In this document: one piece after another, positions 1 through 64,000 of the stretch
Layout of the letters: every line of letters begins with the position of its first letter
How positions within the stretch are numbered: the stretch's first letter is position 1
Assembly (NCBI GenBank): GCA_019244185.1
Contig: JAFATB010000023.1
Coordinates: forward strand, 62,001 to 126,000
Reading direction: 5' to 3'
DNA length: 64,000 bases
DNA from: Acidobacteriota bacterium
GTDB taxonomy: Bacteria > Acidobacteriota > Thermoanaerobaculia > Gp7-AA8
Translations under genes and position numbers: made by a program
Notes under the pieces: model-generated
What the model was told of the DNA's origin: nothing
Seen by the model: the letters and a program-made list of their open reading frames with translations, nothing else
Databases searched by the model: none

Positions 1-1
1 C

Positions 2-445
2 GAGGACGGCGTCGAGCGCGTGTTCGCGCTGCTCGCGCTCTATCGCAAGGGGATGGAGATCACCGGCTGCCGTTACGGCTGCCCGATCGGCAACCTCGCG
101 CTGGAGACGACCGACGCGTATCCCAACATCCGCCCGCTCGTGGAGGCGAACTTCGTCCAGTGGATCGGCCACGTCGAGCGCTGGCTCGCGGCCGAGGGAG
201 CGCGCTTTCCGCGCGGCACTGACTTCCACCGCCTCGCGCAACTCGTGCTCACGACCATGGAGGGAGGGCTCATGCAGACGCGCGCGCGCCGCAGCCTCGC
301 TCCGTTCGACGAATCCGTCGCCGCGTTGCGGCACTACCTCGATCTGCTCATGGGAAAGAAAGGAAAAGGAAATGCTCCATCCCGTACGACTCACCGCCGC
401 CCTTCTGCTCCTCGCCGCAACAGCCGCTCCGCTCGCGGCCGCTGA
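2..445 (+). CDS. TetR/AcrR-family regulator, C-terminal part (cut by window edge)
   Basis: The gene is open at the left edge; about 147 residues remain in the frame beginning at base 2 and no start is visible. What remains resembles the helical ligand-binding half of TetR/AcrR repressors, with CRYGCPIGNLALE near its start and GLMQTRARRS followed by a final amphipathic helix. The DNA-binding helix-turn-helix would lie outside the window. The frame runs 74 bases into the next gene, so its last 25 residues are a Lys/Arg/Pro-rich tail unlike the family; the natural stop may have been lost. Being directly upstream, it may regulate the SRPBCC gene (inference). Confidence 0.7.
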   Translation, partial: EDGVERVFALLALYRKGMEITGCRYGCPIGNLALETTDAYPNIRPLVEANFVQWIGHVERWLAAEGARFPRGTDFHRLAQLVLTTMEGGLMQTRARRSLAPFDESVAALRHYLDLLMGKKGKGNAPSRTTHRRPSAPRRNSRSARGR

Positions 446-962
446 CACCTCCACGGAGACGACGACGCTCGCGGGCCACGTGCTCGTCGTCACGCGCACA
501 ACCCCGGAAAAGCGTCTCGAGATGCGCGTCACCGTTCCCGCGCCCCTCGGCGAAGTGTGGAACGCGTTCGCCACGCGCGAGGGCATGCAGACGTGGCTCT
601 CGCCCGAAGCGAAAGTCGAGATGCGCGCGGGCGGCGACTGGCTCGTGAGCTATCCCGGCGCGGCACCAGGCGGTGGCAGCGTGCTCGCGTTCGTCCCGCG
701 CGAGATGCTGTCGCTCTCCGCGATGGCGCCGGAGGCGTATCCGACCGTGCGCAAGGAACGGACGATGGCCACGTTCTTCTTCACCCCGAAGAGCGAGCGC
801 GAAACGGAAGTGCGGCTCGTGCAGGTCGGCTGGAAAGAAGGCGCGGAGTGGGATCGCGCGTTCGACTATCTGTCGAAAGGCAACGCCATGCTGCTCAACG
901 GTCTGCACCAGCGCTTCACCGACGGGCCGGTCAACTGGAGCGCGCTGCTGCAGAAGCACTGA
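372..962 (+). CDS. Secreted SRPBCC (AHSA1/polyketide-cyclase-like) protein
   Basis: 196 residues. Residues 1-24 are a signal peptide (hydrophobic ALLLLAATAAPLAAAD). The rest fits the START/Bet v1-like SRPBCC fold: an early strand with RVTVPAPLGEVWNAFATREG, then TWLSPEAKVEMRAGGDW, typical of AHSA1-type proteins, and a C-terminal helix beginning near GLHQRF. Such domains bind hydrophobic ligands; no specific ligand can be read from the sequence. The ATG has a strong purine-rich ribosome site (AAAGGAAAAGGA) lying inside the end of the TetR frame, which makes this start secure. Export of an SRPBCC protein to the periplasm is less usual than cytoplasmic forms. Confidence 0.8.
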   Translation: MLHPVRLTAALLLLAATAAPLAAADTSTETTTLAGHVLVVTRTTPEKRLEMRVTVPAPLGEVWNAFATREGMQTWLSPEAKVEMRAGGDWLVSYPGAAPGGGSVLAFVPREMLSLSAMAPEAYPTVRKERTMATFFFTPKSERETEVRLVQVGWKEGAEWDRAFDYLSKGNAMLLNGLHQRFTDGPVNWSALLQKH

Positions 963-974
963 CGCGCGCGAGGG

Positions 975-1005
975 AGCCGCGCGGCGCTGCACGCGCCGCG
1001 CGGCT
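975..1005. terminator. Perfect 13-bp hairpin between convergent genes
   Basis: Arms at 975-987 and 993-1005 are exact reverse complements (AGCCGCGCGGCGC) around a 5-base loop. It fills the gap between the SRPBCC stop (962) and the aldolase stop (1011) and could act on both transcripts. There is no T-run, so intrinsic termination is not certain. Confidence 0.6.
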
Positions 1006-1010
1006 GCTGC

Positions 1011-2993
1011 TCAACGCGGGAACGCTTCCTTCACGCCGCCGTCGACCGGCAGCATCGCGCCGGTCGTTTTCGCCGCGCGCGGTCCCGCGAGAAAGAGCGC
1101 CGCTTCGGCGACGTCGTCCGCGGTCACTTCGACCTTGAGTAATGTGCGGTTGCGATAGAAGTCGGGGAGGCGCTCGGTGTCGACGCCGTACGCCTGCGCG
1201 CGCATCGTGCGCATCTCCTCGCTCCAGAAGCGCGAGCCGCCGAAGATCGCGTCGGGATTGAGCATGTTCGCGCGGATGCCGTGCTCGCCGCCTTCGAGCG
1301 CGACGATGCGGCAGAGCTGCGCTTCCGCGGCCTTGCTCACGCTGTACGCCCCGAACTCTTTCCCCGGCGCGGTCACGTTCTTCGACGCGTTGAAGACGAT
1401 CGATCCGCCGAGTCCCTGCGCCTTGAGCACGCGCAGGGCGGCGCGCGCGACGAGGAAGTGCCCGCGCGCGTTGATGGCGAAGCTGCGGTCCCAATCCGCG
1501 GTCGCGAGCTCGTCGAGCTTGCCGAACGACGAGATGCCGGCGTTGCTGACGACGACGTCGACGCCGCCGTACGCGCGTACGGTCTCGTCGAACGCGCGCT
1601 CGACGTCGTGCTCGTCCGCGACGTCGAGCCGCAACGCGATCGCGCGGCGCAATCCATGTTTGGCGACGATGCTCTTCGCGACGTCTTCCGCGAGGCCGAG
1701 GTCGATGTCGGTGACGACGACGTGCGCGCCTTCCTCGGCGAACCGTTCCGCCACCGCCCGCCCGATGCCGCTCGCCGCGCCGGTCACGAGCGCGATCTTG
1801 CTGGCCAGCTCTTTCTCCTTCGGCAGCAGCGTCAGTTTGTAGAGCTCGAGCGGCCAGTACTCCGCGTGAAACGCGTCGTCGTCGTCGAGCGTTTCGTAGC
1901 CGCCCGCGTCTTCCGCCGCGGCGAGGATGCGCATCGTATGGCGATAGATGTCGCGCACGATGCGCGCGCCGCGCGCGTCCTTGCCTGCCGTCCACATGCC
2001 GACGCCCGCCATTAGGACGATGCGCGGTGCCGGATCGAGCATCGCGAACTCACTCGGATGCGCGCGGTAATGCGCGGTCGCGCGTTCGACGTAGCCCGCG
2101 AGCGCCTCGCGCAGATCGTCGCTCTCGCGCAGAAAGAGCGGGAAGCGCTTCGTGTGCAGCAGGTGATCGGGCGTGGCCGCGCCGATCTGCGTGAGCTGTT
2201 CGGCATCGCTGCGCGCGAGGAACGAGAGCGTTTCCGGCGAGTCGTCGAATTCGAGAATGCGTCCGCCGAGCGCGCCGCGGATCGCGGGCGGCAGCTCGCG
2301 CGGCGCGGGACGCGCGACGGCCGTCGCACGCGGACGCGCCGACGTGCGCGCGAACTCTTCCGCGCGCGTCACGAGCTCGATGTGGCGGTCGTACGCCGCG
2401 CGCGCGTCGTCGCCCCACGTGATGAGGCCGTGGTTCATGAGCACGAGTCCCGCGGCGTCCGGCTGCGCGTCGAAGCGATCGGCGACGTCGCGGCTCAGAC
2501 GAAATCCGGGCCGGCGGTACGGCACGAGGATCACCGAGTCGCCGAAGCAGGCGCGCACGGTCTTCTCGCGGCCGCGCGTGTTCGTCAGCGCGAGGATCGC
2601 GTCGGCGTGCGTATGCAGCACCGCCTTCGCCGGAAGGAACGCGTGCAGCAGCGTCTCGATCGACGGCCGCGCGCTGGCCGGATCGACGAGACAACGCGCG
2701 AGATAGTCGACCATCTCCTGATCGCTCATGTCCTCGACGCGCTGCCGCAGCGGCGCGATGTAGTCGAGGCGCACGCCGGGGAACTGCTTCGGCACGATCG
2801 ACTTCATGTCGCTGCCGCTGCTCTTGATGTACATCACGTCGATGGGATTGCCGAGGAGATCGGCGGCGCGCGACTTGATCGAGTTGTTGCCGCCGCCCCA
2901 CAGCACGAGGTCTTCCTCCATGCCGACCAGACGCGATTGATAGACGAGACTCTCCAGTTCCGATTGCGGCGCTTCGGCCCAGCGGTTCTGCAT
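1011..2993 (-). CDS. Bifunctional rhamnulose-1-phosphate aldolase / short-chain dehydrogenase
   Basis: 660 residues from the ATG at 2993; a GTG at 3014 would add seven. Residues 1-390 are a class II aldolase with metal ligands in LHTHA (127-129) and NHGL (188). Residues 397-660 are a short-chain dehydrogenase with TGAASGIG (404-411), NAG (484-486) and the catalytic YSVSK (550-554). This architecture is that of RhaD/RhaE-type fusions, which split L-rhamnulose-1-phosphate to dihydroxyacetone phosphate and L-lactaldehyde and then oxidise the aldehyde. No other rhamnose gene is next to it, so the physiological sugar is inferred from the family. A CATAAT hexamer lies nine bases before the ATG. Confidence 0.88.
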   Translation of the reverse strand: MQNRWAEAPQSELESLVYQSRLVGMEEDLVLWGGGNNSIKSRAADLLGNPIDVMYIKSSGSDMKSIVPKQFPGVRLDYIAPLRQRVEDMSDQEMVDYLARCLVDPASARPSIETLLHAFLPAKAVLHTHADAILALTNTRGREKTVRACFGDSVILVPYRRPGFRLSRDVADRFDAQPDAAGLVLMNHGLITWGDDARAAYDRHIELVTRAEEFARTSARPRATAVARPAPRELPPAIRGALGGRILEFDDSPETLSFLARSDAEQLTQIGAATPDHLLHTKRFPLFLRESDDLREALAGYVERATAHYRAHPSEFAMLDPAPRIVLMAGVGMWTAGKDARGARIVRDIYRHTMRILAAAEDAGGYETLDDDDAFHAEYWPLELYKLTLLPKEKELASKIALVTGAASGIGRAVAERFAEEGAHVVVTDIDLGLAEDVAKSIVAKHGLRRAIALRLDVADEHDVERAFDETVRAYGGVDVVVSNAGISSFGKLDELATADWDRSFAINARGHFLVARAALRVLKAQGLGGSIVFNASKNVTAPGKEFGAYSVSKAAEAQLCRIVALEGGEHGIRANMLNPDAIFGGSRFWSEEMRTMRAQAYGVDTERLPDFYRNRTLLKVEVTADDVAEAALFLAGPRAAKTTGAMLPVDGGVKEAFPR

Positions 2994-3016
2994 GACGCGC
3001 GGATTATGCTCCACGG

Positions 3017-3022
3017 TATGCT
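3017..3022 (+). promoter_or_regulatory. -10-like TATGCT, leaderless spacing
   Basis: TATGCT ends six bases before the ATG at 3029 and no ribosome-binding sequence is present. Transcription would begin at or within a base or two of the start codon. One of a recurring set in this window. Confidence 0.5.
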
Positions 3023-3028
3023 CTCGTC

Positions 3029-4153
3029 ATGACCATCAGTGCACGCGAGCGCGACCGGCTCGTCGAGAACCTCGTCGACGAGTTGAACGGCGCCGCGCTC
3101 TACGACGCGCTGGCCGTGGCGGAGAAAGACGAGCGGCTCGCCGAGGTGTACCGGCGGCTCGCGAATGTCGAGCGGCGCCACGCCGATCGCTGGCGCGCGA
3201 AGCTCGAGGCGGGCGGCGTCTCGCTCCCGCGCTTCAAGCCGTCGTGGCGCACGCGCACGCTCTCGTGGATGGCGCAGCGCTTCGGCACCGGCGCGGTGCT
3301 CCCGTCCGTGCAGAACCTCGAGCGCACCGACACGACCAAGTACGCGTCGCAAGCCGACGCGCGCGACTTCCACGCCGACGAGCGCTCGCACGCGCGCGTC
3401 ATTCAATTGATGTCGTCGATGCGCGGCGGCTTCGCGGGCACGCAGGTCGCGCGCATCGAAGGCCGCCACCGCACCGCCGGAGGCAACGCGCTCCGCGCCG
3501 CGGTTCTCGGCGCGAACGACGGGCTCGTGTCGAATCTCAGTCTGGTCATGGGCGTCGCCGGCGCCGCGCTCAACGAACGCGCGATCCTCATCACCGGCCT
3601 CGCCGGCCTGCTCGCCGGCGCCGGCTCGATGGCCCTCGGCGAATGGCTTTCCGTCCAGAGCTCGCGCGAGCTGTACGCGCATCAGATCGAGACCGAGCAG
3701 GAAGAACTGGAGACGATGCCGCGCGAGGAAGAGGAAGAGCTCGCGCTGATCTATCAGGCGCGCGGCCTCGCCGAGGAGCAGGCGCGCGAGTTCGCGGCGA
3801 GCGTGATGGCCAATCCGGAGACCGCGCTCGATACGCTGGCGCGCGAGGAGCTCGGCATCGATCCCGACGAGCTCGGAGGCTCGGCCTGGGTCGCCGCGTT
3901 CACTTCGTTCTGTCTCTTTTCCCTCGGCGCGATCGTGCCGGTGTTGCCGTTCTTCTTCGCCGGCGATCGCACGGCGGTGTTGCTCAGCGTCGGCTTCAGC
4001 GCGATTGCGCTCTTCACCGTCGGCGCCGCGATCACGCTCTTCACCGGCCGCTCGGTGTTCTTCTCGGGCTCGCGCCAGGTCGCGTTCGGCCTCGCGGCCG
4101 CGGCTCTCACGTTCGGCATCGGACGCCTCGTCGGCGTCTCGATTGGAGGATGA
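3029..4153 (+). CDS. Ferritin-like (rubrerythrin) domain fused to VIT1/CCC1 iron transporter
   Basis: 374 residues. Residues 1-140 form a four-helix ferritin-like domain with diiron ExxH signatures ERRH (48-51) and ERSH (118-121). From about residue 150 a VIT1/CCC1 membrane domain follows, with GANDGLVSNLSLVMG and five hydrophobic segments; a long acidic helix with METMPREEEEE-like composition lies between the second and third. The layout matches membrane-bound ferritin A (MbfA) proteins, which export iron and protect against peroxide. It is divergent from the aldolase gene with only 35 bases between starts. The downstream DUF1569 gene follows with a 2-base gap and is probably co-transcribed. 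Confidence 0.88.
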   Translation: MTISARERDRLVENLVDELNGAALYDALAVAEKDERLAEVYRRLANVERRHADRWRAKLEAGGVSLPRFKPSWRTRTLSWMAQRFGTGAVLPSVQNLERTDTTKYASQADARDFHADERSHARVIQLMSSMRGGFAGTQVARIEGRHRTAGGNALRAAVLGANDGLVSNLSLVMGVAGAALNERAILITGLAGLLAGAGSMALGEWLSVQSSRELYAHQIETEQEELETMPREEEEELALIYQARGLAEEQAREFAASVMANPETALDTLAREELGIDPDELGGSAWVAAFTSFCLFSLGAIVPVLPFFFAGDRTAVLLSVGFSAIALFTVGAAITLFTGRSVFFSGSRQVAFGLAAAALTFGIGRLVGVSIGG

Positions 4154-4155
4154 CC

Positions 4156-4602
4156 ATGCAGACGCTTTTCGACGAGGCCACGCGTTCCACGGTGCTCGCG
4201 CGCATCGACCGCATGCAGAGCGGCACCGCCGCGCGGTGGGGAAAGATGAACGCCGAGCAGATGCTCGCGCATCTCGTTCAGTCGCTGCAGATGAGCAGCG
4301 GCGAGCTGCCGACGAAGTCGAAGCGGCTGCCCATCCGCTTCTTTCCGCTCAAGCAGCTCATCGTCTATCTGCTGCCGTTCCCGAAAGGCGCGCCGACCGC
4401 GCGCGAGCTCATCCCCGGCGCGAACCCCGGCACGGTGGAGGAGAACAAGCGGAAGCTGGCGCAGAAGATCACCGCGTTCGGCGCTCTCGCGAACGCCACG
4501 TCGTGGCCGGAGCATCCGGCGTTCGGCCGGCTGTCGGCGCGCGCCTGGGGCGTGCTCACGTACCGCCACGTCGATCACCATCTGAGGCAATTCGGCGTCT
4601 GA
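4156..4602 (+). CDS. DUF1569 family protein (DinB-like four-helix bundle)
   Basis: 148 residues. The ATG at 4156 is chosen because GGAGGA ends five bases before it; the ATG at 4150 lies inside that site. It resembles DUF1569: RIDRMQSGTAARWGKMNAEQMLAHLVQSLQ at the N-terminus and a C-terminal histidine cluster (LTYRHVDHHLRQFG), which recalls the metal ligands of DinB/YfiT-like bundles. The biochemical role is unknown. It follows the VIT1 gene almost directly, so it is probably in that operon. Confidence 0.75.
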   Translation: MQTLFDEATRSTVLARIDRMQSGTAARWGKMNAEQMLAHLVQSLQMSSGELPTKSKRLPIRFFPLKQLIVYLLPFPKGAPTARELIPGANPGTVEENKRKLAQKITAFGALANATSWPEHPAFGRLSARAWGVLTYRHVDHHLRQFGV

Positions 4603-4604
4603 CG

Positions 4605-4633
4605 TTGACAGCGGCGACGTTCCGGCCTACTGT
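4605..4633 (+). promoter_or_regulatory. Strong sigma70-type promoter
   Basis: TTGACA (4605-4610), 17-base spacer, TACTGT (4628-4633). The -35 is a perfect consensus match in GC-rich surroundings. It drives the pseudopilin-like gene, whose GAAGGAGA ribosome site is at 4653-4660. Confidence 0.75.
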
Positions 4634-4652
4634 ATTAGTCAACTAATACAGT
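4629..4652. promoter_or_regulatory. AT-rich perfect palindrome over the -10 and start site: likely repressor operator
   Basis: Arms 4629-4639 (ACTGTATTAGT) and 4642-4652 are exact reverse complements around a 2-base centre. The site overlaps the -10 and the predicted transcription start, the classic position for a repressor. The TGTATTAG...CTAATACA style resembles GntR/YtrA-type operators, but that family assignment is tentative and no such regulator gene adjoins it. Confidence 0.7.
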
Positions 4653-4665
4653 GAAGGAGAACATC

Positions 4666-5112
4666 ATGCTTCGACGTCTCACCGTTTCCCTCGCCGCCCT
4701 CGCTCTCATCCTTGTCTCGCTTCCGCTCGCCGCCGACTCCGGCTCCTGTCATCGCAAGCTGGTCGACCACACCGGCTTCTGCCTCTTCACGCTCAGCGAC
4801 ATGCGCTCGGTGCAGATGGCGGTGGACGCGTATTGGGCCGACCACAACGCGTATCCCGTCGCCGCCACGATGGCCGAGCTGCAGCACGCGCTCGAGCCGG
4901 TGTACATCGCCCACCTGCCGGCCAAAGACTTCTGGGGCACGGAGTTCCGCTACGTCGTGGCGCGGGACGGTAAGAGCTATCGCCTCGTGAGCGCCGGCTC
5001 GGATCGCAAGTTCGACGAGAGCTCGTGGAGCGCGTACGGTCTCACCAGCGCCTCATCCGACGACGCGGTGCTGGCCAGCGATCACGAGCGGCAGTGGACG
5101 ATCCAGGAATGA
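4666..5112 (+). CDS. Secreted GspG-like (pseudopilin C-terminal type) protein
   Basis: 148 residues from the ATG at 4666, six bases after GAAGGAGA; an in-frame GTG at 4651 is inside the operator and unlikely. A signal peptide covers residues 1-24. The mature part has the C-terminal fold of type II secretion major pseudopilins: SVQMAVDAYWADHNAYPVAAT, then LPAKDFWGTEFRYVV and YRLVSAGSDRKFD. It lacks the prepilin peptidase site (G-F-T-L-I-E) and long hydrophobic helix, so it is an exported stand-alone domain rather than a pilin. Regulation is by the promoter and palindrome immediately upstream. Confidence 0.75.
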   Translation: MLRRLTVSLAALALILVSLPLAADSGSCHRKLVDHTGFCLFTLSDMRSVQMAVDAYWADHNAYPVAATMAELQHALEPVYIAHLPAKDFWGTEFRYVVARDGKSYRLVSAGSDRKFDESSWSAYGLTSASSDDAVLASDHERQWTIQE

Positions 5113-5165
5113 CGCGCGCGTGACTTCGGCACAGGCGGCGCGTCTGAAGCCTCGAAGGAGACTCG

Positions 5166-5897
5166 ATGCGCCGCCTGTCCGTGCTGTTGGTTCTCGCTCT
5201 GCCGCTGCACGCCGACGTCGTTGCCGACGTCCGCACCGCGCTCACCCGCCTCACCGCGCGCGATCCGATCCACGCGACCTACGAAGTGCAGCGCGCCGTG
5301 AAGAACGAAGGGAAGTTCGACAACGACTCGTTCGACGGCCGCGCCGCCGTCGAGCTCGAAGGCGACGCAAGCGGCTTCCGTGTCATTGTGCCGCGCGCGC
5401 TGGTCGACGTGATGGAGCGCGAGCTCCAGTCGCACGCGCACAATCCCAAACAGCCGACGCCCACCGTGAACGCAATGCGCGACTTCGGTCCGGTCGACAC
5501 CGCCGACGCGATCGACTTCGCGCCGACGCTGCTGCAACTCCTCGACGGCGCGACGCTCGCGTCGGACAAGACGTCGGCGTGGCAGGGCAAGCCCGCGCGC
5601 GCGATCACGTTCCGCCTCGCCGACCGCCGCGAGTCCGACGTCGGCAAGGAGACGATCGCCGAGAACCGCCTTACGCTCTGGGTCGGCACCGATCTCATCC
5701 CCCTCGGCGCCGAGCACGTCCGCTCCTCGAAGTTCTCCTTCCTCATCTTCCACGGCGAAGCCACCACCCGCCGCCTCTGGACCCTCGCCCGCCTCGGCGA
5801 CCGCCTCGTGCGCGTGCGCCGCGAAAGCTCCGAGAGCGGCTCCGGCATGGGCCAGAAGAGCAACGAGCAGTCGGTGGCGGTGGTGAGGGTGCACTAG
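5166..5897 (+). CDS. Secreted protein of unknown function
   Basis: 243 residues; ATG follows AAGGAG by five bases. Residues 1-16 form a short signal peptide (LSVLLVLALPLHAD). The remainder alternates short beta-strand-like segments with charged turns (HATYEVQRAVKNEGKFDNDS, KPARAITFRLADR, RLTLWVGTDLIPLGAEH), which suggests a beta-rich periplasmic protein related in style to outer-membrane-lipoprotein sorting (LolA-like) folds; this is a guess from pattern only. It stands alone downstream of the GspG-like gene. Confidence 0.6.
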   Translation: MRRLSVLLVLALPLHADVVADVRTALTRLTARDPIHATYEVQRAVKNEGKFDNDSFDGRAAVELEGDASGFRVIVPRALVDVMERELQSHAHNPKQPTPTVNAMRDFGPVDTADAIDFAPTLLQLLDGATLASDKTSAWQGKPARAITFRLADRRESDVGKETIAENRLTLWVGTDLIPLGAEHVRSSKFSFLIFHGEATTRRLWTLARLGDRLVRVRRESSESGSGMGQKSNEQSVAVVRVH

Positions 5898-5900
5898 CGT

Positions 5901-5925
5901 CGCTCGCCCCGCGATGCAGCTGCCG
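5901..5925 (+). repeat. Partial copy of the palindromic element found at 6535-6629
   Basis: Identical to 6535-6560 except for one missing A; both contain GCGATGCAGCTGCCG. The two copies bracket mazEF, starting three bases after the preceding stop and two bases after the mazF stop. Confidence 0.75.
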
Positions 5926-5959
5926 GAATGGGAGCGGTATCATCTTTGTCGACACGTCC

Positions 5960-6202
5960 ATGAAAGCGCGCATTCAGAAGTGGGGCGATAGTCTCGCGCT
6001 ACGTATCCCGAAGCCATTCGCGGAGGAAGCGGGACTTGGCGAAGACTCCACCGTGGACGTGACGGTCCGCAACGGCAATTTAGTGGTGGTCGCCGTCGAG
6101 GAACCGCACGAAACGCTCGAGACGCTCGTGGCGCGGATCACGCCTGAGAACCGTCACGACGAAACGGACATGGGAAAACCGGTTGGCAACGAAAGCTGGT
6201 AG
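5960..6202 (+). CDS. mazE: MazE/AbrB-type antitoxin
   Basis: 80 residues. The N-terminus MKARIQKWGDSLALRIPKPF is the swapped-hairpin SpoVT-AbrB DNA-binding fold of MazE; the acidic C-terminus (NRHDETDMGKPVG) would wrap around the toxin. It overlaps mazF by 20 bases, normal for the pair. TATCAT at 5938-5943 is a plausible -10 with a 16-base leader. The pair is expected to autoregulate through MazE. Base composition is visibly less GC-rich than the neighbours, and direct repeats flank the pair, consistent with transfer. Confidence 0.88.
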   Translation: MKARIQKWGDSLALRIPKPFAEEAGLGEDSTVDVTVRNGNLVVVAVEEPHETLETLVARITPENRHDETDMGKPVGNESW

Positions 6203-6533
6203 CGGCTACGTTCCCGAGCGCGGGGATCTCATCTGGCTGTCGTTCGATCCACAGGCTGGGCATGAGCAGGCCGGACGCCGGCCGGCCGTGGTGCTGTCGC
6301 CCGCTTCCTACAACCGCAGCTCCGGCTTGGCGTTGGTCGTCCCCGTCACGTCGCACATCAAGAGCTATCCATTCGAAGTGCTCATTCCTGCCGGCGGGCA
6401 CGTCTCGGGCGTCGTTCTCGCGGACCATCTGAAGAGCGTTGATTGGCGGGCTCGCAAGGCCGAACGCATCGCAGCGTTACCAGAAGTCACTTTGAATCAG
6501 GTACTGAAGAAGGCCGCGTTGCTTTTGACGTGA
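6183..6533 (+). CDS. mazF: MazF/PemK-type mRNA endoribonuclease toxin
   Basis: 116 residues. The TTG start at 6183 is inferred because the next residues align with the MazF N-terminus (YVPERGDLIWLSFDPQAGHE). Further family features are GRRPAVVLSP and LVVPVTSHIKSYPFEV, the PemK beta-barrel core, and VVLADHLKSVDWRARKAER at the third conserved block. The enzyme cleaves mRNA at short motifs; its sequence preference cannot be read here. All expected blocks are intact, so the toxin should be functional. Confidence 0.9.
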   Translation: MATKAGSGYVPERGDLIWLSFDPQAGHEQAGRRPAVVLSPASYNRSSGLALVVPVTSHIKSYPFEVLIPAGGHVSGVVLADHLKSVDWRARKAERIAALPEVTLNQVLKKAALLLT

Positions 6534-6534
6534 C

Positions 6535-6629
6535 CGCTCGCCCACGCGATGCAGCTGCCGCTACGCGCAGCTGATCGCCATGTCCGTCGCGATCAGCCGC
6601 GCGCAGCGCCGGCTGCCTCGCGGCGAGCG
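6535..6629. repeat. 95-base palindromic (REP/MITE-like) element
   Basis: The outer ends CGCTCGCC (6535-6542) and GGCGAGCG (6622-6629) are inverted, and an inner dyad pairs 6565-6578 with 6589-6602 (13 of 14 bases) around a 10-base loop. The whole can fold as a long imperfect hairpin. It lies between mazF and the kinase gene, and its left quarter is duplicated before mazE. It may also end the mazF transcript. Confidence 0.65.
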
Positions 6630-6678
6630 ACCGCGGCGGCGACGCCGTCCGCGCGTCGCGTACACTGGAAGCATCGGC

Positions 6679-9282
6679 ATGCGCTTTGGCCCATACGAAG
6701 TCGTCGACCGCCTCGCGGAAGGCGGTATGGGTGAGGTGTACAAAGCGCGCGACACGCGGCTCGACCGCACCGTCGCACTGAAAGTCCTCCCGCAACATCT
6801 CTCCAGCGATCCCGAACTGCGCCGGCGTTTCGAGCGCGAGGCGCGCGCGATCTCCGCGCTCTCGCACCCGCACATCTGCACGCTCTTCGACATCGGCAGC
6901 GACGGCGGGCAGGACTTCCTGGTGATGGAGTATCTCGACGGCGAGACGCTCGCCGAGCGCGTCACGCACGGCCCGCTGCCGATCGCCGACGTCATCCGCT
7001 ACGGCATCGAGATCGCCGACGCGCTCGAAAAAGCGCATCGCGCCGGCATCGTTCACCGCGACCTCAAGCCGGGCAACATCGTCCTCACGCGCAGCGGCGC
7101 GAAGCTCCTCGACTTCGGCCTCGCGAAATGGCTTCCGCCGGATGCGTCGTCGGTGCTCGGCCGTTCCGAGGACGTCACGAAGACCGCGCCGCTGACCTCG
7201 CAGGGCACGCTCCTCGGCACCATTCCGTACATGGCGCCCGAACAGCTGGAGGCGAAAGAAGTCGATGCGCGTACAGACATCTTCGCCTTCGGCGCGATCC
7301 TCTACGAGATGGCCACGGGCGTGCGCGCGTTCAGCGCCGGCTCGAACGCGAGTCTCATCGCCGCGATCCTGCGCGAGGAGCCGCCGCTGCCGTCGCGATT
7401 GCGCGCGCTCGCGCCGCGCGCGTTCGATCAGATCGTCCGCACGTGTCTGGCGAAGAATCCGGACGATCGCTTCCAGTCCGTGCACGACGTGCGCATCGCG
7501 CTGGAGATGCTCGGCGCGAGCGGCGACGACGCGGACGCGGAAGAAGAACGCGCGCGCAGGCCGTGGCTCGTCCCCGCGATCGCCGCCGCCGTGGCCATCG
7601 TGGCGATGATCGCCGCCGCGGCGTTCTGGCTGCGTCCCGCCGCAACGGCGCGCGTCTACCGCTTCACGATCGCGCCGCCGCAGGGCTCGACCTTTCCGAC
7701 GCTCGGCGAAGGCGGCGCGCTCGCGCTCGCGCCGGACGGGCGGCAGCTCGTCTTCGAGGCCACGACGCCGGAAGGGCGCACGTATCTCTGGCTGCGGTCG
7801 TTCGAATCCGAGGTGCCAGAGATGCTGGAGGGGACGGAAGGGGGCGAGTATCCGTTCTGGTCGCCGGACGGACGCGCCATCGCCTTCTTCGCGGACGGAA
7901 AGCTGAAGCGCATGAATCTCCCCGACGGTCCGCCGCAGACGTTGTGCGACGCGCCGACGGGACGCGGCGGCTCGTGGTCGCGCGGCGGCACGATCCTCTT
8001 CGCGCCGGCGAGCACCGGACCGCTGTATCGGGTCTCCGCGTCGGGTGGACAGCCGGAAGTCGCGACCGCGGCGCCGCGAGGCGTGTACTCGGAGCGCTGG
8101 CCGCAGTTCATCGACGACGACCGCTTCCTCTTCGTCGTGCAGAGCCAGCGTCCCGCGCTGCGCGGCGTCTTTGCCGGCTCGCTGAAATCGCGGGGGATGA
8201 AGAAGCTGCTGCCGACCCCGCTCAGCGTCGCGTACGCGCCGGGGCGCCTCTGCTACGTGCGCGATCATGTGCTCGTCGAGCAGCGCTTCGACGGCGACGA
8301 GCTCGCGGGCGACGCGCGCGTCATCGCCGACGCGATGGTCTACTACGCCGATCGCGCGTACGTGCCCGTCACCGCGTCGGCGGATGTGGTGGCCTTCCGC
8401 CGCAACGCCGCCGCCAACATGCGCGTGGCCTGGTTCGCGCGCGACGGCCGCCGCCTCGGCGCGATCGGCGAGCTCGGCGAATTCGAGGGTCCCGCGCTCT
8501 CGCCCGACGGCACGCGCGTCGCGTTCGGGTACTTTGATACCAATGAATCGCTGAACCACATCGCGCTGGCCACGCTCAGCGGCGGCGTCCCGCGCCGCTT
8601 CACCTTCGCGCACGGCAACCAGTACTCGCCGGTCTGGTCGCCCGACGGCGCGCGGCTGGCGTTCAGCGACGACGAGGCCGGCGTCGACACGCTTTCGTCG
8701 AAACCGTTCGCCGGCACGAGCAACGAGCGCCCGCTCATTCCGCCGCCGCCGAGCTCCACGTACGCGCAGAGCTGGTCGCCCGACGGCGCGCACATTCTCT
8801 ATCGCGTGCAGGACGCGAAGAACGGCTTCGACATCCGCGCGCTGTCGCTTCTCGACGGCAAATCGGAGCTGTACGTGAGCGGTCCCGCCGATCAGTCGCA
8901 GGGACAGTTCTCGCCCGACGGCCGCTGGGTCGCGTACACGTCGACCGAGTCGGGACGCCACGAGGTCTACGTGCAGCCGTTCCCCGCAACGGGCGCGAAG
9001 TGGCAGGTGTCGGTGAGCGGCGGCGAGCAGCCGCGCTGGCGCCGCGACGGCAAGGAGCTCTTCTACCTCGCGCCCGACCGCTCGCTGATGGCGTTGCCGA
9101 TCGCGGCGATGGGCGCGTTCGACGACGCCGCGCCGCAACGCCTCTTCGCGACGAACATCCCGTTCGGCGACATCAACGTCTCGCAGTCGTACGACGTCAG
9201 CGCGGACGGCGAACGCTTCGTCGTCGCGGCCGCGGATCCACTGTCGCCGCAGACGCCGATCAGCGTCATTGCAGGACGTTAG
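6679..9282 (+). CDS. Ser/Thr protein kinase with transmembrane helix and PD40/TolB-like sensor
   Basis: 867 residues from the ATG at 6679 (GGAAG eight bases before; an upstream in-frame ATG at 6580 would add a low-complexity Arg tail inside the palindromic element). Residues 5-270 are a Hanks-type kinase: GGMGEVY (P-loop), catalytic K35, HRDLKPGN with D128, DFG (145-147), and an APE-like MAPEQ. One hydrophobic helix spans about 295-318. The outer part carries repeated WSPDG-type PD40 blades (YPFWSPDGRAIAF, YSPVWSPDGARLAF, QSWSPDGAHILY, QFSPDGRWVAY), forming a predicted beta-propeller. It probably senses an extracytoplasmic ligand and phosphorylates cytoplasmic proteins. TACACT at 6661-6666 is a plausible -10. 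Confidence 0.92.
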   Translation: MRFGPYEVVDRLAEGGMGEVYKARDTRLDRTVALKVLPQHLSSDPELRRRFEREARAISALSHPHICTLFDIGSDGGQDFLVMEYLDGETLAERVTHGPLPIADVIRYGIEIADALEKAHRAGIVHRDLKPGNIVLTRSGAKLLDFGLAKWLPPDASSVLGRSEDVTKTAPLTSQGTLLGTIPYMAPEQLEAKEVDARTDIFAFGAILYEMATGVRAFSAGSNASLIAAILREEPPLPSRLRALAPRAFDQIVRTCLAKNPDDRFQSVHDVRIALEMLGASGDDADAEEERARRPWLVPAIAAAVAIVAMIAAAAFWLRPAATARVYRFTIAPPQGSTFPTLGEGGALALAPDGRQLVFEATTPEGRTYLWLRSFESEVPEMLEGTEGGEYPFWSPDGRAIAFFADGKLKRMNLPDGPPQTLCDAPTGRGGSWSRGGTILFAPASTGPLYRVSASGGQPEVATAAPRGVYSERWPQFIDDDRFLFVVQSQRPALRGVFAGSLKSRGMKKLLPTPLSVAYAPGRLCYVRDHVLVEQRFDGDELAGDARVIADAMVYYADRAYVPVTASADVVAFRRNAAANMRVAWFARDGRRLGAIGELGEFEGPALSPDGTRVAFGYFDTNESLNHIALATLSGGVPRRFTFAHGNQYSPVWSPDGARLAFSDDEAGVDTLSSKPFAGTSNERPLIPPPPSSTYAQSWSPDGAHILYRVQDAKNGFDIRALSLLDGKSELYVSGPADQSQGQFSPDGRWVAYTSTESGRHEVYVQPFPATGAKWQVSVSGGEQPRWRRDGKELFYLAPDRSLMALPIAAMGAFDDAAPQRLFATNIPFGDINVSQSYDVSADGERFVVAAADPLSPQTPISVIAGR

Positions 9283-9460
9283 TGAAGCGCGGCACGTGCG
9301 GCAAAAGGCTCAAGAATTAATGCCGTGCAGGGTCAATTCCTGAAACACGGCACAATCGCTAACCCACTGTAAATCCTGAAACCGCCTTGTAACTCGCGCG
9401 TTTTGTACGACATGGTATTTTCCCGCCGCGTGGCAATCGCATTGCTCCGCGCAGTCTGTA
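9283..9460. other. 178-base intergenic region with a stem-loop
   Basis: No coding potential is seen. At 9321-9352 a hairpin forms: TGCCGTG then CAGG, loop of seven, CCTG, three unpaired A, CACGGCA. It is not followed by a T-run, so it may be a processing or termination site for the kinase mRNA. TCCTGAAAC occurs twice (9338 and 9374). The region from 9370 to 9425 is relatively AT-rich and may hold the promoter of the next gene, but no clear -35/-10 pair was found. Confidence 0.4.
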
Positions 9461-10036
9461 ATGAATGATGCACTTCGCGACGCCGCACGCGTCATCGTGA
9501 CCGCCGACATCGCGTTGGGACCCGGTGAGGTCTTCTCCGTCGCCATCGACGACATGGCCGCATCGCTCCCCGAAGAAGAGTGCTTCCGCTTCGCCCTCCA
9601 CTATTACGCGCGCGTGCTGTACGAGCTCGCACAATCGCAGCGGTCGATGCATCGCCTCCCCGAATGGACGGCGCGCGTCGCGCAGACGGCCGTCGACCGC
9701 GACACCGATTGCTTCGCCATCGCCGGCACCGGCGGCACGCTCGTCCAGTCGATCGAGCGTCCGCTCGCGCGCGTGCACGTCGCGATGCGCACCAGCGGTC
9801 TGCGCGACCGCGAGGTCACCGGCGATCTCGCGCCGCTGCGCGGCTCCTCGCTCGCGCGCTCGGTGCTCGCGGTCTGTCAGGCCGTCCTGCCGCGCCTTTC
9901 GGACTCCGTCCGCGCCGCGCTGCCGTCCGCGCTCGCGAACATGAACGCCTCCTACGAGCTCGCGCATCACTACGCCGACCCCGACAGCCAGCGCCACGTG
10001 CCGTCGGTCGCGTATCTCGCGGCATCGTTTGTCTGA
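9461..10036 (+). CDS. Protein of unknown function, helical, upstream of MFS gene
   Basis: 191 residues, not recognised. It is cytoplasmic (no signal peptide) and mainly helical, with a central pattern suggesting a conserved core: FRFALHYYARVLYELAQSQ, then CFAIAGTGGTLVQSIERPLARVHVAM. The ATG start is preceded by no clear ribosome site. The end overlaps the MFS transporter start by 8 bases, so the two are probably translated together and may share a task. Confidence 0.55.
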   Translation: MNDALRDAARVIVTADIALGPGEVFSVAIDDMAASLPEEECFRFALHYYARVLYELAQSQRSMHRLPEWTARVAQTAVDRDTDCFAIAGTGGTLVQSIERPLARVHVAMRTSGLRDREVTGDLAPLRGSSLARSVLAVCQAVLPRLSDSVRAALPSALANMNASYELAHHYADPDSQRHVPSVAYLAASFV

Positions 10037-11243
10037 CATCCGCCTGCTCTTCGCCGCGCGCATCGTGCGGCTCTTCGCCTACGGCTTCCTCTCCGTCGTC
10101 CTCGTGCTCTATCTCTCCGCGGCCGGTCTCGACAAAGAGCACATCGGCCTGCTGCTGTCGCTGACGCTCGTCGGCGACGTGCTGATGTCGCTTTACCTGA
10201 CGACGCGCGCGGACGTCTTCGGACGCCGCCGCACGCTCGTCGCCGGCGCGGCGCTGATGTTCCTCGCCGCGGTGGCCTTCGCCGTGACGCGCGACTTCAC
10301 GCTGATGCTCCTCGCCGCGACGATCGGCGTGATCAGCCCGAGCGGCAACGAGGTCGGCCCGTTCCTCGCCGTCGAACAGGTCGCGCTCGCGCAGCTCGCC
10401 GGCGCGCGCGACCGCACCAGCCTCTTCGCCTGGTACAACCTGAGCGGCTCGTTCGCCACCGCGTGCGGCGCGCTCGCCGCCGGCGCGTTTACGACGCGTC
10501 TCATGCGCGGCGGCTTCACCGCGGTCGCGAGCTACCGCGTCGTCATCGCCGGCTACGCGCTCCTCGGCATCGTGATGGCGCTGCTGTTTCTCCGCGTCTC
10601 GCGCGCCGTCGAAAACCCGAACGACGCGGCGAGCGGCGCGCCGCCGGCCGCGAAGTCGCTGTTCCGCATCAGCGCGTCACGCGACGTCGTCACGCGGCTC
10701 TCGATCCTCTTCGCCGTCGACTCGTTCGCCGGCGGTCTCGTCGTGCAGAGCATCGTCGCCTACTGGTTCTTCCATCACTTCCGTGCCAGCCCCGCGCTCA
10801 TCGGCTCGATCTTCTTCGGCGCGAACATCCTGGCCGGCATCTCCGCGCTCGCCGCCGCGCGCATCGCGCGCCGCATCGGTCTGCTGAAGACGATGGTCTT
10901 CACGCACCTGCCGTCGAACGTCCTGCTGCTGCTCGTGCCGTTCATGCCCACGCTGCCGCTCGCGATCGCGGTGCTCCTGCTGCGCTTCTCGATCTCGCAG
11001 ATGGACGTGCCGACGCGGCAGTCGTACGTCATCGCGGTCGTCGATCCATCCGAGCGAACGGCGGCCGCGGGAATCACCGGCGTCGCGCGCACGACCGGTG
11101 CCGCGCTCGCGCCGGTCATCGCCATGCCGCTCATCGCCGGCATGCGCAGCTGGATTCCGTTCGTCGCCGCGGGCGTGCTGAAGATCGGCTACGACCTCGT
11201 GCTGCTCCACGGCGCGCGCCGTCACACGATGCCGGACGACTGA
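10029..11243 (+). CDS. Major facilitator superfamily transporter
   Basis: 404 residues. The TTG at 10029 is the best start because the first residues (SDIRLLFAARIVRLFAYGFLSV) lead straight into helix 1 and the start overlaps the upstream stop. About 12 hydrophobic segments are visible, and the MFS loop motif appears as TTRADVFGRRRTL between helices 2 and 3. A second-half counterpart (ARIARRIGLLKT) lies after helix 8. The substrate is unknown; the style resembles drug/metabolite exporters. The 3' end overlaps the convergent modC gene by 22 bases. Confidence 0.82.
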   Translation: MSDIRLLFAARIVRLFAYGFLSVVLVLYLSAAGLDKEHIGLLLSLTLVGDVLMSLYLTTRADVFGRRRTLVAGAALMFLAAVAFAVTRDFTLMLLAATIGVISPSGNEVGPFLAVEQVALAQLAGARDRTSLFAWYNLSGSFATACGALAAGAFTTRLMRGGFTAVASYRVVIAGYALLGIVMALLFLRVSRAVENPNDAASGAPPAAKSLFRISASRDVVTRLSILFAVDSFAGGLVVQSIVAYWFFHHFRASPALIGSIFFGANILAGISALAAARIARRIGLLKTMVFTHLPSNVLLLLVPFMPTLPLAIAVLLLRFSISQMDVPTRQSYVIAVVDPSERTAAAGITGVARTTGAALAPVIAMPLIAGMRSWIPFVAAGVLKIGYDLVLLHGARRHTMPDD

Positions 11244-11881
11244 TCGACGACGCGGCCGCGGTCGAGCAGCACGAGCTCTTCGCAGATTGCCGCGACTTCC
11301 TCGCGCTGATGCGTGACGTACAGCATCGGGATGGGGAACGCGTCGCGCACGCGCACGAGGTACTCGAGCACGCGGTCGCGCAGCACCACATCGACCCCCG
11401 CCAGCGGCTCGTCGAGGAGCAGCACCTCGGGACGGCTGAGCAGCGCGCGCGCGAGCGCCACGCGTTTGCGCTCACCGCCGGAGAGATGCGCGACGCCGCG
11501 GCCGAGGAGCGGCTCGAGCTCGAGGACGTCGACGACGTGCGCGAAGGCGAAGACGTCATCGTCGCCGTCGCGCGTCGCGCCGTACGACACGTTCTGCCGC
11601 ACGGAGAGATGCGGAAAGAGCGCGTCGTCCTGCGGCACGTAGCCCACGCGGCGCGCGCGCGGCGGCACGAACACGCGTTGCGCGGCGTCGAACACGACGC
11701 GTTCGTTGAGCTCGATGCGTCCCGTCGCCGGCGTGCGCAGGCCGGCGATCGTTTCGAGGAGCGAGGTCTTGCCCGCGCCCGACGGGCCGTACAAAGCGGT
11801 GATCCGCCGCGTCGTCGCGAACGAGACGTCGAGCGTGAACGGCGCGAGCGGCAGCACGACGTCACGCAACACGATGCTCAC
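11222..11881 (-). CDS. modC: Molybdate ABC transporter ATP-binding protein, short form
   Basis: 219 residues, GTG start that overlaps the modAB stop by four bases (GTGA). Walker A GPSGAGKTS, signature LSGGERKRVALARAL, Walker B VLLLDEPLAGVD and the switch histidine in YVTHQ are all present. Typical ModC is about 350 residues and ends in a molybdate-binding MOP/TOBE domain; here the protein stops after the nucleotide-binding domain, so that regulatory domain is absent. It energises the fused ModAB encoded just upstream. Confidence 0.85.
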   Translation of the reverse strand: MSIVLRDVVLPLAPFTLDVSFATTRRITALYGPSGAGKTSLLETIAGLRTPATGRIELNERVVFDAAQRVFVPPRARRVGYVPQDDALFPHLSVRQNVSYGATRDGDDDVFAFAHVVDVLELEPLLGRGVAHLSGGERKRVALARALLSRPEVLLLDEPLAGVDVVLRDRVLEYLVRVRDAFPIPMLYVTHQREEVAAICEELVLLDRGRVVDQSSGIV

Positions 11882-13287
11882 AGCGCGCGCCTCCCGCGGC
11901 GGAGAAAGGTCTCCGCGATCCACACCGACACGAACGCGACGAGGACGGCGATGAAGAGCAGGCGAAACGCGTCGGCGTCGCGGCCGAGCTGCACGCTCTC
12001 GTAGATCGCGAGCGAGAGCGTCTGCGTGCGCCCCGGGATGTTGCCGGCCACGAGGATCGTCGCGCCGAACTCGCCGATCGCGCGCGCGAACGCGAGCAGC
12101 AATCCGCCGACGATGCCGCGCGCGGCGAGCGGCAGCGTGATGGTGGCGAAGACGCGCGCGTTCGTCGCGCCGAGGGTGCGGGCGATCTGTTCGAGTCGCG
12201 GGTTCACTTCCTCGAAGGCCACGCGCGCGGCGCGCACGAGGAGCGGGAATGACATCACCATCATCGCCAGGACGACTGCACGCCATGTGAACACGAGCTC
12301 GAGTCCGAACGAGCGGCGCAGGCGGCCGAGTCCTTCGAGGAGGAGCAGCCCGGTCGCAACCGGCGGCATCACCAGCGGCAACGCGACGAGCGTCTCGACG
12401 AGCGACTTGCCGCGCCACTCGAACCGCGCGAGCAGCCACGCGACGGCGAGTCCGGGGACGAGGATGAGAAATGTCGAGAGCGATGCCGTGCGCAGCGTCA
12501 GCCAGAGCGGCGTGAGCACGTCGTGTTTCGTGACGTTTGACGCCGGCGCGGGCGCGGCGTTCGTGATGAAGCCTTCGCGCGCGAAGACCGGCAGCCCCTC
12601 ATGCGTCGCGTACGCGAGAAACCGCTGCGCGCCGGCGCGGTCGTGCGCGTGCGTCAGTACGGCAAAGGCGTACGCGATCGGCGGCGCGTCGTCGCGCGGC
12701 ACCTCGTACGCAACGCGCACGTCATTCGTCGTGAGCGCGTCGGTGCGGTAGACGATCGCCGCGTCCGCGCCGCCCGACGCCACCGCGCGCAACGCGCCGC
12801 GCACGTTCTCGGTCGGAATCACGTGCGGCGCGAGCGCGGTCCAGAGTACCTTACGCTCGAGGTACGTCCGCGCGTAAATGCCGGCGGGAACGGTCGACGG
12901 CTCCGCGAGCGCGAGCCGCCGCACGCGCAGCAACTCGCGCGGCGAGGTCATCGCCGGCGCATCGCGCGGCACGACGACGACGAGCGCGTTCGACAACACG
13001 CTGACGCGCGTGCCGACGTCGACGAGCCCGCGCGCAACGAGGCGGTCCATGGTCGCGTTGTCGGCGGAGAAGAAGACGTCCGCCGGCGCGCCTTCCTCGA
13101 TCTGCCGCGCCAGCGTCGGCGAGCCGGCCGCGTGCACCAGCACCCGCCCGCCGCCCGCCCGCGCGTACTGCGCGCCGATCGCCTCGACCGCATCGGCAAG
13201 GCTCGCCGCCGCGAACACGCGCACCTCGTCCGCATGAAGCGCGAACGTCAGCAGCAACAACGCGAAGGCGAGGAATCGCCGATGCAC
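11878..13287 (-). CDS. modAB: Molybdate-binding protein fused to permease (ModA-ModB)
   Basis: 469 residues in one uninterrupted frame; GTG start. Residues 1-19 are a signal peptide. Residues 20-235 are ModA-like: VRVFAAASLADAVEAIGAQY, GSPTLARQIEEGAPADVFFSAD and the late VAYEVPRDDAPPIAYAFAVL. After a short linker, residues 255-469 are ModB, with a cytoplasmic EAA-type loop (IARTLGATNARVFATITLPL) and AIGEFGATILVAGNIPG typical of ModB. In most bacteria these are two genes; fusing them tethers one binding protein to each permease. The ligand could also be tungstate. TATGAT six bases before the GTG suggests a leaderless transcript. Confidence 0.9.
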   Translation of the reverse strand: MHRRFLAFALLLLTFALHADEVRVFAAASLADAVEAIGAQYARAGGGRVLVHAAGSPTLARQIEEGAPADVFFSADNATMDRLVARGLVDVGTRVSVLSNALVVVVPRDAPAMTSPRELLRVRRLALAEPSTVPAGIYARTYLERKVLWTALAPHVIPTENVRGALRAVASGGADAAIVYRTDALTTNDVRVAYEVPRDDAPPIAYAFAVLTHAHDRAGAQRFLAYATHEGLPVFAREGFITNAAPAPASNVTKHDVLTPLWLTLRTASLSTFLILVPGLAVAWLLARFEWRGKSLVETLVALPLVMPPVATGLLLLEGLGRLRRSFGLELVFTWRAVVLAMMVMSFPLLVRAARVAFEEVNPRLEQIARTLGATNARVFATITLPLAARGIVGGLLLAFARAIGEFGATILVAGNIPGRTQTLSLAIYESVQLGRDADAFRLLFIAVLVAFVSVWIAETFLRRGRRAL

Positions 13288-13293
13288 GCGCGG

Positions 13294-13299
13294 ATCATA
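13294..13299 (-). promoter_or_regulatory. -10-like TATGAT for modAB, leaderless spacing
   Basis: On the minus strand TATGAT ends six bases before the GTG at 13287; no ribosome site is present. Confidence 0.55.
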
Positions 13300-13309
13300 G
13301 TCGCGCCGC

Positions 13310-13315
13310 TACACT
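13310..13315 (+). promoter_or_regulatory. -10-like TACACT for the DUF3574 gene, leaderless spacing
   Basis: TACACT ends seven bases before the ATG at 13323. With the modAB element it forms a divergent promoter pair only 11 bases apart. Confidence 0.55.
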
Positions 13316-13322
13316 GACAACG

Positions 13323-13748
13323 ATGCGCCGCACTTTGCTCGCTCTCGCCTTCCTGTCCGTTCTGACGTCGTGCACGACGATGCAGCCGTCCGCGCCGATG
13401 CAGGTCGTCGACGACGACCGCCTCTTCTGCGGCCTCTCGATTCCCGACGGCGGCACCGTGTCCGAGCGCGACCTCGCGCAGTTCCTCGACGAAGTCGTCG
13501 TCACCCGTTTCCCCGACGGCTTCAGCGTCTTCCACATCGACGGCCACTACAACGACACGCGCAAAGGCCCCGTCGCCGAATCGAGCATCGTCATCGAGAT
13601 CATCCACGTCCACGACGCGAGCAAGGACCAACTCGTCCGCGAGATCGCCACCGAATACCGGCGCCGCTTCCGCCAGCAAGCCGTCCTGCGCATGCACGCG
13701 TCGGGAGCGATGGAGTTGATCGAGGAGAAGAGCGCGTCAACCGAATGA
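13323..13748 (+). CDS. DUF3574 lipoprotein
   Basis: 141 residues. The N-terminus is a lipoprotein signal with lipobox LTSC (cysteine 16). The mature part matches DUF3574: LFCGLSIPDGGTVSERDLAQFLDEVVVTRFPDGFSVF and a C-terminal helix with IATEYRRRFRQQAVLRMH. The domain has a ferredoxin-like alpha/beta pattern of unknown role. It is transcribed divergently from modAB, and its end overlaps the convergent membrane-protein gene by 12 bases. Confidence 0.8.
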   Translation: MRRTLLALAFLSVLTSCTTMQPSAPMQVVDDDRLFCGLSIPDGGTVSERDLAQFLDEVVVTRFPDGFSVFHIDGHYNDTRKGPVAESSIVIEIIHVHDASKDQLVREIATEYRRRFRQQAVLRMHASGAMELIEEKSASTE

Positions 13749-14216
13749 GCTCGGTGGCAGGAACCGCGGAAGGATCGCCGCGGCCACCGCGAGCGCGCCG
13801 AGCAGCATCGTCGCCATGATCTTCGACGGCTTCAGCACGCGCTCGCGAAAGGTGACGTTCTTCTCGCCCCAGCCTTTCCAGTGCGAAGGCAGCCGATACG
13901 GTTCCTCGAACAAGCCGAGCGCGGATTCGATCGACGCGATCACCTTCTGCGTTTCCGCGAGAAAGCAGCGCTGCTTCAACTGCCACTTGATCGAGAACAC
14001 CGTGACGATTGCCATCGCTGCCGCGGCGAGCCCCGCGCCGACACCGGTCTGCAACAGCAGCCCGCGCTTGTCGCTCGTCAGCAGCAGCGCGGCGCCGATG
14101 AAGCCGACCAGAATCGCCGAGCTCCAGTTGAAGATCTCGTTCTCCCGCGCGCGCCGATACTCCAGCTGCTTGAGCTGCGCTTCGTAAAGGTGCAGCAGGA
14201 GCTCGTGGTCGGGCAT
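13737..14216 (-). CDS. Small membrane protein of unknown function
   Basis: 159 residues from the ATG at 14216 (a GTG at 14222 is inside the promoter spacing and less likely). An N-terminal charged helix (HLYEAQLKQLEYRRARENEIFNW) is followed by two hydrophobic helices (about 31-48 and 57-76), a cytoplasmic or periplasmic loop with EEPYRLPSHWKGWG, and a third helix near the C-terminus. The pattern resembles RipA-like/SLATT-type membrane proteins, but I cannot assign it. TATCAT lies seven bases before the ATG. Confidence 0.6.
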   Translation of the reverse strand: MPDHELLLHLYEAQLKQLEYRRARENEIFNWSSAILVGFIGAALLLTSDKRGLLLQTGVGAGLAAAAMAIVTVFSIKWQLKQRCFLAETQKVIASIESALGLFEEPYRLPSHWKGWGEKNVTFRERVLKPSKIMATMLLGALAVAAAILPRFLPPSSFG

Positions 14217-14223
14217 GGCCACG

Positions 14224-14229
14224 ATGATA
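14224..14229 (-). promoter_or_regulatory. -10-like TATCAT, leaderless spacing
   Basis: TATCAT on the minus strand ends seven bases before the ATG at 14216. It supports that ATG over the GTG six bases further upstream. Confidence 0.5.
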
Positions 14230-14237
14230 CGGCCCCC

Positions 14238-15428
14238 TCACCACCTCCGCGGCATCTTCACCCCCTCCGCCCCGCACAGCTCCGCGTGGCGCTCGAGCGC
14301 GGCCACGATCGCGGAGCGATCGTCGCCGCTTGCGCGCGCGGAGCGATCGTCACCGCTCACCGTTGCCGCATCTTCGAGCCAGAGTTTGGAGACGACGAGA
14401 CGCTTGCCGTCGATGCGGGCGTCGAGGCGGCCGAGGAAGCGGTCGTGGTGGAGGAGGGGGCAGACGTACCAGCCCCAGCGCCGTTGCGCGGCGGGTTTGT
14501 AGACTTCCCAGACGTATTCGAAGGCGAAGACGTGGCGGACGAGGTCGCGGTCCCAGAGGAGCGGATCGAGTGGGCCGAGGATGCGGACGCGGTCGTCGTA
14601 GCGCGGGCGTGGGGTCGTGAGGAACGACGGCACGGCGAGGTAGCGGCGGGCGGAGTCTTCGATGGCCACTTCGACGAGCTCGCCGTCGGCGAGCATTGCA
14701 TCGACGACACCCGACGTCCGCACGTTGCTGAGCATCGACCACATCGCGCCGCTCGCGCGCGTGAGGAGGCCGGCGGCGTGCGCGCGTTCGCGCAGCGCCC
14801 AGCGGGCGAAGTCGCCGCGCGGTTTCTCGGTCGCGACGTCGCGGCCGAGGGCGCGTTCGGGGACGTCGTAGAGCTTCGCGCCGGATGAGGTGCGGCCGGC
14901 GACGACGACGTCGCAGCGCGTCCACAAGACTTCGAGCGCCATCGACGTCGCCTTCGCGGTGCCGCGCCAGCCGGCCCAGTCGATCGGCTCGACTTCGCCG
15001 TGGTCCGTGAGATCGCGCGCGGTGAGCGGGCCGCGGGCGCGCACTTCCTCGAGCACTGCCGCAATCAAACGCGGCGCGAGGCGCTGTTCGCGTTCGCCGT
15101 GCCGCCACCACGGCGTCTGTGCGGCGTGTCCCTGCACGCGATACCACGGGAACGCGGACGCGGGGAGGATGCAGCGCTCCTTGGCGAAGTGCTCGAACGC
15201 CTCGCGCGGAAAGAGATGCCGCCAGACGTCGCCGCGCGCCACGCCTTCGGTGCGCGCCATGACCACGAGATCCGCATTCGTGCCGATCGGATCGAGCGGA
15301 TCGAGCTGAATGCAGCGCAGGCGGTCGAGCACCTTGCGCGTGCCGGCGCGGCCGCGTCCGAGCGAGCGCGCGAGGCCGAGGTGCGCGACGAGCAGGCGGC
15401 GCGCATCGGCGCGGGAGAGCGTCTCCAT
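14238..15428 (-). CDS. YcaQ-family winged-helix DNA glycosylase
   Basis: 396 residues from the ATG at 15428. This is the HTH_42 (DUF1006) family of tandem winged-helix proteins, whose studied members AlkZ and YcaQ/AlkX excise alkylated bases and unhook interstrand crosslinks. The catalytic Q-x-Q/D motif is seen as Q41-L-D43 (CIQLDPLDPI), which matches the YcaQ type. Other family features are FPWYRVQGH, the WAGWRGTAK region and LLHHDRFLGRLDARIDGK in the C-terminal barrel. Near the C-terminus a 9-residue unit (SGDDRSA..) is duplicated by a 27-base tandem repeat. It is transcribed divergently from doxX. Confidence 0.85.
   Translation of the reverse strand: METLSRADARRLLVAHLGLARSLGRGRAGTRKVLDRLRCIQLDPLDPIGTNADLVVMARTEGVARGDVWRHLFPREAFEHFAKERCILPASAFPWYRVQGHAAQTPWWRHGEREQRLAPRLIAAVLEEVRARGPLTARDLTDHGEVEPIDWAGWRGTAKATSMALEVLWTRCDVVVAGRTSSGAKLYDVPERALGRDVATEKPRGDFARWALRERAHAAGLLTRASGAMWSMLSNVRTSGVVDAMLADGELVEVAIEDSARRYLAVPSFLTTPRPRYDDRVRILGPLDPLLWDRDLVRHVFAFEYVWEVYKPAAQRRWGWYVCPLLHHDRFLGRLDARIDGKRLVVSKLWLEDAATVSGDDRSARASGDDRSAIVAALERHAELCGAEGVKMPRRW
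14311..14357. repeat. In-frame 27-base-period duplication within the YcaQ-like gene
   Basis: Copies at 14311-14330 and 14338-14357 match at 19 of 20 bases (GCGGAGCGATCGTC then G or A, CCGCT). It doubles SGDDRSA in the protein, near the end. Confidence 0.75.
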
Positions 15429-15462
15429 GCGCGGCGCAGGGTCGCATAACAAGCGTCGAGGA

Positions 15463-15486
15463 ATATCGTGATAACGACTATCGTTG
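15463..15486. promoter_or_regulatory. Candidate MarR operator between ycaQ-like gene and doxX
   Basis: An AT-rich stretch contains TATC-GT-GATA, an overlapping TCGT-N4-ACGA dyad and a second TATCG. It lies 25 bases before the doxX start, where the co-transcribed MarR repressor could act. The match is suggestive only. Confidence 0.35.
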
Positions 15487-15510
15487 CGCGGCGACAGAAA
15501 GGAAGTTCGC

Positions 15511-15957
15511 ATGTTTCGAAAACTGATCGCTACCGTTCCCGACGGCGCCGTCGCCGTGCTCCGCGTCGTCCTCGGCATCGTGATGCTCGCTCACGGCCTG
15601 CAGAAGACCTTCGGCCTCTTCGGCGGCTACGGCTTCCAGGGGACGATGGGCTTCTTCACGCAGCAGATGCACATCCCGGCCGTCTTCGCGTTCCTGGCCA
15701 TCGCCGCGGAGTTCGCCGGTGGACTCGGACTGATCGTCGGTCTCCTCGGGCGCGTGGCCGCGTTCGGCGTGGCCGTGAACATGCTCGTGGCGATGATCCT
15801 CGTCCACCTGCCGGTCGGCTTCTTCATGAACTGGAACGGAAACCTCAAGGGCGAGGGCTACGAGTACCATCTGCTCGCCATCGCCATGGCCGTCGCCATC
15901 ATGCTGCGCGGCTCCGGCGCGGCGTCGATCGATCTCGCGCTGTCGCAGAAACGATGA
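15511..15957 (+). CDS. DoxX-family membrane protein
   Basis: 148 residues; ATG preceded by AAAGGAAG. Four hydrophobic helices are visible with the DoxX hallmarks VLRVVLGIVMLAHGLQKTFG, then a conserved AAEFAGGLGLIVGLLGRVAAFGVAVNMLVA block and the loop MNWNGNLKGEGYEYHLLAIAMA. DoxX-type proteins are linked to redox stress and thiol/quinone metabolism, but the reaction is not settled. Its stop overlaps the marR start (ATGA), so the two form an operon. Confidence 0.85.
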   Translation: MFRKLIATVPDGAVAVLRVVLGIVMLAHGLQKTFGLFGGYGFQGTMGFFTQQMHIPAVFAFLAIAAEFAGGLGLIVGLLGRVAAFGVAVNMLVAMILVHLPVGFFMNWNGNLKGEGYEYHLLAIAMAVAIMLRGSGAASIDLALSQKR

Positions 15958-16388
15958 CCAAACGAACCGTCGAAGAGCAGGCGTTTCTCAGCATCCTCCG
16001 GACCGCGGACTCTCTCGTCCGCGGTCTCGATGCGCTGCTCAAACCGCACGGGCTCACGACGACGCAGTACAACGTGCTGCGCATCCTGCGCGGGGCGGGG
16101 GAGGACGGCGCGACGTGCACCGCCATCGCCTCGCGCATGATCACCGCCGATCCCGACGTCACACGCCTGCTCGACCGCATGGAGAAGCGCGGCCTGCTCG
16201 TGCGGCGCCGCGACGATCGCGACCGCCGCGTGGTGCTGACCTCGATCACCGACGCGGGCCGCGCGATGCTCGAGGAGCTCGACGACGCGCTGATCGAGCT
16301 GCATCGCAACCAGCTGCGCGGCGTGCCGAAGACGCGGCTGCGCGAGTTGATCGCGGACCTCGACAAGATCCGCGGCGTCGAGTCGTAG
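15954..16388 (+). CDS. MarR-family transcriptional regulator
   Basis: 144 residues, ATG overlapping the doxX stop. A winged helix-turn-helix is evident: LTTTQYNVLRILRGAGEDGATCTAIASRM, recognition helix DVTRLLDRMEKRGLLVRRRD, and wing RDDRDRRVVLTSITDAGRAM. Flanking helices would dimerise. It most probably represses its own doxX operon through the AT-rich dyad at 15463-15486 and is relieved by a phenolic or oxidant ligand (family knowledge). It meets the convergent response-regulator gene with no gap. Confidence 0.88.
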   Translation: MTKRTVEEQAFLSILRTADSLVRGLDALLKPHGLTTTQYNVLRILRGAGEDGATCTAIASRMITADPDVTRLLDRMEKRGLLVRRRDDRDRRVVLTSITDAGRAMLEELDDALIELHRNQLRGVPKTRLRELIADLDKIRGVES

Positions 16389-17740
<1,352 letters not shown>

Positions 17741-17750
<10 letters not shown>

Positions 17751-18802
17751 TCCGCGTCTCCGAAGACGAGGCGGAAGGTCGTGCCCGCGGCGGACGTCGC
17801 GACGAGCTGCAGATCGCCGCCGTGGTCGAGCATGATCTTGCGCGAGATCGAAAGACCCAGTCCCATTCCCTCTCCCATTCTGCGCGTCGTGACGTACGGA
17901 TCGAAAATCCGCGCGCGCAGCGACTCGGGGATGCCGGCGCCGCTGTCGCTGACGTCGAGGGCGACCGGCGCATTCGCGCGCGCGATCGCGAACGTCACCG
18001 CGCCGCCGCCGTTCCCTTCGACGGCGCGCGCGCTGTTGGTACACAGGTTGACCAATACCTGGCGCAGCAGGTCGCCGTCGGCGCAGACGCGCGCGTCGCC
18101 GCCGGACCATTGCAGCGTGAGACCCGGCCACGCGTTGCCGAACGTCGCGCAGAACTCCTCGACGACCGCGCGCAGCGACAGCGGCCGCAGCACCGGCGTG
18201 CCGATCGCCGCGAACGACGCGAACCCGCGCGTGAACCGCGCCAGCCGCTCGAGCTCCTCGGCGATGCTCTCGCCGGCCGCGAGCACGTCGTTCTGCGGCG
18301 CGCCGCGGCGCACGCCGTCGCCGAGGCGCTCGAGCTCGAGGCGGGCGGCGGTGAGCGGACCTTTGATCTCGTGCGCCTGACGTCGCGCCGTTTCCTGCAG
18401 CGTCGCCACGCGATCGAGATACTCGCGCCGCTCGCGCGCCTGCGCTTTTCGCGCGCGCAGCGAGATCCACGTGGCCGCCACCGCGGCGCCGGCGACGAAG
18501 AGCGCGAGCAGCGTCAGCTCGAAGCGCTGCTGCATCTCCGCGCGATTGAGACGAATCACTTCGAGCCGCCGCAGCAGCAGGTTCGTGTTCTCGAAGCGGC
18601 GGCGATACGCATCGCGATGTTCGTCGTCGAACGCGCGCAGCCGCTTCTGATCGTTCAGCGATTGTTCGAGCGCCTCGCGCACCTCGGGGCGTAGCGCGAC
18701 GTCGAGCCAGAGTCCCGAAATCTGATGGACCAACAGCCAGAAGAGCAGCGTCGCGCCGGCGATGGCGACGAGCGTCGCGGCGAGAGACCGCGCGCGATTC
18801 AT
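17741..18802 (-). CDS. Membrane sensor histidine kinase
   Basis: 353 residues. Two hydrophobic helices (about 7-28 and 95-115) bracket a short periplasmic domain rich in Arg and Glu. The H-box is RRQAHEIKGPLTAARLELE, followed by the N-box (LVNLCTNSARAV), G1 (DSGAGI), F-box (FDPYVTTR) and G2 (GMGLGLSIS). The layout is that of NtrY/ZraS-like kinases paired with NtrC regulators. Its ATG overlaps the preceding gene's stop. The signal may come from the outer-membrane barrel or small secreted protein encoded upstream. Confidence 0.9.
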
Positions 18803-19380
18803 CGGAACGCCACCTCCGCGTTCCAGTGATACGCGCGGATCGGTTTCGCATCGAGCGTCGTGCCGATGAGCGCGGTGACGAGCGGCGAGCCGCCGCCGGG
18901 CGTGCCGAGGCCGCCGGACTTCGCGATCCATTGCCGCGCGTCTTCTCCTTCGGCGATGGAGAACGGCAGTACGGACAGCGTCACGCGCAGTGCGACGCGA
19001 TCGGCATTCGCGGCGAAGAGGCGCACGGGCACGCGCCACCATTTGTCGAGCGCGTCGCGCGAGGCGAGCCGCTGCCGTTCCTCTTTGCCGTCGAACTCGA
19101 TCCGCCGCACGAGCCACACTTCATCCCACAGGTCGAAGCGCACCTCGACACGCGCGGCGCCGCGTCGGTCGGACTCGCGCGCCTGCGCCGAGAGGAGGAA
19201 CGTCGTCGTGAGGCCGCTGGAGATCTGCTTCTTCACCTCGCGCTCGTCGAGGAGCGACGACGGCAGCGAGACGGCGACGGTGCGGCCCGGCTGCGCGACG
19301 AACGACGGCCGCGGCTGCGCGAACGCGAACGCGGGCAGCAGCAGCGCGACGAGCAGTGCGGAGACGCGCGTCGCCGTCAC
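18799..19380 (-). CDS. Small secreted protein, possibly DUF4390-like
   Basis: 193 residues. GTG at 19380 overlaps the barrel gene's stop (GTGA). A signal peptide (LLVALLLPAFAFAQ) precedes a beta-rich domain: LTTTFLLSAQARE, ARVEVRFDLWDEVWLVRRIEFDG, then DKWWRVPVRLFA and a closing HWNAEVAF. DUF4390 proteins of similar size and layout precede NtrYX-type two-component genes in betaproteobacteria, so a related role is plausible; identity at family level is not proven here. It may relay the signal from barrel to sensor. Confidence 0.6.
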   Translation of the reverse strand: MTATRVSALLVALLLPAFAFAQPRPSFVAQPGRTVAVSLPSSLLDEREVKKQISSGLTTTFLLSAQARESDRRGAARVEVRFDLWDEVWLVRRIEFDGKEERQRLASRDALDKWWRVPVRLFAANADRVALRVTLSVLPFSIAEGEDARQWIAKSGGLGTPGGGSPLVTALIGTTLDAKPIRAYHWNAEVAFR

Positions 19381-20672
19381 TTCCACGTGTACCCCAGCCC
19401 CAGGCGCAGCGTGCCCCAGACGTTGCGGCGCACCCACGCCGCGGAGAGGCGCATGCCTTCGTCGCTGTTGAGATCGACGAAGCGCTGGCCCTCGCGGTCG
19501 TAGTCGCCCTGCCGCGCGACGTACTGCGCGTCGAGCTCGACGCGCGAGTCGCCGGCTTCTTTCGCCGCGTCGGGACGCAGGTTGTACGACCAGCCGCCGC
19601 CGATGAGGGCGTAGAGCGGCTGCGCGCGGATGACCTGCGGTGTGAGGAGCTGGTTCGCGCGCTCCTCGGTGTTCGTCCAGCCGGCCTGCAGCGTCGCGGA
19701 GACTGAGTCGCGGTCGGAGAGCTCGAAGTAGCGCGCGGCGATTGCGTCGACGCCGTAGCTGTTGAAGTGGTCGGCGTACGCATCGACGCGATCCGTGCCC
19801 GGGATCATGATGAAGCGCGAATACGAGGCGAGGTCGCGCGACGACCATTGCGGCGCGATGCGCACGAACGTGCCGCGCGTCGGGACGAACGGCTGGTTCG
19901 TCGTGTTGTACGCCCACGCGAACGACACGATCCGCTCGCCGTCCTGCAGCGTGTACGGGGCGTCGTTGATGAACGTCGTACTGCGGCTGAAACGCGTCTC
20001 CTCGTAGTCGAGCGTCAGCGTGTGCTTCGGCGTGAGCGGAATGCCGACGACCACCTGCGGCGACAGCGTCGGATTGCGCGCCGGCTCGACGGGCCAGCGG
20101 AGATTCACCGTGGCAAACGCGCGCGTGCCGAAGAGGTCGTACTGCGTGTAGCCGATGGCCGGGGCGCTGTAGTCGGTGGTGAACTCCTGCCGGTCGCGCC
20201 GGCTGGTGATTCCGATGTGCGCCACGCCGCGGCGGCCAATGAACTTGCGGTAGCCGATCGCGGCGTCGCTGGTGTCGGCGCCGAGGGAGCCGGCGTAGTC
20301 GACGGCGGTCCGGCGCTGCTCGTCGTTGAGGATCGGACGCGCGTCGATGAAGTAGAAAAACGGCTTCGTCTCCGCGACGGTGATGACGAGCACGTGCCGC
20401 CCGCGATCGGAGCCTTTCTCCAAGGCGAAGTCCGCCGAGAGCAGATACGGCAGGCGATTGAGGCGCAGCGACGCCGCGCGCAGCTCATCCTCGGTGTACT
20501 CGGCGCCGGCGCGCAGCAGCGACTCCGAGACGATCAGATCCGCCGACACGCGATGCGCGTTGCGCACTTCGATGCGCTCGATGAAGAAGCGCGCGGGCGC
20601 CGCGTCCTGCGCCTGCAGCGGCGCGGCGACGACGGCGGCCAGAGCGAGAGCGATGAGAAACGTACGAGTCAT
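19377..20672 (-). CDS. Outer-membrane beta-barrel protein with POTRA-like domain (BamA/Omp85-like)
   Basis: 431 residues from the ATG at 20672; a longer frame upstream has no coding character. A signal peptide (TFLIALALAAVVAAPLQAQ) is followed by one POTRA-like unit: FFIERIEVRNAHRVSADLIVSESLLRAGAEYTEDELRAASLRLNRLPYLLSADFAL. From about residue 130 the sequence alternates as in a barrel (TKPFFYFIDARP, RRGVAHIGITSRRDRQEF, HTLTLDYEETRFS) and ends LRLGLGYTWK, with lysine instead of the usual terminal aromatic residue. It is much shorter than BamA (about 800), so one POTRA and a smaller barrel are likely. First gene of the operon with the two-component system. Confidence 0.75.
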   Translation of the reverse strand: MTRTFLIALALAAVVAAPLQAQDAAPARFFIERIEVRNAHRVSADLIVSESLLRAGAEYTEDELRAASLRLNRLPYLLSADFALEKGSDRGRHVLVITVAETKPFFYFIDARPILNDEQRRTAVDYAGSLGADTSDAAIGYRKFIGRRGVAHIGITSRRDRQEFTTDYSAPAIGYTQYDLFGTRAFATVNLRWPVEPARNPTLSPQVVVGIPLTPKHTLTLDYEETRFSRSTTFINDAPYTLQDGERIVSFAWAYNTTNQPFVPTRGTFVRIAPQWSSRDLASYSRFIMIPGTDRVDAYADHFNSYGVDAIAARYFELSDRDSVSATLQAGWTNTEERANQLLTPQVIRAQPLYALIGGGWSYNLRPDAAKEAGDSRVELDAQYVARQGDYDREGQRFVDLNSDEGMRLSAAWVRRNVWGTLRLGLGYTWK

Positions 20673-20900
20673 GGAAGCGCTCGTAAGGCGGGCCGGATGC
20701 CATCCGTTCCGCGGCGGGCGATGTTGGTCAAGTCGTTTACTACTCGGGAGTTCGCCGCCGCGGGCGGTCTCCGGCACGCGCGGCAGTGTATGCGAAACCG
20801 GACAGCGCCTGTCGGTTCGACCGGACGGCCACACCGGCATCACGCTGAAGAGCAGCACCGCGCTGCCGGCCGCGAACGGCAGCATCGCCACGAGGTTCCT
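20673..20900. other. 228-base gap before the barrel operon
   Basis: No gene recognised. It should contain the operon promoter, yet no convincing -35/-10 or -24/-12 element was found on the minus strand. A relatively AT-rich patch lies at 20728-20748. Confidence 0.3.
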
Positions 20901-21674
20901 TCAACCGATGCGCACGCTCAGCATCGACACCGAGCCGCCGTCGACGCCTTCGACGGGAAACGTGACCGCGTCACCTTCGCGCTGCAGCGCCGCGACGTAG
21001 AGCAGCGGCAGGTAGTGATCGGGCGTCGGCGCGGCGAGCTGCGCGTCGCGGCCGAGCTCCTCGTAGTCGATCAGCGGATCGTGATGTCCGCGCAGCAGCA
21101 ACTCGCGCGCGAGCGTCTCGAAGCGCACCGCCCAGTCGAACGGCTCCGGATGATGCCGCCCCCACGCGTACGTATGCAGGTTGTGCACGAGGTTCCCGCT
21201 GCCGATGACGAGCACCTCTTCGTCGCGCAGCGGCGCGAGTCGTTTCGCGAGGTCGTAGTGAAAGCGCGGCGGCTGCGTCTCGTCGATGCTCAGCTGCACG
21301 ACCGGGATGTCGGCGTCCGGATAGACATGCACGAGCACGGACCACGTACCGTGATCGAGTCCCCATCGCGTGTCGAGTCCGGCGTCCACCGGCGCGAGCA
21401 GCGACTGCACGCGCGCGGCGAGCTCGGGATCGCCCGGCGCGGGGTACTGCACCTCGTACAGCGGACGCGGGAAGCCGCCGAAGTCGTGGATCGTGCGCGG
21501 GCGATCCATCGCCGTCACCAGCGTGGCCGGGAGATACCAGTGCGCCGAGACGGCGAGGATCGCGCGCGGGCGCGGGAGCTCGCGTCCCATCCGCGCCCAC
21601 GTCTCCGTGTACGCGTTGCGCTCGAGCGCGTTCATCGGATTGCCATGGCCGAAGAAGACGACGGGCATTGCCAT
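20901..21674 (-). CDS. DODA-type aromatic-ring extradiol dioxygenase (YgiD-like)
   Basis: 257 residues. Matches the class III extradiol dioxygenase family of 4,5-DOPA dioxygenase: FFGHGNPMNAL with the first metal histidine, ILAVSAHWYLPATLVT with the second, WGLDHGTWSVLVHVYPDADIPVVQLSID, IGSGNLVHNLHTY, and C-terminal TPDHYLPLLYVAAL. Zinc or iron ligation by these histidines supports ring opening of catechols. It sits 24 bases downstream of the yceI gene on the same strand; TAGACT eight bases before the ATG could give a separate transcript. Confidence 0.88.
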   Translation of the reverse strand: MAMPVVFFGHGNPMNALERNAYTETWARMGRELPRPRAILAVSAHWYLPATLVTAMDRPRTIHDFGGFPRPLYEVQYPAPGDPELAARVQSLLAPVDAGLDTRWGLDHGTWSVLVHVYPDADIPVVQLSIDETQPPRFHYDLAKRLAPLRDEEVLVIGSGNLVHNLHTYAWGRHHPEPFDWAVRFETLARELLLRGHHDPLIDYEELGRDAQLAAPTPDHYLPLLYVAALQREGDAVTFPVEGVDGGSVSMLSVRIG

Positions 21675-21682
21675 GGCGAGAG

Positions 21683-21688
21683 AGTCTA
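21683..21688 (-). promoter_or_regulatory. -10-like TAGACT before the dioxygenase gene
   Basis: On the minus strand TAGACT ends eight bases before the ATG at 21674, between yceI and the dioxygenase gene. Confidence 0.35.
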
Positions 21689-21698
21689 CGCCCGCGCG

Positions 21699-22256
21699 CT
21701 ACGCGGTCACGGGCACCTGCTTCACCGCCTGCACCTCGACCTCGATGCGCACTTCGTTCGCGACGAGCACGCCGCCCGTCTCCAGCGCCTGATTCCACTT
21801 GAGGCCCCACTCGCGGCGATCGATGCGCGCCGACGCGCGCGAGCCGGCGCGCGTGCCGCCCCACGGATCCTTCCCCGTGCCCTCGTACACGCAGTCGAGC
21901 GTCACTTCCATCGTCGTGCCGCGGATCGTGAGATCGCCGATGACGCGGAAGCGATCGCCTTCCTGCTTCGCCGCGCCTTCGACGCGCTTGCTGACGAACG
22001 TCAGCGTCGGATGTTTCTCGACGTCGAGGAAGTCGGCGGAGCGCAAATGCGCGTCGCGATCGGGGCTGCCGGTGTCGATGCTGTTCGCCGTGAGCTCGAC
22101 GTTCACGCGCGAGTTGTCGGGATTGCTCTCGTCCACTTCGATCGTCCCCTTCACGTCCTTGAAGCGGCCGCGAACGGTGGTGAACATCATGTGTTTGACT
22201 GCGAACTCGACGCTCGAATGCGCCGGGTCGATCTGCCACGTGGTGGTGTCTGCCAT
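21699..22256 (-). CDS. YceI-family lipid-binding protein
   Basis: 185 residues from the ATG at 22256, preceded by GAGGAGA; the longer frame to 22301 lacks a site. YceI features: TWQIDPAHSSVEFAVKHMMFTTVRGRFKDVKGTIEVDE, then HLRSADFLDVEKHPTLTFVS and the final VEVQAVK. The fold is a lipocalin-like barrel that binds polyisoprenoids. There is no signal peptide here, so this member would be cytoplasmic. It is probably co-transcribed with the dioxygenase gene and faces the GMC oxidoreductase. Confidence 0.9.
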   Translation of the reverse strand: MADTTTWQIDPAHSSVEFAVKHMMFTTVRGRFKDVKGTIEVDESNPDNSRVNVELTANSIDTGSPDRDAHLRSADFLDVEKHPTLTFVSKRVEGAAKQEGDRFRVIGDLTIRGTTMEVTLDCVYEGTGKDPWGGTRAGSRASARIDRREWGLKWNQALETGGVLVANEVRIEVEVQAVKQVPVTA

Positions 22257-22300
22257 GGGGTGATTCTCCTCGTGCGCAACGGCTGCAATGAACGTGCGCA

Positions 22301-22336
22301 TGGATATTTAGAATTCAATCCATATTGAAGTATGAT
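22301..22336. promoter_or_regulatory. AT-rich divergent promoter region of yceI and GMC genes
   Basis: An AT-rich island holds the inverted repeat TTCAAT-N4-ATTGAA (22314-22329). TATGAT (22331-22336) ends six bases before the GTG start at 22343, giving leaderless spacing for the GMC gene. The dyad could bind a regulator serving both directions. Confidence 0.5.
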
Positions 22337-22342
22337 CGCCAC

Positions 22343-24235
22343 GTGGCCGAGTTCGATTACGTCGTGGTCGGATCGGGCGCCGGCGGCGGCACCGTCGCGG
22401 CGCGTCTCGCGGAGAACGGCTTCACCGTGCTGCTGCTCGAGGCCGGCGGCGATCCGTTGCAGATGCGCGGCACCGGTCCGGCCGCGGAACCGCCGGGGCA
22501 GAACCGCCTGCCCGACGATTACCTCGTGCCCGTCTTCCACGCGAACGCCGTCGAGAACGAGGCCATGCGCTGGGACTTTTTCGTGCGCCACTATCGCGAC
22601 GACGCGCTGCAACAGCGCGACGACAAATACCGCGCGACCTACAACGGCCAGCCCGTCGACGGCGTCCTCTATCCGCGCGCCGGCTGTCTCGGCGGCTGCA
22701 CCTCGCACAACGCGCTCATCACCGTCTACCCGCACAATCAGAACTGGGACGAGATCGCCGCGCTCACCGGCGACGCGTCGTGGTCCGCGGACAACATGCG
22801 CACGTACTGGCAGCGCCTCGAGAACTGCCACCATCGTCCCGGCTGGCGCTTCCTCGAGAAGCTGACGCGCTGGAATCCGACGCGCCACGGCTTCGGCGGC
22901 TGGCTGCATACCGAGGCCGCGATTCCGAAGGCGGCGTTGGACGACGGCAGCCTCAAGACGTTCATCATCGATACGGTCGCCGCGTGCACGCGCGAGCTCG
23001 GCAACTCGCTCGTCGAACGCATCCGCTGGTTCCTCCTCGGCCACGGCGATCCGAACGACTGGCGCCTCGTGCGCGAGAACGCGGTCGGCCTGCGCTACCC
23101 GCCGCTGGCCACACATCGTCACGTGCGCAACGGCACGCGCGAGCGCGTGCTCGCCGTCGCGAAACAACATCCGTCGCAGCTCACGATCGAGCTCAACGCG
23201 CTCGCGACGCGCGTGCTGTTCGACGACGCGAACCGCGCCATCGGCGTCGAGTACCGCAAAGGCGCGCGGCTGTATCGCGCGCACGCGCAGCCGAGCGGCG
23301 AAGAAGGACAGCTCAAAAAAGTCTTCGTGAAACGCGAGGTGATTCTCGCCGGCGGCGCGTTCAACACGCCGCAGCTGCTCATGCTCTCCGGCATCGGTCC
23401 GCGCGACGAGCTCGAGACACACGGCATCGACGTGCGCGTCGAACTGCCCGGCGTCGGCGCGAATCTGCAGGACCGCTATGAGGTCGGCATCGTCAACCGG
23501 ATGAACTTCAAGTCGTGGTGGATCCTCGACGACGCGCGGTTCGCCGCCGGCGACAAGCCGTACAAACAGTGGAAGAAACGGCGCAAAGGCGTGTACACGA
23601 CGAACGGTGCGGTCGCCGCGGTCATCCGCCGCTCGCTGCCCGAGCGTCCCGTGCCCGACCTCTTCGTCTTCGCGCTCCTCGGCAAGTTCTACGGCTACTT
23701 CCCCGGCTACTCCGCGCTCTTTCCGAAGTACCGCAACTATCTGACGTGGTGCATTCTCAAGGCGCACACGCGCAATTCCGCGGGACGGGTGCGCCTGCGC
23801 TCGACCGATCCGCGCGACACGCCGCTGATCGACTTCTCGTATTTCGCGGAAGGAAACGATCGCGCCGAGGAGGACTTGCGGTCGGTCGTGGCGGGCATCC
23901 GCTTCGTACGCGAGCTCACGCGGCCGCTGCGCGAGCGCGGCCTGATCGAGGAAGAGGAGCGTCCCGGCGAGGCACTGCAATCGGACGAGGCGTTGAGCGA
24001 TTACGTCCGTTACAACGCGTGGGGACACCACGCGTCGTGCACGTGCCCGATCGGCGACCGCGCGAACGGCGGCGTCGTCAACGGCGACTTCGAAGTGCAC
24101 GGCACGCGCAACCTGCGCATCGTCGACGCGTCGGTCTTCCCGAAAATCCCCGGCTTCTTCATCGTGAGCTCGGTCTACACGATCGCGGAGAAGGCGGCGG
24201 ATGTGATTGCGCGCGCGGCGCGGTCAGAGCCCTGA
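22343..24235 (+). CDS. GMC-family FAD-dependent oxidoreductase
   Basis: 630 residues from the GTG at 22343; a TTG at 22325 would add six residues but falls in the promoter. FAD-binding begins at once: FDYVVVGSGAGGGTVAARLAENG. The first GMC signature is seen as PRAGCLGGCTSHNALI and the second as GGAFNTPQLLMLSGIGP. The C-terminal active-site pair is in YNAWGHHASCTCPIGD, followed by LRIVDASVFPKIPGFF. GMC enzymes oxidise alcohols or sugars; the length and cysteine-rich motif resemble glucose-methanol-choline enzymes of unknown substrate. The 3' end overlaps the convergent wzt-like gene by 12 bases. Confidence 0.88.
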   Translation: MAEFDYVVVGSGAGGGTVAARLAENGFTVLLLEAGGDPLQMRGTGPAAEPPGQNRLPDDYLVPVFHANAVENEAMRWDFFVRHYRDDALQQRDDKYRATYNGQPVDGVLYPRAGCLGGCTSHNALITVYPHNQNWDEIAALTGDASWSADNMRTYWQRLENCHHRPGWRFLEKLTRWNPTRHGFGGWLHTEAAIPKAALDDGSLKTFIIDTVAACTRELGNSLVERIRWFLLGHGDPNDWRLVRENAVGLRYPPLATHRHVRNGTRERVLAVAKQHPSQLTIELNALATRVLFDDANRAIGVEYRKGARLYRAHAQPSGEEGQLKKVFVKREVILAGGAFNTPQLLMLSGIGPRDELETHGIDVRVELPGVGANLQDRYEVGIVNRMNFKSWWILDDARFAAGDKPYKQWKKRRKGVYTTNGAVAAVIRRSLPERPVPDLFVFALLGKFYGYFPGYSALFPKYRNYLTWCILKAHTRNSAGRVRLRSTDPRDTPLIDFSYFAEGNDRAEEDLRSVVAGIRFVRELTRPLRERGLIEEEERPGEALQSDEALSDYVRYNAWGHHASCTCPIGDRANGGVVNGDFEVHGTRNLRIVDASVFPKIPGFFIVSSVYTIAEKAADVIARAARSEP

Positions 24236-24970
24236 AGCGGTGCGCGCGCGATACCGCGCGATGACGTCCGCCGCCGGCCCGTCCGCCACCACCCGCGCTT
24301 CCTCGACCCAGATCACGCGCGAGCAGAGGCTGGCCACGACGTCGAGCTCGTGCGAGACGACGACGACGGTGGCGCCGTTCGTGACGAACCGTTCGATGCG
24401 CGCCTGGCACTGACGGCGGAACGAGGCGTCGCCGACGGCGAGGATCTCGTCGAGCAGGATCGTGTCCGCTTCGATGGCGGTGGCGACGGCGAAGGCGAGC
24501 CGCGCGACCATGCCGGTCGAGTACGTGCGCAACGGCGCATCGATCGACGCGGCGATGCCGGAGAAGGCGATGATGTCGTCGGCGCGCGCGCGCATGTAGG
24601 CGCGGGAGCAGCCGAGGAGCGCGCCGTTGAAGAAAATGTTCTCGCGGCCGGAGAGCTCGGCCTCGAAGCCGGTGCCGAGCTCCATCACCGGCGCCACCGT
24701 GCCGCGGCTGAGCGCGGTGCCGAGGGACGGCGGGATGATGCCCGCGGCGACGCGCAGCAGCGTCGACTTGCCGGCGCCGTTCGGGCCGATGATGCCGACC
24801 GCCTCGCCGTGAGGAATGGCCAGCGTCACGTCGCGCAGTCCGTAGCGGAACTCCGACTTGCGATGCGCGGCGAAGCCGCTCACGAGCGCGGCCTTGAAGC
24901 TGTGGATCTTCGCCGCGCGATAGCGCACGCTCACGTTCTCGAGCTCGATCGCGTTGTCGGCGGCGTTCAT
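24224..24970 (-). CDS. Polysaccharide ABC exporter ATPase (Wzt/KpsT type)
   Basis: 248 residues. Walker A GPNGAGKST, signature-region YSTGMVARLAFAVATAIEAD and Walker B TILLDEILAVGDASFRRQC identify the polysaccharide/polyol exporter ATPase family. The IENVSVRY-like opening and the YGLRDVTLAIPHGEAVGIIG context also fit. There is no C-terminal carbohydrate-binding extension, so export is of the type not requiring a terminal cap recognised by Wzt. It follows the permease gene with a 2-base gap. Confidence 0.9.
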   Translation of the reverse strand: MNAADNAIELENVSVRYRAAKIHSFKAALVSGFAAHRKSEFRYGLRDVTLAIPHGEAVGIIGPNGAGKSTLLRVAAGIIPPSLGTALSRGTVAPVMELGTGFEAELSGRENIFFNGALLGCSRAYMRARADDIIAFSGIAASIDAPLRTYSTGMVARLAFAVATAIEADTILLDEILAVGDASFRRQCQARIERFVTNGATVVVVSHELDVVASLCSRVIWVEEARVVADGPAADVIARYRARTASGL

Positions 24971-24972
24971 GA

Positions 24973-25821
24973 TCAGAGGTGCGCGTGGAAGCGCGGCGCC
25001 ATGTGGCGGAAGATCATCCAGCCGATGCAGACGGCGCCGAGCGAGATCACGATGCTGACGCCGAGCGTCTCCGGCGTCGGCAGGATGCCGTAGTAAATCG
25101 GATCGCGAACGATCTCCACGATGTAGACCAGCGGATTGAGCTTGATCAGCCACCGGAAGCGGTCGGGGATGATCGAGATCGGGTAAATGATCGGCGTCAG
25201 ATAGAGGAGCGCCGGCATGCCCGCCTGCACCATCTCGCGCACGTCGCCGAAGAAGATCGACGCGGCGGTGAGCGCGAGCGCGGTGCCGAAGGTGAAGAGG
25301 CCGACGAGCAGAAGACTGATCGGCAGGAACCAGAGCGTCGCGTGCAGCGGCGCGCCGACGACGAGCATGATCGCGAAGAGCACGAGCAGCGAGAGCCCAA
25401 CGTTGACGAGGCCCGAGATCGCGATCGAGAGCGTGAAGATCGACTGCGGCACGCGGACGCGTTTCATCAGCGGACCGTTCCAGGCCACGCTGGCCATGGC
25501 GTTGACCGTCGTCTGCGCGAAGAAGTTCCACGCCACGTACGCGGAGAGAAAGTACGTCTCGTAGTGTGGCGCGCGCTCGCGGAACATGGTCGCAAAGACG
25601 ACCGTGAAGATGAGCATCAGCAGCAGCGGATGCAGCATCGTCCACAGAAACCCGAGCACCGAGCGTTTGTAGCGGACGGTGAGGTCGCGGTGCACGAGCT
25701 CGTAGAGGAGGCCCGCGTGCGCGCGCAGGTCGCGCAGCTCGCTCGTCCACCGCAGCGGCTCGCCGGCGACGGTGCGGCGCACGAGGGCATGGCTCGCGCC
25801 GAAGGACGATGCGGTGGACAC
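24973..25821 (-). CDS. Polysaccharide ABC exporter permease (Wzm type)
   Basis: 282 residues, GTG start. Six hydrophobic segments with family motifs: YELVHRDLTVRYKRSVLGFLWTMLHPLLLMLIFTVVF near the N-terminus and SIFFGDVREMVQAGMPALLYLTPIIYPISIIPD before the last helices. It forms the membrane channel with the ATPase encoded next and moves undecaprenyl-linked glycan across the inner membrane. It is divergent from the two-domain glycosyltransferase. Confidence 0.9.
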   Translation of the reverse strand: MSTASSFGASHALVRRTVAGEPLRWTSELRDLRAHAGLLYELVHRDLTVRYKRSVLGFLWTMLHPLLLMLIFTVVFATMFRERAPHYETYFLSAYVAWNFFAQTTVNAMASVAWNGPLMKRVRVPQSIFTLSIAISGLVNVGLSLLVLFAIMLVVGAPLHATLWFLPISLLLVGLFTFGTALALTAASIFFGDVREMVQAGMPALLYLTPIIYPISIIPDRFRWLIKLNPLVYIVEIVRDPIYYGILPTPETLGVSIVISLGAVCIGWMIFRHMAPRFHAHL

Positions 25822-25864
25822 GGCGCACCTTGTACGCGAGCAGCGGGGGGCGAAGCAAGCCTTC

Positions 25865-25870
25865 TACAAT
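25865..25870 (+). promoter_or_regulatory. -10-like TACAAT, leaderless spacing
   Basis: TACAAT (5 of 6 to consensus) ends seven bases before the GTG at 25878. Confidence 0.5.
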
Positions 25871-25877
25871 CCGCGGA

Positions 25878-28010
25878 GTGCAGTGGATCCGACCGCTCGA
25901 CTGGACGCGCGGCGCGCATCGTCCGCCGGCCGCGCCGCCCGAGCGCGTCGACGTGATCGTGCCGGTCTACGGCGCGGCCGCGGAGCTCGCGGCGTGTCTG
26001 GCGAGCGTCGTGGCGCACACGGACCTCGCGCGGCATCGCGTGGTGCTGGTCGTCGACGGACCGCAGGACGCGGAGGTGGAGGCGGTGGTCGCGCGGGATC
26101 CGCGGATGCACGTGCTGCGCAATGACGAGCGGCTCGGCTTCGCGGCGTCGGTGAACCGCGGCATGGCCGCGTCGGCGACGGACGTCGTGCTGCTCAACAG
26201 CGACACGGTCGTGACGGCGCGGTGGCTGGAGAAGCTGATCGACGCCGCATATGCGTCGGGCGATACGGGGACGGTCACGCCGCTGTCGAACGACGCGACG
26301 CTCTGTTCGGTGCCGCGCGCGTTCGCGGAGAACCTCCTGCCCGCGGGCTACGACGTCGCGTCGTTCGCGGAGCTGGTCGAGCGCGCGTCGGCACGCGCGC
26401 GGCCGCTGCTGCCGACCGCGGTCGGCTTCTGCATGTACATCCGCCGCGCGTTGCTCGACGACATCGGGCTCTTCGACGCGCAACGCTTCGGCGCGGGCTA
26501 CGGCGAGGAAAACGATTTCTGCCTGCGCGCGCTCGCGCGCGGCTGGCTGCACGTCGCCGACGACGCGACGTTCGTCTACCACGCCGGCCATCGCAGTTTC
26601 GGCGCGTCGCGCGCGGAGCGGCAGCGCGCCGCGCGCGCCGCGCTCAGCCGCCGGCATCGACGCTATCTGGCCACGATCGCGGAGCTCATGCGTCGTGATC
26701 CGCTCGCGCCGGTGCGGGCGCGCATCGAGTCCGCGCTTGCCTCGCAATCGGACGGCGAACATCTGCGGGTCGTGCACCTCGTCCACGGCTGGCCGCCGTT
26801 CCAGCACGCGGGCACCGAGCTCTACGCGTACTGGCTCGCGCGTCGGCAGCGTGCGATGCATGACGTCGCGGTGTACGCGCGCGCCGCCGATCCCGCGCGC
26901 GCGGACTGCGAGGCGGTGGAGCTCGTCGACGGCGGCATGCGCGTGCGCCTCGTGACGAATCACTTCACCGCGCGCAATCCGCTGCGGCGCAATGCCCTTC
27001 GCAACCGCGCGCTCGAACGTGACTTCGCGCGCTTTCTCGCCGAGACGCGCGCGGAGCTGTTGCACGTGCACCACCTCGCCGGCCACGCGTTCTCGCTCGT
27101 ACGCGTGGCGCGGCGGATGGGCATTCCGATCGTGCTGCAGATTCAGGACTGGTGGTTCGTCTGCGCGCGCGTGAATCAGTTTCACCGCGACGGCGTGCGT
27201 TGCGCGGGACCGGCGCCGGAGAAATGCGCGCGCTGCGTGACGCTGACGCGCGTGCCGCCGGCGATGCTGACGAACCGCCTCGTGCATGCGCTGCGTCGCC
27301 GCGAGGCGCGCGCGGCGCTCCGCGCGGCGGATGCGTTCATCGCCGGCTCGCAGGCGATCCGCGACGACTACGCGAAGGTCGTTCCGCGCGCGACGCCGTT
27401 TCACGTGCTGCCGTACGGCGTGGCCATCGAGCGCAACGACGCGCCGCGTCCGCTGGCGCGCAGGCCGTTGCGTTTCGGCTACGTCGGCTCCATCGCGCCG
27501 CACAAGGGCGTGCACATCGCGGTGGAGGCAATGCGCGGCATCGAGCCGTCCGACGCGACGCTGCACCTCTGGGGCGACGCGGCCGCGTACCCCGACTACG
27601 TCGCGTCGATGCCGCATGGCGCGAACGTGGTCTTCGAGGGGCGCTTCGAGGAAGGGGACAAGCCGCGCGTCTACGCGTCGATGGACGTGCTGCTCGTGCC
27701 GTCGATCGGCCTCGAGTCGTTCGGCCTCGCGCCGCGCGAGGCGATGGCCTCCGGCGTGCCGGTGATCGCGACGAGCGGCGGCGCGCTGTCCGAGATGTTC
27801 GCGCCCAACACCTGCGGCGAGTTCGTCCCGCCCGGCGATGTCGCGGCGCTGCGCGTGCTGCTGCAGCGCGCGATCGCGGAGCCGTCGATCGTCGACGCGT
27901 GGCGCGCGCGCCTGCCTCGGCCGAAGAGCGAGGAGGCGCACGCGGAGGAGATCGAGCGGGTGTATCGGGAGGTGGTGGGCGGCGCCGGCGCGGAGCGTAC
28001 GCGGCGATGA
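25878..28010 (+). CDS. Two-domain glycosyltransferase (GT2 followed by GT4)
   Basis: 710 residues from the GTG at 25878. Residues 20-260 are GT2: VDVIVPVYGAAAELAACL, LLNSDTVV (metal/donor site) and FGAGYGEENDFCLRA. Residues 315-700 are GT4: VHLVHGWPPFQHAGTELYAYWLA, LRFGYVGSIAPHKGVH and the donor-binding ESFGLAPREAMASGVPVIAT. A cysteine-bearing loop (CARVNQFHRDGVRCAGPAPEKCARC) inside the GT4 half is typical of some bacterial members. Two sugar transfers by one chain is inferred. It overlaps the next gene by 4 bases. Confidence 0.88.
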   Translation: MQWIRPLDWTRGAHRPPAAPPERVDVIVPVYGAAAELAACLASVVAHTDLARHRVVLVVDGPQDAEVEAVVARDPRMHVLRNDERLGFAASVNRGMAASATDVVLLNSDTVVTARWLEKLIDAAYASGDTGTVTPLSNDATLCSVPRAFAENLLPAGYDVASFAELVERASARARPLLPTAVGFCMYIRRALLDDIGLFDAQRFGAGYGEENDFCLRALARGWLHVADDATFVYHAGHRSFGASRAERQRAARAALSRRHRRYLATIAELMRRDPLAPVRARIESALASQSDGEHLRVVHLVHGWPPFQHAGTELYAYWLARRQRAMHDVAVYARAADPARADCEAVELVDGGMRVRLVTNHFTARNPLRRNALRNRALERDFARFLAETRAELLHVHHLAGHAFSLVRVARRMGIPIVLQIQDWWFVCARVNQFHRDGVRCAGPAPEKCARCVTLTRVPPAMLTNRLVHALRRREARAALRAADAFIAGSQAIRDDYAKVVPRATPFHVLPYGVAIERNDAPRPLARRPLRFGYVGSIAPHKGVHIAVEAMRGIEPSDATLHLWGDAAAYPDYVASMPHGANVVFEGRFEEGDKPRVYASMDVLLVPSIGLESFGLAPREAMASGVPVIATSGGALSEMFAPNTCGEFVPPGDVAALRVLLQRAIAEPSIVDAWRARLPRPKSEEAHAEEIERVYREVVGGAGAERTRR

Positions 28011-29161
28011 TGCGCGCGCTCGTGAACGTCCTGCGCGGCGAAGGCTTCGCCTCCGCCGCCCGCCGCGCGAACGAACGCATCGACGAAGCCGCGCGTGCGG
28101 CGGTTTTGCGCGCGCGCGGGCGGTTCGTGTCTGTGCCGCGTGTCGACATCCTCAACCTCTCCGCGACGAGCGTCGCTCCGCGCACGGGCGGCGTTGCGGT
28201 GCAATTGCGCGCGCGGCTCGACACGGAACGCGCGCTACGGCCGGTCGCGCTGCTGCATCCGGGAGGCCTCGAGTGTTCGGCGCCGGTGCCGCACGCGCGG
28301 GCGGGCGGGTGGCGGAGGGCGGCGGACTTCGACGTCGCCGTGCGCGAGGCGTTGACGCGCAGCGGCGCGAACGCCGTGCACATCGAAGGCACGAGCGAGT
28401 TGCCGCTCGCGGACGTGCTGCGCTGGATCGACGCGGGCGTCGCGGTCGTCGTCAGCGTGCACGATCGCACGCTTCTCGACGCGCAGCCGCGCGCGCTCGC
28501 GCTGCAGCTGCTGCGCGACGCACGCGGTTTGATCTTTCCGTCGCGCTTTCTGCTCGACGCGTATCGCGTCGAGTTCGGATTGCCGCTCGCGCATGCGCGC
28601 ATCGTCGCGCCCGCGACGCCGGTGCCGCGCGCCTTCACGCGTGCGAACGCGCCGCGCGGCGTTGCGTTTGCGGGGAGTGTGCAACGTCACAAAGGCGGCG
28701 CGTTGCTCGCGGACATCGCGCGCGCCTTGCCGGCGCAGCTCCATCTCTTCGGCGGCGGCGACGTCGAGTTGCTGCGCGGCTTGCGCGCGCTCCGCAATGT
28801 CCGCGTGCACGGCTACTACCGCGCGGGCACGCTGCCGTCGCTGCTCGCGCGGCACGGCATCGGGCTCGTGCTCCTGCCGTCGATCGTGCCGGAGTCGTAT
28901 TCGCTCGTCCTCTCCGAATCGTGGCTCGCCGGCGCCGACGTCCTCGCCTTCGACCTCGGCGCAACCGCCGATCGCATCCGCGACGAAGGCGGCGGCCTCC
29001 TCGCGCCGCTCGCATCCGGCGCCGACGGCATCACGACGCTCGCGCGTCGCTGGCTCGACGGCGAACGTCCGCCGCATCGCGCGCATGCGATCGCATCGCC
29101 GCTCGACGCCGCGCGCGCGCACGTGGCGCTCTATCGCGAATGGGGCTTGTTGCCCGGCTGA
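28007..29161 (+). CDS. Family 4-like glycosyltransferase
   Basis: 384 residues, ATG overlapping the previous stop. The C-terminal half is GT-B type: GVAFAGSVQRHKGGALLADIARALPAQLHLFGGG and the donor loop LLPSIVPESYSLVLSESWLAGADVLAFDLG. The N-terminal half is more divergent; ANAVHIEGTSELPLADVLRWIDAGVAVVVSVHD corresponds to the acceptor domain. The acceptor and sugar are unknown. Its 3' end overlaps the convergent membrane-protein gene by 31 bases. Confidence 0.78.
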   Translation: MMRALVNVLRGEGFASAARRANERIDEAARAAVLRARGRFVSVPRVDILNLSATSVAPRTGGVAVQLRARLDTERALRPVALLHPGGLECSAPVPHARAGGWRRAADFDVAVREALTRSGANAVHIEGTSELPLADVLRWIDAGVAVVVSVHDRTLLDAQPRALALQLLRDARGLIFPSRFLLDAYRVEFGLPLAHARIVAPATPVPRAFTRANAPRGVAFAGSVQRHKGGALLADIARALPAQLHLFGGGDVELLRGLRALRNVRVHGYYRAGTLPSLLARHGIGLVLLPSIVPESYSLVLSESWLAGADVLAFDLGATADRIRDEGGGLLAPLASGADGITTLARRWLDGERPPHRAHAIASPLDAARAHVALYREWGLLPG

Positions 29162-30834
29162 ACGCGCCAGAGCTGCGCGGCGCGGTCTTCGTAGACGAGC
29201 TCCATACCGCCGTTCGCGCGCGGCGGCGGGCAGACGCGTTTCGCGACGAGGAACGATTCGATCGCCAGCGGACGCAGGCGCGCGGCGATCGCGTCGGTGT
29301 CGTGCGCGTCGCCGAGGACGCGGGCGATCGAGAATGGTCCGACGACGTCGCCGAGGAGCGAGCCGCGCGCGTAGTCCTTCAGCTGCTCGCCGCCGCAGAC
29401 GTAGACGCGCGTCGTGCCGGCGCGCTGCACCGCGGCGTACTCGGGCACGTGCCGCGCGAGGAACGCCTCGCGCGCGGCGGGAGTGAGTGGCGGCGGCCCG
29501 AGGACGACGAGACGATAGATGATGTAGAGCACGCCGGGCGCGACGGCGATGCAGGCGAGCGCGTTCACGAGCGAGGGACGCCGCGCCGCGATGGCGGCGG
29601 CCGCGGTCATGCTCAGCAGCGGCAGCAGCGGAACGAGATAACGCGAGTCCTGCGGCAGGAACGTGAAGATCACGACGTACGCGGCGCAGAGGATCGCCAC
29701 GCAGCGCGCGCGTAGGTCGCGCATCGCGGCGGCGAGCACGACGATCAGCATGACCACGAGCAGCGGCGTCACCGGCGGCTGCGCGTTGACGTATTCGCGC
29801 GCGACGGTCGCGTCCCATGTCAGCCGCGCGATGCGCAACGCGCGCGCGCCGGCTGACATTGACACCATCGGATGCGACCAGACGTTCGCGCCGAAGACAC
29901 CCGGCAGAAACGGGAAGACCGGATTGCCGCTGTTCGCGACGAGCCAGAGCGTCGTCGGCAGCGCGCACGCGAGCATCGTGATCATGAGCGTCGGCGCGGC
30001 GCGCACGCGGTCGCGCGCGAGGATGAGCACGATGACGAAGGCCGCGACGGCAAAGTAGCCGCCGAGGTACTTCACGCCGCACGCGGTGCCGCAGAAGACG
30101 CCGGTGAGGAGGAGGGAGAGGCGGTCGTCGCGCTCGAGAAAGCGATCGAGGCAGACGAAGCCGGCGGTGACGAACATCGCCAGCGCGGCGTCGACGTACG
30201 TGAGCGTGCCGAGGTGCAGCACGAGCGGACTGCCGAGGAAGAGCGCGGCGGCGAGCAGGCCGATGCGCGGGCGCCACGCGACGAGCAGCGCGGCGGTGAC
30301 GATCAGCTCGGCGAAGGCGACGAGGTGCGTGGCGGTGTCACCCGCGAACAGGAGCACCGGCGCGCAGAGCAGCTCGTGCAGCTGCGGAAAGAGGGGGAAG
30401 CGCAGCTCCGGCTGAAATGCGAGCGTGCCCGAACGCGCCAGCGCGCGCACGAACGGCAGGTGGTACAGCGTCTCGTCGAACGCGAGCGGCGGAAAGAGCG
30501 CGAGCGGAAAGAGCAGCGCGAACAGCGCGATGCCGGCGCCGGTCGCGACGTCGGCATGCGGCACGCGCAGTCCACGCCGAACGCCGCCCGCAATCGCGAT
30601 GACGAGCAGCGCGACGACCGCGCCCGCGCGCAACGCGCCGCAAAGTGCGAGCGCGAACAGCGCGTGCGCGAAGAGCGCGAGTCCGAGCGCGCAGCGCGTT
30701 GGCAGGTCGCAGCGCGTTCCGACGGCGAGCGTGCCCGCGCCCGCGGCGGCGAGCAGCACGAAGCACGGCACCGCGGCGCAAGTCATGACGAAAAGCAATC
30801 CGGCGTTCACGCGTCGCGTATCATGCGCGACCAC
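29131..30834 (-). CDS. Polytopic membrane glycosyltransferase (GT39/ArnT-like)
   Basis: 567 residues from a GTG at 30834; GTG 30810 or ATG 30786 are also possible, and 30834 is only three bases from the divergent start. About 11-12 hydrophobic helices are followed by a soluble C-terminal part of about 120 residues. The first outer loop has PPLAFDETLYHLPFVRAL, the acidic DE motif of polyprenol-phosphate-sugar-dependent GT-C enzymes. It would add a sugar to the glycan on the periplasmic side. An NSGNPVFPFLPGVFG loop is also typical of such enzymes. Confidence 0.7.
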   Translation of the reverse strand: MVAHDTRRVNAGLLFVMTCAAVPCFVLLAAAGAGTLAVGTRCDLPTRCALGLALFAHALFALALCGALRAGAVVALLVIAIAGGVRRGLRVPHADVATGAGIALFALLFPLALFPPLAFDETLYHLPFVRALARSGTLAFQPELRFPLFPQLHELLCAPVLLFAGDTATHLVAFAELIVTAALLVAWRPRIGLLAAALFLGSPLVLHLGTLTYVDAALAMFVTAGFVCLDRFLERDDRLSLLLTGVFCGTACGVKYLGGYFAVAAFVIVLILARDRVRAAPTLMITMLACALPTTLWLVANSGNPVFPFLPGVFGANVWSHPMVSMSAGARALRIARLTWDATVAREYVNAQPPVTPLLVVMLIVVLAAAMRDLRARCVAILCAAYVVIFTFLPQDSRYLVPLLPLLSMTAAAAIAARRPSLVNALACIAVAPGVLYIIYRLVVLGPPPLTPAAREAFLARHVPEYAAVQRAGTTRVYVCGGEQLKDYARGSLLGDVVGPFSIARVLGDAHDTDAIAARLRPLAIESFLVAKRVCPPPRANGGMELVYEDRAAQLWRVQPGNKPHSR

Positions 30835-30836
30835 TG

Positions 30837-31799
30837 ATGAAAACGGCGCTGATCTTCGGCGTGTCGGGGCAGGACGGCGCGTATCTCTCGCGGCTGCTCC
30901 TCGACAAGCAGTACGCCGTGCACGGCACCTCGCGCGACGCCGCGCGGCAGCCGTTCGCGCGCCTCGAAACGCTCGGCATCCGCGACCGCGTCACGACGCA
31001 CACGCTGTCGACGACCGACGCCGCCGCGCTGCGCCGCCTCATCGACGAAGTGCGCCCCGACGAGGTCTACAACCTCAGCGGCGTGAGCTCGGTCGCGCTG
31101 TCGTTCGCCGACCCCGCGCTGACGCGCGCGTCGATCGTCGAGGCGCAGACGCTCATCCTCGAAACGATCCGCACGCAACTGCCGTCCGCGCGGCTCTATC
31201 ACTCGGGCTCCAGCGAGTGTTTCGGCGACCGGCCGTTCGGCACCGCGAGCGACGAGGAGACGCCGCTCGCGCCGCGCAGTCCCTATGCTGAAGCGAAGGC
31301 TGACGCGCATCGCGCGACCATTGCGTATCGCGAGCGCCACGGCCTGCACGCGTCGTCGGGCATCGTCTTCAATCACGAGTCGCCGCTGCGCGGCGAGACG
31401 TTCGTGACGAAGAAGATCGTCGCCGGCGCCGCCGCGATCGCCGCCGGCCGCGCCGCCGACAAGCTCCACCTCGGCGATCTCTCCGCGTCGCGCGACTGGG
31501 GCTACGCCGCCGAATACGTCGAGGCGATGTGGTGCATGCTGCAGCAGGACGCGCCGGACGATTACGTGATCGCGACCGGCGAGAGCCATACGGTCGAGGA
31601 GTTCGCGTCCGCGGCGTTCGCGGAGCTCGGCCTCGACGCGCGCGAGCACATCGTCAGCGATCCGTCGCTCCTGCGCCGCGCGGAACTGCACTACAGCCGC
31701 GGCAACCCTTCGCGCGCGCGCGACATCCTCGGCTGGGAAGCGCGCACGAAGTTCCACGCGCTCGTGCGCCTGCTCGCCGGCGCCGCGCGCTTACAGTAG
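30837..31799 (+). CDS. GDP-mannose 4,6-dehydratase-like NAD-dependent epimerase/dehydratase
   Basis: 320 residues. Extended SDR: ALIFGVSGQDGAYLSRLLLDK (nucleotide binding), YNLSGVSSVALSF, SGSSECFG and the catalytic SPYAEAKADAH (Tyr and Lys four apart). HLGDLSASRDWGYAAEYVEAMW is characteristic of GDP-mannose dehydratases, which make GDP-4-keto-6-deoxymannose for deoxyhexoses such as fucose, rhamnose or perosamine. The exact product cannot be read. TATCAT at 30819-30824 is a plausible -10. Confidence 0.88.
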   Translation: MKTALIFGVSGQDGAYLSRLLLDKQYAVHGTSRDAARQPFARLETLGIRDRVTTHTLSTTDAAALRRLIDEVRPDEVYNLSGVSSVALSFADPALTRASIVEAQTLILETIRTQLPSARLYHSGSSECFGDRPFGTASDEETPLAPRSPYAEAKADAHRATIAYRERHGLHASSGIVFNHESPLRGETFVTKKIVAGAAAIAAGRAADKLHLGDLSASRDWGYAAEYVEAMWCMLQQDAPDDYVIATGESHTVEEFASAAFAELGLDAREHIVSDPSLLRRAELHYSRGNPSRARDILGWEARTKFHALVRLLAGAARLQ

Positions 31800-33974
31800 A
31801 TCGAGCAGTGCGAGTCGTTGGCGAATACGCAGCCCCGCGGCGCGCGGACTGAACTCCGCGCGGATCGTCTCGCGTGCACGCGCTCCGATGCGCGCGCGAA
31901 ACTCCGCGTCGTCGACGAGACGGCGCATGCAGTGCGCGGCGTGATCGACGTCCGGCTCCGCCCACCGTTGTCCCGCGGCGTACGGCCCGTGCGCGCGGTC
32001 GAGCGTCACGAGCTCGTACGCGACCGGACACGAGTTGCCGGCGTGCATGAAGTCCATGTTGCCGGACCACGCCGTCGCGATCACCGGCTTTCCGAGGTCC
32101 ATCGCTTCCGCGAGCGTCAGCCCGAAACTCTCCGCGCGATGCAGCGACACGACGGCGTCGCACGACGACAGCAGTCCATGCATCTGTGCGCGCGGCAGCT
32201 CGCGATCGACCCGGTAGACGTTCGCGATGCCGCGCACCGCCTCGGTTAAGTCCGTGTTCGTGGTCTTCACGAGCAGCGCAACGGAGTCGTCCTGCGGAAA
32301 CGCGCGGCGAAACGCCTCGATCGCGGCGAACGGATTCACGCGCTCGACGACGTCGTCAAAGTCGAACGTGCAGAGAAAGGTGAAGCGCCGCGGCGGGACG
32401 CCGAGGTCCTGCGGCGTGCACGGTTCGACGTCCGTCACGGCAACGCCGGGCGGCATGTGCACGACGGGAATCGCCACCTTGCGGCCGATCGCGCTCTGCA
32501 CGAACGCGCTCGGCGCCCAGATCTCGTCGAGCGCCTCCGCCGACGCGATCCACGTGTCGGGAAGCTCCGGCAGCTCCCAATGCCAGCCGCCGATCGTGTA
32601 CGCGCCGGAGCGGAACACGCGCGGCCGTTGCTCGCGGACGGCAGGCATGCGATCGCCGTTCACGTACACGAGCGTCGCGCGATAGCGCGGCTCGGCATCG
32701 CCGTCGATGAGCTGATGCGCGAGTCCGCCTTCGTCGCAGGCGCGTGCGACGAGCCGCGACTCCGGCGCGTCGCCGGCGATGTTCAGTCCCGTCGCGAGCG
32801 ATGTCTTTGCGTGCGTAGCCAGCGGCGCCCCTTCCTTGCGACCGAGGAGAAACTCGCGCGCGGACTTGCGCAGGGAGCGCGGCAGCAGCGTCACGAGCGG
32901 ACGCACGCTTGAGAGCGCGCGATAGGAGTAGAGCGCGGCCCGCGCCGCGACCGCGTTGCGCCGCGCGTCGCGATGTTCCGCGAAGAGCTCGGGATGCGCG
33001 AACGGATCGTCGCCGGCCGCGGCCTGCAGTTCGGGCGAGTGCCGGTAGGCGATGCGCGCGCGGTCGGGAATGCGCGTGCCGTCGACGAAGTGCGCGTAGC
33101 GATACGGCGCATCGCGGAACGTCTGCGCGCCCGCGGCGCGCAACGCGTCGCCGTAATCATCGATGAGCGGCGCGGCGTCGCCGGCGTGCGCGAGCAACTG
33201 CCGCGGATCGTTCTTCGAAACGTTTTCCGGACGCGCGGGATCGTAGCCGCTGAAGTGAAAGAAGCGCAGCGGCGCACCGTTCACCGTGATGTCGTCGCCG
33301 TGCCGTTCGATCGTGCGCTGCGCGAGATTCCAGTAGGCGACGTTGTAGCCATCGTGGCGGAGGACGGCGACACCGGGGAAGAGTCCGGGCACGAGGTCGA
33401 TCCACTTTTGATCGACGAAGAGGCCGCGCGCGACGTCGACGACGCACTGGTACTCGAGCTTCTCCTGCCACCACGCGAGAAACGGCGAGAGCTGCGGGCG
33501 CTGACGCGCGGCGAGAAACCCGAGGTTGTAGGCGCCGGCCTGCAGGATCGTGCGCTCGCTCGGATGCTCGTCATCGGTGCCGATCGAGCCGGTGAGATGC
33601 GGCGTGAGCGTGAGGAACGCCTCGTCATCCGTGCGATCGAGCTCGTCGAGCCGGCTGAAGAGGCGAACATCGGGATCGAAGTAGATGACGCGCTCGTAGC
33701 CGCGCGCGAACAGCTCGGCGAACATCCACGGTTTGACGGCTGTATTCAGCTCGAGGATCGTGTAGCGGAAGCAGAACTCGCGGCGCCGCGGCAGCGGCAG
33801 CACGTCGAGCGGCACGATCGTGAACGGCTCGCGCGCGTCGTCGGCCGTCACGTTGCCGCCGACGAGCAACACGAAGCGATCCCACTCCGGATGCTGCTCC
33901 GCGACCGACGCCATCAGCACGCGCGCGTAATGCCGATAGTTCGGCGAGACGATCGAGAACGCCGCGGTCTTCAT
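31791..33974 (-). CDS. Two-domain glycosyltransferase (GT8-like followed by GT4)
   Basis: 727 residues. Residues 1-290 look GT-A/GT8-like: FSIVSPNYRHYARVLMASV, the DxD motif in VIYFDPDVRLFSRLDEL and FVDQKWIDLVPGLFPG. Residues 400-727 are GT4: WIASAEALDEIWAPSAFVQSAIG, FTFLCTFDFDDVVERVNPFAAIEAF and the donor site HRAESFGLTLAEAMDLGKPVIATAWSGN. A basic linker near 370-400 separates them. Second chain in the locus with two catalytic domains. It ends the leftward GT4 / sugar-transferase / GT operon and overlaps the previous gene by 4 bases. Confidence 0.82.
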   Translation of the reverse strand: MKTAAFSIVSPNYRHYARVLMASVAEQHPEWDRFVLLVGGNVTADDAREPFTIVPLDVLPLPRRREFCFRYTILELNTAVKPWMFAELFARGYERVIYFDPDVRLFSRLDELDRTDDEAFLTLTPHLTGSIGTDDEHPSERTILQAGAYNLGFLAARQRPQLSPFLAWWQEKLEYQCVVDVARGLFVDQKWIDLVPGLFPGVAVLRHDGYNVAYWNLAQRTIERHGDDITVNGAPLRFFHFSGYDPARPENVSKNDPRQLLAHAGDAAPLIDDYGDALRAAGAQTFRDAPYRYAHFVDGTRIPDRARIAYRHSPELQAAAGDDPFAHPELFAEHRDARRNAVAARAALYSYRALSSVRPLVTLLPRSLRKSAREFLLGRKEGAPLATHAKTSLATGLNIAGDAPESRLVARACDEGGLAHQLIDGDAEPRYRATLVYVNGDRMPAVREQRPRVFRSGAYTIGGWHWELPELPDTWIASAEALDEIWAPSAFVQSAIGRKVAIPVVHMPPGVAVTDVEPCTPQDLGVPPRRFTFLCTFDFDDVVERVNPFAAIEAFRRAFPQDDSVALLVKTTNTDLTEAVRGIANVYRVDRELPRAQMHGLLSSCDAVVSLHRAESFGLTLAEAMDLGKPVIATAWSGNMDFMHAGNSCPVAYELVTLDRAHGPYAAGQRWAEPDVDHAAHCMRRLVDDAEFRARIGARARETIRAEFSPRAAGLRIRQRLALLDLL

Positions 33975-35308
33975 CGGCCCGTTCCCGCCAGCGATGACGA
34001 CACCGCGCGCAACATCAGCCTAAAGTCGAGCCACACCGACCAGTCGCACATGTACAAGAGGTCGTACCGCAACTTCACCTCGGGACGCGTGTCGTATTCC
34101 GACGAGACCTGCGCGAGGCCCGCGATGCCGGGACGCACGAGCGCGCGCAGATCGAAGTCGGGGACGTCGCGCAGGATGCGCGCGACGAGCTCGGGACGCT
34201 CCGGCCGCGGGCCGACGAGGCTCATCGTGCCGGTGAGCACGTTCAGCAGCTGCGGCAACTCGTCGACGTGGTAGCGCCGCAGCAGCGCGCCGATGCGCGT
34301 CAGCCGCTCGCCGTGCATCGCGATCGCGTCCGCCGCCGCGAGCGGCTCGTCGTCGGCGGGGCCGCGCATCGAGCGGAACTTCCACATGCCATACGCGACG
34401 CCGCCCGCGCCGACGCGCTGTTGGCGGATCAGCACCGCGCCGCGATCGTCGAACCAGATCGCGAGCGAGACGACGATCCACAACGGCGCGCTGACGACGA
34501 TCAACAGCAGGCTTCCGACGACGTCGATGGCGCGCTTGATCGCGGCGCTGATGCCGTAGCCGCAGCCGACGTCCACTTCGACGAGCGGCTGATCGCCGAT
34601 CCAGCCCGGCATGCGCGAGGCGAGCAGCGCGTCGACGTGCGAGGCGAGCATGAGAAAGCCGCGCGGGCCGCGGATGCGCAGGAGGTCGAGGCGCAGCTGC
34701 GCGCCGGCGTCCGGCGAGACGAGGATGACTTCTTCGACGTCGCGCACGAGCGCGCGCATCGCGGGATCGCGCAGCTGCTGGGGCGCGACTTCGCTGCTAA
34801 CGCGGATGCGACGATCGCCCGCCCGCTGCAATCCCGCGAGCGCTTCCGCGACGTCGTGCGCGTCGCCGAGAAGGATCGTTTCGCGCGGACGGATCGGCGC
34901 GAGCGCGCGCAGCAGGCGCCGCCACAGCGGCAGCGCGAGCGCTTCGAGCAGCGGCACCGCGAAGAGCACCGTGCGCGGAATCGGCCGCACGAGCAGCGTG
35001 CCCACGATCGCGACGAGCGCGGCCTGAATCACGATCGCGGTGAGGATCGACGGGCGCGTCCGCGGCGTGACGCGGTCGTGGTAGAAGCCGCTCAGCGCGA
35101 GCGCCGCGACGAGCGAGAGTGCGAAGAGCGAGAGGTTCGCCGCGTCGAGCACGAACTTCCCCACCGGCAGCAGCGAGTCGGTGAACGAGAGCTCGACGTT
35201 GCGGCGGAATTCGACGACGCCCGCGAGCGCGCCCGCGCCGATGAGCGCGTCGCCGAGGATGAGGATGCCGAACCGCAGCGCGCGTTCTTTCGAGCGGGGG
35301 CGGATCAC
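33971..35308 (-). CDS. Polyprenyl-phosphate sugar-1-phosphate transferase (initiating enzyme)
   Basis: 445 residues. Four N-terminal hydrophobic helices, a CoA-binding-like middle domain (LLGDAHDVAEALAGLQRAG) and a C-terminal bacterial sugar-transferase domain: KRAIDVVGSLLLIVVSAPLWI, VLIRQQRVGAGGVAYGMWKFRSM and LPQLLNVLTGTMSLVGPRPERPE. Enzymes of this type (WbaP/WcaJ) load the first sugar phosphate on undecaprenyl phosphate and so start the repeat or chain. It is the committed step for this locus. ATGA overlaps join it to both neighbours. Confidence 0.92.
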   Translation of the reverse strand: MIRPRSKERALRFGILILGDALIGAGALAGVVEFRRNVELSFTDSLLPVGKFVLDAANLSLFALSLVAALALSGFYHDRVTPRTRPSILTAIVIQAALVAIVGTLLVRPIPRTVLFAVPLLEALALPLWRRLLRALAPIRPRETILLGDAHDVAEALAGLQRAGDRRIRVSSEVAPQQLRDPAMRALVRDVEEVILVSPDAGAQLRLDLLRIRGPRGFLMLASHVDALLASRMPGWIGDQPLVEVDVGCGYGISAAIKRAIDVVGSLLLIVVSAPLWIVVSLAIWFDDRGAVLIRQQRVGAGGVAYGMWKFRSMRGPADDEPLAAADAIAMHGERLTRIGALLRRYHVDELPQLLNVLTGTMSLVGPRPERPELVARILRDVPDFDLRALVRPGIAGLAQVSSEYDTRPEVKLRYDLLYMCDWSVWLDFRLMLRAVSSSLAGTGR

Positions 35309-36453
35309 GGGCGGGGCTCCGCAGTCGCGTGGGGCACGATGAGCGCGGCGAGGCGCGCGAGGGTCGTGTCGCGCGCGTAGTGCGCTGACACCGCGGCGCG
35401 CAACGCGCGTGCGGCGGTGATGCGCGCCGCTTCATCATCGAGAGCCGCCATCGCCACGCGCGCGAGTCCTTCGGCATCGTCCGCGAGGAACGCGTGCGCG
35501 GCGAGCGGAGCGAGTCCGCGCAAGGCCTGCGGCGTCGCGGCGATCGCGCATCCCGCTTCGGCGGCTTCGAGCGCTTTCGTCGATTGTCCCGAGCCGTAGC
35601 GCACAGGAAAGAGCGCGATGCGGATCGAGCGCGCGAGCGCGGGCATGTCGTCGACCGGCGAACGCAGCGTCACGCCGTCGCGGCCGTCGTGCGCGCGCAG
35701 CGTCCGCGGCGCGTCGGCGCCCGCGATGACGAGCGTCGCCTGCGGACGCGCGGCACGAATCCGCGGCCAGACCTCGTTCAGCAGCCACGACGCGGCATCC
35801 GCGTTCGCAAAGTAGGCCAGGCGTCCCCAGAAGCCGAAGTCGAACGCGCGCGGCGCGTGCTCGTCGAGCGGCGCGATCGGCACGCCGTTCGAGATCACCG
35901 TCGCGTTGAGCTCCGGCGACTCGTCGTCGCTGACGACGAGCACGCGATCGTAGGCGCGCGCGGCGTCCGCTTCCGCCCGCGCGACGCGCCGCGACTCCGC
36001 GCGCCAGAACGGGCGCAGCGGCGGCGCGGCTTCGCGCGCGCGCTCGAACATGCTCCGGCGCAGCGAGTCGATCGCGTCGAGCACGCGCGTCCCTTCCGGC
36101 AGCAGCGCGCGCACCCACGGGTCGAGCCGCGAGAGCAGCACGATCGTGGCGTCGAACGGACCGGCGTCGGCGCGCGCGCGCGCGATTGCATCCGCCCAGT
36201 CGTACGGCGCCGCGAGCAGCGCGTGCACCGGCGCGCCGGCCGCGACGCGCAGCGCCGCCGCGAACGCGCGCGACGCCGAACGCGCGGCGGCGTGAAAGCG
36301 CACGTACGGCGCGTCCGCGGGCACGCGGCCGTCCGGCGCGACCAGCGCGACGTTCGCGTGCGGCGCGAGCGCGGAGAGCCAGATCGTCGCGCGCAAACGG
36401 TCACCCGAGAATGGCGGCCAGGGAAAGCGCGACGAGAGAAGGAGGACGTTCAC
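35305..36453 (-). CDS. Family 4-like glycosyltransferase
   Basis: 382 residues from the GTG at 36453 (VNVLLLSSRFPWPPFSGDRLR); the frame extends further upstream without coding character. GT-B pattern: VLDAIDSLRRSMFERA, RVLVVSDDES..NATVISNGV, FDFGFWGRLAYFANADAASWLLNEVWP and FPVRYGSGQSTKALEAAEAGCAIAATPQAL. These resemble sugar transferases of capsule loci. First gene of the leftward three-gene operon. It and the divergent gene open with nearly the same motif, a likely old duplication. Confidence 0.82.
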   Translation of the reverse strand: MNVLLLSSRFPWPPFSGDRLRATIWLSALAPHANVALVAPDGRVPADAPYVRFHAAARSASRAFAAALRVAAGAPVHALLAAPYDWADAIARARADAGPFDATIVLLSRLDPWVRALLPEGTRVLDAIDSLRRSMFERAREAAPPLRPFWRAESRRVARAEADAARAYDRVLVVSDDESPELNATVISNGVPIAPLDEHAPRAFDFGFWGRLAYFANADAASWLLNEVWPRIRAARPQATLVIAGADAPRTLRAHDGRDGVTLRSPVDDMPALARSIRIALFPVRYGSGQSTKALEAAEAGCAIAATPQALRGLAPLAAHAFLADDAEGLARVAMAALDDEAARITAARALRAAVSAHYARDTTLARLAALIVPHATAEPRP

Positions 36454-36527
36454 GACGCGCGCGAAGCCTATCAGACGCGCCGCGCGGCGAACCGCCGCCG
36501 CGGATCGCCGTATCATCCGCCGCGGCC
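36454..36527. promoter_or_regulatory. Divergent promoter region of two glycosyltransferase genes
   Basis: TATCAT (36511-36516) lies 11 bases before the plus-strand GTG; TAGGCT on the minus strand lies 11 bases before the minus-strand GTG. Both give very short leaders. Confidence 0.4.
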
Positions 36528-37697
36528 GTGCGCATCCTCCTCCTCACGCCCCGACTGCCGTGGCCGCCGCGCGACGGCGGACGCGTGGCCATGGCGCGCC
36601 TCGGCGAGTCGCTCGCCGCGTGCGGCGCGAGCGTCGAGGTGCTGTCGCTCAATCCGCGCAAACATCGCGCGGCGCCCACCGGACCGTTGCCGGTGAGCGC
36701 CGTCGACATCGACACCGATCGCATCATCGCGCCGGTGTCGCGCGCGCTGACGAGCGACACTCCCTACCTCGTCGCGCGCTTCGTCTCCCGCACCTTCCGC
36801 GAGCTCCTCGGCGCGACGCTGCAACGCTTCGCGCCCGACGTCGTGCAGATCGAGAGTCCGTTCCTGCTGCCGTACGCGCAAACGGTTCGCGCGCAGAGCC
36901 GCGCGCGCGTCGTCCTCCGCTCGCTCAACGTCGAGTTCCGGATCTGGGAAGGTCTCGCGCGCACCGAACGCAATCCGCTGCGCCGCCTCGCTCTCTCTCT
37001 CGTCGCCGCCTTGCTGCGCGCGTACGAGCTGCAGCAGATGAACGCGCTCGACGCGATCGTGCCGATCTCCCGCGACGACGCCGCTGATTTTCTCCGCCTC
37101 GGCTGCACGCGACCGATGCACGTCGTGCCGTGCGGTATTGCATCACTGCCCGACGTCGATCAGGCGCCGGAGCCCGGACGCATCGTTTTCATCGGCTCGC
37201 TCGATTTTCGTCCGAACCAGCAGACGGTCTCGTGGATCGTCGACGAGCTTTGGCCGCGCGTGCGCGAGCGCGCGCCGGACGCGCACCTCGCCATCGCCGG
37301 CAGCGCGCCGCCCGCGTGGCTCCGCGACCGTGCGCGCGAACGCGGCGTCGAACTGCACGCGAACGTCGCCGATGCGGATGCGTTCCTCCGCCGCGCGAGC
37401 GTCGTCCTCGCGCCGCTCTTCGCCGGCGGCGGCATGCGCATCAAAGTGCTCGAGGCGATGGCACACGCGAAGCCGGTCGTCGCGACCGCGATCGGTGCCG
37501 GCGGGATCGACGTCGATGACGGCACCGACATCCTGCTCGCCGAAGACGCGCCGTCGTTCGCCGACGCCGTCGTGCGCCTGTTGCACGATCCCGCGCTCGC
37601 CGCACGCATCGGCGCCGCCGCGCGCGCGAAGGTCGTCGCGCGCTACGACAGCGACGCGCTTGCGCGCGGACTGCTGCGGTTCTACGAGACGCTGTAA
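36528..37697 (+). CDS. Family 4-like glycosyltransferase
   Basis: 389 residues from the GTG at 36528 (VRILLLTPRLPWPPRDGGRV). GT-B type: VVQIESPFLLPYAQTVRA, LRSLNVEFRIWE, RIVFIGSLDFRPNQQTVSWIVDELWP and FAGGGMRIKVLEAMAHAKPVVATAIGAGGI. This set is typical of sugar transferases with the PEP-CTERM/XrtA-associated style (TIGR03087-like), though no exosortase is in view. The end overlaps the convergent GT2 gene by 16 bases. Confidence 0.85.
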   Translation: MRILLLTPRLPWPPRDGGRVAMARLGESLAACGASVEVLSLNPRKHRAAPTGPLPVSAVDIDTDRIIAPVSRALTSDTPYLVARFVSRTFRELLGATLQRFAPDVVQIESPFLLPYAQTVRAQSRARVVLRSLNVEFRIWEGLARTERNPLRRLALSLVAALLRAYELQQMNALDAIVPISRDDAADFLRLGCTRPMHVVPCGIASLPDVDQAPEPGRIVFIGSLDFRPNQQTVSWIVDELWPRVRERAPDAHLAIAGSAPPAWLRDRARERGVELHANVADADAFLRRASVVLAPLFAGGGMRIKVLEAMAHAKPVVATAIGAGGIDVDDGTDILLAEDAPSFADAVVRLLHDPALAARIGAAARAKVVARYDSDALARGLLRFYETL

Positions 37698-38578
37698 AGC
37701 AGCCGCCGCGTCGCGCGCCAAAGCGCGGGCGTGGTGTCGTCGCGTCGCAGCGGCGATCGCACGATGCGCGCGCCGATGCGGAGCAGCGCCGCGATGACGA
37801 ACGCGATGCGCGCGAATGCCGCCCATGTCCGCCCGTACGCGTCGCGACCCCACGTCAGGAGATCGGACCAGAGGCGTTCGGGATCGTGCGGCAGCGCGCG
37901 CGTCGCGGCGATCGTGCGGCCGAGGCCGTGGACGACGCGCGCGTCGTCGACGATGCGCACGTTCCAGCCGGCGCGGCGCGCGCTCAGACAGAAGTCGATG
38001 TCCTGACAGTAAAAGAGAAAGCGCTCGTTGAGCGGACCGGCGTCGCGCCAGACCTCGCGACGGAACGCCATCGCCGCGCCGCTGACCCAATCGACCGCGC
38101 GCGACGGTGCAGCATTGCGCCGCCGCACGAGTCGCGCGAGCGGACCCGCGCCGCTGACGACGCCGAGCATCCACGCGAGCGTCGGCGTGCGTCCGCCGCT
38201 CCACTGCGGCGTGCCGTCCTCGTTCAGCAGCCGCGCGCCCGCGATGCCGAGACGCGCGTCGGCGTCGAAGGCCGCGAACAACGCGTGCAGCGCGCCGGCG
38301 CCGACGAGCGCATCGCTGTTGAGCAGCAGCACGATGTTACCCGTCGCCGCCGCGACGCCCGCGTTCGCGGCGGTGGCGAACCCGCGGTTCGATGCGAGCC
38401 GCACGACGCGCACCGACGGTACTTCGCGCGCGAGCAGCTCCGCGGTCCCGTCGCGCGAGCCGTCGTCGGCGACGATGGCTTCCGTCGACGGCGGCATCGA
38501 CGCGAGCAACGCGCGCACGCACCGCAGCGTCATCGCCGCGGTGTCGTAGGTGGGGATGACGACGGAGAGATCGGGCAC
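37682..38578 (-). CDS. Family 2 glycosyltransferase
   Basis: 298 residues from the GTG at 38578 (VPDLSVVIPTYDTAAMTLRC); the upstream extension is inside eamA. GT2 features: EAIVADDGSRDGT, ASNRGFATAANAGVAAATGNIVLLLNSDALV (acidic donor site) and RFLFYCQDIDFCLSARRAGW. A hydrophobic segment near the C-terminus (FARIAFVIAALLRIG) suggests membrane association. This belongs to the rhamnosyltransferase-like GT2 group. It starts five bases after the eamA stop. Confidence 0.87.
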   Translation of the reverse strand: MPDLSVVIPTYDTAAMTLRCVRALLASMPPSTEAIVADDGSRDGTAELLAREVPSVRVVRLASNRGFATAANAGVAAATGNIVLLLNSDALVGAGALHALFAAFDADARLGIAGARLLNEDGTPQWSGGRTPTLAWMLGVVSGAGPLARLVRRRNAAPSRAVDWVSGAAMAFRREVWRDAGPLNERFLFYCQDIDFCLSARRAGWNVRIVDDARVVHGLGRTIAATRALPHDPERLWSDLLTWGRDAYGRTWAAFARIAFVIAALLRIGARIVRSPLRRDDTTPALWRATRRLLYSVS

Positions 38579-38583
38579 GGGCG

Positions 38584-39498
38584 CTACGTTACCGGAACAC
38601 GCTTCACTTCTTTCCCCCTCATCCACCACGCCCCCGCCACGCACACCGCACATCCCACGATCGACAGCAGCGACACGCGCTCGCCGCGCACGACGACGCC
38701 GAGGAGCAGCGCCACGCCGGGGATGAGAAACGTCGTCGCCGACGCGCGCGTGGGACCGACGCGGCCCGAGGCAATGGTGATCGTCACGTGCGCGATGGCG
38801 GTGCCGAAGGCGCCGAGGGCGAGGAGCGAGAGGAGCGACGTCGCGTTCCAGTGCGCGTGCAGCACGTCGCGCACGCCGAGCGGCGCGGTGAGCACGACCG
38901 CTACGGCCTGCGCGCGCCAGATCACCGGCAGTGCGCCGTAGCGTTGCTGCAGCGGCTTGGCGATGCCGAGGGCGAAGCCGTACGACACGAGCGCGGCGAG
39001 GATGAGCACGATGCCGATCGTGCTGCTGCGTCCTTCGTGCAGCGACGGCAGCGCGAGCAACAACGAACCGAGGAGGCCGACGCCGACGCCCGTGGCGATG
39101 CGCCGCGACGGCAGGCGGCGCTCGATGGCAGTGGTCACGAGCGCGACGAACAGCGGGTTCGCGGCGTTGAGCATGCCGGTGAGCGCGGACGACACGCGTT
39201 GCTCCGCGAACGGGAACATCGTCAGCGGAAACGCGAGCCAGACGATGCCGAGGAGCGCGACCGCGGGCCAGTCCGCGCGCGCGATCGGGCGCCAGCTGCC
39301 GCGGAACAGCGCGAGCGTCGCGAAGCCGATCGCGATGCGGCCGAACGTCACGCCCAGCGGACCGACGGCGCGCAATGCCTCGGCGATGAAGAGAAACGAC
39401 GCGCCCCAGATCACGCCCGGCACCACGAGCAGCAGCCAGTCGGGCGCCGCGGCGCGCGTCGTGTCCGGAGCCACGGCAGGGGAGGCGACGGCCGTCAT
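38584..39498 (-). CDS. EamA/DMT-family transporter
   Basis: 304 residues, ATG overlapping the AhpD-like stop. Ten hydrophobic helices in two EamA halves: WLLLVVPGVIWGASFLFIAEAL with GPLGVTFGRIAIGF in the first, and ILAALVSYGFALGIAKPLQQRYG with a closing FLIPGVALLLGVVVRGERVSLLSIVG in the second. Members export amino acids or other metabolites. Together with the AhpD-like gene it faces the MocR regulator, which probably controls it. Confidence 0.85.
   Translation of the reverse strand: MTAVASPAVAPDTTRAAAPDWLLLVVPGVIWGASFLFIAEALRAVGPLGVTFGRIAIGFATLALFRGSWRPIARADWPAVALLGIVWLAFPLTMFPFAEQRVSSALTGMLNAANPLFVALVTTAIERRLPSRRIATGVGVGLLGSLLLALPSLHEGRSSTIGIVLILAALVSYGFALGIAKPLQQRYGALPVIWRAQAVAVVLTAPLGVRDVLHAHWNATSLLSLLALGAFGTAIAHVTITIASGRVGPTRASATTFLIPGVALLLGVVVRGERVSLLSIVGCAVCVAGAWWMRGKEVKRVPVT
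38586..38591 (-). promoter_or_regulatory. -10-like TAACGT before the GT2 gene (weak case)
   Basis: TAACGT ends seven bases before the GTG at 38578, but its TA and T come partly from the eamA stop region, so it may be chance. Confidence 0.25.
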
Positions 39499-39968
39499 CG
39501 CGCCGCTCCTTCCGCGACCTTCGCCGGCTGATACGTGCCGGGCACGAGCCGCGCTGCGATCGAGAGGCGGTTCCACGCGTTGATGGTAGCGATGACGAGC
39601 GTCAGATCGCACAGCTCCTTCTCGCTGAACTGCGCGCGCGCCTCCTCGTACACGTCGTCCGGCGCGTGTCCTTCGATCCGCGTCACCGCCTCGGTCCACG
39701 CCAGCGCCGCGCGTTCGCGCTCGCTGTAGAACGGCGTCTCGCGCCACGCGTCGAGCGAGTAGAGGCGCTGCTCGTGTTCGCCGAGGGCGCGGAGATCCTT
39801 CCAGTGCATGTCGAGACAATACGCGCAGCCGTTGAGCTGCGACGCGCGCAGGCGGACGAGGTGCAGCAGCGGCTCCTCGAGGCCGCAGTGCGCGGCGTAC
39901 TGATCGAGCGCGTCCATCGCGTCGTAGATCGCGGGATCGGCGTTGCCGTAGCGGAGTCGTGTCTTCAT
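39495..39968 (-). CDS. AhpD-like carboxymuconolactone decarboxylase family protein
   Basis: 157 residues from the ATG at 39968 (AAAGGA seven bases before). The AhpD/CMD active-site motif is seen in LRASQLNGCAYCLDMHWKDLRALGE (Cys-x2-Cys with nearby His). The rest is all-helical: LYSLDAWRETPFYSERERAALAWTEAVT and the late ATINAWNRLSIAARL. Proteins of this kind reduce peroxides or act in hydroperoxide sensing. It is first in an operon with eamA and lies back-to-back with the MocR gene. Confidence 0.88.
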   Translation of the reverse strand: MKTRLRYGNADPAIYDAMDALDQYAAHCGLEEPLLHLVRLRASQLNGCAYCLDMHWKDLRALGEHEQRLYSLDAWRETPFYSERERAALAWTEAVTRIEGHAPDDVYEEARAQFSEKELCDLTLVIATINAWNRLSIAARLVPGTYQPAKVAEGAAR

Positions 39969-40005
39969 GGCGGTTCCTTTCACGAGCGGAACTGTAGCTC
40001 CACGG

Positions 40006-40048
40006 TGGTCCACGAAACAGGTCCATTTACGCTATTCTGACTGGACCA
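40006..40048. promoter_or_regulatory. Likely MocR operator: repeated GGTCCA boxes
   Basis: GGTCCA occurs at 40007-40012 and 40020-40025 (13-base spacing), with an inverted TGGACC at 40042-40047. These lie between divergent ahpD-like and mocR genes and straddle TATTCT (40033-40038), a plausible -10. Direct plus inverted repeats are the usual binding layout of MocR regulators. Confidence 0.65.
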
Positions 40049-40053
40049 CTTTC

Positions 40054-41523
40054 ATGGGCAAGAACACGTCCGGATTGCCGTTCGTTCTGCCGCGCCGCGG
40101 AGCCGGCGTAACGGCCACGCGCTGGCTGTACGAGGCGCTGCGCGCGGAGATCCTCGAAGGACGCCTGCGCCCCGGCGCGCGGCTGCCGGCCACGCGCGAG
40201 CTCGCGTCGCAGTATCGCGTCGCTCGTGGCACCGTCGTCGCCGCGTTCGAGCAGCTCGCGTCGGAAGGCTACGTCGAAGGCAGCGTCGGCTCGGGCACGT
40301 TCGTCAATCGCGTACTGCCGGACGAACTGCTCGAAGTCGGACGCGCGAGCGCCGCGCGCGGCGTCGTGGCGACGCAGGCGAAGCGCCGCGTGACTGCGAT
40401 TGCGAACACTCCGTTCGACGGCCTCGACGTGCGCCGCCCGCGCGCATTCCGCACCGATCTACCCGCCGTCGATCTCTTTCCGACGACGCTCTGGGCGCAG
40501 CTCACCGCGCGACGCCAGCGCCGCGCGCCCGCGTCGTTCTTTCTCGGCTGCGAGGCGCTCGGCTATCCGCCGCTGCGCGCCGCGATCGCCGACTACCTCA
40601 CCAGCTCGCGCGGCGTGCGCTGCACCGCCTCGCAGATCGCCATCGTCTCGGGTACGCAGGAAGCGCTCGATCTCACCGCGCGGCTCGTGCTGCAGCGCGG
40701 CGATCGCGTCTGCGTCGAGGATCCCGGTTATCCCGGCGCGTGGTCGATCTTCGCCGCGGCGGGCGCGCGCGTCGTCTCCGTGCCGGTCGATGCGGAAGGA
40801 TTGCAATTGCGCGCGCGGCTGCTGCGCGGCGCGAAGCTCGTCTACCTCACGCCCGCGCACCAGTTTCCGACCGGCGCGACGATGGGTCTCGCGCGGCGGC
40901 TCGAACTGCTCGACTGGGCGCGCGATGTCGGCGCGCTGCTGTTCGAAGACGACTACGACAGCGAGTATCGCTATTCGGGACGCCCGATCCCCGCGCTGCA
41001 GGGACTCGACGCGCACGGCCTCGTGCTGTTCGCCGGCACGTTCAGCAAAGTGATGTTCCCGTCGCTGCGCCTCGCGTATCTCGTCGTGCCGCCCGATCTC
41101 GTCGCCGCGTTCGCGGGCGCGATCTCGCTCACGCGCCGCCATGCGCCGCTGCTCGAGCAGGCCGTGCTCTGCGACTTCATCGTCGACGGCCACTTCGGCC
41201 GCCACCTGCGCCGCATGCGGCAGATCTACGGCGAACGGCTGTCGGTGCTGCTTGACCGCGCGCGCGCCGAGCTCGCGGGCGCGCTCACGTTCTCGAACGT
41301 CGAGGCGGGACTGCAGACGTCGGCGTGGCTCGCGGACGGCATCGATAGCGAGCAACTCGCCGCGGCCGCGGCGTCGCGCAACGTCGAAGTCGGCTCGCTG
41401 AAGCGCTACGCGCGGCGGGCGCTGAAACGCGACGGCGTGCAGCTCGGCTTCGCGGCCGTCGACGCGGCGGAGATCCGTCGCGGGGTGCGCGAGCTGGCGA
41501 TTGCGCTGGAACGGCGGAAGTGA
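40054..41523 (+). CDS. MocR-family (GntR helix-turn-helix plus aminotransferase) regulator
   Basis: 489 residues. Residues 15-80 are a GntR winged helix: RWLYEALRAEILEGRLRPGARLPATRELASQYRVARGTVVAAFEQLASEGY. Residues 120-489 are a fold-type I aminotransferase-like domain: GYPPLRAAIADYLTSSRGV, YLTPAHQFPTGATM, LLFEDDYDSEYRY and the PLP lysine in FAGTFSKVMFPSLRLAYLV. It binds PLP or an amino-PLP adduct and controls transcription. The AhpD-like/EamA operon is the likely target, given the operator boxes between them. Confidence 0.92.
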   Translation: MGKNTSGLPFVLPRRGAGVTATRWLYEALRAEILEGRLRPGARLPATRELASQYRVARGTVVAAFEQLASEGYVEGSVGSGTFVNRVLPDELLEVGRASAARGVVATQAKRRVTAIANTPFDGLDVRRPRAFRTDLPAVDLFPTTLWAQLTARRQRRAPASFFLGCEALGYPPLRAAIADYLTSSRGVRCTASQIAIVSGTQEALDLTARLVLQRGDRVCVEDPGYPGAWSIFAAAGARVVSVPVDAEGLQLRARLLRGAKLVYLTPAHQFPTGATMGLARRLELLDWARDVGALLFEDDYDSEYRYSGRPIPALQGLDAHGLVLFAGTFSKVMFPSLRLAYLVVPPDLVAAFAGAISLTRRHAPLLEQAVLCDFIVDGHFGRHLRRMRQIYGERLSVLLDRARAELAGALTFSNVEAGLQTSAWLADGIDSEQLAAAAASRNVEVGSLKRYARRALKRDGVQLGFAAVDAAEIRRGVRELAIALERRK

Positions 41524-41541
41524 CACGATGCTGCGTTAAAA

Positions 41542-41557
41542 CCGACCGGCCGGTCGG
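41542..41557. promoter_or_regulatory. 16-bp perfect palindrome before the lipase gene
   Basis: CCGACCGGCCGGTCGG is fully self-complementary. It lies 30 bases before the lipase start and no T-run follows, so an operator is more likely than a terminator. The ACCGGCCGGT style resembles TetR-family sites (tentative). Confidence 0.55.
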
Positions 41558-41587
41558 CAACTAAGCGAACCTGAAGGAGAACCCGTC

Positions 41588-42544
41588 ATGCGGCATCGCG
41601 CGCTCGTCCTCGCCCTTCTTCTCCTCGTCTCCACCGCCGCCTTCGCGCAGCTCTCCGGCGATCCGGCCGTCGGTCTCACCACCGACTTCCGCAACTGGCT
41701 GACGGCCAACGGCTACGGCTCGTACAACTTCCAGCGCTCCGAGATCGCCGGCGGCAGCTACGGCGGCCGCACCAGCGCCGGCCAGGCCGTCGTCAACCAG
41801 CCGGTCATCTTCATCCACGGCAACTCCGACTCCGCCCTCGGCTACAACTCCGCGGAAACCGGATGGACGTCTTCCATTCAATATTTCAAGTCGCAGGGCT
41901 ATACATCCGCAGAGCTGTACGCGACGACGTGGGGCCCCGCGAACGCGCTGCTCGCCTCGAACCAGTACCACTCGAAGGACAACCTCACGCGCATCCGCGC
42001 GTTCATTCAGGCAGTGAAGGCGTACACCGGCGCGACGAAGGTTGACATCGTGACGCACTCGATGGGGGTGACGCTCGCGCGCAAGGCCATCATCGGCGGC
42101 AGTGCGTACGATTCCTCCGCCGGCGGCAACTACTCGCTCGGCGCGGCGCTCACGTCATCGGTCGATACGTTCGTCGGCATCGCCGGCGCGAACCGCGGCC
42201 TCGTGGCCTGCTACAACACCGGCCCCACGACGCCGACGTGCAGCGACATCAACGGCCTCTATCCCGGCTACCTCATCGGCATCACCGGTCCGTACGACGT
42301 GTCTTCGATCCTCGTCGACATGAACTCGGTCTCGCACCGCGAGGGCTCGTTCGTCTACACGATCTGGTCGAGCGTCGATGAAGTGATCGGCTACGGCACG
42401 ATCGTCTACGGGACGTCGACGTGCCGCATCCCCGGCCAGAACGGCGAGAAGACGTTCTCGACGGTGCCGTACGGCCACATCGGCTCGAAGGATCAGACCG
42501 CGTACTACCAGCTGCGGATGGTGAAGAACCACGTGACGAACTGA
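41588..42544 (+). CDS. Secreted lipase (class 2 lipase-like alpha/beta hydrolase)
   Basis: 318 residues; GAAGGAGA precedes the ATG. Signal peptide LVLALLLLVSTAAFAQ. The oxyanion HG motif is in PVIFIHGNSDSALGY and the nucleophile elbow in KVDIVTHSMGVTLARKA (TH-S-MG). Later, FVGIAGANRGLVACYN and the C-terminal PYGHIGSKD (likely catalytic His) match class 2/LipB-type lipases. The N-terminal part has a Gly/Ser/Tyr-rich segment (NGYGSYNFQRSEIAGGSYGG). It would act outside the cytoplasm on esters or lipids. Confidence 0.82.
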   Translation: MRHRALVLALLLLVSTAAFAQLSGDPAVGLTTDFRNWLTANGYGSYNFQRSEIAGGSYGGRTSAGQAVVNQPVIFIHGNSDSALGYNSAETGWTSSIQYFKSQGYTSAELYATTWGPANALLASNQYHSKDNLTRIRAFIQAVKAYTGATKVDIVTHSMGVTLARKAIIGGSAYDSSAGGNYSLGAALTSSVDTFVGIAGANRGLVACYNTGPTTPTCSDINGLYPGYLIGITGPYDVSSILVDMNSVSHREGSFVYTIWSSVDEVIGYGTIVYGTSTCRIPGQNGEKTFSTVPYGHIGSKDQTAYYQLRMVKNHVTN

Positions 42545-42588
42545 GGTCGCGCGAGCTAACCAGTCGGCGCGACGCGCGTCTCATCGCC

Positions 42589-44028
42589 ATGCGCGTTCGT
42601 CTGCCGTTGGCTCTCGCTCTGTCTTGTTGCATCGTCGCGGGCAACGCCTTCGCGGCGGCGGATGCGCCTGATCCGCGCGCCGCGCGCGTCGATGCGCTCT
42701 TCGCGCGGTACGACCGCACGCCGTCACCGGGACTCGCGCTCGCCGTCGTGCGCGACGGCAAGGTGCTCCTGCGGCGCGGCTACGGTCTCGCGAGCCTCGA
42801 ACACAACGTGCGGATCACGCCGGAGACGGCGTTCGACATCGCGTCGCTGTCGAAGCAGTTCACCGGCCTCGCGATGGCGATGCTCGTGGAAGAAGGAAAG
42901 GTGCGGCTCGACGACGACGTCCGCACGTATCTCCCCGAACTGCAGTTGCCGCGGCCGATTACGATCGAGCAGCTGCTGCATCACACCAGCGGCATTCGCG
43001 ACTGGGCGGGCACGCTCGCCGTCGCCGGCTGGAGCTTCGACGACGTGATCTCGTTTCGCCAGATCCTCGACCTCGCGTTTCATCAGCGCACGCTGAACTT
43101 CGCGCCCGGCGCCGAGCACCTCTACTCGAACACCGGCTACAACCTCCTCGCCGAAATCATCCAGCGCGTGACGAAGCAGCCGTTCCCGGATTGGATGCGC
43201 GCGCACATCTTCGCGCCCCTCGGCATGTCGAACACGCGCGTGCGCGCCGAGCACACGGAAGTCGTTGCCAATCGCGCGTACGGCTACGCGAACGATGCTC
43301 GCGGCACGTGGCACGTCACGCCCGACAACCTCACCGCGTACGGCTCGAGCTCGATGTTCAGCACGGTCGATGACCTTGCGCGCTGGCTGATCAACTTCGG
43401 CGACGCGAAAGTCGGCGGCGCGTCGGCCATCGCGCGCATGCGCACGCCCGGACGCCTCACCGACGGCACGACCACGCCGTACGGCTTCGGCATTCTCGGC
43501 GGGACGTATCGTGGTCTGACGATGTTCACGCACAGCGGCGGCTGGGCATCGTTCGATACGTACGACGTCTGGTTCCCCGACCAGAAGTTCGGCATCGTCG
43601 TCCTCGCGAACGGTGAGTCCATCGACGCGCAAGCCGCCATCATCAAGATCGCCGACATCTACCTCGCGGACGAGCTTGCGCCCAATCCGCCTGCCACCGC
43701 GGAAGCCGCCACCCCTCCACCCGCCCCGCACGCGATCCCGCGTCCCGCTCCGCCGTCCCCCGCCCAACTCGCCGCCTATGCCGGCACCTACGAAAGCGAC
43801 GAGCTCCAGACCACCTACCGCATCACCATCCACGACGGCGCGCTCGAGCTCCACCACAACCGCCTCGGCAACGTCACGCTGACCTTCGTCCACAACGACG
43901 AGTTCACGACGCCGCTGCCGTACCTCGCGTCACTCGTCTTCGAACGCGGCGCCGATGGAAGCGTGCAGTCGCTGCGCGTGAACGGCTCGGAGCGCAGTCG
44001 CGACATTCGGTTCTCGCGGCGCGCGTGA
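42589..44028 (+). CDS. Serine hydrolase of the beta-lactamase class C family
   Basis: 479 residues. Signal peptide LALALSCCIVAGNAFAAA. Catalytic SxxK as SLSK (86-89) in FDIASLSKQFTGLAMAMLVEEGKV, YxN as YSNTGYNLLAEII. The C-terminal third begins with a Pro/Ala-rich linker and continues with a DUF3471-like lipocalin domain (AYAGTYESDELQTTYRITIHDGALELHHN). Such enzymes are D-aminopeptidases, esterases or unknown hydrolases rather than true resistance enzymes. The cation transporter gene overlaps its stop. Confidence 0.85.
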   Translation: MRVRLPLALALSCCIVAGNAFAAADAPDPRAARVDALFARYDRTPSPGLALAVVRDGKVLLRRGYGLASLEHNVRITPETAFDIASLSKQFTGLAMAMLVEEGKVRLDDDVRTYLPELQLPRPITIEQLLHHTSGIRDWAGTLAVAGWSFDDVISFRQILDLAFHQRTLNFAPGAEHLYSNTGYNLLAEIIQRVTKQPFPDWMRAHIFAPLGMSNTRVRAEHTEVVANRAYGYANDARGTWHVTPDNLTAYGSSSMFSTVDDLARWLINFGDAKVGGASAIARMRTPGRLTDGTTTPYGFGILGGTYRGLTMFTHSGGWASFDTYDVWFPDQKFGIVVLANGESIDAQAAIIKIADIYLADELAPNPPATAEAATPPPAPHAIPRPAPPSPAQLAAYAGTYESDELQTTYRITIHDGALELHHNRLGNVTLTFVHNDEFTTPLPYLASLVFERGADGSVQSLRVNGSERSRDIRFSRRA

Positions 44029-44984
44029 CGGCGCGCATCACGGCGGCATACGTCGTGAACCGCCCATCCGCGGTGGAGGAGGAATCAAAGCTCGTCGTCA
44101 TTGCCGCGATCGCCGCGAACGTGGTGATTGCGACGGCGAAGTTTACGGCGGCGGTCGTGACGCGGAGCTCGGCGATGTTGTCCGAGGGGATTCATTCGCT
44201 CATCGATAGCGGCGACGGGTGTCTGCTTCTGCTCGGCGCGCACCTCGGGTCGCGGCCTCCGGACGAGTCGCATCCGTTCGGACACGGGCGCGAGGTCTAC
44301 TTCTGGTCGTTCGTCGTCGCGGTGATGATCTTCGCGGTGGGCGGCGGCGTGTCGATGTACGAGGGCGTGCTGCGCGTGCTGCATCCGGAGCCGCTGCGCA
44401 GCGCGGTCTGGACGTTCGCCGTCCTCGGCGTCTCGTTCATCTTCGAAGGGACGTCGTTCCTCATCGCGGCGCGGCATTTCGCGAAGCTGAAGAAGCCGGG
44501 CGTGTCGGCGCTGGCGGCGATCCGACGCAGCCGGAATCCTTCCGACTTCATGATCGTCCTCGAAGACTCGGCCGCGCTGATCGGCATCCTCATCGCCGCG
44601 GCCGGCGTGACGCTCGAACTCGTGACCGGCAACGCGGTGTTCGACGGCGCCGCATCGATCACGATCGGCCTGCTGCTGTGCGTCGTGGCCACGCTGCTCG
44701 CGATCCAGACGCGCGGCCTCCTCGTCGGCGAAGGATTGCTTTCCGAGAACGCGGCGGCGATCCGAAGCCTCATCGAATCCGACGCCGCCGTCGAACGCGC
44801 CGCTCCGCCGCTGTCGAGCTACCTCGGCCCGGAGACGGTGGTCATGAACGTGCGCATCCGTTTCTGCCGCGACCTCCGCACGGACGAGATCGAGGACGCG
44901 GTCGAACGGATCCAGCAAGCGATCCGCGAGCGCCATCCGATCGTGAAGAAGATCTTCATCGCGCCCGGGCGGATCGAGCCCTGA
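44025..44984 (+). CDS. Cation diffusion facilitator (CDF) transporter
   Basis: 319 residues; the GTG at 44025 overlaps the previous stop (GTGA). CDF features: EGIHSLIDSGDGCLLLLGAHLGS (helix 2 metal HxxxD), PPDESHPFGHGREVYFWSF and VLEDSAALIGILIAAAGV (helix 5, with E/D in place of the usual HxxxD). The C-terminal cytoplasmic domain is present (VVMNVRIRFCRDLRTDEIEDAVERIQQAIR). The changed helix 5 site suggests metal preference different from zinc. Its end abuts a degraded gene. Confidence 0.85.
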   Translation: MTARITAAYVVNRPSAVEEESKLVVIAAIAANVVIATAKFTAAVVTRSSAMLSEGIHSLIDSGDGCLLLLGAHLGSRPPDESHPFGHGREVYFWSFVVAVMIFAVGGGVSMYEGVLRVLHPEPLRSAVWTFAVLGVSFIFEGTSFLIAARHFAKLKKPGVSALAAIRRSRNPSDFMIVLEDSAALIGILIAAAGVTLELVTGNAVFDGAASITIGLLLCVVATLLAIQTRGLLVGEGLLSENAAAIRSLIESDAAVERAAPPLSSYLGPETVVMNVRIRFCRDLRTDEIEDAVERIQQAIRERHPIVKKIFIAPGRIEP

Positions 44985-44987
44985 ACG

Positions 44988-45318
44988 TCGCCACCGACCA
45001 TGCGCGGATGCACGCCGGGAAGCGGCGGCAGGACGGCCACGCGGACGAGCGCGCCCTGCTTGAGCCCGAGCACCAGCCCCGCCGCCCACGTCGCGTGCCC
45101 GAGCGACGCGAAAAGAGCGCGTAGAGCAGCGCCAGCGCCTACCCGACGATGAAGTGCAGCGCGTCGCCGGCCGTCTTCGCGCGGTCGCGGTTGAGCGTCA
45201 CCATCGTCCCGAGCACGAACGGCATGTCGATGCGGGTCAGCCCCAGCGACTGCGCGGCCAGGATGGCCGTCGTCAGTACGACTGTCGCGCCGAACCCCCA
45301 CAGCGCGACGTCGCCCAA
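44988..45318 (-). pseudogene. Remnant of a membrane-protein gene (nonsense plus frameshift)
   Basis: Reading leftward, GDVALWGFGATVVLTT through GLTRIDMPFVLGTM and DALHFIVG looks like an integral membrane protein, then hits TAG (45139-45141) where a Trp is expected. After it ALALLYALF continues in the same frame, and a shift in a T-run leads to SLGHATWAAGLVLGLKQGALV and LPPLPGVHPRM. The C-terminal part is missing where the CDF gene ends. The gene is therefore dead. The rest of 44985-45445, upstream of the remnant, shows no other gene. Confidence 0.7.
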
Positions 45319-45445
45319 TCGATTACATGCATGTTCATCGTGGCCGTCGTGACGGATGCAATTCACGCCTCGGTTGGGGTAGTGCGAGATGCATGGTGGG
45401 CCATGTATTGTGGCGACATGGCCCGAGGAGCCAGCGACTTGTGGA

Positions 45446-46435
45446 TCACGGCGGGGGAAAATTCTGGTTCGCGATCCGAAGTTGGTCGAGCGTATGCGTC
45501 GACCACGGCTGCGGTGGGTACGTCGACTTCGTCGAGTAGTGCAGGCCGAGGCTGAATGCCTTGCTCGCCCACGCGCCCACGGCGCCGGGCGTTCTGTCCG
45601 CGTCGCCGACTCCGTCATCGTTGATGATGAGGAATGCGTTCGGGTTGTACGTTGCCGCGCGTCGTTTCGCGTCGAGGATGTTCTCCTGCAGATCGCGCGA
45701 CTGCGGCGATGAATCGATGCCCCACTGTCCGGCGTGAAAGTCGAAGAACGAGAACGGGATGTTCCGCAGCGTCATGGATTCGTTCGTCACGCCGGTGCTC
45801 GTGGTGATGAGCGGCGAGGCTCCGACGACGTTCACCAATGCGTCTTTCATGATCTGGATCCAGGCGACGAGGTTCTGATTGTCCACGTCGCCGCAACCCC
45901 CGCCGTCCATGCGGAGCTCGTTGCCGATTTCCCAGAGCACGTTCGTCTTTGTCTTGAGGCGATTTCCGACCGCCGCGATCAGCTCTTTCTGTTTGTGCGT
46001 CGTCGCATTCTGCGAAGGCTGGAAGAACGTCTGGAGCCGCCCGCACAGAGTCGTTCCGGTTCCGTACGCCGGCAGCAACTCCGGAGGACAATCCTCCGGC
46101 ACTTCCTCGGGGAATTTGCACACGTGGTAGTTGAAGAGACAGACCTGGACCCAGAACCCCTTCGCGGCCGCGAGCTTGACGAGCAGTTCGAGGTTGTCGA
46201 GATAGGTCGGGTTGATGGTGTGATCCGGCTGATACAGATGGATCGCGCGGTCCGGAGGCAGCGTGTCGGCGGTCGAACGGCGAAAGACCCACACGCGTAC
46301 GAGATTGATCGGCCAGCCGCCGTCGGCGATGTATTGGAAGTAGTTGCGCGTGTCGCCGCCGCCCACCGCCCCGAGGTTGCGATCGTTCGCGAGGTTGTAC
46401 GCGCCGTAAGCGATGAAGCGCCGCGGAAGTGTCAT
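45446..46435 (-). CDS. Glycoside-hydrolase-like (beta/alpha)8 barrel protein
   Basis: 329 residues, ATG at 46435, no signal peptide. Clan-A-like features: YFQYIADGGWPINLVRVWVF near strand 2, AKGFWVQVCLFNYHV at strand 3, and TNVLWEIGNELRMDG with the acid/base glutamate at strand 4. At the strand 7 position AFLIINDDGVGDAD is seen, with Asp-Asp where a nucleophilic Glu is usual, as in some GH families of unknown or unusual linkage. The codon choice is less GC-biased than that of neighbours, which suggests acquisition. It lies just beyond the 3' end of tRNA-Glu. Confidence 0.7.
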   Translation of the reverse strand: MTLPRRFIAYGAYNLANDRNLGAVGGGDTRNYFQYIADGGWPINLVRVWVFRRSTADTLPPDRAIHLYQPDHTINPTYLDNLELLVKLAAAKGFWVQVCLFNYHVCKFPEEVPEDCPPELLPAYGTGTTLCGRLQTFFQPSQNATTHKQKELIAAVGNRLKTKTNVLWEIGNELRMDGGGCGDVDNQNLVAWIQIMKDALVNVVGASPLITTSTGVTNESMTLRNIPFSFFDFHAGQWGIDSSPQSRDLQENILDAKRRAATYNPNAFLIINDDGVGDADRTPGAVGAWASKAFSLGLHYSTKSTYPPQPWSTHTLDQLRIANQNFPPP

Positions 46436-46509
46436 GTCAGGGAGAGGCGGTTTCGCGCCGAATCCCTACCCGGAGGGGTCGCGATGCTGAGTGATTGAGC
46501 GGGGGCGTT

Positions 46510-46585
46510 TGGTAGCGCATACGGGATTCGAACCCGTGTTACCGCCGTGAGAGGGCGGCGTCCTGGACCCCTAGACGAATGCGCC
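46510..46585 (-). tRNA. tRNA-Glu (anticodon CUC), CCA encoded
   Basis: 76 bases on the minus strand: acceptor GGCGCAT pairs with ATGCGCT (one G-U at the first position), D-arm TCGTCTAGGGGTCCAGGA, anticodon stem CCGCC/GGCGG holding CTCTCAC with anticodon CTC, and T-arm GGGTTCGAATCCC. Discriminator A is followed by encoded CCA. Confidence 0.95.
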
Positions 46586-46673
46586 GGATGGGCGAGGGAC
46601 GCGGAAGATACCTTCGGGAGCGCTTCGCGTCAAGGCGGTTAAGTAGCGCGGCAGGAGCGAAATTCCCCGCGCG

Positions 46674-47168
46674 TCAGCGGGGGACGGCGATGTCGGCGGC
46701 GGAGGTGTTCGGGAGCTTTAGCAGCTCCGACGGGGCGAGGCGGACTTTGCTCGAGCGGTTGCCGCCGCCGATGATGACGCGCGGGGCTTCGAGGACGCGC
46801 TCATCGATGTAAATCGGGACCTCGGCGGGCAGGCCGGGGAGGGTCACGCCGCCGATGAGCATGCCGGTCAGTTCCGCGGTCTCGTCGGCCGACGCGAACG
46901 ACATCTTCTTCGTGCCGGTGATCGCCACGAGCTTGCGGTTGACGTCGAGCTTCGTGTCGGCGCGCACGAGGCAGGCGACGTAGCCGCGCGGGTTCGTCTT
47001 CAGCGCGACGAGGATCGCGTTGCACGCCTCCTCGGCGGCGATTCCGTAGTGGCGGCAGAACTCCGCGGTATCCGCGAGCTCGGGCTCGCAGGCGAGGACT
47101 TCGTAGGTGATGCCGGCGGCGTCGAGGGCGGTGCGGACGCGTTCGTGAAGGAGTGCAGGATCGCTCAT
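46674..47168 (-). CDS. YbaK/EbsC-family (aminoacyl-tRNA deacylase-like) protein
   Basis: 164 residues. Family pattern: LDAAGITYEVLACEPELADTAEFCRHYGI, then AILVALKTNPRGYVACLVRADTKLDVNRKL with the conserved lysine, FASADETAELTGMLIGGVTLPGLP and a closing IDERVLEAPRVIIGGGNRSSKVRLAP. YbaK-type proteins hydrolyse mischarged tRNAs such as Cys-tRNA-Pro. It is divergent from the hemerythrin gene; no specific regulatory site was seen. Confidence 0.9.
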   Translation of the reverse strand: MSDPALLHERVRTALDAAGITYEVLACEPELADTAEFCRHYGIAAEEACNAILVALKTNPRGYVACLVRADTKLDVNRKLVAITGTKKMSFASADETAELTGMLIGGVTLPGLPAEVPIYIDERVLEAPRVIIGGGNRSSKVRLAPSELLKLPNTSAADIAVPR

Positions 47169-47237
47169 CGCCGGTCACTTTTACCTCATCTGCCCGGCAC
47201 GCTTCACGCATTTATTGCGCGCGGAGGACATACGCCA

Positions 47238-47837
47238 ATGCCGAATGCAATCACGATGTTGAAAGCGGACCATACGACGCTCAAGCGCATCCTGCGCGAG
47301 CTCGATGCGACCACCGAGCGCGCGACCAAGCAGCGCCAGTCGCTGGCCGCCGAGTTCGAGCGCGAGATCAAGATGCACGCGCAGATCGAAGAGGAAGTGT
47401 TCTATCCCGCCTTCAAGGCCGCGACACGCGGCACCGAGGCCGAGGACATGTTCTACGAGGCCGCCGAAGAGCATCACATCGTCGACATGGTTGTGCCGGC
47501 GCTGAAGGCCGCGAACCCGAAGTCGCACGAGTTCGGAGCGAAGGCCAAGGTGCTCAAGGAGCTCGTCGAGCATCACGTCAAGGAAGAAGAGACGGAGATG
47601 TTCGCGCACGCGCGCAAGGTCTTCAGCGACGAGCAACTGCGCGAGCTCGGCGAGCTGATGCAGGCCCGCAAGGACTCGCTCATCGAGATGTGGGACAACC
47701 CGATGCTCCGCCCCGTCAAGAAACTGCAGAGCGTCGCGCACAAGTTCCTGCCGACGAAGGTCAAGACCGCGAAGGCCGCCGCGATCGCGAAGTCGCCGGC
47801 GATCTCGAAGATCGTCGACCAGGACGAAGCACGCTAG
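47238..47837 (+). CDS. Hemerythrin HHE-domain protein
   Basis: 199 residues; GGAGGA precedes the ATG by 11 bases. Residues 5-150 are an HHE bundle with metal-binding positions in LKADHTTLKRILRELD, MHAQIEEEVFYPAFKA, EEHHIVDMVVPAL and LVEHHVKEEETEMFAHARKV. The C-terminal 45 residues are Lys/Ala-rich (KVKTAKAAAIAKSPAISKIVD), a basic tail that could bind nucleic acid. Roles include oxygen or NO sensing and iron handling. A perfect hairpin follows. Confidence 0.88.
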   Translation: MPNAITMLKADHTTLKRILRELDATTERATKQRQSLAAEFEREIKMHAQIEEEVFYPAFKAATRGTEAEDMFYEAAEEHHIVDMVVPALKAANPKSHEFGAKAKVLKELVEHHVKEEETEMFAHARKVFSDEQLRELGELMQARKDSLIEMWDNPMLRPVKKLQSVAHKFLPTKVKTAKAAAIAKSPAISKIVDQDEAR

Positions 47838-47852
47838 GTTTTCTTCCCGAAT

Positions 47853-47879
47853 GCGGGGCTCGCGCGCAGCGAGCCCCGC
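47853..47879. terminator. Perfect 11-bp hairpin between convergent genes
   Basis: GCGGGGCTCGC (47853-47863) and its exact complement (47869-47879) around five bases, placed between the hemerythrin stop and chaB-like stop. A T-rich tract precedes rather than follows on the plus strand; a bidirectional terminator or mRNA end is likely. Confidence 0.6.
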
Positions 47880-47908
47880 GCCGCGCGCCCGCGCGATTGC
47901 GCTGGCCG

Positions 47909-48175
47909 CTATTGCGCTGAACGTTGGCGCGGGGCGTCCGTCTGTACCCGCGGCTTGAGCTCCATCGTCCTCTGCATCCAGCGGCCGGTCTCGCGGTCGC
48001 GCTCGAAGAGGCTCCGCACTTCGCTCCACGCCTGCGTCTGCGCCGTGCGGAAGCGCGTCTTCGTCTCGGCCGCATGCTGCCACGCGCGATTGAACGCCTC
48101 GCGATACACGCGCAGCGCCGCCTCGGGGAGATTGATGCGGCAGACGTACGGCAGGTCCTCGATCGACTCGTACAT
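47909..48175 (-). CDS. ChaB-family protein
   Basis: 88 residues; the ATG follows a GGAGAGGGAG site. ChaB pattern: SIEDLPYVCRINLPEAALRVYREAFNRAWQH and RTAQTQAWSEVRSLFERD. ChaB was named for a cation regulator locus, but the function of the domain is uncertain. The C-terminal 20 residues are basic and polar. It starts 14 bases after the inositol-phosphate synthase stop and is probably in its operon, an unusual partner. Confidence 0.8.
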   Translation of the reverse strand: MYESIEDLPYVCRINLPEAALRVYREAFNRAWQHAAETKTRFRTAQTQAWSEVRSLFERDRETGRWMQRTMELKPRVQTDAPRQRSAQ

Positions 48176-48189
48176 GGCTCTCCCTCTCC

Positions 48190-49500
48190 TCAGTAGTATT
48201 CGTGGCCGAGGTGCGTCAGCGTCTCCTCGCCCATCGCCCAGCGCATCGTGTTCTTCAGCTTCATCAGCTGGATGAAGAGGTCGTGCTCGGGATAGAGCTC
48301 GGGCGCGGTCATCGGGCATTTGAAGTAGAAGCTGAGCCACTCCTGAATGCCGGACCAGCCGGCGCGCTGCGCGAAGTCGAGCAGCAGCGCGAGGTCGAGC
48401 ACGATCGGCGCGGCGAGGATCGAATCGCGGCAGAGGAAGTCGATCTTCATCTGCATCGGATAGCCGAGCCAGCCGAAGAGATCGATGTTGTCCCATCCTT
48501 CCTTCGCATCGCCGCGCGGCGGGTAGTACTCGATGCGCACCTTGTGAAAGAGCTTCCCGTACAGCGATTGGTAGATCTCGGGTTGCAGGATGTAATCGAG
48601 CACGCCGAGCTTGGTTGTCTCTTTCGATTTGAAGGATTCCGGATCGTCGAGCACTTCGCCGTCGCGATTGCCGAGGATGTTCGTCGAGAACCAGCCGCGC
48701 ACGCCGAGCATGCGCGCCTTGAGCGCGGGCGCGACGACGGTCTTCATCAGCGTCTGGCCGGTCTTGAAGTCCTTGCCGGCGATGGGCACGCCTTCGCGGC
48801 GCGCGAGCTCCCACGCGGCGGGGAAGTCGACGGCGAGGTTCGGCGCGCCGTTCGCGAATGCGACGTGCTCGCGCAGACACGCCCACGCGTAGAGCTGCGC
48901 GTTAGAGATCGTCGGATCGTTGTGCGCGAGCGCTTCTTCGAACGACTCGACGGTGTGATGGCAGCCGTTCGCGGAGACCCACACTTCCGTGCTGCCGCAC
49001 CAGACGGCGACGGCGCGCGTGCAGCCGTTGTCGCGCTTGAACGCGCGGATGTCTTCGCGGAGCTGCGCGACCATCTCCGCTTTCGTCTCCCCCTTTTTCA
49101 CGTGCGTGCCGTTGAGGCGGCGCACGTACTCGGGATAGAAGACGCCCGGCATCGGACGGATGGCCTCGAGCTCGTCGCGCACGACATCGAGGTGCTCGCG
49201 CGTGAGGACGTCGGCGTGGATGGCAGACTCGTACGCGTTGTCGGGAAAGATGTCCCACGCGCCGAAGACGAGGTCGTCGAGCTTCGCGAGGCCGAGGAAG
49301 TCGTCGATGCGCGGCGCTTTCGCATCGGTGCGTTTGCCGAGGCGGATGGTGCCCATCTGCGTCAGCGAGCCGACGGGCTCGGCGAGGCCGCGCCGCGCGA
49401 GCAGCACGCCGGCGATCATCGTGGTCGAGACGGCGCCAAGACCGGGCAGGAGAACGGCCAGCTTACCGGACGCTGGCGTCACGACTTCGGGTTGTTTCAC
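48190..49500 (-). CDS. ino1: myo-Inositol-3-phosphate synthase
   Basis: 436 residues from the GTG at 49500 (VKQPEVVTPASGKLAVLLPG); an ATG at 49542 would add 14 residues that do not fit the family. NAD site LLPGLGAVSTTMIAG, then SLTQMGTIRLGKRTD, FANGAPNLAVD, KDFKTGQTLMKT, GWFSTNILGNRDGEVLDD, and KVRIEYYPPRGDAKEGWDNIDLFGWLGYP. The enzyme makes L-myo-inositol-1-phosphate (also called D-myo-inositol-3-phosphate) from glucose-6-phosphate. In bacteria the product feeds inositol lipids, mycothiol-like or compatible-solute pathways; none of those enzymes is in the window. Confidence 0.93.
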   Translation of the reverse strand: MKQPEVVTPASGKLAVLLPGLGAVSTTMIAGVLLARRGLAEPVGSLTQMGTIRLGKRTDAKAPRIDDFLGLAKLDDLVFGAWDIFPDNAYESAIHADVLTREHLDVVRDELEAIRPMPGVFYPEYVRRLNGTHVKKGETKAEMVAQLREDIRAFKRDNGCTRAVAVWCGSTEVWVSANGCHHTVESFEEALAHNDPTISNAQLYAWACLREHVAFANGAPNLAVDFPAAWELARREGVPIAGKDFKTGQTLMKTVVAPALKARMLGVRGWFSTNILGNRDGEVLDDPESFKSKETTKLGVLDYILQPEIYQSLYGKLFHKVRIEYYPPRGDAKEGWDNIDLFGWLGYPMQMKIDFLCRDSILAAPIVLDLALLLDFAQRAGWSGIQEWLSFYFKCPMTAPELYPEHDLFIQLMKLKNTMRWAMGEETLTHLGHEYY

Positions 49501-49535
49501 GGTACCGGCGAGGCGAGCAAAACACGGGCCACGCC

Positions 49536-49552
49536 TTTGCATAATGTGCAAA
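49536..49552. promoter_or_regulatory. Inverted repeat in the ino1 / HD-gene divergent region
   Basis: TTTGCA (49536-49541), five bases, TGCAAA (49547-49552). It is AT-rich and centred between the divergent genes. TAATGT (49542-49547) within it sits 11 bases before the plus-strand ATG at 49559. A shared operator is plausible. Confidence 0.5.
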
Positions 49553-49558
49553 TGAAGA

Positions 49559-50464
49559 ATGCTCGAGGAAGTCACGGTCGTCGCTCCGCACGAGCCCAAT
49601 CGGGGAGTGTTGCTGGCGCAGCTGGCGGCGGAGTTTCCGTCGATCTTCGCGCGCCTCGACGGCGACGCCGCGGAGGCGCCGCACGTGCGCGCGTCGGAGT
49701 GGCGCCGCGCGGACTTTGATACATGGTCGTTCGACTGCCGCGTCGACGAGCTCGCATCGGCGCCGTTCACGCTCACGCTCGCACACGATGCCGACGACGC
49801 GCCGCGCTTTCCGATCGAAGTGCTGAATCGCTGTCAGCGCGCGATCGGGCGGCGCAACCGGCACTCGCAGGGACAACTCTTCACGCGCGTGCTCGAACGC
49901 CATCGCGCGCTGCACGACGTCGCGAAGCCGCTCGTCCGCGCCGACTACAACCACGCGCGCGACGCGTGGCAATGGCTGCTGCGTCTCGATGCGGAGGCCT
50001 CGCTCGCGGTGCAAATTGCGGCGCTTTTTCACGATATCGAGCGACTCGCATCCGAGTCCGACGCGCGCGTCGAGCACCATGCGGACGACTACCAAACGTT
50101 CAAGGACGCGCACGCGCGCGCCGGTGCGGCGATGACGGATGCGGTGCTCGCGGAGGCGGGTGTGAACGCGAGCATCGGCGCACGTGTCTGCGAGCTCGTC
50201 GCGCGGCACGAGCGTCCGTCGGACGACGCGGAGCTCGCGCTCCTCAACGACGCCGACGCGCTGTCGTTCCTGTCGCTCAATTCGCCCGGCTACGCCGACT
50301 ACTTCGGCGCCGAGCAAACCAGAAAGAAACTCGCGTACACGTGGAATCGCATGCGCCCGAGCGCGCGCGCGAAGCTGGGCCTCGTGCATCTGCGGGACGA
50401 CGTCGGCGCCTGGTTGCGTGAAGTCACGGAGCGGGAGGTCAGGGATGGATCTGTCGGCGCATGA
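49559..50464 (+). CDS. HD-domain-like protein (predicted metal-dependent phosphohydrolase)
   Basis: 301 residues. The first 90 residues are a separate alpha/beta part (VVAPHEPNRGVLLAQLAAEFPSI). From residue 100 the HD pattern follows: ADYNHARDAWQWLLRL (first His), AALFHDIERLASESDA (HD), EHHADDYQTFKDAHARAG (further His) and LLNDADALSFLSLNS (terminal Asp). I do not recognise a specific family; its substrate may be a nucleotide or inositol-related phosphate given the neighbours (inference). It overlaps the methyltransferase gene by 20 bases. Confidence 0.7.
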   Translation: MLEEVTVVAPHEPNRGVLLAQLAAEFPSIFARLDGDAAEAPHVRASEWRRADFDTWSFDCRVDELASAPFTLTLAHDADDAPRFPIEVLNRCQRAIGRRNRHSQGQLFTRVLERHRALHDVAKPLVRADYNHARDAWQWLLRLDAEASLAVQIAALFHDIERLASESDARVEHHADDYQTFKDAHARAGAAMTDAVLAEAGVNASIGARVCELVARHERPSDDAELALLNDADALSFLSLNSPGYADYFGAEQTRKKLAYTWNRMRPSARAKLGLVHLRDDVGAWLREVTEREVRDGSVGA

Positions 50465-51179
50465 GATCGAACAACGTGTGCGCTCCCTCGGACAGTGGTT
50501 CCACAATCTCGATTTGCGCGGCGTGAAAACGGCGCCGGACCACTTTCTGGGCGATTACCCGAACATCAAATGGCAGCGGTTCGCGCACGCGATTCCGGCC
50601 GATCTCACCGGGAAATCGGTGCTCGACATCGGCTGCAACGCCGGCTTCTATTCGATCGAGATGAAGAAGCGCGGCGCCGCGCGCGTCGTGGGCGTCGACT
50701 CCGACGACACGTATCTGAATCAGGCGCGCTTCGCGGCAGAGGTGTCGGGATTCGGGGATATCGAGTTCAGGAACCTCTCGGTGTACGACGTCGGCAAGCT
50801 CAGTGAGCGCTTCGACCTCGTCATCTTCATGGGCGTGCTGTATCACCTGCGGCATCCGCTGCTCGCGCTCGACACGCTGTACGACACGGTCGTCGGCGAC
50901 CTGCTGCTGTTCCAGAGCATGCAGCGCGGCAGCAGCGACGTCGCGCGTGTCGAGGAGAACTATCCGTTCTGGGACACGTCGGTATTCGAGCAGGACGGCT
51001 ATCCGCTGATGTACTTCGTCGAGTCGCGCTACGCGAACGATCCGACGAACTGGTGGATCCCGAACCGCGCCTGCGTCGAGGCGATGCTGCGCAGCGCCGG
51101 TTTCACCATCGAGGCGCATCCGGAAGAAGAGGTCTATCTCTGCCGCCGCGGCGTTCGGCCGTCGTTTGGAGACGCGTAG
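50445..51179 (+). CDS. SAM-dependent methyltransferase, CmoB-like (TIGR04290-like)
   Basis: 244 residues; the ATG at 50445 follows GGGAGG. Rossmann motif I is VLDIGCNAGFYSIEMKKRGA, with the acidic end of strand 2 in VVGVDSDDTYLNQ and a motif near DLVIFMGVLYHLRHPLLALD typical of the CmoB/DUF1698 group. The opening (HEIEQRVRSLGQWFHNLDL..GVKTAPDHFLGDYP) matches a family found next to the glycosidase type encoded directly downstream. The substrate is unknown. The next gene begins immediately after its stop. Confidence 0.82.
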   Translation: MDLSAHEIEQRVRSLGQWFHNLDLRGVKTAPDHFLGDYPNIKWQRFAHAIPADLTGKSVLDIGCNAGFYSIEMKKRGAARVVGVDSDDTYLNQARFAAEVSGFGDIEFRNLSVYDVGKLSERFDLVIFMGVLYHLRHPLLALDTLYDTVVGDLLLFQSMQRGSSDVARVEENYPFWDTSVFEQDGYPLMYFVESRYANDPTNWWIPNRACVEAMLRSAGFTIEAHPEEEVYLCRRGVRPSFGDA

Positions 51180-52067
51180 ATGCCCGTCGAAGCGGTGATG
51201 TTGTGGAACGAGCCGAACAACCTCTCGCACTGGGATTTTCAGATCGATCCCGAATGGCAGGTGTTCTCCGAGATGACCTGTCTCGCCGCGCAGGCGGTGA
51301 AGTCGGTCAACGCGACGCTGCCGCGCGTCCTCGGCGGCATCTCGCCGATCGACGCGCACTTCATCAATCGCATGAAGCGGCAGTGCGTCATCGACAACGT
51401 CGACGTCGTCGCCGTGCACGGCTTTCCGCTCGACTGGAACCACTGGCAAATCCAGGAGTGGCCGGCGAAGCTGCAGGAGATCCGCGAGGTCACTGACCTG
51501 CCGATCTGGGTGAGCGAAGTGGGCGTGTCGACCTTCGGCGCGGAAGAGGTGCAAGTCTTCGGACTCGAGAAGACGATGGAGCTGATCCTCGAGGCCGTGC
51601 CGCGCGTGCACTGGTACTCGCTCTACGATCTGCCGAAGGCGTGGCCGGCGACGACGCGTCATCGCGAGGCCGAAGGCTCGTCGTATTACCGGCACTTCTA
51701 CATGGGCGTGCTGCGCGAAGACGGCACGCCGAAGCTCGCGCTCGATGCGCTCGCGAAGTACACGCCGGAGCTCGGCGTCTGCCAGTGGTTTCATTACGAG
51801 GATCACCGCCTCGACGACGCCGTGCGCTGGCTGAAAAAGCTCGGCGTGAAGCGACTACGCACGGGCCTCAGCTGGGCCGATCATCACCGCCCGAACGCCT
51901 TGGAGTGGTTCGATAAGCAGATGAAGGCGCTCGAACCGTTCGACGTGACGCTGACGTATTGCTTCACGCCCGGCTCGCGAGGCGTGCGCGATCACTACAC
52001 CTCGCCGCCGCAGGTGGTGGAGGAGTTTGCGGAGTTTTGCGCGGAGATGACGCGGCGGTACGCGTGA
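51180..52067 (+). CDS. Glycosidase-like TIM barrel, apparently circularly permuted
   Basis: 295 residues, ATG directly after the methyltransferase stop; GGAG lies 10 bases before. The chain opens at strand 4 of a clan-A (GH39/beta-xylosidase-like) barrel: VMLWNEPNN with acid/base E11. It continues through VLGGISPID (strand 5), VDVVAVHGFP (6), IWVSEVGVST with nucleophile E113 (7) and VHWYSLYDL (8). Then GVCQWFHYED, VKRLRTGLSWAD and FDVTLTYCFTP look like strands 1-3, ending FCAEMTRRYA, the sequence that normally precedes strand 4. So all eight strands seem present in the order 4-8, 1-3. No signal peptide. Alternatively the last third begins a lost second barrel. Confidence 0.75.
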   Translation: MPVEAVMLWNEPNNLSHWDFQIDPEWQVFSEMTCLAAQAVKSVNATLPRVLGGISPIDAHFINRMKRQCVIDNVDVVAVHGFPLDWNHWQIQEWPAKLQEIREVTDLPIWVSEVGVSTFGAEEVQVFGLEKTMELILEAVPRVHWYSLYDLPKAWPATTRHREAEGSSYYRHFYMGVLREDGTPKLALDALAKYTPELGVCQWFHYEDHRLDDAVRWLKKLGVKRLRTGLSWADHHRPNALEWFDKQMKALEPFDVTLTYCFTPGSRGVRDHYTSPPQVVEEFAEFCAEMTRRYA

Positions 52068-52088
52068 GAACGTTGAACGCCAGCCGGT

Positions 52089-52098
52089 CGACAGGCTC
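52089..52098. repeat. Left half of 10-bp inverted repeat bounding hicAB
   Basis: CGACAGGCTC, whose exact reverse complement is at 52600-52609. The hicAB pair lies between them. The sequence resembles a REP-type motif (GCCTGTCGA) common in many genomes. Confidence 0.45.
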
Positions 52099-52107
52099 AC
52101 ACCAAAC

Positions 52108-52329
52108 TCAGGCGCCGACTACTAAGTATTCCGCAAACGCCGTGCTCTGCGGGATCGGCAAGCCATCCTCGATCAGTCCTTCAATATGCAACTGTATGGC
52201 CTCATACATGTTCCGCTCGGTCTCTTCATGGGTGGCACCCGTTGCAACACAGCCCGGCAGATCCGGCGAATATGCGGAGTAGTTCTCGCCAGCCGCTTCG
52301 ATCACGACCAAGAACCTGTGCATGTTCAT
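52108..52329 (-). CDS. hicB: HicB-family antitoxin
   Basis: 73 residues, ATG overlapping the hicA stop. It has the partial-RNase-H-like HicB fold: HRFLVVIEAAGENYSAYSPDLPGCVATGATHEETERNMYEAIQLHIEGL. There is no C-terminal DNA-binding domain, so this is the short HicB type; repression of the operon would need another means or oligomers. The gene order toxin-antitoxin is normal for hicAB. Confidence 0.9.
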   Translation of the reverse strand: MNMHRFLVVIEAAGENYSAYSPDLPGCVATGATHEETERNMYEAIQLHIEGLIEDGLPIPQSTAFAEYLVVGA

Positions 52330-52523
52330 TTCAGCCCCGCCTGTTTGAGGATACTGTTGAAGGTTCCCGGCGCGAGATCATCGCTCATTTTCCCGGAAAT
52401 GGTGACGCGTCCCGGCTTCGTCGGATGCTTGTACTGCCGATGACTCGTCCCGCTGGTCGTTTTCACCTGAAGCCAACCGTCTTCCTCGATAATTCTGATC
52501 GCCTCTCGCACTTTCGTTGGCAC
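52326..52523 (-). CDS. hicA: HicA-family mRNA interferase toxin
   Basis: 65 residues, GTG start. The double-stranded-RNA-binding-like fold with catalytic histidine is seen in VREAIRIIEEDGWLQVKTTSGTSHRQYKHPTKPGR (H28), followed by DDLAPGTFNSILKQAGL. All conserved positions are intact. TAGAAT six bases before the GTG indicates a leaderless transcript. Base composition is lower in GC than the neighbours. Confidence 0.92.
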   Translation of the reverse strand: MPTKVREAIRIIEEDGWLQVKTTSGTSHRQYKHPTKPGRVTISGKMSDDLAPGTFNSILKQAGLK

Positions 52524-52529
52524 GCCGCG

Positions 52530-52579
52530 ATTCTAAGCTCCGGCTGCGGCAACTCGTACGGCGATACAGTAAGTTACTG
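52530..52579 (-). promoter_or_regulatory. hicAB promoter: leaderless -10 and upstream palindrome
   Basis: TAGAAT on the minus strand (52530-52535) ends six bases before the hicA GTG. Upstream, CAGTAA-G-TTACTG (52567-52579) is a perfect 6-bp-arm palindrome, a candidate operator for autoregulation. Confidence 0.55.
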
Positions 52580-52599
52580 AACTGTCGAAGGTTGCCGAG

Positions 52600-52609
52600 G
52601 AGCCTGTCG
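52600..52609. repeat. Right half of 10-bp inverted repeat bounding hicAB
   Basis: GAGCCTGTCG, reverse complement of 52089-52098. A second related word, CTGTCGAAGG, is at 52582-52591. Confidence 0.45.
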
Positions 52610-52684
52610 TCCTTCCGACGCGCGTTGCTCATCTCTACGTTCTTCTGCGTTCTGCGTTCTTCATTCAGCTAATCTTCGCGGCGC

Positions 52685-54019
52685 ATGCCGTCTTCCGCAT
52701 CGTCCGCTCCATCGCTCGCCCGCCGCCTCGGCGCGTTCGACGCGACGATGCTGGTCATGGGCGGCATCATCGGCTCGGGCATCTTCGTCAACCCGTCGGT
52801 CGTCGCGCGGCACGTCGCGAGCGCCGGGCTGATCCTCGGCGTTTGGGCGGCGGGCGGGGCGATCGCGCTGATCGGCGCGTTCGTTTACGCGGAGCTCGCC
52901 GCGCTGCGTCCCGAAGTCGGCGGACAGTATGCGTATCTGCGCGACGCGTGGCATCCGTCGGTCGCGTTTCTATACGGCTGGTGCATGTTGCTCGTCGTGC
53001 AGAGCGGCGGGATGGCGGCGGTGGCGGTGACGTTCGCGCGCTACGCGTCGGAGCTCACCGGCACGTCGCTGCCGGAATGGCTCGTGGCCGCGGGGACGCT
53101 GGCGATTCTGACGCTGATCAACTGCTTCGGCGTGCGCAGCGGGACGAACACGCAGAGCGCGCTGATGCTGCTCAAGCTCGCCGCCATCGCGATGCTCGTC
53201 TTCGTCGGATTGCGCGTCGCGCCGCATGCGCCGGTGTCGATCGCGCGCGCGTCGGAAGGCGGTTCGCTCCTCTGGTCGCTGGCCGCGGCGATGACGCCGG
53301 TGATGTTCGCGTACGGCGGCTGGCAGACGGCGAGCTTCATGTCGGGAGAGCTCGTGCGGCCGCGGCGCGATCTCGCCATCGGTCTGCTCGCGGGCGTGAT
53401 CGGCGTGATCGCGGTCTATCTCGCGGTGAACTTCGTCTGCGTCCGCGCGCTCGGTCCCGCGGGACTGGCCGCGACGACGACGCCGGCGTCGGCCGTGATG
53501 CGACTCGCGCTCGGCGAACGCGGTGCGACGCTCATCGCCGCCGGCATCGCCGTCTCCACGCTCGGCTTTTTGAGCCAGGGGATGCTCACCGCGCCGCGCG
53601 TCTACTACGCGATGGCGGAGGACCGGCTGTTCTTCCGCGCGATCGGCCGCGTGCATCCGACGACGCGCGTGCCGGTGATGGCCATCGCGCTGCAGGGCGT
53701 CGTGGCGATCGTGATCGCGCTGTCGGGCACGTACGAACAGATCCTCAGCTACGTCGTCTCGGTCGACTTCATCTTCTTCGGCCTCACCGGCGCGGCGCTG
53801 TTCGTCTTTCGGCGCCGCCACGCGTCGGCGGAGTTCAAGATGTTGCCGACGGAGTCCTTCCGGACTCCAGGCCACCCCGTGACGACGCTCGTCTTCACCG
53901 CCTGCTGCTGGCTCGTCGTGGCCGGAACGTTCGTGCGCTCGCCGGTCAACAGTGCGATCGGCCTCGCGATTTTGCTGGCGGGGTTGCCCGCGTACGCGTT
54001 CTGGCGTCGAACGAAGTAG
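52685..54019 (+). CDS. APC-family amino acid permease
   Basis: 444 residues with about 12 hydrophobic helices. Helix 1 has the unwound GxG motif: FDATMLVMGGIIGSGIFVNPSVVARH. Then YAELAALRPEVGGQYAYLRDAWH and MTPVMFAYGGWQTASFMSGEL (helix 6) match LAT/YfnA-like APC transporters. The substrate is an amino acid, not further resolved. TAATCT (52670-52675) lies nine bases before the ATG. The ExbD-like gene begins at the next base after its stop. Confidence 0.88.
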   Translation: MPSSASSAPSLARRLGAFDATMLVMGGIIGSGIFVNPSVVARHVASAGLILGVWAAGGAIALIGAFVYAELAALRPEVGGQYAYLRDAWHPSVAFLYGWCMLLVVQSGGMAAVAVTFARYASELTGTSLPEWLVAAGTLAILTLINCFGVRSGTNTQSALMLLKLAAIAMLVFVGLRVAPHAPVSIARASEGGSLLWSLAAAMTPVMFAYGGWQTASFMSGELVRPRRDLAIGLLAGVIGVIAVYLAVNFVCVRALGPAGLAATTTPASAVMRLALGERGATLIAAGIAVSTLGFLSQGMLTAPRVYYAMAEDRLFFRAIGRVHPTTRVPVMAIALQGVVAIVIALSGTYEQILSYVVSVDFIFFGLTGAALFVFRRRHASAEFKMLPTESFRTPGHPVTTLVFTACCWLVVAGTFVRSPVNSAIGLAILLAGLPAYAFWRRTK

Positions 54020-54493
54020 ATGTACATCCACGAGCAGCCGGAGGATCGCCGCCGCGCGGACCTCCTGATCCGCCAGTCGTTCATCATCACGCAGAGCGGC
54101 GTGTGGATCGTGGTGTTCCTCTTCGTCTTCGTCGTGACGCCGCTCTGGACGCGCGACGTCTGGCCGCTGCTCGATCAGCCCACCGCATGGTCCGCGCAGA
54201 GAGCCGTGCCGCGCGAGCACGATCACTTCGTTTCGGTGCGCGCGGATGGCGCGTTCTTTTTCGACGAACGGCGCGTGACGGCCGGCGATCTCGTCGCAGC
54301 GTTACGCGCCGCGCGCGCCGGGCGCCGGACGTGGGGTACGTTCATCGAGTTCGATGACGTCTACGTACGCGCCGATCGCGCGGCGCCGTTCGGCGCGGTA
54401 CGCAACGTGATCCGCGCCGCGCAGGCGGCTGGTTGCCCGCGCGTGACGTTTCTGTTTCGCCGTGACCCGGATGCTATCGTCGTGTGGGAATGA
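54020..54493 (+). CDS. ExbD/TolR-like single-pass protein
   Basis: 157 residues. A cytoplasmic N-terminus (MYIHEQPEDRRRADLLIRQ) is followed by one hydrophobic helix at about 24-44 and a periplasmic domain with FVSVRADGAFFFDERRVTAGDLVAALRAA and VYVRADRAAPFGAVRNVIRAAQAAGCPRVTFLF, as in ExbD/TolR. The conserved membrane aspartate of ExbD is not obvious. No ExbB/TolQ partner is nearby, so it may work with one elsewhere or have another function. It overlaps the next start by 4 bases. Confidence 0.7.
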   Translation: MYIHEQPEDRRRADLLIRQSFIITQSGVWIVVFLFVFVVTPLWTRDVWPLLDQPTAWSAQRAVPREHDHFVSVRADGAFFFDERRVTAGDLVAALRAARAGRRTWGTFIEFDDVYVRADRAAPFGAVRNVIRAAQAAGCPRVTFLFRRDPDAIVVWE

Positions 54494-55119
54494 AACCGGC
54501 CGCGATTCTCTCGCTTCTCCTCTTCACGTTCGTCCTCGCCGCCGCGGAAACGCCGGCGCCCGCCGCGGATGATTTCGCATTCGTGTTTCTGCGCCGTCCG
54601 CCGAACGCGCCGCAGCTCGATGCGGCGACGGCCGAGCGGGTCCAGGAAGGGCACATGGCGAACATTCGCCGGCTCGGCGGTGAAGGGCATCTCGTCGCGG
54701 CCGGTCCGTTCGGCGACGACACGACGCTGCGCGGCATCTTCGTCTACAAAACGGCGAGCAAGGCCGACGCGGACGCGTGGCTTTCGACCGATCCCGCGGT
54801 GAAGGCGGGGCGGCTCGCGGGCGACGCGCACTTTTTCCGCGCGCCGGCGTCGACGTTCGCCAAGATCGCGGCTGACGCGCCGTTCGTGCCGGAGCAGTAT
54901 GCGATGGTGGTCGCGCCGCGGAGCGCCGATGCGCGCGCGGTGCAGCACGCCATCGACGACGCGCGTGCCGCGGGGACGCTCGCATTCGGAACCGCGTTCG
55001 CGGACGGCGGCGGCGTGCTGATCCTGACGGGCGGCGTCGACGACGCGAAGCCGGTCGCGCCGGCGCTGGGCGCCGAGGTGCATCCGTGGCTCACGCAGAA
55101 AGGCGTGCTGGCGCGGTAG
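54490..55119 (+). CDS. Secreted YCII-like protein
   Basis: 209 residues from the ATG at 54490. Signal peptide AAILSLLLFTFVLAAAE. The first domain is YCII-like: FVFLRRPPNAPQLDAATAERVQEGHMANIRRLGGEGHLVAAGPFGDD with the conserved His and FVYKTASKADADAWLSTDPAV. The second half (QYAMVVAPRSADARAVQHAIDDARAAGTL) looks like a degraded repeat of the same fold. Exported YCII proteins are uncommon. Third gene of the permease operon. Confidence 0.75.
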   Translation: MKPAAILSLLLFTFVLAAAETPAPAADDFAFVFLRRPPNAPQLDAATAERVQEGHMANIRRLGGEGHLVAAGPFGDDTTLRGIFVYKTASKADADAWLSTDPAVKAGRLAGDAHFFRAPASTFAKIAADAPFVPEQYAMVVAPRSADARAVQHAIDDARAAGTLAFGTAFADGGGVLILTGGVDDAKPVAPALGAEVHPWLTQKGVLAR

Positions 55120-55126
55120 GAGAGCT

Positions 55127-55261
55127 TTAGTACCTCATCCGCTCGACCAACGGCCACGTCGCGTCGGGATCGTCGAGCGGGAACGCCCACGTGTCGTCGT
55201 ACTCGCGGCGCGGCTCTTCGGCTTGTCGTTCGTCGTGCGGCGGTTCGTTCTCGCTTGCCAT
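55127..55261 (-). CDS. Possible 44-residue acidic protein
   Basis: ATG at 55261 preceded by CAGAGG. The product is acidic, with Trp and Pro: EPPHDERQAEEPRREYDDTW followed by DPDATWPLVERMRY. It is not recognised. It fits exactly between the convergent YCII-like gene (8-base gap) and the divergent msrA promoter region, and its composition is unlike antisense shadow frames. Still short enough to be chance. Confidence 0.4.
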   Translation of the reverse strand: MASENEPPHDERQAEEPRREYDDTWAFPLDDPDATWPLVERMRY

Positions 55262-55303
55262 CGCCTCTGGACTAATTCGACGATCGTGCCGATTTTGAAA
55301 CGC

Positions 55304-55876
55304 ATGAGAAACGCCGCGCTCGCCGTTTTGCTCGTGCTCGCCACGTCGTTGCACGCCGCGCCGCTGCAGAAGGCCGCGTTCGCCGCCGGCTGCTTCTGGT
55401 GCGCGGAGGCGGCGTTCCAGGATCTGCCCGGCGTCGTCGACGTGGTGTCCGGCTACACCGGCGGCAGCGTCCCGCATCCGACGTACGAGCAGGTCTCCGC
55501 CGGCGGCACGGGCCATCGCGAGGCGGTCGAGATCACCTTCGATCCGGCGAAGATCACCTATGGTCAACTGCTTGACGTGTTCTGGCGGAACATCGATCCC
55601 ACCGATCCGGCGGGGCAGTTCTGCGACAAGGGGCAGCAGTACCTCGCCGCGATTTACGTGCGCGACGACGCGCAGCGGCAGCTCGCCGAGCTCTCGCTGC
55701 GCAACGCGAAGAAGCGCTTCGGCTACGTCTTCACCGACATCCTGCCCGCCGGCCCGTTCTATCGCGCCGAGGAGTACCATCAGGACTACTACAAGAAAAA
55801 TCCGTTCCGCTACCACTTCTACCGCGCGGGCTGTAAGCGCGACGAGCGGCTGAAAGAGGTCTGGGGCCGGCGCTAG
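55304..55876 (+). CDS. msrA: Exported peptide methionine sulfoxide reductase MsrA
   Basis: 190 residues from the ATG at 55304 (a GTG at 55286 is possible). Signal peptide ALAVLLVLATSLHAAP. Catalytic cysteine in FAAGCFWCAEAAFQDLPGV; then GYTGGSVPHPTYEQVSAGGTGHREAVEI and QFCDKGQQYLAAIY. C-terminal AEEYHQDYYKKNPFRYHFYRAGCKRD, with a cysteine that could resolve the disulfide. It reduces methionine-S-sulfoxide in the periplasm. First of a four-gene rightward operon. Confidence 0.92.
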   Translation: MRNAALAVLLVLATSLHAAPLQKAAFAAGCFWCAEAAFQDLPGVVDVVSGYTGGSVPHPTYEQVSAGGTGHREAVEITFDPAKITYGQLLDVFWRNIDPTDPAGQFCDKGQQYLAAIYVRDDAQRQLAELSLRNAKKRFGYVFTDILPAGPFYRAEEYHQDYYKKNPFRYHFYRAGCKRDERLKEVWGRR

Positions 55877-55886
55877 GAGCGCGTGC

Positions 55887-57104
55887 ATGTCCGATTGGAT
55901 CGATCTCGGTCCCACCGCGGAGCTCTCGCAGAAGCCGCTGCAGCAGCTCGTCGCCGGCCGCAACCGCTTCGCGGTGTCGTATCGCGACGGCGCGTTCCAC
56001 GTCGTCTCCGGCGTCTGCAATCACAGCGGCGGTCCGCTCGGCGACGGGCGCCTTGACGGCGACTACATCGTCTGCCCGTGGCACAACTGGAAGTTCCACG
56101 CGATCACCGGAGAAGGGGAGCCGGGCTTCGAGGAGGATCGCGTGCCGCGCTACGACTCGCGCGTCGAGAACGGGCGCCTGCTCGTCGATCTCGCCAGCGC
56201 GACGAAGCGCACGAAGAAGCCGCATCCGCCGCATCCGCTCGCGCGTCCGGTCGTGCGCGCGCCCGGCCCCATCCGCGTCGCCGGCATCTCCACGACGGTC
56301 ATGGATGCCGCAAACCCGCGCTACTCGACCTCGGACGCGCTGCTCGAAACCGCGATCGCGCACGCGACCACGATGCTGGCCGCCGAGGGGCGGCTGGTGA
56401 AGCTCAACGAGCTGCACTTCCGCGCGTGCGAGGGCTACTACTCGAAGTCGGCGCAGGCGTGCACGTGGCCGTGCTCGATCACGCAGATGGATCCCGACGA
56501 TCAGCTCGACCGCGTGTACGAGGCGCTCGTGCATTGGGCGGATGTGATCCTCGTGTCGACGCCGATCCGCTGGGGCGCGGCCAGCTCGCTCTACTACAAG
56601 ATGGTCGAGCGGATGAACTGCATCCAGAACCAGGTCACGATCCGTAACCGCGTGCTGCTGAAGAACAAGGTCGCGGCGTTCATCATCACCGGCGGCCAAG
56701 ACAACGTGCAGGCCGTCGCGGGACAGATGCTCGGCTTCTTCGCGGAGATCGGCTGCACGTTCCCGCAGTTCCCGTACATCGCCCATTCGCGCGGCTGGTC
56801 GGCCGAGGACATGGAGCGGAACATCGCCTTCGTGCAGAAGAGCGACGAGCTGCACGACGCGGCGCGGGCGCTGGTGACGCGCGCGTTCGACACCGCGCAG
56901 TTCCTCGTCGCGCATTCCGAGGAAGAGGCGATGGTGGGCGTGCGCGACGCGTTCGTGCGCGCGGGACGGAAGGCGTCGATGAGCGTGAAGGAAGAGCTGC
57001 GCGTCGCCAGCGCGCCGATGCCGTCAACGATGTCGTCATCTTCGCCGGCGCCCGCGCACGAACACGAAACGCGGCTGCCTCCGCCGGCATCGAAGGAACC
57101 ATGA
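55887..57104 (+). CDS. Rieske [2Fe-2S] domain fused to NADPH-dependent FMN reductase
   Basis: 405 residues; AGGAG is made by the msrA stop region. Residues 1-105 are a Rieske ferredoxin-type domain with cluster ligands C44, H46 (VCNHSGGPLG) and C63, H66 (CPWHNWKF). Residues 128-330 are flavodoxin-fold FMN_red: RVAGISTTVMD, WADVILVSTPIRWGAASSLYYKMVERMNC. A low-complexity tail follows. One chain thus carries an iron-sulfur cluster and a flavin, suited to passing electrons from NAD(P)H to a partner. The ATGA overlap with the next gene ties them together. Confidence 0.88.
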   Translation: MSDWIDLGPTAELSQKPLQQLVAGRNRFAVSYRDGAFHVVSGVCNHSGGPLGDGRLDGDYIVCPWHNWKFHAITGEGEPGFEEDRVPRYDSRVENGRLLVDLASATKRTKKPHPPHPLARPVVRAPGPIRVAGISTTVMDAANPRYSTSDALLETAIAHATTMLAAEGRLVKLNELHFRACEGYYSKSAQACTWPCSITQMDPDDQLDRVYEALVHWADVILVSTPIRWGAASSLYYKMVERMNCIQNQVTIRNRVLLKNKVAAFIITGGQDNVQAVAGQMLGFFAEIGCTFPQFPYIAHSRGWSAEDMERNIAFVQKSDELHDAARALVTRAFDTAQFLVAHSEEEAMVGVRDAFVRAGRKASMSVKEELRVASAPMPSTMSSSSPAPAHEHETRLPPPASKEP

Positions 57105-57817
57105 ACGACACGCGCCTGCAACTCCATTACGCGCTGCAGTCGGCGGCGGGCGTGGGACGCACGCTGCTGCCGAAGCGTCCCGACGACTCGCACAGCAGCT
57201 TCATGTGGGATCACGCCACGGGCGCGCTGGTGCAGGACCTCGTGGGCGGCGAATACCGCGCGGGGCTGCGCCTCTGCGACATGACGCTGCTGCTGCTCGA
57301 CAAGCAGGATCGCGTGCAGGCGAAGTATCCGCTCGAAGGACGCACGCTCGACGACGCCTTCCGCTTCTTCGAAGAGCACGCCGGACGCATGCTCGAACGC
57401 CCGTGCGAGGCGCTGCCGCCGCATCCGGTCGCGGACGGCGCGACGTTCATGCCGGCATCGTGCGATCTCGAGTCGCTCGCCGCGATGTACGCGACCGCGT
57501 CCGAGGTGCTGGAGCGGTTCCGCGTGAAGCATCCGAACGCCGGTCCGGTGCTCGTGTGGCCGCATCACTTCGACATTGCCACGCTGCTGCGGCGCGGCGA
57601 AACCTCGACGATCGGCATCGGCATGGTTCCCGGCGACGCCACGATCGCGGAGCCGTACTGGTACGTCTATCCGTGGCCGGAGCCGAAGCCGCTGCCGCCG
57701 CCGCTGTCGATCGGCGAATGGTTCACGAACGGCTGGGTCGGCGCCGTGCTGCACGAGACGCGCGATGCGGCGCGGATCGAGTGCTTCCTCGAGGAAGCCG
57801 TCGCCGCGCTGACATGA
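57101..57817 (+). CDS. Conserved-looking protein of unknown function
   Basis: 238 residues, ATG overlapping the Rieske gene stop; not recognised. It has no signal peptide. Recurrent aromatic and His motifs (SHSSFMWDHATGALVQ, LVWPHHFDIATLLR, AEPYWYVYPWPEP) and a closing GEWFTNGWVGAVLHETRDA suggest a beta-rich soluble protein with ligand-binding loops. Translational coupling on both sides implies it works with the electron-transfer fusion. Confidence 0.65.
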   Translation: MNDTRLQLHYALQSAAGVGRTLLPKRPDDSHSSFMWDHATGALVQDLVGGEYRAGLRLCDMTLLLLDKQDRVQAKYPLEGRTLDDAFRFFEEHAGRMLERPCEALPPHPVADGATFMPASCDLESLAAMYATASEVLERFRVKHPNAGPVLVWPHHFDIATLLRRGETSTIGIGMVPGDATIAEPYWYVYPWPEPKPLPPPLSIGEWFTNGWVGAVLHETRDAARIECFLEEAVAALT

Positions 57818-58677
57818 TCCTGCGCAACTGCGTCGTCAGCGTCGTTCTCTGGATCGCGCTCGTCATCGGCTACACCGCGTTTCTGCAGCGCCGTTCCGTC
57901 GCCTGGCCGTTCGCCGGCGGCGTGGCCGCGGGAACGGTCGCGGCCTTCGGCCTCCTGCTGCTGCACGGATCGCTGTACGCGTTCCGCGACTTCGGCGCGC
58001 GCAATCGGCTGGCGCGCGGCGAGCGCCCTCACGATGGCGACGTCGTCGCGGCGATCGGGACGATTCATCCGACGTCCGGCGCTCCGCTGCAGTCGCCGCT
58101 GAACGGCGTGCCGTGCGTGCTCTACTCGTATCAGATCGGAGCGCCCGACGACGATCGCAAACGCGGCGGCGTCGCGCGCGCGATCACCGGCTTCGGTCTC
58201 ACGCGCTGCGCGATTCGCACGCCCTACGGCGAATACATCCTCGGCGCGTGGCCGTCGCTGGAAGGCTTTCCGAAGCGGCGCGGCGATCGTGAGCGCGCGG
58301 CGGAGCTGCTGCGCGCGACGCCGTTCAAGACGTTCGGCTTCACCGCGTACGGAAAGGCCATGATGCGTCTCTATGCGACGGCGCCGCCGCTGCGCGAAGA
58401 CTGGCGGCTGAGCGACGCGGAGCTCGACGTCGCATCCGCGGAGCTGCTCGAACAGATCGTCGCGCCGGGCGAGACGGTGACCGCGTTCGGACGCTACGCG
58501 TCGGCGACGAACTCGATCGTCAGCAACGCGAGGACGGAAGGCTTCGTGCGGCTGAAAGCGGGCGGCCAGCTCCGCCCGCCGCAGGCGATTCCGTGGGAAG
58601 GCTTGCTCAAAGCATTCGGCGGCCTCGTCGCGCTGGCGCTTCCGAACGCGCTGATTTACCTGCTGCTCATGCGTTGA
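57814..58677 (+). CDS. Membrane protein with GIDE-like domain
   Basis: 287 residues; ATG overlaps the previous stop. Two N-terminal hydrophobic helices (about 4-22 and 30-52) and one at the C-terminus frame a soluble domain. VVAAIGTIHPTSGAPLQSPLNGVPCVLYSYQIG resembles the GIDE/BAM domain of MUL1-like E3 ligases, which has bacterial relatives without the RING finger. No RING cysteines are present. Function unknown. Last gene of the msrA operon; its end overlaps the convergent reductase gene by 11 bases. Confidence 0.65.
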   Translation: MILRNCVVSVVLWIALVIGYTAFLQRRSVAWPFAGGVAAGTVAAFGLLLLHGSLYAFRDFGARNRLARGERPHDGDVVAAIGTIHPTSGAPLQSPLNGVPCVLYSYQIGAPDDDRKRGGVARAITGFGLTRCAIRTPYGEYILGAWPSLEGFPKRRGDRERAAELLRATPFKTFGFTAYGKAMMRLYATAPPLREDWRLSDAELDVASAELLEQIVAPGETVTAFGRYASATNSIVSNARTEGFVRLKAGGQLRPPQAIPWEGLLKAFGGLVALALPNALIYLLLMR

Positions 58678-59659
58678 CGTCGATGACGATGCGCCCGCGC
58701 ACGCGGTTCGCGAGTAGCTCTTCCGCCAACTCGCGGATGCGCGAGAGCGGCTCGGTGCGCGAGAGCTCTGCCAGCTTCGCGAAGTCGAGGTCGGACGCGA
58801 GGCGCGACCACGCGGCGACGCGCTTCGGGAAGGCGGTATGGATGGAGCTCACGCCGAGCAGCGAGACATTTCTCAGGATCAGCGGCCAGACGGTGGTGTG
58901 GAGCTCGTGCCCTCCGGCCATCCCGCAACACGCGATCGCGCCCTCGTACGCCGTCTGCGCGAAGAGCGTCGTCAGCGTCTGGCCGCCGACGGTATCGACG
59001 CCGCCGGCCCACCGCTCCGACTGCAGCGGGCCGCCCGCTTTCGCGAGCTCGTCGCGCGAAACGATCGACGTCGCGCCGAGGTCGCGGAGATACGATTCGA
59101 GCTCGGGACGGCCGGTCGAGGCCGCGACGCGATGGCCGCGCTTCGCGAGCAGCATCACCGCGAGCGAGCCGACGCCGCCGGCCGCGCCGGTCACGACGAG
59201 CTCGCGCTCCGAAGGCTCGACGCCCGCCTGTTCGAGCGCGAGCACGCAGAGCATCGCCGTGAAGCCGGCCGTGCCGATCTGCATGGCCTGCTCGAACGAA
59301 ATCGCGTCCGGCAGCGGCACGAGTGCGTTCGCCTGCACGCGCTCGCGTTGCGTGTAGCCGCCCCAGTCGGTCTCGCCGAGCCCCTGCGCCATGCCGACGA
59401 CGCGATCGCCCGGTTTGTAGCAGTCGTCGTCGGATGCGGTCACGGTGCCGGCGAGATCGATGCCGAGGATCATCGGGAAGCGGCGGATGATGCGGCCGCG
59501 CGCGGTGACGGCGAGGGCGTCCTTGTAGTTGAGCGACGAGTAGGCGACGTCGATGGTGACGTTGCCCTCGCGAGGGAGCGCGCCGTCGTCGAGCGTCTCC
59601 AGCGCCACGGTGTACGACGAGCCTTCGGATGCGCGCGCGACGAGTGCCTGAAACGTCAT
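58667..59659 (-). CDS. Medium-chain dehydrogenase, acrylyl-CoA reductase (AcuI/YhdH) type
   Basis: 330 residues from the ATG at 59659 (another at 59668). Family features: VALETLDDGALPREGNVTIDVAYSSLNYKDALAVT, GIDLAGTVTASDD, and the NADPH fold VTGAAGGVGSLAVMLLAKRGHRVAASTGR. GVSSIHTAFPKRVAAW is also typical of AcuI/YhdH. No zinc ligands are seen, as expected for this quinone-oxidoreductase-like group. It reduces acryloyl-CoA to propionyl-CoA. Back-to-back with the serine hydrolase gene. Confidence 0.9.
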   Translation of the reverse strand: MTFQALVARASEGSSYTVALETLDDGALPREGNVTIDVAYSSLNYKDALAVTARGRIIRRFPMILGIDLAGTVTASDDDCYKPGDRVVGMAQGLGETDWGGYTQRERVQANALVPLPDAISFEQAMQIGTAGFTAMLCVLALEQAGVEPSERELVVTGAAGGVGSLAVMLLAKRGHRVAASTGRPELESYLRDLGATSIVSRDELAKAGGPLQSERWAGGVDTVGGQTLTTLFAQTAYEGAIACCGMAGGHELHTTVWPLILRNVSLLGVSSIHTAFPKRVAAWSRLASDLDFAKLAELSRTEPLSRIRELAEELLANRVRGRIVIDVNA

Positions 59660-59717
59660 GCGGCGCATTCTCTCACCGCGCGCGACTAACGTCCGCGCCG
59701 CGCCCGCGTCTATCGAA

Positions 59718-61550
59718 ATGATGAAACGCGCCGCCTGCCTCGCGATTCTTCTCGCCCAGCTCTTCGCCGTCGCCGCGTACGCCGATGCACTCGACGACCT
59801 CGCGGGACTCTGGAAGGCGAAGAAGCGCTTCGGCCCCGACGCGCGCGGCACGCTGCTGATCGAGAAGGATGGTGATGCATACATCGCCGACTTCGCCGGC
59901 TGGCGCGTGCCGCTGCGTGCCGACGGCGACGAGCTGACCTTCGCGCTGCCGAACGGCGCGGGCGACTTTCGCGGCAAGTTCGAGAACGGCAAGCTGCGCG
60001 GACACTGGATCAAAGCGGCCACGGCGGGGAACTCCGACCGCGCGGTGACGCCGGTGCTGCTCGCGCCCGACGGCGCGCAACGCTGGCGCGGCACCGTCGC
60101 GCCGCTCGAAGACGAATTCACGTTCTATCTGCTGCTGCAGAAACGCGCGGACGGCACGCTCGGCGCGCTGCTGCGCAATCCGGAGCGCGACGCCGGCACG
60201 TCGCAGTATCCGGCCGATCATCTGACGCGCGACGCCGCGAACGTGACGTTGATCGGCAAGCGCGGCGGCAAGGACGTCGAGGTCTCGCACGGGACGTACG
60301 ACGCGGAGCGCCAAGTCTTGACGTTCGTCTTTGCGGGGCGCGGCGGCACGTACGACTTCGAGCGCGAGGACGACCGCAGCGAGTTCTATCCGCGCGGCAA
60401 ACATCCGGCGCGTTACACGTACCACGCTCCGCCCGCGCTCGACGACGGCTGGCCGGTCGCGACGCTCGCGGATGCCGGCCTCTCGCGCGTCGCCGTCGAG
60501 CAGTTCATCCAGCACATCCTCGAGCTGCCGATGGAAGCGCCCGACGCCATTCAGCTCGACGGCATCCTCGTGGCGCGCCACGGCAAGCTCGTGCTCGAGG
60601 AGTACTTCCACGGCCAGAACCGCGAGCGCCTGCACGACACGCGCTCCGCCGCGAAGAGCCTCACCGCCGTCGTCATCGGCGCGGCGATGCAGGCGGGCGC
60701 GCCGTTGCATCTCGACAGCCGCGTGTACGAGGTGATGAACGCCGGCAAGTTTCCGAACGATCTCGAGCCGGCGAAGAAGACGATGACGCTCGAACATCTG
60801 CTCACGATGTCGTCCGGCTACTTCTGCGACGACACGAACGACGCGGCGCCCGGCAACGAAGAGACGATGACCGATCAGACCGAGGAGCCGGATTTCTATC
60901 GCTATACGCTGCGCGTGCCGCTGGTCACGCCGCCCGGCGAGAACTCCGTCTATTGCAGCGCGAGCCCGAACCTCGCCCTCGGCATGCTCGGCGCCGCGAC
61001 GAACGAGTCGCCGCTCTACGCCTTCGAGCGCCTCGTCGCCGCGCCGATGAAGATGACGCGCTACTCGTGGTTCCTCGACCCCGCGGGCCATCCGTACGGC
61101 GGCGGCGGCGCGCGCGTGCTCCCGCGCGACTTTCTGAAGCTCGGGCAGCTCATGCTCAACGGCGGTACGTGGGAAGGAAAGCGCATCCTCAGCCGCGAGT
61201 TCGCCGCGCGCGCGACCTCGCGCCTCTATCACCTGCGCAACGTCTACTACGGCTATCTCTGGTGGAACTTCGACTATCCGTACAAAGATCGCTTCTTGCA
61301 GGCGTACGCCGCCCTCGGCGCGGGCGGGCAGACGCTCACCGTCATCCCCGAGCTCGACCTCGTCGTCGGCACGTGGGCGGCGAACTACGGCAGCGGCTCC
61401 GGCACGCGCGAGGCGGGCACGAACCTCATCCCGCGCCTGCTGCTGCCGGCGGTGCTCGAGGCGGGCGACGATCCGAACACGTCGCTGCGCGAGCACGCGT
61501 TCAAGAATCCCTACGGGCCGTCGAAGGACGGCAGCCGCGTGAAGGAGTGA
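59718..61550 (+). CDS. Serine hydrolase, beta-lactamase class C family, with N-terminal beta domain
   Basis: 610 residues from the ATG at 59718 (the next codon is also ATG). Signal peptide AACLAILLAQLFAVAAYA. Residues 25-230 form a beta-rich domain (GTLLIEKDGDAYIADFAGW, LRGHWIKA). The catalytic part starts near 250: SxxK at 310-313 (TRSAAKSLTA), the Tyr motif as YCSASPNLALGM and a late GAGGQTLTVIPELDLVV. It is a periplasmic esterase or peptidase of unknown substrate. A shared hairpin lies over its stop. Confidence 0.85.
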   Translation: MMKRAACLAILLAQLFAVAAYADALDDLAGLWKAKKRFGPDARGTLLIEKDGDAYIADFAGWRVPLRADGDELTFALPNGAGDFRGKFENGKLRGHWIKAATAGNSDRAVTPVLLAPDGAQRWRGTVAPLEDEFTFYLLLQKRADGTLGALLRNPERDAGTSQYPADHLTRDAANVTLIGKRGGKDVEVSHGTYDAERQVLTFVFAGRGGTYDFEREDDRSEFYPRGKHPARYTYHAPPALDDGWPVATLADAGLSRVAVEQFIQHILELPMEAPDAIQLDGILVARHGKLVLEEYFHGQNRERLHDTRSAAKSLTAVVIGAAMQAGAPLHLDSRVYEVMNAGKFPNDLEPAKKTMTLEHLLTMSSGYFCDDTNDAAPGNEETMTDQTEEPDFYRYTLRVPLVTPPGENSVYCSASPNLALGMLGAATNESPLYAFERLVAAPMKMTRYSWFLDPAGHPYGGGGARVLPRDFLKLGQLMLNGGTWEGKRILSREFAARATSRLYHLRNVYYGYLWWNFDYPYKDRFLQAYAALGAGGQTLTVIPELDLVVGTWAANYGSGSGTREAGTNLIPRLLLPAVLEAGDDPNTSLREHAFKNPYGPSKDGSRVKE

Positions 61551-61564
61551 GCTACTTCTTCACG
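61538..61564. terminator. 11-bp hairpin spanning two convergent stops
   Basis: CGTGAAGGAGT (61538-61548) pairs with 61554-61564 with one G-U, loop of five. It covers the stops of the serine hydrolase and the enoyl-CoA hydratase genes, so coding ends and termination signal coincide. Confidence 0.5.
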
Positions 61565-62307
61565 GTGCGCGCGAGATAGTCGCGGATGTGCGCATGCGTC
61601 TCGGGCGCACTCCAGAGTTCGCGCACGTCGCCGTCGAACTCCGCGGCGTAGTGTTTCGCGCGCGAGATCGCCGCATCGCGCAGCTGGCGCTTCGTCGCGG
61701 CGAATGCCTGCGCCGGCACCGACGCGAGCTGGCGCGCGACCGCGCTCGCGCGCGCGGGCAGCTCGTCGATGGCCACGACTTCGTCGACCAGACCGACGCG
61801 CAGCGCGTCGTCCGGCGGCAGCGTGCGGCCGCTGTAGATCAAGGCCTGCAGATGCTGCGGCGGGACGACGAAGCGCACCGCCTCGAGCACGCTCGGCGGA
61901 AACGGCACGCCGACGAGGAGCTCCGGCATGCCGATGCGGCCGTTGCCCTGCGCCATCAGCCGGTAGTCGCCGGCCAGCGTGAGGATGCAGCCGCCGGCGA
62001 TGGCGTGGCCGTTCGCCGCGACGACGAGCGGCTTCGGCAGCGCGAACACTTCGAGCAGCATGCGCGAGAGCGCGGGGACGAACTGCTCGGCGTACGCGCG
62101 TCCGCCGTCGGTGAGGCGGAAGAGATCGACGCCCGCCGAGAAGATCGAGCCGGTGCCAGTGAGGATCGCCACGCGGATGCTCTCGTCCGCCGCGACTTCC
62201 GCGAACGCGCGGGCGATGCCGTCGACGAGCTCGATATCCATCGCGCTCGCTTTTCCGTGCGCGAGGCGAAGCGTGGCGATGGAGTCGGCGTCGGTGCGTT
62301 CGATCAT
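61552..62307 (-). CDS. Enoyl-CoA hydratase/isomerase family protein
   Basis: 251 residues. Crotonase fold: ATLRLAHGKASAMDIELVDG, the oxyanion segment ILTGTGSIFSAGVDLFRLTDGG, and AANGHAIAGGCILTLAGDYRLMAQ. MPELLVGVPFPPSVLEAVRF lacks the second catalytic glutamate of classical hydratases in an obvious place, so an isomerase or other crotonase reaction is possible. It begins 10 bases after the M20 gene stop. Confidence 0.88.
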   Translation of the reverse strand: MIERTDADSIATLRLAHGKASAMDIELVDGIARAFAEVAADESIRVAILTGTGSIFSAGVDLFRLTDGGRAYAEQFVPALSRMLLEVFALPKPLVVAANGHAIAGGCILTLAGDYRLMAQGNGRIGMPELLVGVPFPPSVLEAVRFVVPPQHLQALIYSGRTLPPDDALRVGLVDEVVAIDELPARASAVARQLASVPAQAFAATKRQLRDAAISRAKHYAAEFDGDVRELWSAPETHAHIRDYLARTVKK

Positions 62308-62314
62308 GCCGCGG

Positions 62315-62320
62315 ATTCTA
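62315..62320 (-). promoter_or_regulatory. -10-like TAGAAT before the enoyl-CoA hydratase gene
   Basis: TAGAAT ends seven bases before the ATG at 62307; its TAG is the stop codon of the upstream gene, so the match could be partly chance. Confidence 0.35.
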
Positions 62321-63766
62321 CTGGGCGCGCATCAGCTGCCGGTAGAAGCGGATCGCGTCGAAGTAGCCGCTCACCGCCACGCGCTCGTTCGTGCCGTGAA
62401 TGCGGTCGAGGTCGGGCTCGCGCAGCGGCAGCGGCACGAAGCGGTAGACGTTGCGCGTGAGCGGCTCGAAGTGACGCGAGTCGGTCGCGCCCATCAGCAG
62501 ATACGGCGCGACGAGCGCGTCGGGATCGACCGCGCGCACGGCGCGTTGCACGCGTTGGAACTGCGGCGCCGACGGATCCGCCACCGGCGACGGCTCCCAC
62601 GCCTCGCCGAAGAGACGCACGCGCGTGTGCGGATCATCGATCGCGCGGCGCACGTGCGCGACGACGTCCGCGATCGTGTCGCCCGGCAGGGTGCGGAAGT
62701 TGATGACGGCGCGCGCGTACGCGGGGATCACGTTGTCCTTCACGCCGCCGCCGATGATCGTCGGCGCGATGGTGGTGCGCAGCATGGCGTTGATCGAATG
62801 CGACTCCTTCGCCTGCAGCGCCAGCAGCGGCTCGAAGAGCCAGAGGTTCGCGAGGACGATGCGCGGCCCGAATGCCACCTCCGGCGCGAGCCAGCGGAAC
62901 ATCTCCGCCGCCGCGCCGCGCACGCCCGCGCGGAACGGCGCGTTCTGCACGCGGTCGACCGCGGCGGCGATCGCGCCGACTTCCGTGCGCGGCGGCGGCA
63001 TCGACGAGTGTCCGCCTTTGCCGCTCGCGCTCAGCTCGATGCTGGCGAGTCCCTTCTCCGCGATGCCGATGAGAGCGACCGGCTTGGTCGTTCCCTCGAT
63101 CGCACCGGTCATGATCGCGCCGCCTTCGTCGAGCACGGCGTCGAGCTTCACGCCGCGCGCGGCCAGCAGTTTCGCGATGCGCGCGGCGCCGCGCGAGCCG
63201 CCGAGCTCCTCGTCTTCGCCGAACGAGAAGAGGAGCGTCCGCCGCGGTCGCCATCCTTCGGCGAGCAGCGACTCCGCTGCTTCGAGGATCGCGATCACCG
63301 TCACCTTGTCGTCGAGCGTGCCGCGACCCCAGACGTAGCCGTTCGCGACCGCGCCGCTGAACGGCGGCTGCTCCCACCGCGACTCGGTGCCCGGCTCGAC
63401 CGGCACGACGTCGTAGTGACCCATCAGCAACTGCGGCGCGAGCGACGGATCGCTGCCGCGCCACGTGTAGAGCAAACTGCGCCCGACGACCTCGCGCTGC
63501 AGCGACGCATGCACGCGCGGATACGCCTGCGCGACCCAGGCGATGAACGCGGCGTGATCTGTCGGTTGATTTTGCTCTTCGAACGAGATCGTCCGGAACT
63601 GGATCGCGCGCGAGAACCGCTGCAACGCGAGCGTGCGATCGATCGTCAGCGGCGGCGCGGGCGTGGCCGGAAGCTGCCGCGACGCCAGCGCAAACGCGCG
63701 CGTGATGAGGATGCCGCCGAGGACGACGACGATCAGCAGCAGAATCGCGAGCAGCCGTTTGATCAC
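62318..63766 (-). CDS. M20-family metallopeptidase with N-terminal membrane anchor (PM20D1-like)
   Basis: 482 residues from the GTG at 63766, which overlaps the upstream stop (GTGA). One hydrophobic helix (residues 4-23) anchors it. Metal-site motifs: LLMGHYDVVPVEPG, WGRGTLDDK and FSFGEDEELGGSRGA, then SGKGGHSSMPP in the dimerisation domain and a late GATDSRHF. This matches the carboxypeptidase S/PM20D1 branch, which acts on dipeptides or N-acyl amino acids. Confidence 0.9.
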   Translation of the reverse strand: MIKRLLAILLLIVVVLGGILITRAFALASRQLPATPAPPLTIDRTLALQRFSRAIQFRTISFEEQNQPTDHAAFIAWVAQAYPRVHASLQREVVGRSLLYTWRGSDPSLAPQLLMGHYDVVPVEPGTESRWEQPPFSGAVANGYVWGRGTLDDKVTVIAILEAAESLLAEGWRPRRTLLFSFGEDEELGGSRGAARIAKLLAARGVKLDAVLDEGGAIMTGAIEGTTKPVALIGIAEKGLASIELSASGKGGHSSMPPPRTEVGAIAAAVDRVQNAPFRAGVRGAAAEMFRWLAPEVAFGPRIVLANLWLFEPLLALQAKESHSINAMLRTTIAPTIIGGGVKDNVIPAYARAVINFRTLPGDTIADVVAHVRRAIDDPHTRVRLFGEAWEPSPVADPSAPQFQRVQRAVRAVDPDALVAPYLLMGATDSRHFEPLTRNVYRFVPLPLREPDLDRIHGTNERVAVSGYFDAIRFYRQLMRAQ

Positions 63767-64000
63767 GCCGGCCGCGCCTCGATGTACGCCATCGGAATCG
63801 TCAGCGTGAGCGTGCCGTGCGCGTCGAGCCGCGTCCGCAGCTCGCGAAAGACGTCCTGCCGTTCTTCCCGCGCGACGTCTTTCCACGCTTCCAGAAAGCC
63901 GAGCTTGATGAAGTAATGGTCGAGCAGCGCCGTGCCGCTCGCGAAGCGCATCGTGCCGCGGCGCTCGACCACGCGGACGACGTGGAAGCCGCCGTCTTCG
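63763..64000 (-). CDS. SAM-dependent methyltransferase C-terminus (cut by window edge)
   Basis: About 79 residues remain, open at the right edge. The segment MRFASGTALLDHYFIKLGFLEAW, then a helix, and LTLTIPMAYIEARP is typical of the C-terminal end of class I methyltransferases of the ubiE/11 type. The catalytic part lies outside the window. It overlaps the peptidase start by 4 bases. Confidence 0.6.
   Translation of the reverse strand, partial: EDGGFHVVRVVERRGTMRFASGTALLDHYFIKLGFLEAWKDVAREERQDVFRELRTRLDAHGTLTLTIPMAYIEARPA

Follow-up and report, generated by a model that had tools for sequence, protein, structure and literature searches.

Does the short glycosidase gene in the window, which is the whole 64,000-nucleotide stretch of acidobacterial DNA analysed here, encode an enzyme barrel whose strands follow one another in a rotated order? 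The first-pass annotation of this DNA had proposed a natural circular permutation, in which strands 4–8 of a glycosidase barrel are followed by strands 1–3. Searches with rotated and native profiles, the ends of the homologues, the existence of native-order sisters and a structural model all bear this reading out: the gene very probably specifies a permuted clan GH-A (βα)8 glycosidase with an intact active site. Its parts are as follows.

51180..52067, forward strand: predicted clan GH-A glycosidase of circularly permuted strand order, 295 aa and a stop codon (open reading frame, homologue ends, rotation tests, model)
51180..51764, forward strand: N-terminal segment, residues 1–195, equivalent to β4–β8 of a native barrel (native-order sister profile 106–291, 139 bits; PslG 131–319)
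51765..52064, forward strand: C-terminal segment, residues 196–295, equivalent to β1–β3 and α3 of a native barrel (native-order sister profile 2–101, 53 bits; PslG 25–128)
51210..51212, forward strand: predicted acid/base E11 in WNEPNN (aligned with PslG Glu165; invariant in 81 of 81 permuted members)
51516..51518, forward strand: predicted nucleophile E113 in WVSEVG (aligned with PslG Glu276; invariant in 81 of 81)

The reading frame is intact, from the ATG at 51180 to the TGA stop at 52065–52067, and specifies 295 residues. The N-terminus reads MPVEAVMLWNEPNN, LWNEPNN occupies residues 8–14, E113 lies within IWVSEVG, and the last 100 residues hold GVCQWFHYED, VKRLRTGLSWAD, FDVTLTYCFTP and, at the C-terminus, EMTRRYA. 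The succession described at the outset, an opening at the strand-4 motif, passage through E113 and a finish on the named β1–β3 segments, is present in full. An in-frame TAG (51177–51179), the stop codon of a methyltransferase gene, lies immediately 5′ of the ATG. Because the two codons abut, no in-frame strands can precede the barrel, and because the frame stops at 52065–52067 no second domain can follow: neither of these arrangements, either of which the first-pass annotation regarded as incompatible with a permutation, is seen. The abutting codons also fit the proposal that the gene is translated in step with the methyltransferase.

Two native-order barrels serve as points of reference. PslG of Pseudomonas aeruginosa (GH39; PDB 5bx9 and 4zn2), whose acid/base is Glu165 and whose nucleophile is Glu276 (PMC11912335), is the nearest solved structure by sequence, with similarity at the profile level only. 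Its barrel and both glutamates align with the window protein after rotation, but PslG has the native order, is larger, with an extra C-terminal region, and acts on the Psl polysaccharide. The closest homologous barrel belongs to a sister family of native-order glycosidase–epimerases, such as ACE94375.1 from plasmid pC of Rhizobium etli CIAT 652, which is annotated only as an epimerase. After rotation these proteins are ∼30–38% identical to the window protein, and they share its gene cluster and its catalytic residues. They differ in their native strand order, in having an epimerase (epimerase 2) fused behind the barrel, and in the absence of an inositol-phosphate synthase from the 14 loci checked.

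The catalytic residues lie where clan GH-A enzymes carry their acid/base and nucleophile, N10–E11 on β4 and E113 on β7. In the PslG alignments E11 and E113 fall at chain positions 139 and 250, which we infer to be Glu165 and Glu276 through a constant offset of 26. Residues strongly conserved in both the permuted and the native families occur in each of the two segments: N10, E11, P12, N13, N14, G52, G53, H80, G81, F82, P83, W110, E113, W145, Y146, R171 and H172 in the N-terminal segment and W203, R210, R227, S231, W232, T263 and P264 in the C-terminal segment. The active-site residues have been kept, as had been claimed, and because both glutamates and their neighbours are invariant an active enzyme, predicted to operate by a retaining mechanism, is to be expected. 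It is improbable that the protein is instead an inactive relative whose part in a glycan-synthesis complex is to bind sugar or to act as a scaffold. Such a part would suit a biosynthetic cluster and a chain with no apparent secretion signal, both unusual for a degradative enzyme, as well as the tethering of the native-order form to an epimerase; it accords poorly with the invariance, in all 81 members, of both glutamates and of N10, H80, W145, R227 and W203, most of which are common to the native-order sisters.

Structure prediction, which had been put forward as a check, yields a single confident domain with eight strands in the permuted order. The AlphaFold2 model (81 sequences; mean pLDDT 87.7, pTM 0.88) places β4–β8 at residues 3–8, 49–54, 76–81, 109–114 and 143–146, and β1–β3 at 199–201, 225–231 and 255–261; the last helix, 280–294, is α3. 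The eight strands alternate with helices as in a (βα)8 barrel, residues 155–171 are poorly predicted, and from the model we infer one closed barrel. Foldseek, a method bound to sequence order, matched the model to generic TIM barrels in the PDB with TM scores up to 0.46 and, over 163 columns, to part of a GH10 xylanase; a full-length clan GH-A match is absent among the matches listed. A permuted barrel would be expected to behave in this way, although the outcome falls short of positive proof. None of the structures found by sequence and profile searches of the PDB belongs to the permuted family itself. A cut of this kind gives the chain two free edge strands, one at either end, which could swap, so that a genuinely permuted barrel might work only as an obligate oligomer in which segments complete the barrel of a neighbouring chain. 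This arrangement appears improbable, as the monomer is already predicted as a confident single domain.

In native order, Pfam detects the N-terminal portion of the protein only. Glyco_hydro_cc (PF11790), whose strands are in native order, is the only Pfam family above its cut-off (25.9 bits against 21); the match covers the β4–β8 part, residues 3–148 on profile positions 66–207 of 237, and extends to positions 53–207 after rotation. Pfam gives no match to the C-terminal 97 aa on their own, and NCBIfam holds no family for the glycosidase. GH13 and GH70 are absent from the Pfam matches of the window protein and of its family members. On its sequence features the protein is a predicted retaining glycosidase of clan GH-A. 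The label 'GH39-type' stands to the extent that the nearest solved relative, PslG, is a GH39 enzyme; the GH39 profile PF01229 does not match the window protein and, of 14 members, hits a single one (E 0.024). Assignment to GH39 itself is not secured.

When a profile of 14 diverse permuted members is built in their own order, its match to PslG falls into two pieces that are swapped (E 1.2e-6), with profile positions 200–293 on PslG 25–128 and 2–184 on PslG 131–319. When the same 14 sequences are rotated at GVCQW, a single collinear match to PslG 25–304 results (E 4.3e-12); the rotated profile also gives weak matches that span the junction, to GH39 xylosidases (E values from 0.016 upwards) and to GH1 enzymes. 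With the window sequence alone, a PDB search in native order gives no convincing match, and the comparison with PslG moves from E 1.9 to 2.8e-4 upon rotation. Every one of the 295 rotations of the window protein was then scored with a profile built from ten native-order sister proteins. The top score, 207.8 bits in one piece over model positions 2–291, is reached at residue 195, whereas the unrotated protein gives swapped pieces of 139 and 53 bits. All 81 permuted members behave alike, swapped when unrotated and collinear when rotated, and the ten native-order proteins, which are the profile's own members, all align in one piece. Alignment in rotated order, likewise suggested as a check, thus converts two swapped matches into one with both references. 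In 81 of 81 members the end of one piece and the start of the other are separated by 4–7 model positions, within the α3–β4 loop, which at the level of sequence is the signature of a single cut at this site. A homologous native-order family, exchanged segments and a cut within a surface loop, the elements that define a circular permutation, are all found.

These matches bear directly on the idea that the gene encodes a truncated glycosidase, β4–β8 only, joined to an unrelated C-terminal domain that resembles barrel strands by chance. The native-order Pfam match confined to residues 3–148 and the silence of Pfam on the C-terminal 97 aa are what such a protein would give. However, the C-terminal segment aligns with β1–β3 in the sister family and with PslG 25–128, both segments bear residues conserved in the two families, and AlphaFold2 packs them as one domain. 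Because both segments match one family in swapped order, and the same swap recurs in 81 of 81 members, the order is not due to chance. The sister profile match refutes the truncation, which we regard as very improbable.

At least 582 stretches encoding relatives were found by scanning bacterial and archaeal genomes. The best 80 of these are 67–75% identical to the window protein and derive from Acidobacteriota, Myxococcota, Verrucomicrobiota, Armatimonadota, Pseudomonadota (Microvirga, Methylobacterium, Roseomonas and Azospirillum) and others. Close homologues with identical termini, a further point on which the proposal could be judged, occur among them: the start codon stands right before IEAxMxWNEPNN in nearly all of the 80, and most end at RRYA or within ∼20 residues beyond. 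Complete Sinorhizobium plasmids also carry the permuted gene with the same order and ends; the Sinorhizobium meliloti copies are annotated plainly as 'beta-xylosidase'. The chance that an ordinary linear gene was rearranged in the window genome alone, by misassembly or frameshift, is negligible and the homologues refute it: the genome is a draft of 26 contigs in which nothing was found in favour of an artefact, and hundreds of independent relatives (80 examined), together with the Sinorhizobium plasmids, share the order and the ends.

Within the window's phylum the glycosidase is present in one of 149 sampled genomes, the window's own, which suggests horizontal acquisition. Searches of viral contigs and phage records returned no relatives, and there is no sign of phage carriage in these collections. 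The tails of the 80 homologues, of which the longest is 54 aa, contain no tandem-barrel (duplicated) intermediates.

The native-order sisters emerged from a search of genomes with the rotated profile, as proteins matching collinearly over positions 1–287. They are ∼680–690 aa long, with the glycosidase at the N-terminus and an NAD-dependent sugar-nucleotide epimerase as the C-terminal half. At loci L104, L109, L112, L114, L120–L125 and L142–L144 such genes are annotated only as NAD-dependent epimerase and the native-order clan GH-A domain has been overlooked. In the plasmid record of Xanthomonas sacchari R1 (L113:12162-13000) the glycosidase–epimerase gene appears to be split over two frames, by a frameshift or as a pseudogene. 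In a maximum-likelihood tree of native-order and rotated permuted sequences, all permuted proteins fall in a single clade (99/95) beside a native-order clade (100/99), the root being uncertain as the outgroup branches are very long. Because clan GH-A relatives such as PslG have the native order, the permutation is taken as the derived state. Among 289 sampled genomes of the class to which Microvirga belongs, the permuted form is present in six, the native form in six others, and both together in none.

A natural circular permutation of a (βα)8 barrel is documented for the GH70 glucansucrases/GtfB of clan GH-H, with non-permuted GtfC/GtfD and GH13 enzymes extant (PMC9732880). Those proteins are large, multidomain and secreted, belong to another clan with other catalytic machinery, and no homology with the window protein is claimed. 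A full-text literature search, in which few subscription papers were covered, yielded no report of a permuted clan GH-A enzyme or of this gene cluster. Permutation of a whole enzyme barrel with both forms alive in one gene cluster is rarely seen. As native and permuted forms occur in the same cluster type in related bacteria, the origin of the permutation, its effects on folding and catalysis and its spread across several phyla become testable. The permutation also explains why a large enzyme family is mislabelled automatically, as 'beta-xylosidase' or as no family at all, and the family marks an uncharacterised oligosaccharide pathway.

The neighbours of the gene in the window are the following.

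50445..51179, forward strand: TIGR04290 family methyltransferase (NCBIfam 392 bits, cut-off 300; its TAG abuts the glycosidase ATG)
49559..50464, forward strand: DUF4202 / HD-domain protein (PF13875, 94 bits; overlaps the methyltransferase start by 20 bases)
48190..49776, reverse strand: myo-inositol-1-phosphate synthase (PF07994, 322 bits; PF01658, 110 bits)

The trio of DUF4202, methyltransferase and glycosidase diverges from the synthase gene, whose true start is probably near 49545, because the mechanically called frame extends into the divergent gene and residue 107 is the first to be covered by the Pfam match. Across 84 loci examined for neighbours (the permuted loci and two native-order ones), a methyltransferase homologue is found in 71, that is in most permuted loci, and DUF4202 in 12. 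A typical native-order cluster consists of epimerase 1, the glycosidase–epimerase 2 fusion, in some cases a TIGR04295 B12 radical SAM protein, four glycosyltransferases, a UDP-glucuronic acid decarboxylase-like SDR and the TIGR04290 methyltransferase. Some permuted genomes have the same operon with an epimerase 2 that lacks the glycosidase: the glycosidase-free epimerase 2 of S. meliloti is 68% identical to the fused one over 359 aa. The permuted glycosidase is a gene of its own, often next to that of the methyltransferase or of inositol-3-phosphate synthase: at one locus (L139) it follows the methyltransferase, and on S. meliloti pSymB it lies beside genes for inositol-3-phosphate synthase and a histidine phosphatase. 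Inositol-phosphate synthase homologues occur near about half of the permuted loci (two queries, with 39 and 6 of the 84) and in none of 14 native-order loci, the flanks of the two sets differing in length; the association with the permuted form is a correlation only. A histidine phosphatase and a sugar nucleotidyltransferase also accompany the permuted form and were not seen beside the native-order form in the loci compared.

The permuted barrel probably arose from an ancestral native-order gene by a break in the α3–β4 loop and the joining of the original termini. The chain would then run β4–α4 to β8–α8, continue through β1–α1, β2–α2 and β3–α3, and fold into one (βα)8 barrel with E11 and E113. 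No secretion signal is apparent and the chain begins directly with a barrel strand. Because of this, and of the constant sugar-nucleotide and glycosyltransferase partners, the glycosidase may be a cytoplasmic enzyme that trims or transglycosylates an oligosaccharide product of the cluster's glycosyltransferases, epimerases, UDP-sugar decarboxylase and methyltransferase; inositol would, in many genomes, perhaps be supplied by the neighbouring inositol-3-phosphate synthase. We hold the chances for and against such a biosynthetic role, in the building or trimming of a possibly inositol-linked oligosaccharide, to be evenly balanced. PslG is likewise encoded in a polysaccharide-biosynthesis operon. 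A more ambitious and rather unlikely scenario is that a distinct family arose once from an epimerase-fused barrel, the permutation releasing the glycosidase from the epimerase and accompanying its recruitment to inositol, with members being cytoplasmic transglycosidases that make an inositol-containing, methylated oligosaccharide.

The rest of the pathway is encoded elsewhere in the window genome. Contig C21 (∼6000–14900) carries adjacent epimerases 1 and 2, with no glycosidase between them, four glycosyltransferases and a Gfo/Idh oxidoreductase, and contig C13 (∼13600–15450) a nucleotidyltransferase and a further glycosyltransferase. Downstream of the glycosidase, on the reverse strand of the window, inspection by eye reveals an overlapping pair of small genes, one HicB antitoxin-like (73 aa, 52108–52329) and the other HicA toxin-like (65 aa, 52326–52523).
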